DNA from: a virus
Reading direction: 5' to 3' (one strand)
IMG/VR virus record: IMGVR_UViG_3300020411_000587
Coordinates: 1-22,489 of that record
DNA length: 22,489 bases
Below are positions 1 through 22,489 of the stretch, in pieces (position 1 is the first letter of the stretch; each line of letters begins with the position of its first letter). The translations under genes were made by a program, and so were the position numbers. The notes beneath the pieces were generated by a model, which did no database searches, was not told where the DNA came from, and worked only from the letters and a program-made list of their open reading frames with translations.

Positions 1-1
1 T

Positions 2-289
2 GACACGTCAGAGTCTTTCGGACTCCCTGCTACTGCTGACCTTATGTTCGCTCTCATATCTACTGAGGAGTTGGAAGGTCTAAATCAGATTATGGTTAAG
101 CAGTTAAAGAATCGCTACAATGACCCAACAGTTTATAAAAAATTCTGTGTGGGTATTGACCGAGCGAAGATGCGTCTCTATGATATCGCTAATCCCCAAG
201 GAGGATTAGTTGATTCTGGACAAGATGCTGATGTAGAAATCGTTAAGAAGATTTCTAAAAGTGAAAAACTATCTCAATTAACTTATTAA
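2..289 (+). CDS. gp41: T4 gp41-type replicative DNA helicase, C-terminal fragment
   Basis: The reading frame is open from base 2 and the 5' part lies outside the window; only about 95 residues are present. The visible start, DTSESFGLPATADLMFALIS, followed by a stretch on ligation of single-stranded DNA (KQLKNRYNDP, FCVGIDRAKMRLYDI), matches the end of the RecA-like helicase domain of T4 gp41/DnaB-family helicases, where SxGLP-TAD-M is conserved. This hexameric helicase unwinds DNA at the phage fork with the gp61 primase, which is encoded 8.5 kb downstream here. The tail after the helicase core is acidic (GQDADVEIVKK). The Walker motifs are upstream and cannot be seen. The assignment rests on recalled family resemblance, but the stretch is distinctive. 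Confidence 0.85.
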   Translation, partial: DTSESFGLPATADLMFALISTEELEGLNQIMVKQLKNRYNDPTVYKKFCVGIDRAKMRLYDIANPQGGLVDSGQDADVEIVKKISKSEKLSQLTY

Positions 290-290
290 A

Positions 291-764
291 ATGAAAAGAC
301 CTGATAAAGGATTTGCCAGTGGTACTGGTATCAATGAAGACACGGTTACCGATGTCATTCCACAGGTAGATTATAATCGCTACCTTGAATTTGTAAACGA
401 GGTAACATCTCCTGAGTCTAAAGATTATGATGCTTTCCAAGAGCGTACAGACGCACTTAAAACAAAGCAAGCAGATGTTCAAAGACTACTAACTGCTGCT
501 CTTGGTATTACTGCTGAAGGTGGTGAGTTTACTGAGATCGTTAAGAAGATTGTCTTCCAAGGAAAACCTTATAGTGAAGATAATATTGACCATATGAAGA
601 CCGAACTAGGTGATATACTATGGTACATAGGACAAGCATGTATTGCATTGGATACAACTTTTGATGAACTTACACTATTAAACGTTAATAAATTAGTAGC
701 AAGATACCCAGAAGAACAATTCAGCGTGATGCGTTCTGAAAATCGTAAGAAAGGAGACCGTTAA
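291..764 (+). CDS. mazG: MazG-like nucleotide pyrophosphohydrolase
   Basis: The protein has 157 residues. The all-alpha NTP-PPase signature is present: E76-G-G-E79 (with E82) on one helix, and E105-L-G-D108 on the next, followed by ILWYIGQACIAL. These are the EXXE and EXXD Mg2+-binding motifs of MazG. The enzyme hydrolyses (d)NTPs to monophosphates and PPi. Cyanophage MazG was once thought to lower ppGpp and is now usually viewed as a dNTP-directed enzyme. An N-terminal extension of about 60 residues precedes the catalytic core. The ATG comes one base after the helicase stop, and the gene's last base is the first base of the next ATG, so translation is probably coupled with both neighbours. 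Confidence 0.85.
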   Translation: MKRPDKGFASGTGINEDTVTDVIPQVDYNRYLEFVNEVTSPESKDYDAFQERTDALKTKQADVQRLLTAALGITAEGGEFTEIVKKIVFQGKPYSEDNIDHMKTELGDILWYIGQACIALDTTFDELTLLNVNKLVARYPEEQFSVMRSENRKKGDR

Positions 765-964
765 TGTTATCAAAACAAGTAGAAGATTCGCTAAGAGCAT
801 CACAAGAACATCTAAGAGATGCTCTAGCATTTGCAGCAAGAACTGAGAAACCATATGTTTCAAAACACATCGCTAGTTTCTTAGCAGATATTGATCACCT
901 CATTGATGCATATGATATTATAGAAAAGATGAGAGATAAGATTGATGCAGCAGAAGATAAATAA
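764..964 (+). CDS. Small helical protein of unknown function
   Basis: The protein has 66 residues and no motif I recognise. Heptad-like spacing of leucine, isoleucine and alanine (SLRASQEHLRDALAFA; ADIDHLIDAYDIIEKM) suggests a two-helix, possibly dimerising fold with an acidic C-terminus. Its ATG overlaps the last base of the MazG stop (TAATG) and the upstream AAAGGAG is a good ribosome binding site, so it is probably co-translated with the helicase and mazG group. A structural or accessory role in nucleotide metabolism is possible, but nothing in the sequence says so. Confidence 0.7.
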   Translation: MLSKQVEDSLRASQEHLRDALAFAARTEKPYVSKHIASFLADIDHLIDAYDIIEKMRDKIDAAEDK

Positions 965-988
965 CTAGTAAGGATCTAGAATTGTTGT

Positions 989-2401
989 ATGGCATCCATG
1001 TACAATATGCCTTTAGCAAAGGCAAAACAGAAAGCATCCTCTCTTAGGTTTAAAGAATCCTTTGAGAGGATTACTAAAGGTATACCTGAACCTGATTTCT
1101 TCTTTGCAGATAGTGCATGGACAGGTGGTAAAAAGATGTGGCAAATTAAAACATCTGAATCAAACATTGATAAGATAGAGAGTACTATAGAAAAGTTTGA
1201 TAAAGATTTTAAAGGTGTTGAAGTTAAGGGTGGTAAATCAACAATTACATATGATTTTGGTACAACTAAAATCAGGTTTCTAGCAAGTCATAAGAAAAGT
1301 GCTAAGGCAGCAGATGCTAAGACAACTGCTATGCAAGAAAGGGCATCAGCATGGATAATGAAACGTGCTATTAAAGATTCATACAGGTATAAGAAGTGGA
1401 CGGATATCAAATTAGATCCTAAGTATAAAGAATTGGAAAAACTTTATCCTGGAGTAGAAGAAGAGTGGTTAAAAGTATTCTATGCTCAACAGGCAAAAAT
1501 GTTAGAAGAGTTTTCTAATGTTAAATTTAAAATCTTCAACAGGGATGAAGGATTCATGGGATATATTTCAAACTTAGTAAAGAAAAAGTTTGGTGTTAGT
1601 AAGAAAGATACATGGAACCCTGCTGATATATGGTGTATACAAGATCAGAATAAGATTGAAAGTATTATTGACAAAACTATTGATGGTAATGGATCACAAA
1701 CTATTCTAGAGTTGAATGCAGTTCTTCGTAAACTTTTTATAGAAAGAAGAGTTGTTGGTATATCTCTTAAGAAAGTATCAGGTGATGTTGCTAAGTATGA
1801 AGAGTATAATGTACGTGAGGATGGACTAGAGGCAGATTATAATTTCAATGTTGATAGTAAAGGAATAAACTTTGATTTGAAAGGTGAAACATTTGCTACT
1901 CAAGACTCTACCATTGTAGTAAGTGGTAATGGTGCTGAATATAAATTTCAAATTAAAGCAAACGATTCTAAATCTACTTCTAATTTAAAATGGGAACCTA
2001 CACAGAAGGGTGCAGCTGCTGCTCGTGTTGGTAAAGCACCAGTTGATATGGTTGCTAAATTGATTAGTGATAATAAGAAGAAGTTTGTAAATAAACATCA
2101 GAATTTTCCAAGCACTCGTACAGCATTCATGGAAGATGCAGACAAGTACAAGAATATATTTGTAAAACTTAAGAGTGGTGGTGTAGATCTAGGTGTGAAT
2201 AATGAGGATCAATTTTATGAGAATATGTTAGTAGTATATGAAACCGAACCTCATGTTGCACACAGTAAGTGTATGCAGATGGAGTTTATGGCAGATGTAG
2301 TAAGTATGAATAAAGAGAAACAGAGAGAATTTATGACAGACATGGTATTCCTTGCTGCCAAGAAGGGTAAACGCTTTGGACCATTTGGAAAACTGTACTA
2401 A
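989..2401 (+). CDS. Unknown 470-aa phage protein, possible PD-(D/E)XK-type nuclease core
   Basis: I do not recognise this protein by name. It is rich in lysine, aspartate and tyrosine and has no signal peptide or membrane segment. Three separated stretches could form a restriction-endonuclease-like core: a helix around E118 (MQERASAWIMKRA), WNPADIW at 209-215 with D213 after a likely beta strand, and VVGISLKKV at 256-263, giving the S-L-K261 version of the (D/E)XK strand. An aspartate followed some 45 residues later by a hydrophobic SxK strand is the usual layout, but Ser replaces the acidic residue. The C-terminal half (300-470) looks like a separate alpha/beta region. Start codons at 989, 998 and 1007 share one frame; I kept the first, with AAGGA 14 bases upstream. 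Existence of the gene is sure; the nuclease idea is weak. Confidence 0.85.
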   Translation: MASMYNMPLAKAKQKASSLRFKESFERITKGIPEPDFFFADSAWTGGKKMWQIKTSESNIDKIESTIEKFDKDFKGVEVKGGKSTITYDFGTTKIRFLASHKKSAKAADAKTTAMQERASAWIMKRAIKDSYRYKKWTDIKLDPKYKELEKLYPGVEEEWLKVFYAQQAKMLEEFSNVKFKIFNRDEGFMGYISNLVKKKFGVSKKDTWNPADIWCIQDQNKIESIIDKTIDGNGSQTILELNAVLRKLFIERRVVGISLKKVSGDVAKYEEYNVREDGLEADYNFNVDSKGINFDLKGETFATQDSTIVVSGNGAEYKFQIKANDSKSTSNLKWEPTQKGAAAARVGKAPVDMVAKLISDNKKKFVNKHQNFPSTRTAFMEDADKYKNIFVKLKSGGVDLGVNNEDQFYENMLVVYETEPHVAHSKCMQMEFMADVVSMNKEKQREFMTDMVFLAAKKGKRFGPFGKLY

Positions 2402-2406
2402 GGCAG

Positions 2407-2435
2407 TACACAACTAGGTTCTAGTGTGCTATAAT
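2407..2435 (+). promoter_or_regulatory. Sigma70-type promoter with extended -10
   Basis: A full TATAAT lies at 2430-2435, preceded by TGC (TG at 2427-2428), which makes an extended -10. Seventeen bases upstream is TACACA (2407-2412), matching four of six positions of TTGACA. It lies in the 55-base gap after the 470-aa gene and its -10 ends 22 bases before the ATG at 2457, so it probably starts a transcript for the ligase-like/nucleotidyltransferase group. Confidence 0.6.
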
Positions 2436-2456
2436 AAGGGTATCTGACAGACACCC

Positions 2457-3362
2457 ATGCCAAATAAGCACCTTGAGCATCCAGAAGATCTAATACTTCT
2501 AGGAACAGATCCTAATGAAGTGTTGGATCATCTTTTTATGGTGCATAAACTTACTACTAAGTGGGATGGTGCTCCTTCAATTGTGTTTGGTAATAATAAT
2601 GGTAAGTTCTTTGTTGGTACGAAGAGTGTCTTCAACAAGAAGAAGATCAAGATTAATTATAGCGTTGCAGATATTGTAAAAAACCATGAAGGTGCAGTAG
2701 CACAGATTCTTACCGCCTGTTTCTATTCTTTACCTCGTATAGAAGGTATCGTACAAGCAGATTTTATCGGGTTTGGAGGTTCTGATAGCTACCGCCCCAA
2801 CACGATTACTTATAAGTTTCCCAGTATAATTTCACAAGACGTAATAATTGCTCCACACACAGCATATAATGAAGTAAGTCCTAATGCTGTACCTATCTTT
2901 GGTGTTAAGTTAAAGTCAACTGATACATGCTACTGTATAGATACAGAAACATGCTCATTGGATGTACCTTTTAAAGCAAAAAGTTTAATTCAAGCAGCAA
3001 GATTCTTAGTTCCATTTTGTAAATTTCCTACCACAGATTTAAGATCATATTATAATAAGTTTATCCGTGAAGGTAAAACTCCTACAGCGTCAGAACTATA
3101 CTATAGTTTGGATGATAAATATAAGTGTGAGGTAAACATAAATACCTTTAGATTATACAATCTCATACTGAATATTAAAGATGTTCTTCTCTCTGCTGTC
3201 AAGGTAGATGAGACTGTTGAATACTTACTAGGTGATCAACCTACTACACCAGAAGGTTATGTATTAATTGGACCTAAGTATTCAGTGAAACTCGTTAACC
3301 GTTTGGAATTTAGTCAAGCAAACTTTAACTTACGTAAAAATTGGAAGAATGAAAAAGTTTAG
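2457..3362 (+). CDS. Ligase-type covalent nucleotidyltransferase-like protein
   Basis: The protein has 301 residues. It shows the ordered motifs of the DNA/RNA ligase and mRNA-capping superfamily: K35-W-D-G38 (motif I, K35 the expected AMP-bearing lysine) followed by APSIVFG, a beta segment GKFFVG, VQADFIGFG at 99-107 (motif III-like, D102), PEGYVLIG at 265-272 (motif IV, E266-G267) and YSVKLVNR at 275-282 (motif V, K278). Only about 20 residues follow motif V, so no OB-fold domain is present and this would be a minimal nucleotidyltransferase. Known members seal nicks or cap RNA; the substrate here is unknown. The 3' end overlaps the next gene by 14 bases. It could also be an inactive relative, since motif spacing is unusual. 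Confidence 0.75.
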   Translation: MPNKHLEHPEDLILLGTDPNEVLDHLFMVHKLTTKWDGAPSIVFGNNNGKFFVGTKSVFNKKKIKINYSVADIVKNHEGAVAQILTACFYSLPRIEGIVQADFIGFGGSDSYRPNTITYKFPSIISQDVIIAPHTAYNEVSPNAVPIFGVKLKSTDTCYCIDTETCSLDVPFKAKSLIQAARFLVPFCKFPTTDLRSYYNKFIREGKTPTASELYYSLDDKYKCEVNINTFRLYNLILNIKDVLLSAVKVDETVEYLLGDQPTTPEGYVLIGPKYSVKLVNRLEFSQANFNLRKNWKNEKV

Positions 3363-4569
3363 CGACTTCCTTACCGAAGCAGCAAAATCAAAAGCCTCAG
3401 ATCAGGCAGCAAAACTAGGGTTAAAACATGTAGGGTATGGCTATTACGGTCTCCCTAATGGAACTGTGACCCATCGTTCTGTTAATGGACAGTTAATAGA
3501 ACTAACACCAGAACAACAAGCAGCAAAGAATGGAGTACCACCAGAACAACAGGGACAACAAGGAACTGGAGAGGAAGAAGGTGGCAACGCGGGCACTAAA
3601 GGTGACATATCTATTACATTTGGAAGATTTAATCCACCAACTATCGGACATGAGAAACTCATTGAACGACTCGCTTCATCTAGTAAGAGTGGGGAGTACA
3701 AGATATATCCCAGTAGGACTCAAGATCCAAAGAAAAACCCAATAGATCCTGAGACCAAGGTACATTACATGCGTCAGATGTTTCCTGACCATGCTCATGC
3801 AGTTATTAATAACGAAGAATTTAAAACAATATTTGATGTTCTTAAATCTCTATACAATGAAGGGTATACTGTTGTCAATCTAGTACTAGGTGGTGACAGA
3901 GTTGCAGAGTTTGAGAACTTAGCACAGAAATATAATGGTAAACTCTACGAGTTTGAAGAGATCAATGTTCAATCAGCAGGTGATAGAGACCCTGATTCAG
4001 ATAGTGTAGAGGGTATGTCAGCATCTAAAATGCGTAAGGCAGTAGCAGATGGTGATTATAATATGTTTAAAACAGGCATGCCAAAGAGCCTGAGTGATCA
4101 GGAATGTAAGGAACTGTATAAAGAGATCAAGAACTCTATGCAGTTACAAGAGGAAGATGATTTCTCAGAAACATCCTATACTCTATATGAGATAGCACCT
4201 AAGTTAGATTCAGAAGGACTTAGAGAAGCATACTATGATCATAAGATCTTTAATGAAGGAACTTATATTGAGAATTCAAACACTGGTGTTCTTGGAAAGA
4301 TTGTTAAACGTGGTGTGAACTATGTTATATACATTGATGAGCACGATCATGTATACCGTGGTTGGTTGAAAGACTTACATGAAGTACTTCCTTCAGGAAA
4401 AAACTTCACCATGTTCCAAAAAACTGATCCTAAAAAAGGGTATGCAGACCTTAAGGCATACAACTTTAGTCCATTAGGATTAGAAGGTACACCAAAACTC
4501 GCTAAGGCAGTTAAGAATCTGACACCTGGTGAGAATATAAATAAAAAGGATAAGGTAAAAGTAAAATGA
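3349..4569 (+). CDS. Cytidylyltransferase/NMN-adenylyltransferase-fold protein with capsid-targeting-like N-terminus
   Basis: The protein has 406 residues in three parts. Residues 1-52 begin MKKFSDFLTEAA and contain a small YYGLPNGTVTHRSVNGQL module. A Gln/Gly/Glu-rich linker spans 57-85. Residues 87-250 hold a nucleotidyltransferase domain with FGRFNPPTIGH (91-101; H101 of the HxGH-type site), GGDR (181-184) and MSASKMR (223-229), the equivalent of the ISSTxxR signature of NMNAT/cytidylyltransferases. A C-terminal part of about 150 residues is unassigned. This fold transfers NMP onto a phosphorylated small molecule such as NMN or a phospho-alcohol. The opening residues resemble the T4 internal-protein capsid-targeting peptide, with a gp21-type cleavage motif L-T-E/A. 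It overlaps the ligase-like gene upstream and shares ATGA with the next gene. Confidence 0.8.
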   Translation: MKKFSDFLTEAAKSKASDQAAKLGLKHVGYGYYGLPNGTVTHRSVNGQLIELTPEQQAAKNGVPPEQQGQQGTGEEEGGNAGTKGDISITFGRFNPPTIGHEKLIERLASSSKSGEYKIYPSRTQDPKKNPIDPETKVHYMRQMFPDHAHAVINNEEFKTIFDVLKSLYNEGYTVVNLVLGGDRVAEFENLAQKYNGKLYEFEEINVQSAGDRDPDSDSVEGMSASKMRKAVADGDYNMFKTGMPKSLSDQECKELYKEIKNSMQLQEEDDFSETSYTLYEIAPKLDSEGLREAYYDHKIFNEGTYIENSNTGVLGKIVKRGVNYVIYIDEHDHVYRGWLKDLHEVLPSGKNFTMFQKTDPKKGYADLKAYNFSPLGLEGTPKLAKAVKNLTPGENINKKDKVKVK

Positions 4570-4730
4570 ACTTACAAGAACTCCCCGATATGACTGATGC
4601 CCTTGAAAAGATATATCAAGAGCAGAAGAAGAAAGGAAAAGTAGCCAAGCGTTGGTGGGACGACGATGGTGATGGAAAGGGATATGAGAAAGGTGAAGTA
4701 GATGGTAAGTTTCCTAAAAAGGGGAAGTGA
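4566..4730 (+). CDS. 54-aa mini-protein with Asp/Gly EF-hand-like loop
   Basis: ATG at 4566 overlaps the preceding TGA (ATGA). The protein is MNLQELPDMTDALEKIYQEQ followed by a lysine-rich stretch and KRWWDDDGDGKGYEKGEV, then KFPKKGK. Residues D32, D34, D36 and G37 recall the start of an EF-hand or dockerin-type calcium loop, but the twelfth position is G43 rather than Glu or Asp, so it is not canonical. The tight coupling on both sides (three bases to the next ATG) says it is translated with its neighbours. Function unknown. Confidence 0.65.
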   Translation: MNLQELPDMTDALEKIYQEQKKKGKVAKRWWDDDGDGKGYEKGEVDGKFPKKGK

Positions 4731-4733
4731 ACC

Positions 4734-6122
4734 ATGCTATCATTCAAGGAACTATCTGAAAAGAAGTCCAAGGTCAAGATAAACCCTAAAGTTTCAGACC
4801 TTATGGAGAAACCTGACACTCTTCCTAAAGAAAAGAAGGAGATGAAGAGTAAGAAGGATGAGGGTAATGACGGTCCTACTGTTGAATCAACTCTCAATGA
4901 ACTTAAGAACTCAACTCTCTTAAGTTATAGTCAGAAGGCAACAAATGATCTAGCCTTCAGTGGTGATGGTAAAAAGAAAGCACAGAAGAGAGCAAAAGGA
5001 ATCAAAGCTGCTACTGGAAAGTTAGCAATTAGGGCTACTGATCCTGATGGTTCATTAGGATTTAATAAGAATCCCAAGAATGAAGAGAAGATCAAAGGAA
5101 AGGATGGTAAGGCTTGTTGGAAAGGATATAGGTATAACGGAACTAAGAATGGTAAAGATGATTGTGTGAAAGTGGATGAAGCAAAGGTAGATAAAGGTCG
5201 TTCTGATTATGGTAAAGCATCTATCAGAAATTACAGAAGGAAAGGACCTGGCCATGGTGATCCAGGAATGTTTGATCCAGAAGGTAAGAGAGGAAAGACA
5301 ATAGAACTACGTAGGAAAGAGCACAAAGCACGTCGGGGTGTTAAGGGTGCAAAGGTTCCAGCATATAAAGTAGAAGGAAGTTCATGGGGTGTTTATAAAG
5401 GTGATGGTTTGTCACCTGCTGAGAGATTAAAGAAGAAAGCAAAAGAGTTACAAGCTGCTGATAAGAAGAAAAAGAAGACAGGTAACCCTGCCTTTGATGA
5501 TCCTTCACATCATTCAAATGCTAAGAATAGGTATGAAGAACTAAAAAGTTTCAAAGCATACCATGAAGCTTCGTCATGTGATCAGAAAAAAGCAATAGAT
5601 GATGCTAAATTAAAACGAAAGGAAGACCTCAAGGTTGCTAAATATAAGACCAAGAAAGAGGAAAACGCTTATGCTAATGCAGAAAAAGTCCGTGAAGAAG
5701 TCCAAGAAAAGACTTACTCCACCAAGACTCTGGATGCACTTAAAGCGAACCTTACAGAAAGAGCCACTACCTACCACGTAGAGGCAACTCGTCTTAAGAA
5801 AGAAAAAGGTTATGTGAAAGGTGGTACTAAAAAACCATCTTCAAATAAGAAAGACCCTGCATTACAAGCCGTCCTTGATAGAATTAGAAAGGATCACGGT
5901 AAAGGTGCGGTGTTGACAGGTGGTAGCAGACAACAGAAGAAAGTAAAGGGTGCTAAATCTACTGCTGGTACTGGTAAGTACAAGAAAGCAGCAGATAATA
6001 AGAAGCAAACTGCTGCTGATGCTAAGAAGCGTGGGTTCAAATCCACCCAAAACTACGTTGACACTATGGCAAGGTATGGTGGTAAAGACAACTACGATAG
6101 AGGACGTGGCCTTGGAACTTAA
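4734..6122 (+). CDS. Very lysine-rich 462-aa protein, possible packaged or DNA-associated protein
   Basis: I do not recognise a catalytic domain. The protein is strongly basic throughout with alternating Lys/Glu stretches, glycine-rich turns (GRSDYGKASIRNYRRKGPGH), and a central histidine/proline patch. It opens MLSFKELSEKK, similar in shape to the capsid-targeting start of the gene at 3349 (hydrophobic residues at 4 and 7, then L-S-E). Around residues 50-75 it has a segment STLNELKNSTLLSYSQKA that looks like a short conserved helix. Such composition would suit nucleic-acid binding or an internal head protein; this is inference. Codon use matches neighbours and there is no sign of frameshift. 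Its 3' end overlaps the next, also lysine-rich, gene. Confidence 0.8.
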   Translation: MLSFKELSEKKSKVKINPKVSDLMEKPDTLPKEKKEMKSKKDEGNDGPTVESTLNELKNSTLLSYSQKATNDLAFSGDGKKKAQKRAKGIKAATGKLAIRATDPDGSLGFNKNPKNEEKIKGKDGKACWKGYRYNGTKNGKDDCVKVDEAKVDKGRSDYGKASIRNYRRKGPGHGDPGMFDPEGKRGKTIELRRKEHKARRGVKGAKVPAYKVEGSSWGVYKGDGLSPAERLKKKAKELQAADKKKKKTGNPAFDDPSHHSNAKNRYEELKSFKAYHEASSCDQKKAIDDAKLKRKEDLKVAKYKTKKEENAYANAEKVREEVQEKTYSTKTLDALKANLTERATTYHVEATRLKKEKGYVKGGTKKPSSNKKDPALQAVLDRIRKDHGKGAVLTGGSRQQKKVKGAKSTAGTGKYKKAADNKKQTAADAKKRGFKSTQNYVDTMARYGGKDNYDRGRGLGT

Positions 6123-6339
6123 AGAACTAGATAGTGCTCAATGGAGCAAAGGAATAAAGCATGAGCTTCTGACTAAATCTAGAAAAGCTTATGAGAAAGC
6201 GAAGGCAAAGAAGTATGGATCCTTTATGAAAGATGCTAAGGCAGCTAAGGATAGGATAGTGAAATCCGAGAAGGGTGTTCGCTTCGTTGATAAAAAAGGT
6301 AAAGGTTACATAAAAGGTGGTAAGAAGAAGTATGATTGA
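6112..6339 (+). CDS. Small lysine-rich protein
   Basis: About 75 residues, starting MELKELDSAQWSKGIKHELL and ending GKGYIKGGKKKYD. I chose the TTG at 6112 because GAGGA (6100-6104) sits seven bases upstream. An ATG at 6076 in the same frame has only a poor site one base upstream, and the GTG at 6106 is too close to GAGGA. It overlaps the end of the previous lysine-rich gene by 11 bases in another frame. Its ending resembles an internal stretch of that protein (KGYVKGGTKK), so the two may be related by descent. Function unknown; the basic character suggests a nucleic-acid or virion role. Confidence 0.6.
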   Translation: MELKELDSAQWSKGIKHELLTKSRKAYEKAKAKKYGSFMKDAKAAKDRIVKSEKGVRFVDKKGKGYIKGGKKKYD

Positions 6340-6357
6340 TGCTATATAATGTAGCAT
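6339..6357 (+). promoter_or_regulatory. -10 promoter box enclosed by an inverted repeat
   Basis: ATGCTA (6339-6344) and TAGCAT (6352-6357) form a perfect 6-bp inverted repeat whose 7-base centre is TATAATG, so the TATAAT (6345-6350) is exactly between the arms. TG-C precedes TATATAAT as in other promoters of the window. No good -35 is visible at 17 bases. It lies in the 30-base gap before the ATG at 6370. Confidence 0.45.
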
Positions 6358-6369
6358 GCAAAGTTAATT

Positions 6370-6558
6370 ATGACTAATTTCTTACTCCCTATCGCTATTA
6401 ATGTTATTAACAAAGCGGTAGATAAAATCCCAGAGGATCTAGAAACAAAACTCAAAGAGTTTCTTATCGGATTACTCAAAAAGGCTGCTGCCAAGTCAGG
6501 GAACAAGGTAGATGATCAGTTAGTGGCTGCTTTGGAGAAAGCACTTCTAGAGTCCTGA
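6370..6558 (+). CDS. 62-aa amphipathic protein of unknown function
   Basis: The sequence starts MTNFLLPIAINVINKAVDKI and continues as lysine/alanine/leucine-rich helix (KLKEFLIGLLKKAAAKSG, LVAALEKALLES). There is no clear transmembrane segment; the first 15 residues are hydrophobic and could associate with membrane or form a helical bundle. A small holin-like or virion helper role cannot be excluded, but nothing is diagnostic. It is flanked by a promoter-like site upstream and by a T4-type late promoter just after its stop. Confidence 0.65.
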   Translation: MTNFLLPIAINVINKAVDKIPEDLETKLKEFLIGLLKKAAAKSGNKVDDQLVAALEKALLES

Positions 6559-6562
6559 TCGT

Positions 6563-6570
6563 TATAAATA
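6563..6570 (+). promoter_or_regulatory. T4-type late promoter TATAAATA
   Basis: TATAAATA is the exact T4 late consensus, recognised in T4 by the gp55/gp33 sigma system. It ends 35 bases before the ATG of the candidate virion protein at 6605, whose start is preceded by AGGGG. No -35 element is expected for this class. Confidence 0.7.
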
Positions 6571-6604
6571 ATATCAGTTGAACTAGATTTTAGGGGATAT
6601 ACAA

Positions 6605-7177
6605 ATGACTCTATGGGGGGTTACTGACGCAGCAGAGGACAAGCCTAAGTGGGCTGTTGAAGGCGGTGCTGTGGATCCAAGTAATGTATTTGCTACCGCA
6701 GAAGGATGGGTACTACGCCACTATAAAAACACAGGTAAGACCGAGTACTGGGATGAAGTCCTTGTTGCTGTTGATGGTCTTGTAGGTGCAGGTGGACGTG
6801 GAACCGATACTATAGGTGAAGCAGATATTACAGCCGTCTTCTTTGAGGAGAGTACATATGCTGCTGGAGCAACTGGTACAGTTATCGTTATATACAACGA
6901 ACTTGTTGATGTAACTAACGGTGCTACTCTTGTAGTTACTAACACTACAGACAGTGCAAGTATAACTGCTACTGCTGCTGCACAGACAGGTACAAACCGT
7001 GTTGAATTTACATTCACATGTGCTGCTGCTGATAAGGTACACACCATTGGTGCTCAAACAATCTCTGGAACAATCAAGGACGCAGGTACAAACACTGCAT
7101 CTGATAAAGTATTCGTTCTAGGTGATACAATAGGAGCAGGTGGTTCTGGTAGTACTAAGACAATCACTACGACTTAA
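6605..7177 (+). CDS. Ig-like beta-sandwich virion protein candidate
   Basis: 190 residues. Residues 1-60 (MTLWGVTDAAEDKPKW onward) resemble the N-terminal module of cyanophage structural proteins that begin xLWG-TD---KPKW. Residues 68-185 are rich in Thr, Ala, Val and Gly with alternating strands, and the ITAVFFEESTYAAG / TNGATLVV / VEFTFTCAAADKVHTIGAQT / SGTIKDAGTNTA pattern resembles bacterial Ig-like (SbsA-type) domains. This composition and the exact late promoter upstream suit an exposed head decoration or other virion surface protein. There are no cysteine or catalytic motifs. The virion assignment is inference from composition and promoter type. Confidence 0.75.
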   Translation: MTLWGVTDAAEDKPKWAVEGGAVDPSNVFATAEGWVLRHYKNTGKTEYWDEVLVAVDGLVGAGGRGTDTIGEADITAVFFEESTYAAGATGTVIVIYNELVDVTNGATLVVTNTTDSASITATAAAQTGTNRVEFTFTCAAADKVHTIGAQTISGTIKDAGTNTASDKVFVLGDTIGAGGSGSTKTITTT

Positions 7178-7183
7178 TAATAC

Positions 7184-7546
7184 ATGAAATTTGGTGAACT
7201 CAATAGTGACAACTATGTCATGTTCGCCATCAAAAATTATGAGAATCCTCAGAGTGTGACTCGTGAGGATTTTGACGAAGACATGAAAAGATTCAAGTAC
7301 CTTAAGAGATTACTCAAAAGGTACTTGCGTGGGGGACCACTAAGAACCCACTTAATCATAAATCATTTGATTGTCCTTTATAATGTTTTTGATGACGCTG
7401 CAACACCATTACTCTTATTCAAATTTGAAAAGGAATACTGGTCACTGCTAAGAGCATTCTTAGAATACTTAAACAGATTTCCAGAACATTACATGGACTG
7501 TTTAGAAGCCGATCCAGATGTGGTTAAGGAACTTAACGGATTATGA
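7184..7546 (+). CDS. Conserved-looking phage protein of unknown function
   Basis: 120 residues, rich in aromatic residues, Arg and Leu (MFAIKNYENPQSVTREDFDE, KRFKYLKRLLKRYLRGG, HLIVLYNVFDDAA, EYWSLLRAFLEYLNRFPEHY). I recall similar proteins in several T4-like and marine phages without assigned function. It is predicted mostly helical and soluble. It sits seven bases after the virion candidate and overlaps the next gene by four bases (ATGA), so the three probably share one late transcript. A virion-assembly role is likely from context only. Confidence 0.75.
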   Translation: MKFGELNSDNYVMFAIKNYENPQSVTREDFDEDMKRFKYLKRLLKRYLRGGPLRTHLIINHLIVLYNVFDDAATPLLLFKFEKEYWSLLRAFLEYLNRFPEHYMDCLEADPDVVKELNGL

Positions 7547-8406
7547 TCAACGAAGAACCTACAATGAGTGTTGGAGCAGGTGGTTTCACAGGAGCCGCAG
7601 CTGCGACAGGTCCTAATGCAGGTTTTGATCCTCTATTAGACTTTCGTAAGAGAGCTAATAAGAAGATTAAAGATCATCCTTATGTGTCAGAGTACCGTAA
7701 GAGTCGTAAGAAAGTCAGAAAGGAAGGTCATACCCCCAATGACGGTAAGGTAAAGAACAAAGTTAACCCTGCAATGCCTACAAGGTTACTTCAATATAAG
7801 GTGAAGATACCTGGTGTGGGAGAGACTATTGTATATGCCAACAACCCTTCTGAACTTAGTGTTAAGATGAGACTTCTTATCAATCCTCGTTATAGAGGTG
7901 ACATTGATATAGAAAGAGTCTTTCCTGGTCAAGCAGCAAAATTTTATATGGACAAGCGAATGAAAGCTATGAAAAACATCCCCGAAGAGTTTGTCTTAGA
8001 GAATCAGGACAAGCAAATGAAACAACAGTTTGCTCAACAGAAGGTAGCAAACCTTAAGAAGCAAGCACAACTTAAGAAGCAAGAGATAGCAAAGACATTA
8101 CAGAAGAAGACTGCTAACCTTAAGAGGAAAGCAAGAGTAGGTACAGATGTATCAACTCAGAATGAAGAGTTTAGTAAGAGTGGAAACTTAGCAAAGATCA
8201 AACACTGTGCAGAGAATGGTTGTGCAAGTGCTATTAAGTTTCATTCTGGAGAAGAGTTTGATGTTACCCCTGATGTTGCCAAGAAAGTTATGAGTGCATA
8301 TACTTCACTTGCTGCTCGTAAGAATCAAGCAAAGTTTAGTAATGCATGTAATGAGAATCCTGAAATGTTTAATCGCGTACTGGCATTTAGTAATCCTGTG
8401 GAGTGA
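7543..8406 (+). CDS. Phage protein with basic coiled-coil centre, probable structural or assembly role
   Basis: 287 residues. The N-terminus is Gly/Ala-rich (VGAGGFTGAAAATG), followed by a basic section and a compact beta region (LLQYKVKIPGVGETIVYANN, ELSVKMRLLINPRYRGDIDI). Residues 150-205 form a long Lys/Gln/Leu helix likely to be coiled coil (QKVANLKKQAQLKKQE). The C-terminal 80 residues include two cysteines (KHCAENGCASA) and a soluble domain. Start at 7543 shares ATGA with the previous stop; ATG 7564 is an alternative. I do not know its function. Position between a virion candidate and a membrane coiled-coil protein is suggestive of late function only. Confidence 0.75.
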   Translation: MINEEPTMSVGAGGFTGAAAATGPNAGFDPLLDFRKRANKKIKDHPYVSEYRKSRKKVRKEGHTPNDGKVKNKVNPAMPTRLLQYKVKIPGVGETIVYANNPSELSVKMRLLINPRYRGDIDIERVFPGQAAKFYMDKRMKAMKNIPEEFVLENQDKQMKQQFAQQKVANLKKQAQLKKQEIAKTLQKKTANLKRKARVGTDVSTQNEEFSKSGNLAKIKHCAENGCASAIKFHSGEEFDVTPDVAKKVMSAYTSLAARKNQAKFSNACNENPEMFNRVLAFSNPVE

Positions 8407-8846
8407 TGGATAATCAGGGGGTTAATGCTGCTATAATAGAGAGATTAGAGAAAGTTGTCCAGAGTCTTCAAGATAATTCTGTGAAGATGGGGCAACTTCT
8501 TGCTGTGCATAATGAGAAGTTAGATAAGCAAGATAGAATAGATGCTGTATTGTTTGAGAAGGTGGAGTCAGTTCATCGTGAAGTAAACCGTAGAGCAGAG
8601 GAGATAAAGAAAGGTTGTGAAAGAGATATCAGAAAAGTTGATGACCGTCTTAGACAGATGGAAAAGAAGATGTGGACTATCGCTGGTTCTATTGCTGTTA
8701 TATCTTTCTTGGTTAGTCCAGTCGGACAAGCAATCATCAGACAGTTGACAAGAGAAGATAAACCTGTTATTATGGGGTCTGAGTTGGTTGTACATGAATT
8801 ACATAGAAAGCAAGTACGTGAACCTACTCAGTGGGAGACTGGATAA
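8406..8846 (+). CDS. Coiled-coil protein with one transmembrane helix (XhlA-like layout)
   Basis: 146 residues from ATG 8406, which shares its A with the upstream TGA. Residues 10-88 are a continuous heptad-rich helix (IERLEKVVQSLQ, KLDKQDRIDAVLFEKVESVH, DDRLRQMEKKM); residues 89-111 (MWTIAGSIAVISFLVSPVGQ) are a clear transmembrane segment; a 35-residue tail follows. This layout resembles XhlA/hemolysin-type lysis accessory proteins and some phage holin partners, but the family match is by architecture only. A GTG at 8403 would add one residue. Its last 53 bases overlap the primase gene in another frame, an unusually long overlap for this region. Confidence 0.7.
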   Translation: MDNQGVNAAIIERLEKVVQSLQDNSVKMGQLLAVHNEKLDKQDRIDAVLFEKVESVHREVNRRAEEIKKGCERDIRKVDDRLRQMEKKMWTIAGSIAVISFLVSPVGQAIIRQLTREDKPVIMGSELVVHELHRKQVREPTQWETG

Positions 8847-9801
8847 GTTTGTTCGTAAGAAGGATGGACTATGGAATTTTAGATGTCCTTACTGTGGTGA
8901 TTCAAAGAAGTACAAAAACAAGGCACGAGGGTATTTCATCCGAGTAAAAACGGATCTGATATACAAGTGTCATAATTGTGGTGTGGGTAGATCCTTTCCT
9001 AATTTTCTTAAGGAACAGGCGGTTGACCTACATGATGAGTACGTAATGGAACGCTATAAGGAGGGTCTCACTGGTAAAGGTAGATACGTTAAAAGTCCAG
9101 AGTCTTTATTTACTGTTAAGAAGCCGAAAACAATTAAAATTCCTGACGGTTTACAGACCATTGCGAGTCTAAATAAAGAACATCCCGCTAAAGATTATAT
9201 TTTAAAACGTGGCATCCCAGAAAAGTATCACACTGAATTATATTATGTTGAAAACTTTCAAGCATGGGTTAACACACAGAAGTACACATACTCAGATGAG
9301 TCTCTAAAATACGACCACCCTCGTGTCATCATACCGTTGATAGAGGGTGGTTCTTGGTTTGGATTTCAAGGTAGATCTTTGGATCCTCAAGACAAGATGA
9401 GATATGTTACTGTTATACTAGAAGATGATAAGAAGAAGATCTATGGTTTAAATCACTGTTCCTTTGATGAAACATTATTCGTTACGGAAGGTCCTATAGA
9501 TTCTTTGTTTTTAAAAAATGCTATTGCAATGGTTGGAGCAGACGTTGATTGGAAGTTTGCTGAAGAGAAAAACGTGGTGTTTGTATATGACAATGAACCA
9601 CGTAACGAGCAGATTGTAAGACGTATGCAGACCGTGATAGATAGAGGACTAAGATTAGTAATTTGGCCTCAACATGTTCAGCAAAAGGACATAAACGATA
9701 TGGTAATAGCTGGACTTAACGTTCAAAGTATAGTAGAATGCAACACTACTAGCGGATTAAAAGCACAATTAACATTAAACGATTGGAAACGAGTACTATG
9801 A
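8794..9801 (+). CDS. gp61: DNA primase, T4 gp61 type
   Basis: 335 residues. A zinc ribbon is visible near the N-terminus, C31-P-Y-C34 and C59-H-N-C62, with GDSKKYKNKARGYFI between, a pattern matching T4 gp61. A Toprim domain follows: FVTEGPIDSLFLKN (catalytic Glu) and VVFVYDNEPRN (acidic pair), then KDINDMV. The enzyme makes short RNA primers on the lagging strand in complex with the gp41 helicase. I chose ATG 8794 because MNYIESKYVNLLSGRL fits the gp61 start; a TTG two codons upstream is possible. It overlaps the coiled-coil gene by 53 bases and its TGA overlaps the nrdA ATG, so replication and dNTP supply genes are translationally linked. Confidence 0.9.
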   Translation: MNYIESKYVNLLSGRLDKFVRKKDGLWNFRCPYCGDSKKYKNKARGYFIRVKTDLIYKCHNCGVGRSFPNFLKEQAVDLHDEYVMERYKEGLTGKGRYVKSPESLFTVKKPKTIKIPDGLQTIASLNKEHPAKDYILKRGIPEKYHTELYYVENFQAWVNTQKYTYSDESLKYDHPRVIIPLIEGGSWFGFQGRSLDPQDKMRYVTVILEDDKKKIYGLNHCSFDETLFVTEGPIDSLFLKNAIAMVGADVDWKFAEEKNVVFVYDNEPRNEQIVRRMQTVIDRGLRLVIWPQHVQQKDINDMVIAGLNVQSIVECNTTSGLKAQLTLNDWKRVL

Positions 9802-12122
9802 CAATTTCACCCACCATTAAGGTTGTCAAACGCAACAACAAAGTTGAAACTATTAACTTAGAGAAAGTTCATAAGATGGTGGAACATGCCTGTGAAGGTC
9901 TTACAGGTGTGTCTGAAAGTCAGATTGAAATGAATGCTAACATACAATGGTATGATGGTATTAAAACTACTGACATTCAGGAGATTCTTATAAGATCTGC
10001 TAATGATTTGATCTCATTAGAGAACCCTAACTATCAATTTGTAGCAGCAAGACTGCTATTGTTTGCACTCCGTAAGAGTGTGTATGGATGCCACCCTGAT
10101 GATCGTCCTCCTATACTTGATCATCTTGAAGGTGGTGTTGAGTTGGATATCTATGATCCAGAATTACCTTCTGCTTATAGTGAAGAAGAGTGGGAAGAGA
10201 TTGACTCGTACATAGATCATGATCGTGATTTCCTGTTCACTTATGCAGGTCTTCGTCAGGTCGTAGATAAATATCTTGTACAGGATCGCAGTAGCAATAC
10301 AGTATACGAGACACCTCAGTATATGTACATGCTGATTGCTGCAACTCTCTTCAAAAATTATCCAACCGCTACTAAATTAGATTATGTCCGAAGATACTAC
10401 AACGCAATCTCAAAGCACAGAATCAACATCCCAACACCAGTCATGGCAGGGGTCAGAACACCCATTCGTCAATTTGCATCTTGCGTTCTGGTTGATGTTG
10501 ATGACACCCTCAATTCTATCTTTAGCAGTGATATGGCTATTGGCAAATACGTCGCACAACGTGCTGGTATCGGTATTAACGCGGGAAGAATCAGAGGGAT
10601 CAACTCTAAGATCCGTGGAGGAGAAGTTCAACACACAGGTGTTGTCCCCTTTCTCAAAAAGTTTGAATCAACTGTCAGATGCTGCACTCAAAATGGCATC
10701 CGAGGCGGTTCAGCGACAGTCCACTTTCCTATCTGGCATCAAGAAATTCAAGACATCATTGTTCTCAAAAACAACAAAGGAACAGAAGACAACAGAGTAA
10801 GAAAGTTAGATTACTCAATTCAGATTAGTAAGTTATTTTATGAAAGATTTATTAAAGGGTCAACTATTAGTTTATTCTCTCCTCATGATTGTCCTGGGTT
10901 GTATGACGCATTCGGTACTGAACGTTTTGACGAACTCTATACCAGATACGAAGGAGACTCTACCATCCCCAGAACAACCGTTGATGCCCAAGAACTTATA
11001 CTTGACATCTTAAAGGAGAGAGCAGAGACAGGTCGTATATACATTATGAACATTGACCATTGTAATAGTCATAGTTCATTCTTAGATAAGGTTAACATGA
11101 GTAACCTTTGTCAAGAAATTACTCTACCTACTACACCTATCAATCATATTGATGGTGAAGGTGAGATCGCATTGTGTATTCTATCTGCTATCAACGTAGG
11201 TAAACTACGTAACTTAGAGGAGATGGAAGATCTTTGTGACCTATCTGTACGAGCTCTAGAAGAGTTGATTGACTATCAAGGTTATCCAGTTGAAGCAGCA
11301 AAGGTTTCAACATTAGCAAGACGTTCTCTTGGTATAGGATATATTGGTCTAGCACATTACTTGGCACGTCATAACGTTAAGTATGAAGACCCTGCTGCAT
11401 GGTCTATAGTACATGAACTAACAGAATCATTCCAGTATTACCTACTCAAAGCATCTAATGATGTAGCAAAAGAGAAGGGAGCATGTGACTATTTTAACAG
11501 AACTAAATACTCAAAAGGTATACTGCCTATTGATACATACAAGAAGGAAGTAGACGAGTTAGTTCCAAATAATTTGAAGCATGATTGGGAATCTCTTAGA
11601 GCATCTATCACCACCCACGGTTTACGGCACTCAACATTGTCCGCACAAATGCCTTCGGAGAGCAGTTCCATTGTGTCAAACGCAACAAACGGAATTGAAC
11701 CACCTAGAGATTACCTGTCCGTTAAAAAATCAAAGAAAGGGCCTCTTAAACAAATTGTTCCCTCCTATGGTAGTTTGAAGAATGCTTATACGCTCCTTTG
11801 GAATATGCCTGGGAACACTGGTTATATTAACATTGTTAGTGTTATGCAGAAGTTCTTTGATCAAGCGATTTCTGGAAACTGGTCCTATAATCCAGAGCAT
11901 TACCAAGATTCTGAAGTACCTGTATCGGTAATGGCACAGGATCTTCTCACCTCTTATAAGTATGGGTGGAAGACTTCTTACTATCAGAATACATATGATG
12001 CTAAGAAAGATATAGATGAACCTGCTCATCCTATTGGTTGGAAGGATGACATTGCAGTTGACAACCTTATTGATGAAATCATGAACACTGAGGAGGAAAT
12101 TTGTGACAGTTGTGCAGTCTGA
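9798..12122 (+). CDS. nrdA: Ribonucleotide reductase class Ia, large subunit
   Basis: 774 residues. An N-terminal ATP cone (about 7-90: VVKRNNKVETINLEKVHKM, QWYDGIKTTDIQEILIRSA) indicates allosteric regulation. Catalytic residues align with E. coli: C229 and C460 as the redox pair, N436, C438 (thiyl radical) and E440 in MSNLCQEI, and the radical-path tyrosines in TSYYQNTY. The tail ends C769-D-S-C772-A-V, a CxxC pair presumed to relay reducing equivalents; E. coli has a wider CxxxxC. It reduces ribonucleoside diphosphates to deoxy forms with NrdB. The ATG overlaps the primase stop (ATGA); a TTG at 9783 is less likely. No inteins or introns are seen. Confidence 0.96.
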   Translation: MTISPTIKVVKRNNKVETINLEKVHKMVEHACEGLTGVSESQIEMNANIQWYDGIKTTDIQEILIRSANDLISLENPNYQFVAARLLLFALRKSVYGCHPDDRPPILDHLEGGVELDIYDPELPSAYSEEEWEEIDSYIDHDRDFLFTYAGLRQVVDKYLVQDRSSNTVYETPQYMYMLIAATLFKNYPTATKLDYVRRYYNAISKHRINIPTPVMAGVRTPIRQFASCVLVDVDDTLNSIFSSDMAIGKYVAQRAGIGINAGRIRGINSKIRGGEVQHTGVVPFLKKFESTVRCCTQNGIRGGSATVHFPIWHQEIQDIIVLKNNKGTEDNRVRKLDYSIQISKLFYERFIKGSTISLFSPHDCPGLYDAFGTERFDELYTRYEGDSTIPRTTVDAQELILDILKERAETGRIYIMNIDHCNSHSSFLDKVNMSNLCQEITLPTTPINHIDGEGEIALCILSAINVGKLRNLEEMEDLCDLSVRALEELIDYQGYPVEAAKVSTLARRSLGIGYIGLAHYLARHNVKYEDPAAWSIVHELTESFQYYLLKASNDVAKEKGACDYFNRTKYSKGILPIDTYKKEVDELVPNNLKHDWESLRASITTHGLRHSTLSAQMPSESSSIVSNATNGIEPPRDYLSVKKSKKGPLKQIVPSYGSLKNAYTLLWNMPGNTGYINIVSVMQKFFDQAISGNWSYNPEHYQDSEVPVSVMAQDLLTSYKYGWKTSYYQNTYDAKKDIDEPAHPIGWKDDIAVDNLIDEIMNTEEEICDSCAV
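12091..12096 (+). promoter_or_regulatory. Strong Shine-Dalgarno inside the nrdA 3' end that sets the nrdB start
   Basis: A full AGGAGG lies at 12091-12096, six bases before GTG 12103. It codes for Glu residues in the acidic tail of NrdA, just before the CxxC codons. No comparable site precedes the ATG at 12130, so the GTG start is preferred for nrdB. Confidence 0.75.
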
Positions 12123-13263
12123 TCCCGATGGTATGACCGTGTTCAACACGAACAAGGTCAATACTAAAAAGCAACCTATGTTCTTTGGTGCTCCTTTAGG
12201 GGTACAAAGATATGATACATATAAGTATCCGACCTTTGATAGACTGACTCAACAACAGTTGGGTTATTTCTGGAGACCAGAAGAAGTATCACTTCAGAAA
12301 GATCGTTCTGATTATGCACAACTATCTGATCAACAGAAGCATATCTTTACTTCTAATTTGAAGTATCAGATCATGTTAGATAGTGTTCAAGGTCGTGCTC
12401 CTGGTATGGCATTCCTTCCTTACTGTTCTCTCCCAGAGTTAGAATCATGTATGGAAGTATGGTCATTCATGGAGATGATTCATAGTAGATCCTATACATA
12501 CATCATCAAGAACGTATACTCAGATCCTTCAGAAGTATTTGATCAGATCTTAGATGATGATAAGATCTTATCTAGAGCATCATCTGTTACTAAATCTTAT
12601 GATGAGTTTATAAACTATGCTCAATCATGGGGTCAAGGTAATTTATGGAAGCAAGACTCTAAAGGATCTCCATCAGCACAATGGACTATTAAGGATCTAA
12701 AACGTTCTTTATATCGTGCAGTTGCCAATGTTAACATCCTTGAAGGTATTCGTTTTTATGTCTCTTTTGCTTGCAGTTTCGCTTTCGGTGAGCTCAAACT
12801 TATGGAAGGGTCTGCAAAAATCCTTTCCCTCATTTCCAGAGATGAGTCACAGCACTTGGTTCTTACACAACAGATTTTAAAGAACTGGAATCAGGGTGAT
12901 GATCCTGATATGTTAGAGGTTATTGAGGAAGAGAAAGGAACTGTTATTCAAATGTTTAAGGATGCAGTAGAGGAAGAGAAGGCATGGGCAGATTATCTAT
13001 TCAAAGATGGTAGTATGATAGGATTAAATGAGAGACTACTAGGTCAGTATGTTGAGTGGATTGCTAACAGAAGAATGAAAGCAATTGGTTTTGAACCCAT
13101 CTATGATATACCTCTTCGCAATAATCCATTACCTTGGACAGAACATTGGTTAAATAGTAAAGGACAACAGAACGCACCACAAGAAACAGAGATTGAATCT
13201 TATGTTGTAGGTGGTATTAAACAAGACGTTAAGAAAGACACCTTCGCAGATTTCTCACTATGA
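12103..13263 (+). CDS. nrdB: Ribonucleotide reductase class Ia, small (radical) subunit
   Basis: 386 residues from GTG 12103. The di-iron/tyrosyl radical ligands are all present: D93 (LDSVQGR), E124 and H127 in MEMIHSRSY with radical Y131, E214 (ILEGIRFYVSFACSFAF), E248 and H251 (SRDESQH). N-terminal PMFFGAPLGVQRYD and FWRPEEV match E. coli NrdB. It generates the tyrosyl radical passed to NrdA. The gene overlaps nrdA by 20 bases, with its Shine-Dalgarno in nrdA, which should keep the two subunits stoichiometric. The C-terminal residues KDTFADFSL are the expected flexible NrdA-binding peptide. Its stop overlaps the next ATG (ATGA). Confidence 0.96.
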   Translation: MTVVQSDPDGMTVFNTNKVNTKKQPMFFGAPLGVQRYDTYKYPTFDRLTQQQLGYFWRPEEVSLQKDRSDYAQLSDQQKHIFTSNLKYQIMLDSVQGRAPGMAFLPYCSLPELESCMEVWSFMEMIHSRSYTYIIKNVYSDPSEVFDQILDDDKILSRASSVTKSYDEFINYAQSWGQGNLWKQDSKGSPSAQWTIKDLKRSLYRAVANVNILEGIRFYVSFACSFAFGELKLMEGSAKILSLISRDESQHLVLTQQILKNWNQGDDPDMLEVIEEEKGTVIQMFKDAVEEEKAWADYLFKDGSMIGLNERLLGQYVEWIANRRMKAIGFEPIYDIPLRNNPLPWTEHWLNSKGQQNAPQETEIESYVVGGIKQDVKKDTFADFSL

Positions 13264-13487
13264 TTTTTCTATCAAACCCTTCAGTATATACTTTACCTGG
13301 AACATGGGAGAAGCAACCATTAGTTGATGCAGGTCTTGCTATTCCAATCTTTATTGGTATAGTTCTTCTTGGTTTAACTATAGGTGGTATCTATATGACC
13401 TTTGGTAAAGGTGGTAAAGATCTCAAAGATGAGATTGTTGAGCATTCTAAAATGCATGAACTAGGAATAGCTCACAAGCACGATTGA
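13260..13487 (+). CDS. PsbN-like single-pass membrane protein
   Basis: 75 residues: a 23-residue N-terminal part, one transmembrane helix (about 24-48, LAIPIFIGIVLLGLTIGGIY) and a charged tail (FGKGGKDLKDEIVEHSKMHE). The helix followed by Y-x-x-F-G, L-x-D and an E-H pair resembles PsbN, a thylakoid protein needed for assembly of photosystem II; PsbN is shorter, about 43 residues, so this one has extra residues at both ends. It would fit a phage that also carries psbA and hli. It shares ATGA with nrdB and is followed within two bases by a 2OG oxygenase. An unrelated small membrane protein is a real alternative. Confidence 0.5.
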   Translation: MIFLSNPSVYTLPGTWEKQPLVDAGLAIPIFIGIVLLGLTIGGIYMTFGKGGKDLKDEIVEHSKMHELGIAHKHD

Positions 13488-13488
13488 A

Positions 13489-14064
13489 ATGGAATTTATT
13501 GTAGAATATGCTGTAGAAGATGAAGTCTGTGATGGACTTATGACTCTATATGATGAAGTAGCTGCTACAGGTAAAGCATGTAAACAGGGTAGTGTGGGAT
13601 CTCATCAAAAGGTAGATGAGGATTACAAGAAGTGTACCGATTTATTCTTTAATGATATTCCCAAAGCAGGGATTGAATATCATCCTAGATTTAAAGATAT
13701 TGAATACTTAAATCATCTCAAGGAGTGTTCGGAACATTATAGTAAGAAGTATTTGTTTGGTAGAGAGATAGTATTTCATAGTCATCCCAAGTTTCAATAC
13801 TATAAACCTGGTGAAGCATTCTATGGTGCACACTTTGATGCTTCAGGTCCTGAACAATTGAGAGTAGTTGCTTGGATCACTTATCTAAATACTGTTACTG
13901 ATGGAGGTGGTACACATTTTGTCTATCAAAATCATACTGTTGAAGCTAGAAAAGGCAAGACAGTTTTATTCCCACCAGGTTATACTCACTTACATCATGG
14001 TGTAGTATCACCAACCCAAGAAAAATATATCGTAACTGGATGGTTCGCATGGAACATGAAATGA
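13489..14064 (+). CDS. 2-oxoglutarate/Fe(II)-dependent oxygenase, prolyl-4-hydroxylase-like
   Basis: 191 residues with a double-stranded beta-helix pattern. The Fe(II) ligands are H115-F-D117 (GAHFDAS) and a distal histidine in THLHHG (H169 best), followed ten residues later by K179 in EKYIVTGW, the 2OG-anchoring basic residue. GGGTHFVY and the LFPPGYTH strand are typical of the P4H group. These enzymes hydroxylate protein side chains or small molecules with 2OG and O2; the substrate is unknown. A second family member lies at 19561, with an HxE instead of HxD. It follows the PsbN-like gene by one base and overlaps the next gene (ATGA). Confidence 0.85.
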   Translation: MEFIVEYAVEDEVCDGLMTLYDEVAATGKACKQGSVGSHQKVDEDYKKCTDLFFNDIPKAGIEYHPRFKDIEYLNHLKECSEHYSKKYLFGREIVFHSHPKFQYYKPGEAFYGAHFDASGPEQLRVVAWITYLNTVTDGGGTHFVYQNHTVEARKGKTVLFPPGYTHLHHGVVSPTQEKYIVTGWFAWNMK

Positions 14065-14246
14065 TTGGCTCAAGCCAAGACAAACCCTTAACAGAAGAAT
14101 ACCAAAGACAGGCAGAACAACAGTATGAAGCACTCTTATCCGAGTATGATACCTCTCCCGTTGAGTCTGCTGGACTCATGTATCTCTGGGAGCAAGGAAA
14201 AAAGCGTAAAAATGTTACGAAAGATACACAAAATCTTGATAAATAG
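14061..14246 (+). CDS. Small soluble protein of unknown function
   Basis: 61 residues from ATG 14061, which overlaps the oxygenase TGA. In-frame ATGs at 14040 and 14049 would extend it into the oxygenase. The protein is hydrophilic, Gln/Glu/Lys-rich (EEYQRQAEQQYEALLSEYD) with a helical first half and a basic tail. The last codons overlap a late-promoter box. Nothing recognised. Confidence 0.65.
   Translation: MIGSSQDKPLTEEYQRQAEQQYEALLSEYDTSPVESAGLMYLWEQGKKRKNVTKDTQNLDK
14239..14245 (+). promoter_or_regulatory. T4-like late promoter box ATAAATA
   Basis: GATAAATA spans the stop codon of the preceding gene and is followed by GATGTGGG. It is 84 bases upstream of the ATG at 14329, with a structured leader between. 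Confidence 0.5.
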
Positions 14247-14251
14247 ATGTG

Positions 14252-14323
14252 GGTATGCTAACATACCTTTATCGTTCAACCTCAATGGAGGTCGCAAGTA
14301 AGCCGACTCGGAACGGAGCGTTC
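14252..14323 (+). other. Structured leader with three short hairpins
   Basis: GGTATG-ctaa-CATACC (14252-14267), ACCTC-aatg-GAGGT (14279-14292) and GAACG-gag-CGTTC (14311-14323) are three perfect short stems in a 72-base stretch with no reading frame of note. They lie between a late box and the ATG at 14329. The only possible ribosome site, GGAG (14315-14318), is in the third hairpin. Confidence 0.4.
14293..14319 (+). repeat. Imperfect direct repeat, copy 1 of 2 (CGCAA...AGCCGACT...GGAACGGRGC)
   Basis: CGCAAGTAAGCCGACTCG continues into GAACGGAGC. Copy 2 is at 14493-14519, offset by exactly 200 bases. The shared elements are CGCAA, AGCCGACT and GGAACGG(A/G)GC; two bases are gained and lost around AGCCGACT. 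Confidence 0.7.
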
Positions 14324-14328
14324 ATCCC

Positions 14329-14508
14329 ATGATACCACTTCTACTGGCAACTGCTGTAGTCTGTGCCGATATATCAGAAATGGTAGATCGTGTCAATGCA
14401 AAAAAGGATCTTTCCCCTCAACAGAAGGAAGAGATCATTGCTGTATATCAGATTCATTTAGTAGAGGCAACAGGACTGGTATGTGATTGGGACGCAAAAG
14501 CCGACTGA
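14329..14508 (+). CDS. 59-aa protein with hydrophobic N-terminus
   Basis: MIPLLLATAVVCADISEMVD opens with a short hydrophobic stretch and a cysteine, resembling a signal-peptide or membrane-anchored start but without positive charge at the N-terminus. The remainder (QQKEEIIAVYQIHLVEATG) is helical and it ends LVCDWDAKAD. I recall small cyanophage proteins of this type (MIPLL-AT--C) often present in several copies. The second repeat copy overlaps its stop codon. Function unknown. Confidence 0.65.
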   Translation: MIPLLLATAVVCADISEMVDRVNAKKDLSPQQKEEIIAVYQIHLVEATGLVCDWDAKAD

Positions 14509-14519
14509 AGGAACGGGGC
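14493..14519 (+). repeat. Imperfect direct repeat, copy 2 of 2
   Basis: CGCAAAAGCCGACTGAAG continues into GAACGGGGC. It spans the 3' end of the 59-aa gene and the gap before the DUF4278-like gene. See copy 1 at 14293. Confidence 0.7.
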
Positions 14520-14550
14520 TAAAAATCCCAATTACTTTAGGAGTAAACCA

Positions 14551-14682
14551 ATGGCACAAGTCACATATCGTGGTGTTAAATACAACACCAATGACAAGAA
14601 TTCAAAAACTTGTCAAGAGAAAGTACATACACTAACTTATCGTGGTACTTCACATGATGAAAAGATAGCAGTATGTGCTTAG
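14551..14682 (+). CDS. DUF4278-like mini-protein
   Basis: 43 residues. Two copies of the motif TYRG are present: VTYRGVKYNT near the start and LTYRGTSHD near the end. LTYRG-x-Y is the signature of the cyanobacterial DUF4278 family, of unknown function. AGGAG lies ten bases before the ATG. The gene ends shortly before a strong terminator, so it closes the transcript that began near 14.24 kb. Confidence 0.65.
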   Translation: MAQVTYRGVKYNTNDKNSKTCQEKVHTLTYRGTSHDEKIAVCA

Positions 14683-14700
14683 ACTAACATACTTGTTTCA

Positions 14701-14730
14701 AAACAGACCCTTTACAGGGTCTGTTTTTTT
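14701..14730 (+). terminator. Rho-independent terminator upstream of talC
   Basis: AAACAGACCCT (14701-14711) pairs perfectly with AGGGTCTGTTT (14716-14726) around a TTAC loop, with a run of seven T. It separates the unit ending at the DUF4278-like gene from talC. The stem's right side continues directly into the talC promoter. Confidence 0.9.
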
Positions 14731-14745
14731 GTGCTATACTAAATA
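14711..14745 (+). promoter_or_regulatory. Dual early/late-type promoter for talC
   Basis: TTTACA (14711-14716), 18 bases, then TATACT (14735-14740) with TGC in front (extended -10). CTAAATA (14739-14745), a cyanophage-type late box, overlaps the -10 by two bases and ends 23 bases before the talC ATG. The -35 is embedded in the terminator stem. Confidence 0.6.
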
Positions 14746-14767
14746 TTGAAAGTACAAAAGAGGAGTC

Positions 14768-15427
14768 ATGAAACTTTTTCTGGACTGTTCTGAAGTCCCA
14801 CAAATCACTGAGATATACAACACAGGATTAATTGATGGTGTCACTACCAATCCTACATTGATGAAAAAGTCAGGTAGAAATCCAGTTGATGTGTATAAAG
14901 AATTATCAGAATTGTTTCCATGGAATTCTTCTATCTCTGCTGAAGTTGTAGGTGATACTTCCGAAGAGATGTTAAAGATGGCAGAAGAATACTTGGATGT
15001 AGGTCCTAATATTACTATTAAAGTACCTTGTACACCACAAGGTCTTCTAGCATGTAAGGAATTATCTAAAGAAGAAATTCCTGTAAACGTCACGTTGATC
15101 TTTACTACTGCTCAAGCAATTCTTGCAGCAAAAGCAGGTGCAACATTTGTTAGCCCTTTTGTTGGCAGAGTGAACGATCAGCATTATGATGGTATTAAAT
15201 TAGTGGAGGAAATAGCAGATGTCTTTGCTACTCACAAATCTGAGACTCAAGTCTTGGCAGCATCCATACGTGAACCTTCCCAAGTCACCTCTTGTTTCCG
15301 AGTGGGTGCTGATATATGCACTATCCCTTTAAAGGTATTCCATGGAATGTATAAGCACATTCTTACTGATAAAGGTTTAGAATTATTTGACGCAGACTGG
15401 AAACAGGTTCAGGAAAATCTGAAGTGA
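14768..15427 (+). CDS. talC: Transaldolase, small TalC/fructose-6-phosphate aldolase type
   Basis: 219 residues. An N-terminal LFLDCSEVPQI, then VTTNPTLM (25-32), and the Schiff-base lysine K85 in NITIKVPCT identify a class I aldolase-fold transaldolase of the short TalC type. It moves a three-carbon dihydroxyacetone unit from fructose-6-phosphate to erythrose-4-phosphate in the pentose phosphate pathway. Cyanophages are known to carry talC and are thought to use it to shift carbon toward NADPH and ribose for dNTPs, fitting the adjacent nrdAB. AGAGGAG stands just before the ATG. The downstream GTG overlaps its TGA. It has its own promoter with both promoter types overlapping. Confidence 0.95.
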   Translation: MKLFLDCSEVPQITEIYNTGLIDGVTTNPTLMKKSGRNPVDVYKELSELFPWNSSISAEVVGDTSEEMLKMAEEYLDVGPNITIKVPCTPQGLLACKELSKEEIPVNVTLIFTTAQAILAAKAGATFVSPFVGRVNDQHYDGIKLVEEIADVFATHKSETQVLAASIREPSQVTSCFRVGADICTIPLKVFHGMYKHILTDKGLELFDADWKQVQENLK

Positions 15428-15588
15428 ACGGACGCATTGATAAGGTGCATATGACATCCCGCTTAATGAAAATTAAGAAAGGGATCGCTGAAAAGCATTG
15501 GTATCCCGAATGGGATGACAAAGAACGATGGGCTGCTCAACAAGCACTTAATAATGCCCTAGATATATTAGATGAATACTGGGAGTAA
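15424..15588 (+). CDS. 54-aa protein of unknown function
   Basis: Starts from GTG 15424, overlapping the talC stop (GTGA). MNGRIDKVHMTSRLMKIKKG, then AEKHWYPEWDDKERWAAQQ and LDILDEYWE. I recall this tryptophan-rich small protein from T4-like cyanophages as a conserved hypothetical. Predicted two helices. It is probably co-expressed with talC, but no role is known. Confidence 0.7.
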   Translation: MNGRIDKVHMTSRLMKIKKGIAEKHWYPEWDDKERWAAQQALNNALDILDEYWE

Positions 15589-15591
15589 ACT

Positions 15592-15825
15592 ATGTTACAC
15601 ATGAGAGAACAACTACTAAGAGCAGTGCTCGCACATGCTACTGGTGAAATTGAAAAGCATAAGGCAAACGTTAATGTTTACCTAGAACATCCAGCAGGTA
15701 TTGGAGAACATTCTGATATCACTGAAGCAATTCAATGTGAGTTGGATAAGATTGCACGTTATCATGATCAAATAGAAGTGATCAACAAGTATTTCCGTAG
15801 CCCTTCTACTACTAGTGGATCTTAA
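15592..15825 (+). CDS. 77-aa helical protein of unknown function
   Basis: MLHMREQLLRAVLAHATGEI, NVYLEHPAGIGEHSDITEAI and ELDKIARYHDQIEVINKYF form a helical hairpin-like protein with several His/Glu residues. The start at 15592 is the first of two nearby ATGs (also 15601); GGGAG is upstream. It overlaps the next gene by 11 bases. Conserved in memory among cyanophages, function unknown. Confidence 0.7.
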   Translation: MLHMREQLLRAVLAHATGEIEKHKANVNVYLEHPAGIGEHSDITEAIQCELDKIARYHDQIEVINKYFRSPSTTSGS

Positions 15826-16039
15826 AGTTTGTAAGGTATGTGAATCTAGATGGTTAGATGGACAACTCTACTGGGCAACTGGTAAGGTAGGTTGTCCACA
15901 TGACCTAGCAGGTTTATTATGTAATGATGTAGACAGTACTGAATGCATCAATCCTTGTAAAGGATCTACTAGTGGTCAAACATGGGAGATACGGAGACAG
16001 TTTGATCTAAATAATTTAAGCGATTTTTGGGACAAATGA
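15815..16039 (+). CDS. Cysteine-rich 74-aa protein, possible zinc binder
   Basis: Starts from GTG 15815, overlapping the previous gene by 11 bases. Cysteines are spaced C-K-V-C, C-P-H near residue 27, C in LAGLLCN and C-I-N-P-C. CxxC plus CPH and CxxxC would suit Zn2+ binding. The segment DLAGLLCN recurs, as far as I recall, in cyanophage small proteins. Ends FWDK, and its TGA overlaps the next ATG. Confidence 0.65.
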   Translation: MDLKVCKVCESRWLDGQLYWATGKVGCPHDLAGLLCNDVDSTECINPCKGSTSGQTWEIRRQFDLNNLSDFWDK

Positions 16040-16182
16040 AACTAGGAAAAAAACTAACTCAATTGAAAGATTGGGATAAAGCAATGGCAAAGAAACTACA
16101 GGACAAGTTTAACTTGACTGATTATCAGATGCTATGTCTTGCATTTGCTAAAGGATTTATTATAGGAGCAATTTTATTGTGA
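16036..16182 (+). CDS. 48-aa membrane-associated mini-protein
   Basis: ATG overlaps the upstream TGA. MKLGKKLTQLKDWDKAMAKK is basic and amphipathic; the last 16 residues (CLAFAKGFIIGAILL) are hydrophobic. One C-terminal membrane segment is likely. Function unknown. The stop overlaps the next GTG start. Confidence 0.65.
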   Translation: MKLGKKLTQLKDWDKAMAKKLQDKFNLTDYQMLCLAFAKGFIIGAILL

Positions 16183-16391
16183 AACAACAGAAGATTACTT
16201 ATCGTATCCGTCAGGATGGTGTAGTGTATGAAACAACTGAAGGTACTGAAGGTAATGAGTGTGAAAGGTTGACTCAAGATATTGAAAATGCCTTGGGTAC
16301 TCTGTCTAATCGTATACATAAACCAGAGTATTATAAATCACAACAAACTGTAACAGATGTCACACTTCAGCACGATCAAGACCAAACTTAA
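16179..16391 (+). CDS. DUF2997 family protein
   Basis: 70 residues from GTG 16179, overlapping the previous TGA. KITYRIRQDGVVYETTEG, then CERLTQDIENALG and a PEYY ending match the small cyanobacterial DUF2997 family (pattern K-I-x-x-x-I-x-x-D-G-x-V, then C-x-x-L-T---E--LG). In cyanobacteria it is found next to DUF1257/Ycf35, the same pairing as here. Function unknown. Overlaps the DUF1257 gene by 35 bases in a different frame. Confidence 0.75.
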   Translation: MKQQKITYRIRQDGVVYETTEGTEGNECERLTQDIENALGTLSNRIHKPEYYKSQQTVTDVTLQHDQDQT

Positions 16392-16737
16392 AGATAGAAA
16401 AGCATTACTTCAAGCATTAATGCTCATTGGATATCCTGTTTTTGTTGATGAAACATTAGAGAACCCTGCTGACCATGAGCATAAGCAATGGAAGGTTGAT
16501 ATTGCTGTAGGAAAAGACTTTGGATTCCGTTTAAATAAGGAAGGAGTCTATGAATTGGTTGCTGACATTGAAACATGGAGTGAACCTATACCTATTGAAA
16601 GATTTATAGATAAGATATCACAACAGTATGCTTACGAAGTTATCTCTAGGGAAACTAAAAAGGCAGGTTGGGAAGAGGAATCACTTGAACTAAATGATAA
16701 GCAAGAATTAGAGCTTGTCGTTTCACGTTGGGTGTGA
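16357..16737 (+). CDS. ycf35: DUF1257 / Ycf35-like protein
   Basis: 126 residues starting MSHFSTIKTKLKDRKALLQA, the hallmark opening of DUF1257 (Ycf35) proteins of cyanobacteria and algal plastids, with further GYPVFVDETL, KDFGFRLNKEG and the final region IDKISQQYAYEVISRETKKA. The role of Ycf35 is unknown. With DUF2997 just upstream it looks like a two-gene cassette acquired from a cyanobacterial host. The last codons overlap a promoter for the next gene. Confidence 0.85.
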   Translation: MSHFSTIKTKLKDRKALLQALMLIGYPVFVDETLENPADHEHKQWKVDIAVGKDFGFRLNKEGVYELVADIETWSEPIPIERFIDKISQQYAYEVISRETKKAGWEEESLELNDKQELELVVSRWV

Positions 16738-16743
16738 TATAAT
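16715..16743 (+). promoter_or_regulatory. Sigma70-type promoter inside the 3' end of the DUF1257 gene
   Basis: TTGTCG (16715-16720, four of six), 17 bases, TATAAT (16738-16743) with TGA in front as extended -10. It would start transcription about 15 bases before ATG 16766. Confidence 0.6.
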
Positions 16744-16765
16744 ATTAGATACTTCAGATGTTATT

Positions 16766-17047
16766 ATGAGCAAACTGACAAAAAAGGAACGCCATCAAGT
16801 TAAATCTAGGTGGTATTATCTCTTTTGGGGAGCAGCAACTGTATCTGTATTTGCAGGTCAGATGTATGTTGGTTCTGGATATCGCCAGATGTCTAGAGCA
16901 TTCAATAGATTACTAGATGAAACCATAGAAGTTTTAACACCTAAACCAAAAGGTTTTTACTTACCTTTAGTACCACAACCAAAGACAGGTACACCAGATA
17001 CATACTATGAGCATGATGAGATCATACTGCTTGATGGTGGGTATTAA
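16766..17047 (+). CDS. 93-aa single-pass membrane protein
   Basis: From ATG 16766, chosen because the promoter at 16715-16743 would exclude the upstream TTG at 16715. The first 16 residues are basic (MSKLTKKERHQVKSR), then a transmembrane helix (WYYLFWGAATVSVFAGQMYV) and a soluble, proline-rich part (PKPKGFYLPLVPQPKTGTP), ending HDEIILLDGGY. Positive-inside topology suggests the tail lies outside the cytoplasm or in the thylakoid lumen. Its stop runs directly into a terminator. No family recognised. Confidence 0.75.
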   Translation: MSKLTKKERHQVKSRWYYLFWGAATVSVFAGQMYVGSGYRQMSRAFNRLLDETIEVLTPKPKGFYLPLVPQPKTGTPDTYYEHDEIILLDGGY

Positions 17048-17048
17048 A

Positions 17049-17074
17049 AAAACCACCTCAGATGAGGTGGTTTT
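17049..17074. terminator. Bidirectional rho-independent terminator
   Basis: AAAACCACCTC (17049-17059) and GAGGTGGTTTT (17064-17074) pair over an AGAT loop with A-tract on one side and T-tract on the other. It ends the rightward unit and would also stop leftward transcription of the minus-strand gene at 17100-17255. Confidence 0.9.
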
Positions 17075-17099
17075 GAATTATTAACTTGTGTTCATTGTT

Positions 17100-17255
17100 C
17101 TATTGAAGTAAGATTTCCTTACAAATACGCTTGCATGAACTCTGGTCGTCTGCACATTCAATCAAGCATTCGTAGTAATCGTCAAGTTTTTGATCTTCTG
17201 CGAGATCCATATGATTCCACTCCGCTAGATTATTCTGTGAGACTATGTTATGCAT
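17100..17255 (-). CDS. 51-aa cysteine-rich minus-strand protein
   Basis: Read leftward from ATG at 17255, with AGGAGG on the minus strand (17269-17264) eight bases upstream. MHNIVSQNNLAEWNHMDLAE, then DDYYECLIECADDQ and SSCKRICKEILLQ. Four cysteines are spaced C30-x3-C34-x6-C41-x3-C45, a helix-turn-helix-like disulfide or metal motif. It ends 26 bases before the bidirectional terminator. This is the only substantial gene on the minus strand of the window. I recall similar small cyanophage proteins of unknown function. Confidence 0.7.
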   Translation of the reverse strand: MHNIVSQNNLAEWNHMDLAEDQKLDDYYECLIECADDQSSCKRICKEILLQ

Positions 17256-17267
17256 AGAGTTAACCTC

Positions 17268-17306
17268 CTAACCGTGGACAATCATAATAAAGAACTTTGG
17301 GAACAT
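17268..17306 (-). CDS. 12-codon mini-ORF upstream of the minus-strand gene
   Basis: Minus-strand reading frame MFPKFFIMIVHG then TAG, whose stop immediately precedes the AGGAGG of the downstream gene. GGAGG stands seven bases before its own ATG. A longer version begins at ATG 17330 (20 codons). Could be a leader peptide or chance. Confidence 0.35.
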   Translation of the reverse strand: MFPKFFIMIVHG

Positions 17307-17330
17307 CTTGTTTCCTCCAACTTCTACCAT

Positions 17331-17337
17331 TATTTAG
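17331..17337 (-). promoter_or_regulatory. Minus-strand late-type promoter CTAAATA
   Basis: On the minus strand GTCTAAATAATGG. The box ends 25 bases before ATG 17306 of the mini-ORF, close to the 23 bases seen for three + strand late boxes in this window. Would drive the mini-ORF and 51-aa gene. Confidence 0.5.
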
Positions 17338-17393
17338 ACAACTAGTGTCAGTATTCCCTGATACATTTAACAAAAATTTATGCCTAATTGACT

Positions 17394-18113
17394 ATGACAG
17401 TTAAAGATTTTTCTAAACAAATCAAGGCAGGGACTAAGAAGTCTCACACTGCTGCTGAGAATACATCATTCGTTGCATCTTTCTTACGTGGGGTCGTTAG
17501 TAAGGAAAACTATAGACAGTTAACTGCTAATTTCTACTTTGTTTATCATGCTATGGAGACAGAGTTAGAAAGACTTAAAGATGATCCTACTGTCGGTCCT
17601 ATCAGATTGAATGGATTAGCAAGACATGATGCATTAGTAAAAGATTGTGAGTATTTCTATGGTAAGGATTGGAGAGATCAGATTTACCCTACTGAGGCAA
17701 CACAACAATACGTTAATAGAATTAAAGAAGTAGCACATGAAAATCCTAAACTATTAATTGGACATCATTACACACGATACATGGGTGACCTATCAGGTGG
17801 ACAGATCCTTAAGAACATTGCTAAGAATGCTTTAGGTCTTGAAGATGGTGGTCTAGACTTCTATGATTTTCCTGAGATAACTGACAAGAAACTATTCAAA
17901 GATTCTTATCGTAGTGTACTTGATAATTTCATACCAGTTGACCAATCAGATGTTAATGCTATAATAGTTGAAGCGAACTATGCTTTCAGATTAAACATGT
18001 ATATGTTTGAAGAGATGGAAGGAGATGCCACACAAAGTTTCTTAAAAATGGTAGGTGGTTTAATTAAATCTCGTGTCGCTTACTTCTTTAAAGTTGCGGG
18101 GTTTGGATTTTAA
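17394..18113 (+). CDS. ho1: Heme oxygenase
   Basis: 239 residues. Proximal heme ligand H18 in KKSHTAAEN, and the family signature HHYTRYMGDLSGGQILKNIA (about 125-143) with G131-D-L-S-G-G136 over the distal heme face. It converts heme to biliverdin IXalpha, CO and Fe2+ using reduced ferredoxin. In cyanophages ho1 goes with bilin reductases (pebS, pcyA) that make phycobilins; none is in this window. Start ATG 17394 was chosen over TTG 17388. A phage ferredoxin is encoded at 21361. It sits downstream of the minus-strand island and its stop overlaps the next ATG (TAATG). Confidence 0.95.
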   Translation: MTVKDFSKQIKAGTKKSHTAAENTSFVASFLRGVVSKENYRQLTANFYFVYHAMETELERLKDDPTVGPIRLNGLARHDALVKDCEYFYGKDWRDQIYPTEATQQYVNRIKEVAHENPKLLIGHHYTRYMGDLSGGQILKNIAKNALGLEDGGLDFYDFPEITDKKLFKDSYRSVLDNFIPVDQSDVNAIIVEANYAFRLNMYMFEEMEGDATQSFLKMVGGLIKSRVAYFFKVAGFGF

Positions 18114-18337
18114 TGCACGGTAATTTAGAACCAGAGAATAAAATCTTTCTGGATAATACACCAGAAGATGCAAAGGTTCTTGTTGAACAAGATCCTATTA
18201 AAGCACATGTAGATGCTTTATCATCATTGATTGAAAGACAGGGTGGACAAGTTAGTCACTTGACATGTTCTAACTCTGCTGGCAGACAATCTAAGAAAAT
18301 TGTTATTGAGTATGACGTATGCAACAAGCACGATTAA
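18113..18337 (+). CDS. 74-aa protein of unknown function
   Basis: MHGNLEPENKIFLDNTPEDA, then KAHVDALSSLIERQGG and SKKIVIEYDVCNKHD. Soluble and mostly helical in the middle with a final beta strand. ATG shares its A with the ho1 stop, so it is likely co-translated with ho1. No motif recognised; a role in bilin metabolism is only guilt by neighbourhood. Confidence 0.7.
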   Translation: MHGNLEPENKIFLDNTPEDAKVLVEQDPIKAHVDALSSLIERQGGQVSHLTCSNSAGRQSKKIVIEYDVCNKHD

Positions 18338-18462
18338 AAGAGATCATTAAGACACTTAAAGAAGTCTTAGTGGAACTAGAATCCGAGGTCTATTCTGATC
18401 CTTCTAAATATTTGGAAGGACCTAATAGAATGATCGGTGATGACAACGACGGAGAGTATTAA
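18319..18462 (+). CDS. 47-aa acidic helical protein
   Basis: MQQARLKEIIKTLKEVLVEL continues to SEVYSDPSKYLEG and ends DDNDGEY. First half coiled-coil-like, second acidic. It starts inside the preceding gene (19-base overlap). Recalled as a common cyanophage small protein; function unknown. Confidence 0.65.
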   Translation: MQQARLKEIIKTLKEVLVELESEVYSDPSKYLEGPNRMIGDDNDGEY

Positions 18463-18934
18463 TGAAACTAGGAAACTGGACACCCCCACAAAGACCAGTG
18501 TGGCTGAAGGAGTTTATGAAAACCCCTGGATATATCAAGGTACAGCTTTCACTTCTGCTGATATTGGCGACTTCTTCGGTTACGTCTACTGTATTACAAA
18601 TCTCCAATCAGGGAAGAAGTACATTGGAAGGAAGTATTTCACCTGCCGTAGAAAGCCTCCAGGTGGGAAACGAAAAGTTACAAGTGAGAGTGACTGGAAA
18701 AAGTACTACGGAAGTTCTAAAGAACTTAAGTCCGATGTTAAAGCATTGGGGAAGTCAGCATTTAAACGAGAAATAATCAGCCTACATAGTACACTGGGTC
18801 AAGTCAATTATGAAGAGACCCGACAATTGTTCATCAACAATGTATTAACTGAGGCAGCAGATGATGGATCACCCGCATTCTACAATTCAAACATCCTTGG
18901 AAGGTACATGCGAAAAGATTACTTCAAGGGTTGA
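18440..18934 (+). CDS. GIY-YIG endonuclease family protein
   Basis: 164 residues. The GIY-YIG core is visible: G47-Y-V-Y50 (FGYVYCI), Y61-I-G-R64 (KKYIGRKY), a KYYGSS turn (88-93) and the Glu in VNYEETRQ (E125/E126) with N133 nearby as the metal-site end. It resembles the T4-family GIY-YIG proteins starting -ENPW-Y-G. This nuclease family includes homing endonucleases and repair enzymes; mobility cannot be judged here. Start uncertain: ATG 18440, GTG 18437 and GTG 18500 are in frame. Its 3' end carries a strong promoter. Confidence 0.8.
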   Translation: MTTTESINETRKLDTPTKTSVAEGVYENPWIYQGTAFTSADIGDFFGYVYCITNLQSGKKYIGRKYFTCRRKPPGGKRKVTSESDWKKYYGSSKELKSDVKALGKSAFKREIISLHSTLGQVNYEETRQLFINNVLTEAADDGSPAFYNSNILGRYMRKDYFKG

Positions 18935-18959
18935 CAGTAAGTATAGTGAATGCTATACT
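18931..18959 (+). promoter_or_regulatory. Near-consensus sigma70 promoter
   Basis: TTGACA (18931-18936, 6/6), exactly 17 bases, TATACT (18954-18959, 5/6) with TGC as extended -10. It begins inside the last codons of the GIY-YIG gene and would start RNA near 18966. Confidence 0.85.
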
Positions 18960-18983
18960 ATAGACACTTATGGTCTTCCAGAC

Positions 18984-19139
18984 ATGTGTCCTGATGATTA
19001 CCCACTGAACATGGTTCAGTCTATGCTTGATGTATTTGTAGATGAACTACATGAGTCGGTATCTCGTGGTGAAGACTGTGCACAGATTGTAAAACGTATC
19101 CAAGAACTTAATTCCTATGACATGCAAAGTATACAGTAA
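18984..19139 (+). CDS. 51-aa acidic protein
   Basis: MCPDDYPLNMVQSMLDVFVD continues ELHESVSRGEDCAQIVKRIQ and ends QSIQ. I chose ATG 18984 because the promoter at 18931-18959 lies upstream of it; the same frame stays open further back into the GIY-YIG gene. No Shine-Dalgarno is obvious. Helical, unknown function. Confidence 0.6.
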   Translation: MCPDDYPLNMVQSMLDVFVDELHESVSRGEDCAQIVKRIQELNSYDMQSIQ

Positions 19140-19458
19140 GGCAGAAACTGCTGCTAGAGATGCGGTTATTCAAGCACTCTATGATAATGTTGATAAAGAA
19201 ACTCTTGATCAGTTGTGGGGTCACTACCTAGGACTTCGTACTATTCATGAAGAACATACACATTCTGATACAGTAACAGTACCAGAAGGAGTAGACTTAA
19301 GTGGAATTACAGATTATGATAACCTCATACAGTTCCCTACTTCAACTAATATTGATCTTGATCTAGGTGCAGCAGACACAATTACATTCACTCCAGATGA
19401 GCATCTCAATGATGTCATAACATTTAGTGATGATATAGATCCTGACAAAGGTGCATAA
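19117..19458 (+). CDS. 113-aa acidic protein of unknown function
   Basis: N-terminal helix (SKAETAARDAVIQALYDNVD), then WGHYLGLRTIHEEHTH and an acidic beta-rich tail (LIQFPTSTNIDLDLGAADT, FSDDIDPDKGA). Overlaps the preceding gene by 23 bases. Strong excess of acidic residues toward the end. The late box at 19455 starts in its stop codon region. Nothing recognised. Confidence 0.65.
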   Translation: MTCKVYSKAETAARDAVIQALYDNVDKETLDQLWGHYLGLRTIHEEHTHSDTVTVPEGVDLSGITDYDNLIQFPTSTNIDLDLGAADTITFTPDEHLNDVITFSDDIDPDKGA

Positions 19459-19461
19459 ATA
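19455..19461 (+). promoter_or_regulatory. T4-like late promoter box ATAAATA
   Basis: GCATAAATATAACG overlaps the preceding stop codon. The nearest gene start is 100 bases downstream, past a hairpin and a terminator, so it may produce the short RNA described at 19467. Confidence 0.6.
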
Positions 19462-19466
19462 TAACG

Positions 19467-19557
19467 TCTTTGCCAATAGACCATAAACTAGATGGTTGTA
19501 GCGAGAATGCAACAATAAGATCGCAGAACAATCTTGGGGGGCATTGCTCCCCTTTTT
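19467..19557 (+). ncRNA. Candidate short structured RNA / terminator-ended leader
   Basis: Approximate ends: from just after the late box to the T-tract. It has no coding frame of note, contains the hairpin GTTGTA-(GCGAGAA)-TGCAAC (19495-19513), and stops at a rho-independent hairpin. Either a small RNA or a leader that attenuates the oxygenase gene. Ends are inferred. Confidence 0.35.
19536..19557 (+). terminator. Terminator hairpin abutting the oxygenase start
   Basis: GGGGGGC-(ATT)-GCTCCCC: seven pairs (one G-T), followed by TTTTT. It ends three bases before the ATG at 19561, so the start codon is directly after the T-tract. Confidence 0.75.
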
Positions 19558-19560
19558 ATT

Positions 19561-20136
19561 ATGACAGAAAATTTTATTAGATCATACGATAACGTATTAC
19601 CAGAAGAGTTAGTAAAGAATCTAATTCAAATGGGAAAGCAATCTGTTACTTGGAATAGTCGTTCTGATAAGTATAGACAAGACATGCAGATAGCATTAGA
19701 TCCTTTTTGGCCACAGATTGCCATGGATGTTAATAACTATCTGCTTAATAGTATGTTCACTCATTACCTAGATGACTTTCCATATCTACAGGGTCAAGGT
19801 ACTGATTGGTGGAGTGGATCTGTAATATTACAAAAGACAGAACCGATGCAAGGGTATCATAGTTTTCATTGTGAAGACATTGCATGGGGAAACAGACAAA
19901 GAGTTCTTGCATGGATGGTATATCTTAATGACGTTGAAGAAGGTGGAGATACAGAATGGTTATATCAACAGAAGAAAGTTCAACCAAAAGCAAACATGGG
20001 ATTGTTGTGGCCTGGTTCTTTCACTCATCTACACAGAGGTAACCCTCCTATTAGTGGAACCAAGTATGTATTGACAGGATGGTACGCAAGCATGGTTAAT
20101 ATGAATAGATTTAATGTTGAACATAAGAACTCCTAA
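19561..20136 (+). CDS. 2-oxoglutarate/Fe(II) oxygenase, P4H-like, HxE variant
   Basis: 191 residues from ATG 19561. Iron ligands H103-C-E105 (SFHCEDI) and H158 (THLHRG), with the 2OG-binding K168 in TKYVLTGWY. It is a paralog-like relative of the oxygenase at 13489 (shared GGxT, F-H-L-H-G and KY-LTGW) but uses Glu instead of Asp in the first iron motif. The substrate is unknown. A TTG at 19534 would add MGGIAPLFI, but translation would run through the terminator hairpin, so I use the ATG. No ribosome binding site is visible outside that hairpin. Confidence 0.85.
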   Translation: MTENFIRSYDNVLPEELVKNLIQMGKQSVTWNSRSDKYRQDMQIALDPFWPQIAMDVNNYLLNSMFTHYLDDFPYLQGQGTDWWSGSVILQKTEPMQGYHSFHCEDIAWGNRQRVLAWMVYLNDVEEGGDTEWLYQQKKVQPKANMGLLWPGSFTHLHRGNPPISGTKYVLTGWYASMVNMNRFNVEHKNS

Positions 20137-20178
20137 TGTGAAATCTTAAGATTTAGTCAGAAATACCTAATAAGGGGG

Positions 20179-20207
20179 TTTACAAAACTTAATCTTTGCT
20201 ATATAAT
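20179..20207 (+). promoter_or_regulatory. Sigma70-type promoter for the hli cluster
   Basis: TTTACA (20179-20184, 5/6), 17 bases, TATAAT (20202-20207, 6/6). The -10 is embedded in TTGCTATATAAT, like others in the window. ATG of the first hli follows 25 bases on. Confidence 0.85.
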
Positions 20208-20231
20208 ATTGTTACGTTTCTTTACAAAAGA

Positions 20232-20444
20232 ATGACTACTTCATCTTCCAGTATGAAACGTTATACTACTACTGAGCAGGGTGGCAGACAGAATATGTTT
20301 GCTCACGAGCCTGAGATAGAAGTATTAGATCAAGACTACTGGACAAACGCTGAGTTAATCAATGGTCGCCTTGCGATGGTTGGTTTAGTAATCGGCATCT
20401 TTAATTACACTGTCTTCGGATGGGTAATACCAGGCTTTGTTTAA
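20232..20444 (+). CDS. hli: High-light-inducible protein
   Basis: 70 residues. The Hli/chlorophyll-binding helix is present: W37-x3-E41-L-I-N44-G-R-L-A-M-V-G51 (ELINGRLAMVG), followed by the hydrophobic FNYTVFGWVIPGF. Hli proteins bind chlorophyll and carotenoid and protect photosystem II repair intermediates under light stress. The N-terminal 30 residues are Ser/Thr-rich and not conserved. First of three tandem hli genes behind a strong promoter. I chose ATG 20232; an upstream TTG at 20196 would overlap the promoter. Confidence 0.92.
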   Translation: MTTSSSSMKRYTTTEQGGRQNMFAHEPEIEVLDQDYWTNAELINGRLAMVGLVIGIFNYTVFGWVIPGFV

Positions 20445-20463
20445 ACTAACAGGTCTTTACACC

Positions 20464-20483
20464 GCCTCAACTATAGTGGAGGC
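20464..20483 (+). other. Hairpin between hli genes 1 and 2
   Basis: GCCTC and GAGGC arms with ACT/AGT pairing inside and CTACTTTT after; a weak terminator or RNA processing/stability hairpin. Confidence 0.4.
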
Positions 20484-20518
20484 TACTTTTAACCCTCAAT
20501 CTAAAAAGGAGAAAATCA

Positions 20519-20626
20519 ATGACACCAGAAGCAGAAAAGTTTAACGGTTGGGCAGCAATGATAGGATTCGTTGCAGCTCTAGGTGCATACGTCACCACAG
20601 GTCAAATCATTCCAGGTATATTCTAA
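20519..20626 (+). CDS. hli: High-light-inducible protein, minimal 35-aa form
   Basis: MTPEAEKFNGWAAMIGFVAA then LGAYVTTGQIIPGIF. E-x-x-N-G-x-x-A-M-x-G is intact in EKFNGWAAMIG, but the conserved Arg is Trp. At 35 residues it is about half the usual Hli length and is little more than the helix. AAAGGAG precedes the ATG by seven bases. Its stop overlaps the next ATG. Confidence 0.85.
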   Translation: MTPEAEKFNGWAAMIGFVAALGAYVTTGQIIPGIF

Positions 20627-20769
20627 TGACAAATTCTACAGCAACCTTTGACGATAAAGCACAGAAGCTTTGGGCAGAGAAATGGAATGGTAGACTAGCA
20701 ATGCTTGGTCTTATCGCAGCAGCAACATCCGATCTGTTTACAGGTCATATGTTCTTTGGCATGTTCTAA
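20626..20769 (+). CDS. hli: High-light-inducible protein
   Basis: 47 residues from ATG 20626 (TAATG overlap with the previous stop). EKWNGRLAMLGLIAAATSDL is the complete chlorophyll-binding helix, and GHMFFGMF the tail. Third tandem hli gene; the usual short form. Probably one transcript with the two upstream copies. Confidence 0.92.
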   Translation: MTNSTATFDDKAQKLWAEKWNGRLAMLGLIAAATSDLFTGHMFFGMF

Positions 20770-20782
20770 AAACTTAACATAA

Positions 20783-20805
20783 CTAAATACTTATTCATAA
20801 TAAGT
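20783..20805 (+). promoter_or_regulatory. Late box CTAAATA joined to a 7-bp hairpin
   Basis: CTAAATA (20783-20789), then ACTTATT (20789-20795) pairing perfectly with AATAAGT (20799-20805) over CAT. The box ends 35 bases before ATG 20824, the same distance as for the virion gene at 6605. The hairpin would lie at or next to the RNA 5' end. Confidence 0.55.
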
Positions 20806-20823
20806 TACAATACACACAATACG

Positions 20824-21018
20824 ATGGAGACTCTAACAGATACAGCTAATACAATATCACCCTTCATGGCAATCCTATGGTGCTTCTATCCTATAGGTGC
20901 ACTTGTCTTTATTGAATTGCTACTTCGTGCAATCAATGATGATGACGATGACCAAGATGGTGGTAAAGGCATTCGTGTCAATCAAGCTGTACCTGTTGCA
21001 GTTCCTTCAGGAGCTTAA
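20824..21018 (+). CDS. 64-aa single-pass membrane protein
   Basis: Short N-terminus, one transmembrane helix (SPFMAILWCFYPIGALVFIE, 12-31) and an acidic tail (INDDDDDQDGGKGIRV). Similar proteins stand near hli and psbA in T4-like cyanophages, as far as I recall. It may act in the thylakoid membrane, but nothing in the sequence specifies this. Confidence 0.7.
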   Translation: METLTDTANTISPFMAILWCFYPIGALVFIELLLRAINDDDDDQDGGKGIRVNQAVPVAVPSGA

Positions 21019-21023
21019 CAATT

Positions 21024-21098
21024 ATGTACCAATTAATGTTTCTAGCAACCGTTATGGTGGTTGCCTTTACAAATGTCGGTCAATTCGCTTTTCAGTAG
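21024..21098 (+). CDS. 24-aa hydrophobic peptide
   Basis: MYQLMFLATVMVVAFTNVGQ then FAFQ. A single membrane helix covers nearly the whole peptide, in the size class of small photosystem subunits. Overlaps the next ORF by 26 bases. Little more can be said. Confidence 0.5.
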   Translation: MYQLMFLATVMVVAFTNVGQFAFQ

Positions 21099-21174
21099 TC
21101 CTTACTACGCACTATTTGAATTCGGTTTCTTCTGTTGTGTAGGATTCACAGCAGGTAATTTAGGTATTATTTAA
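21073..21174 (+). CDS. 33-aa hydrophobic peptide
   Basis: MSVNSLFSSPYYALFEFGFF then CCVGFTAGNLGII. Aromatic-rich, one membrane helix, a C-C pair. ATG lies inside the previous ORF, and the stop overlaps the next ATG. I recall similar short peptides in cyanophages near psbA. No assigned function. Confidence 0.55.
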   Translation: MSVNSLFSSPYYALFEFGFFCCVGFTAGNLGII

Positions 21175-21335
21175 TGGAAGATTTAGATTTAAGAGAACAA
21201 GCAGTTAAAATACTATACAAACAATTCGGTCAGCATGATAGCATCTATGCATGTGCTGATGAATGGTCTAAGAAATTTGAAACTACGTCAGGAATCGTAA
21301 GTTATTACAAAACGTACTTCGCAAATAGCATCTAA
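21174..21335 (+). CDS. 53-aa protein of unknown function
   Basis: MEDLDLREQAVKILYKQFGQ, then HDSIYACADEWSKKFETTSG and a tyrosine-rich end (IVSYYKTYFANSI). Soluble, helical. ATG overlaps the previous TAA. Conserved-looking hypothetical. Confidence 0.65.
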   Translation: MEDLDLREQAVKILYKQFGQHDSIYACADEWSKKFETTSGIVSYYKTYFANSI

Positions 21336-21338
21336 ATA
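21332..21338 (+). promoter_or_regulatory. Late box CTAAATA inside a palindrome, upstream of petF
   Basis: CTAAATA overlaps the preceding stop and lies in the palindrome CATCTA-AA-TAGATG (21329-21342). It ends 23 bases before the petF ATG. Confidence 0.6.
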
Positions 21339-21360
21339 GATGTGATTTTGGATACACTAC

Positions 21361-21651
21361 ATGGCATACACTGTTACATTAGTTGATGCGAATGGAACTT
21401 CTACCTCTTTTGAATGTGATGAGGATGAACTCATTCTAGATAAGGCAGAGGAGGAAGGTGTTGATGCACCATATTCTTGTCGTTCTGGAGCATGTTCAAC
21501 TTGTGCAGGTAAAATTATAGAAGGCACAGTTGATCAAGAAGACCAGATGTTCCTAGATGAAGAGCAGATAGAACAAGGATTTGTATTAACATGTGTTGCA
21601 AAACCTACCTCAGACGTAACCATTGAGTTAGGTCAAGAGGAAAATCTTTAA
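21361..21651 (+). CDS. petF: Plant-type [2Fe-2S] ferredoxin
   Basis: 96 residues. Cluster ligands C40, C45, C48 ([12 protein letters not shown]) and C78 (LTCVAKP) are in the canonical C-x4-C-x2-C-x29-C spacing, and the length is standard for photosynthetic ferredoxin. It carries electrons from photosystem I to acceptors such as heme oxygenase, bilin reductases and ribonucleotide reductase-supplying systems. With ho1 at 17394 it could serve phage bilin synthesis. Late promoter box immediately upstream; another follows the stop. Confidence 0.95.
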
Positions 21652-21657
21652 TAAATA
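21651..21657 (+). promoter_or_regulatory. Late box ATAAATA
   Basis: TTTAATAAATACA directly at the petF stop; ends 23 bases before the ATG at 21680, the same spacing as for petF and talC. Confidence 0.6.
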
Positions 21658-21679
21658 CAATTGAATTCATTCATTCATT

Positions 21680-21871
21680 ATGGCTAGAGATCCTAATAAC
21701 GAAGCCCGTTGGTGGGCAACACGTAAAGTTGATGGAGAGATTGAGTACTTAGTTAGTACTACTACATGGTCAGAAGACTATCGCTTTGCAAAAGTATTTG
21801 ACGCACAAGCAGGTGCTCGTGCATTTTTGAAGGAGCACGGACTAAAAGGAACAGTTCGTAAAGTAAAATGA
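21680..21871 (+). CDS. 63-aa basic protein of unknown function
   Basis: MARDPNNEARWWATRKVDGE, EYLVSTTTWSEDYRFAKVFD and FLKEHGLKGTVRKVK. Trp-rich N-terminus and basic end; compact beta/alpha arrangement likely. Its stop (TGA) overlaps the next ATG. Function unknown. Confidence 0.65.
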   Translation: MARDPNNEARWWATRKVDGEIEYLVSTTTWSEDYRFAKVFDAQAGARAFLKEHGLKGTVRKVK

Positions 21872-21957
21872 ATTCTTCAACACCCCTACTTGATTTCCTG
21901 TTATTGGGTATCCTAACAGGATGCATTGTCATAGCTGTACAAGATAGAAAATTCTAA
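21868..21957 (+). CDS. 29-aa membrane peptide
   Basis: MNSSTPLLDFLLLGILTGCI then VIAVQDRKF. One transmembrane helix with a short polar start and a basic end, typical size of small photosystem or lysis-accessory subunits. ATG overlaps the preceding TGA; the stop is followed directly by the next ATG. Recognised family: none. Confidence 0.5.
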   Translation: MNSSTPLLDFLLLGILTGCIVIAVQDRKF

Positions 21958-22224
21958 ATGACATACCCTGCACCAGACAAGATTCCTTATGATGAATGGT
22001 TTGATGACAGAATAAACCCATTAGATTTAATGCCAATAGCAAGAGATGAACCATTAGATCTTGCACCAAGTTCAGTGGAACCGCAAGATGAAGAAGAAAC
22101 TATGCATGAAAAGATGTATCGGTACGCAACCTCAAGATACAATCCATTTCATGTAGGTGCTTCCGAGAATTGCCATGCTGATATAGAGTATGGTGGTTCA
22201 GAAATCCCCCAGAAAAAGACTTGA
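21958..22224 (+). CDS. 88-aa acidic, proline-rich protein
   Basis: MTYPAPDKIPYDEWFDDRIN, then PLDLMPIARDEPLDLAPSSV, a Glu-rich stretch and a His/Tyr-rich end. No domain recognised; low complexity and likely flexible. The stop codon is inside the -35 of the psbA promoter. Confidence 0.65.
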   Translation: MTYPAPDKIPYDEWFDDRINPLDLMPIARDEPLDLAPSSVEPQDEEETMHEKMYRYATSRYNPFHVGASENCHADIEYGGSEIPQKKT

Positions 22225-22249
22225 CAAATCTGTAAAGTTTTGTTAATAT
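22221..22249 (+). promoter_or_regulatory. psbA promoter
   Basis: TTGACA (22221-22226, 6/6), 17 bases, TAATAT (22244-22249, four of six) with TGT in front as extended -10. Predicted start near 22256. Confidence 0.7.
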
Positions 22250-22261
22250 ACATAATACAGG

Positions 22262-22283
22262 TGAGGAAATCCTCATCTTTTTC
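22262..22283 (+). other. Hairpin with T-tract in the psbA leader (attenuator candidate)
   Basis: TGAGGA (22262-22267) and TCCTCA (22270-22275) pair perfectly, followed by TCTTTTTC. It is within about 10 bases of the predicted RNA start. A second inverted repeat, AGGACT (22296-22301) and AGTCCT (22315-22320), encloses GGAG. Confidence 0.55.
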
Positions 22284-22356
22284 ATACTCCTGACCAGGAC
22301 TAAACGGAGATATCAGTCCTAATCATACCACTACAAAAAACGTTCTATTAATTCAG

Positions 22357-22489
22357 ATGACAACTATCTCAAAGAGAGAGCAAGGTCTACTGTCAGGATG
22401 GAGTGAGTTTTGCGAGTGGGTTACAAGTACAAACAACCGCATTTATGTTGGTTGGTTTGGAGTTCTTATGATTCCTTGCTTGTTAGCTG
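22357..22489 (+). CDS. psbA: Photosystem II D1 protein, N-terminal part (runs off the window)
   Basis: 44 codons are visible. [20 protein letters not shown] then [20 protein letters not shown] and CLLA match the D1 start, with [15 protein letters not shown] the conserved segment leading into transmembrane helix A. psbD is excluded, because D2 starts quite differently. D1 is the rapidly damaged reaction-centre subunit; phage copies keep photosynthesis running in infected cells. There is no clear Shine-Dalgarno close to the ATG, and the leader is about 100 bases long and structured. Whether the full gene carries an intron cannot be seen here. Confidence 0.95.

What the first reader, a model, noticed from the sequence alone, without database searches (positions are those of the whole stretch)
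3349..4569. Nucleotidyltransferase that may be packaged into the head and injected
The protein opens MKKFSDFLTEAA. T4 internal proteins IPI-IPIII carry a similar N-terminal capsid-targeting peptide (MKTYQEF-type) cut by the gp21 protease after (I/L)-x-E before A/G/S; here L-T-E is followed by A. The catalytic domain behind it (GRFNPPTIGH, MSASKMR) is of the NMNAT/cytidylyltransferase type. An enzyme of NAD or CDP-alcohol metabolism delivered with the DNA would act at time zero of infection. I have not seen this combination described.
Basis: partly seen in the sequence, partly recalled or inferred. Interest (0 to 1): 0.75.

Follow-up and report, generated by a model that had tools for sequence, protein, structure and literature searches.

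The report
Phage enzyme tagged for head packaging
An adenylyltransferase-like enzyme of marine T4-type cyanobacterial viruses begins with a short removable peptide matching the one that sends T4's injected proteins into the virus head, which could explain why relatives of this enzyme keep turning up in purified virus particles.

Summary
The 406-aa ORF at 3349-4569 opens MKKFSDFLTE|A. This aligns residue for residue with the capsid-targeting sequence (CTS) of T4 IPII/IPIII, MKTYQEFIAE|A, including positions 4 and 7 (targeting) and 8 and 10 (processing) mapped by mutation in T4.

The opening is not chance. Among relatives chosen by the catalytic domain alone, 73 of 77 distinct proteins match at their first ATG, although the 20-100 residues that follow vary widely. 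The same rule picks exactly IPII and IPIII from T4, and only this gene from S-SM1, Syn9 and a near relative of the window phage.

Published mass spectrometry already finds orthologues in S-SM1, S-SZBM1, S-SCSM1 and S-CREM2 virions, and injection has been proposed. I found no paper noting the CTS. S-PM2, where Clokie 2008 (as cited by Sullivan 2010) did not detect it, lacks the CTS.

In S-CREM2 the opening marks other virion proteins too: a SAM lyase, a kinase, an unknown protein and, displaced, a putative nuclease (7 of 8 hits within 30 residues are virion proteins, p = 0.0002). Kinase and nuclease also share the next small domain.

The fold matches NadD/PPAT adenylyltransferases, not cytidylyltransferases. 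CTS-directed packaging and protease trimming are likely (about 0.8). Injection and an NAD role are inferred.

The parts
3349..4569 (+). ORF of the virion adenylyltransferase-like protein (406 aa; T4-GC190 / phrog_395, usually annotated 'cytitidyltransferase')
   Evidence: orthologue SSM1_190 is T4-GC190
3349..3378 (+). Residues 1-10 MKKFSDFLTE: capsid-targeting-sequence-like propeptide; cleavage predicted between E10 and A11 (3378/3379)
   Evidence: in register with T4 IPII/IPIII MKTYQEFIAE|A and the mutational map in PMC9026906; conservation
3391..3531 (+). Residues 15-61: small beta domain 'module 2' (GLKHVGYGYYGLPNGTVTHRSVNGQL...), also found on a virion kinase and a putative virion nuclease of S-CREM2
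   Evidence: AF2 pLDDT about 86-93 for residues 21-60; HMM hits to gp12 (E 2.5e-12) and gp14 (two copies, 2.5e-6 and 2.8e-10)
3532..3600 (+). Low-complexity linker, residues 62-84
   Evidence: pLDDT below 50 at 64-80; length varies among relatives
3601..4137 (+). Nucleotidyltransferase (HIGH-type, T-x-G-H) catalytic domain, residues 85-263
   Evidence: PF01467 at 89-229; Foldseek to NadD and PPAT, TMt 0.6-0.7, E about 2e-5
3622..3651 (+). GRFNPPTIGH nucleotide-binding motif
   Evidence: invariant core in alignments
4015..4035 (+). MSASKMR (ISSTxxR-type) motif
   Evidence: S224, A225, S226, R229 invariant in 38 sequences
4246..4386 (+). C-terminal small beta domain (residues 300-346)
   Evidence: strands 306-345 at high pLDDT; in MED4-213 the equivalent is carried by the next gene
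2457..3362 (+). Upstream partner gene, DUF6267 (301 aa), overlapping the ATG by 14 nt; carries ligase-like KxDG (K35-D37-G38), EGxV and K-x-V motifs; no CTS
   Evidence: PF19782 E 2.8e-83; motifs invariant or nearly so in the 22-sequence alignment; fused to the transferase in S-PM2; fold search suggestive only

Best explanation
This is a head-internal enzyme of T4-like cyanophages. Residues 1-10 (MKKFSDFLTE) act as a capsid-targeting propeptide like that of T4 IPII/IPIII. It places the enzyme in the prohead core, where the gp21-type protease cuts after E10, leaving a mature protein that begins AAKSK. The enzyme is then trapped with the genome and probably ejected with it. Its catalytic domain is an adenylyltransferase of the NadD/CoaD fold, most plausibly making NAD or NaAD from (Na)MN. 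It would act before any phage gene is expressed, for example to hold up NAD against host defences that deplete it. Shown here: the peptide, its register with the T4 CTS, its conservation and specificity, and the predicted fold. Shown by others: virion presence of orthologues. Inferred: targeting by this peptide, cleavage, ejection, substrate and role.
For: 1. Register: every functional CTS position (4, 7, 8, 10) and the A after the cut match T4 IPII/IPIII. 2. Conservation as a unit: 73 of 77 catalytic-domain-selected relatives match at the first ATG; among 76 N-termini tabulated, K2 is 73, F7 74, E10 74, position 8 L/I 73, position 11 A/S 72, while positions 3, 5, 6 and 9 vary. The peptide persists in distant members whose following sequence is unrelated or very short: S-SZBM1 MRFRQFIIEA, P-RSM6 MITFHVFITEA, MC09 MKGFSNFLIEA, S-CRM01 MKLFNQFFKEA, S-CREM2 MKNFSSFLTEA. 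3. Specificity: run blind, the rule finds only IPII and IPIII among 229 T4 ORFs, and only this gene in S-SM1, Syn9 and a near relative of the window phage. 4. Virion mass spectrometry of orthologues, all of which carry the opening: S-SM1, S-SZBM1_140, S-SCSM1 ORF91 MKSFLQFLKEAA, S-CREM2 ORF154. S-PM2 has no CTS and was the phage where it was not detected. 5. In S-CREM2 the opening at the exact start marks 4 proteins, all in the virion (p = 0.003); within 30 residues, 7 of 8 are virion proteins (p = 0.0002), including a SAM lyase and a kinase. 6. A gp21-type protease is present in these phages, with L/M-x-E|A/T sites in gp23. 7. The predicted fold is NadD/PPAT.
Against: No N-terminal peptide or cleavage data. 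Peptide counts are low (2-3), and the authors of two of the studies warn that abundant cytosolic proteins may persist through CsCl. The shallow S-CREM1 virion set (14 proteins) does not mention it in the text. L/I-x-E is a short motif. The relatives share ancestry, so the counts are not independent events. The substrate is untested; the sequence scores far below the NMNAT family cut-offs.
Confidence: 0.77

Rival explanations
1. The enzyme is a cytosolic infection-time enzyme that co-purifies with virions, and its N-terminus is conserved for another reason, such as oligomerisation, membrane contact or translation start.
For: Low peptide counts; authors' contamination caveat. In the window the first five codons overlap the stop of the upstream gene.
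Against: The S-SZBM1 virion list, as far as it was shown, holds no other cytosolic enzyme. Residues 6-11 lie outside the overlap, and MKKFS persists where the upstream gene appears to end before the ATG (TAAATG start contexts). The opening matches T4 IPs at each mutationally defined position and marks other virion enzymes.
Confidence: 0.15
2. The protein is packaged by the CTS but serves the head itself, as IPIII helps T4 head assembly, with its enzyme activity secondary or vestigial.
For: T4 IPIII influences head assembly (PMC9026906). The surrounding genes also include virion proteins (SSCSM1_89-93; S-SZBM1_136 and _139).
Against: Active-site motifs are invariant across 38 diverse members. 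Low abundance: emPAI 0.26 against 27.6 for the capsid protein and 2.83 for the portal.
Confidence: 0.2
3. It is a cytidylyltransferase of CDP-alcohol or lipid metabolism, as most records name it.
For: Pfam name CTP_transf_like; GenBank labels.
Against: The Foldseek top 50 are NadD, PPAT or related adenylyltransferases apart from a few poor retroviral hits; no CCT/GCT is listed. Weak NCBIfam hits are NadR/NadD/FAD synthetase. The second motif is MSASKMR, not the RTxGISTT of CCT/GCT (motif from general knowledge).
Confidence: 0.05

Closest known systems
T4 internal proteins IPI/IPII/IPIII and their capsid-targeting sequence
   Same: Ten-residue N-terminal peptide with the same functional positions and an L/I-x-E|A cleavage site; virion-associated in relatives
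   Different: T4 IPs are small basic proteins with no enzyme domain; here the cargo is a nucleotidyltransferase of about 400 residues (pI 6.0). Cleavage and injection are not yet shown
T4 Alt (virion ADP-ribosyltransferase)
   Same: An enzyme packaged in the head and ejected, acting on the host at once
   Different: Different chemistry; Alt is processed at both ends (PMC9026906); its N-terminus was not compared here
Virion NMNAT-like proteins of S-SCSM1, S-SZBM1, S-CREM2 and S-SM1 (T4-GC190 / phrog_395)
   Same: Same family; virion presence and an NAD role were already proposed
   Different: The CTS, the shared second module and the link to the S-PM2 non-detection were not noted in the parts of these papers that were read
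Bacterial NadD and CoaD (PPAT)
   Same: Adenylyltransferase fold, T/H-x-G-H and ISSTxxR-type motifs
   Different: Only 10-21% identity; extra N-terminal leader and C-terminal beta domain; substrate unknown
Phage NAD+ reconstitution pathways (NARP1, NARP2)
   Same: Phage enzymes of the nucleotidyltransferase type that restore NAD
   Different: Not known to be carried in the virion; homology to Namat was not tested

Membership tests
T4-type CTS-bearing internal head protein | N-terminal propeptide of 10-19 residues with the targeting residues (4, 7) of the IPIII CTS | tested here: met
   F4 and F7 in register with Y4 and F7 of IPII/IPIII; conserved in relatives
T4-type CTS-bearing internal head protein | gp21 cleavage site L/I-x-E, with A following in IPII/IPIII | tested here: met
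   L8-T9-E10|A11 as sequence; position 8 L/I in 73 of 76 and position 11 A/S in 72 of 76 relatives
T4-type CTS-bearing internal head protein | Present inside the mature virion | not testable with these tools
   Orthologues detected in virions by published MS; internal location not shown
T4-type CTS-bearing internal head protein | Propeptide actually removed by the prohead protease | not testable with these tools
   needs N-terminal proteomics; the protease gene is present in relatives
T4-type CTS-bearing internal head protein | Ejected into the host with DNA | not testable with these tools
   inferred only
NMN/NaMN adenylyltransferase | Nucleotidyltransferase fold with T/H-x-G-H and ISSTxxR-type motifs | tested here: met
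NMN/NaMN adenylyltransferase | Score above a curated NMNAT family cut-off | tested here: not met
   TIGR01526 19.4 bits (cut-off 341), TIGR00482 19.4 (cut-off 112); so filed only as NadD/CoaD-like
CCT/GCT cytidylyltransferase | RTxGISTT signature and CCT-like fold match | tested here: not met
   second motif is MSASKMR; no CCT/GCT in the listed top 50 PDB matches

The most novel reading that the evidence does not exclude
T4-like cyanophages use one modular N-terminal leader (a CTS, often followed by a shared beta domain) to load a set of enzymes into the head: an adenylyltransferase of NAD metabolism, a SAM lyase, a protein kinase and a nuclease. All would be injected at time zero to disarm host restriction and NAD-depleting defences and to take over metabolism. 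The leader would make such injected effectors recognisable from sequence alone.
Probability: 0.35. Interest if true: 0.86.

Novelty: new variant of a known kind. Interest (0 to 1): 0.72.

Why it matters
Mass-spectrometry papers keep finding this enzyme in cyanophage virions and cannot say whether it is cargo or contamination. A targeting peptide matching the experimentally mapped T4 one, absent in the one phage where the protein was reported as not detected, turns that into a testable mechanism. It also gives a sequence handle for finding other injected enzymes in some of the most abundant ocean viruses; in S-CREM2 the handle points to a SAM lyase, a kinase and a putative nuclease already reported in the particle.

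Tried and rejected
Overlap with the upstream gene as the cause of N-terminal conservation: rejected, since residues 6-11 lie outside it and relatives that appear to have no overlap keep the peptide.

First conservation counts were biased because the loci were found with patterns containing MKKFS; redone with a search on the catalytic domain only.

phrog_455 spanning both genes suggested one split protein: S-PM2 does have a fusion, but most relatives keep two genes.

PDB sequence searches found nothing useful. The DUF6267 fold search gave RNA and DNA ligases at the top but E only 0.04 or worse, so it is left as a motif-based suggestion.

S-CBWM1 (non-T4) N-terminus was not examined. The Weigele 2007 (Syn9) paper could not be read (a look-up by PubMed id was not held); Clokie 2008 (S-PM2) was read only as cited in Sullivan 2010. 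Supplementary tables (e.g. Sullivan Table S8) were not available.

Full report
Observation. The ORF at 3349-4569 encodes 406 residues opening MKKFSDFLTEAAKSK, with GRFNPPTIGH at 92-101 and MSASKMR at 223-229. Pfam gives CTP_transf_like at 89-229 and PHROGs gives phrog_395 'cytidyltransferase'. The window is a 22-kb virus record whose matches are T4-like cyanophages. The gene lies between gp41/MazG-type and primase/nrdA-type genes, directly after a DUF6267 gene that it overlaps by 14 nt, the same order as in S-SSM4 and S-SM1.

The peptide against T4. T4 IPII and IPIII, read from the T4 record, open MKTYQEFIAEA. A review of Black's work states that ten residues of IPIII suffice for packaging, that targeting depends mainly on residues 4 and 7 and processing on 8 and 10, and that gp21 cuts after L/I-x-E (PMC9026906). 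The window protein has F4, F7, L8 and E10, then A11, in the same register.

Chance and bias. Early counts used loci found with patterns containing MKKFS and are biased. I therefore aligned catalytic domains only, searched viral contigs with that alignment, and took the first ATG of each ORF without looking at the motif. 73 of 77 distinct proteins match the CTS rule. Of 76 N-termini tabulated, F7 and E10 are kept in 74, position 8 is L or I in 73, and position 11 is A or S in 72; positions 3, 5, 6 and 9 vary. Two of the four that fail (L201, L211) appear to be wrong start calls, since a CTS start was found further in. The same rule applied blind to all ORFs of at least 80 aa gives 2 hits in T4, exactly IPII and IPIII, one each in S-SM1, Syn9 and a 150-kb contig with an 85% identical orthologue, all this gene, and three in S-SZBM1, one of them this gene. 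A looser rule over all start codons also catches T4 gp24 and gp2 and a few chance ORFs. The counts are not independent because the proteins are related, but the lineages are far apart.

A separable unit. In P-RSM6, S-SZBM1, MC09, S-CRM01 and S-CREM2 the catalytic domain begins only about 20-35 residues after the peptide, in S-SM2 and S-CAM7 about 100-140 residues after it, yet the first 11 residues keep the pattern. Where the upstream gene appears to end before the ATG, MKKFS is still kept, so gene overlap does not explain it. Members without the peptide are HTVC008M, S-CAM3, MED4-213, a jumbo coliphage, and S-PM2, where the domain follows DUF6267 in one protein.

Virion data. Published mass spectrometry detected the orthologue in S-SM1 (T4-GC190; Sullivan 2010; SSM1_190 is T4-GC190), S-SZBM1 (_140, 2 peptides, 13.5%), S-SCSM1 (ORF91) and S-CREM2 (ORF154, 3 peptides). 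All four carry the opening (MKKFSAFLNEA, MRFRQFIIEA, MKSFLQFLKEA, MKNFSSFLTEA). Sullivan 2010 notes that it was not detected in S-PM2, the phage that lacks the peptide. The S-SZBM1 list, as far as shown, contains no other cytosolic enzyme, which argues against simple contamination, though the S-SCSM1 and S-CREM2 authors raise that caveat. Injection and an NAD role were already proposed (PMC9602691). A search for papers holding both 'capsid targeting' and 'cyanophage' found only a T4 review that cites a cyanophage paper in its references.

Other virion proteins with the same opening. In S-CREM2, with 219 CDS and 52 virion proteins by MS, the opening at the start occurs on gp6, gp14, gp136 and gp154, all virion proteins (Fisher p = 0.003). 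Allowing it within the first 30 residues gives 7 virion proteins out of 8 (p = 0.0002); one of the seven, gp122, is a baseplate protein and may be a chance match. These rules did not require A, G or S after the E. gp6 matches the Pfam SAM-lyase family (E 2.3e-19) and gp14 is kinase-like (E 1.1e-5, below the gathering score). gp12, labelled Cas9 in the record, has no Pfam match and falls in phrog_3561. The second N-terminal module of the window protein (residues 15-61) recurs once in gp12 and twice in gp14. The residue after the cut is E or F in gp14 and gp6, so their cleavage at this exact place is less certain.

Fold and function. AlphaFold2 with 38 sequences gives a confident module 2, catalytic domain and C-terminal beta domain, and a low-confidence N-terminal helix. 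Foldseek places the catalytic domain with NadD and PPAT (TM 0.6-0.7 by target); no CCT or GCT appears in the listed 50. Curated NMNAT models are hit far below cut-off. I therefore call it NadD/CoaD-like with unknown acceptor. (Na)MN is the best guess because the pathway makes sense at time zero of infection and phages are known to rebuild NAD against depletion defences (PMC12774641). That step is inference.

Partner gene. DUF6267 carries KxDG, EGxV and K-x-V motifs like polynucleotide ligases and capping enzymes, invariant or nearly so in 22 sequences; its model resembles RNA ligases only weakly. It lacks a CTS, and its positional counterpart in S-SZBM1 (_141) is not among the virion proteins I saw listed.

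Verdict. The enzyme is best read as a virion cargo of the T4 internal-protein kind in a new setting: a nucleotidyltransferase carried by a CTS, one of several enzymes so tagged in cyanophages. Cleavage, ejection and substrate remain to be shown.

Noticed in passing
window 7543-8406: Basic protein (pI 9.9, phrog_696 'major head protein') opening MINEEPTMSVGAGGFTGAAAATGPNAGFDPLLDFR, which resembles the mature N-arm and cleavage site of cyanophage gp23 (e.g. MLME|APTNAAGTGGFGADATATGPVAGFDPVLISL in the near relative G004). S-CREM2 gp160, a virion protein by MS, opens in a similar way.
   Followed up: partly
window 2457-3362: DUF6267 protein has ligase/capping-type motifs (KWDG, EGYV, VKLV) and is fused to the adenylyltransferase in S-PM2; function unknown.
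   Followed up: partly
S-SZBM1 OL473597 122311-122628 and 122628-123125 (minus strand): Two small adjacent genes with CTS-like openings, MKSFKSFLSES and MKTFKQYITEA, next to virion protein _190; neither is in the reported virion list.
   Followed up: no
T4 NC_000866 114210-114440 and 76061-76885: A 76-aa ORF in the uvsW region (MLLEFKQFLYEAS) and gene 2 (MAIFQIINES) also have CTS-like starts; worth checking as gp21 substrates.
   Followed up: no
L322 7704-10313 (S-CREM2 gp12): Virion protein annotated Cas9/Csn1 has no Pfam match and carries the CTS-like site plus module 2; by eye it has an HNH-like stretch (DTITPDHVIG...). The Cas9 label looks doubtful.
   Followed up: partly
L159 (S-SKS1): The N-terminal leader and the catalytic domain lie in different ORFs, a frameshift or sequencing error in that record.
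   Followed up: no
L154 4067-5374 (MED4-213): The C-terminal beta domain of the transferase family is here carried at the start of the next gene.
   Followed up: no
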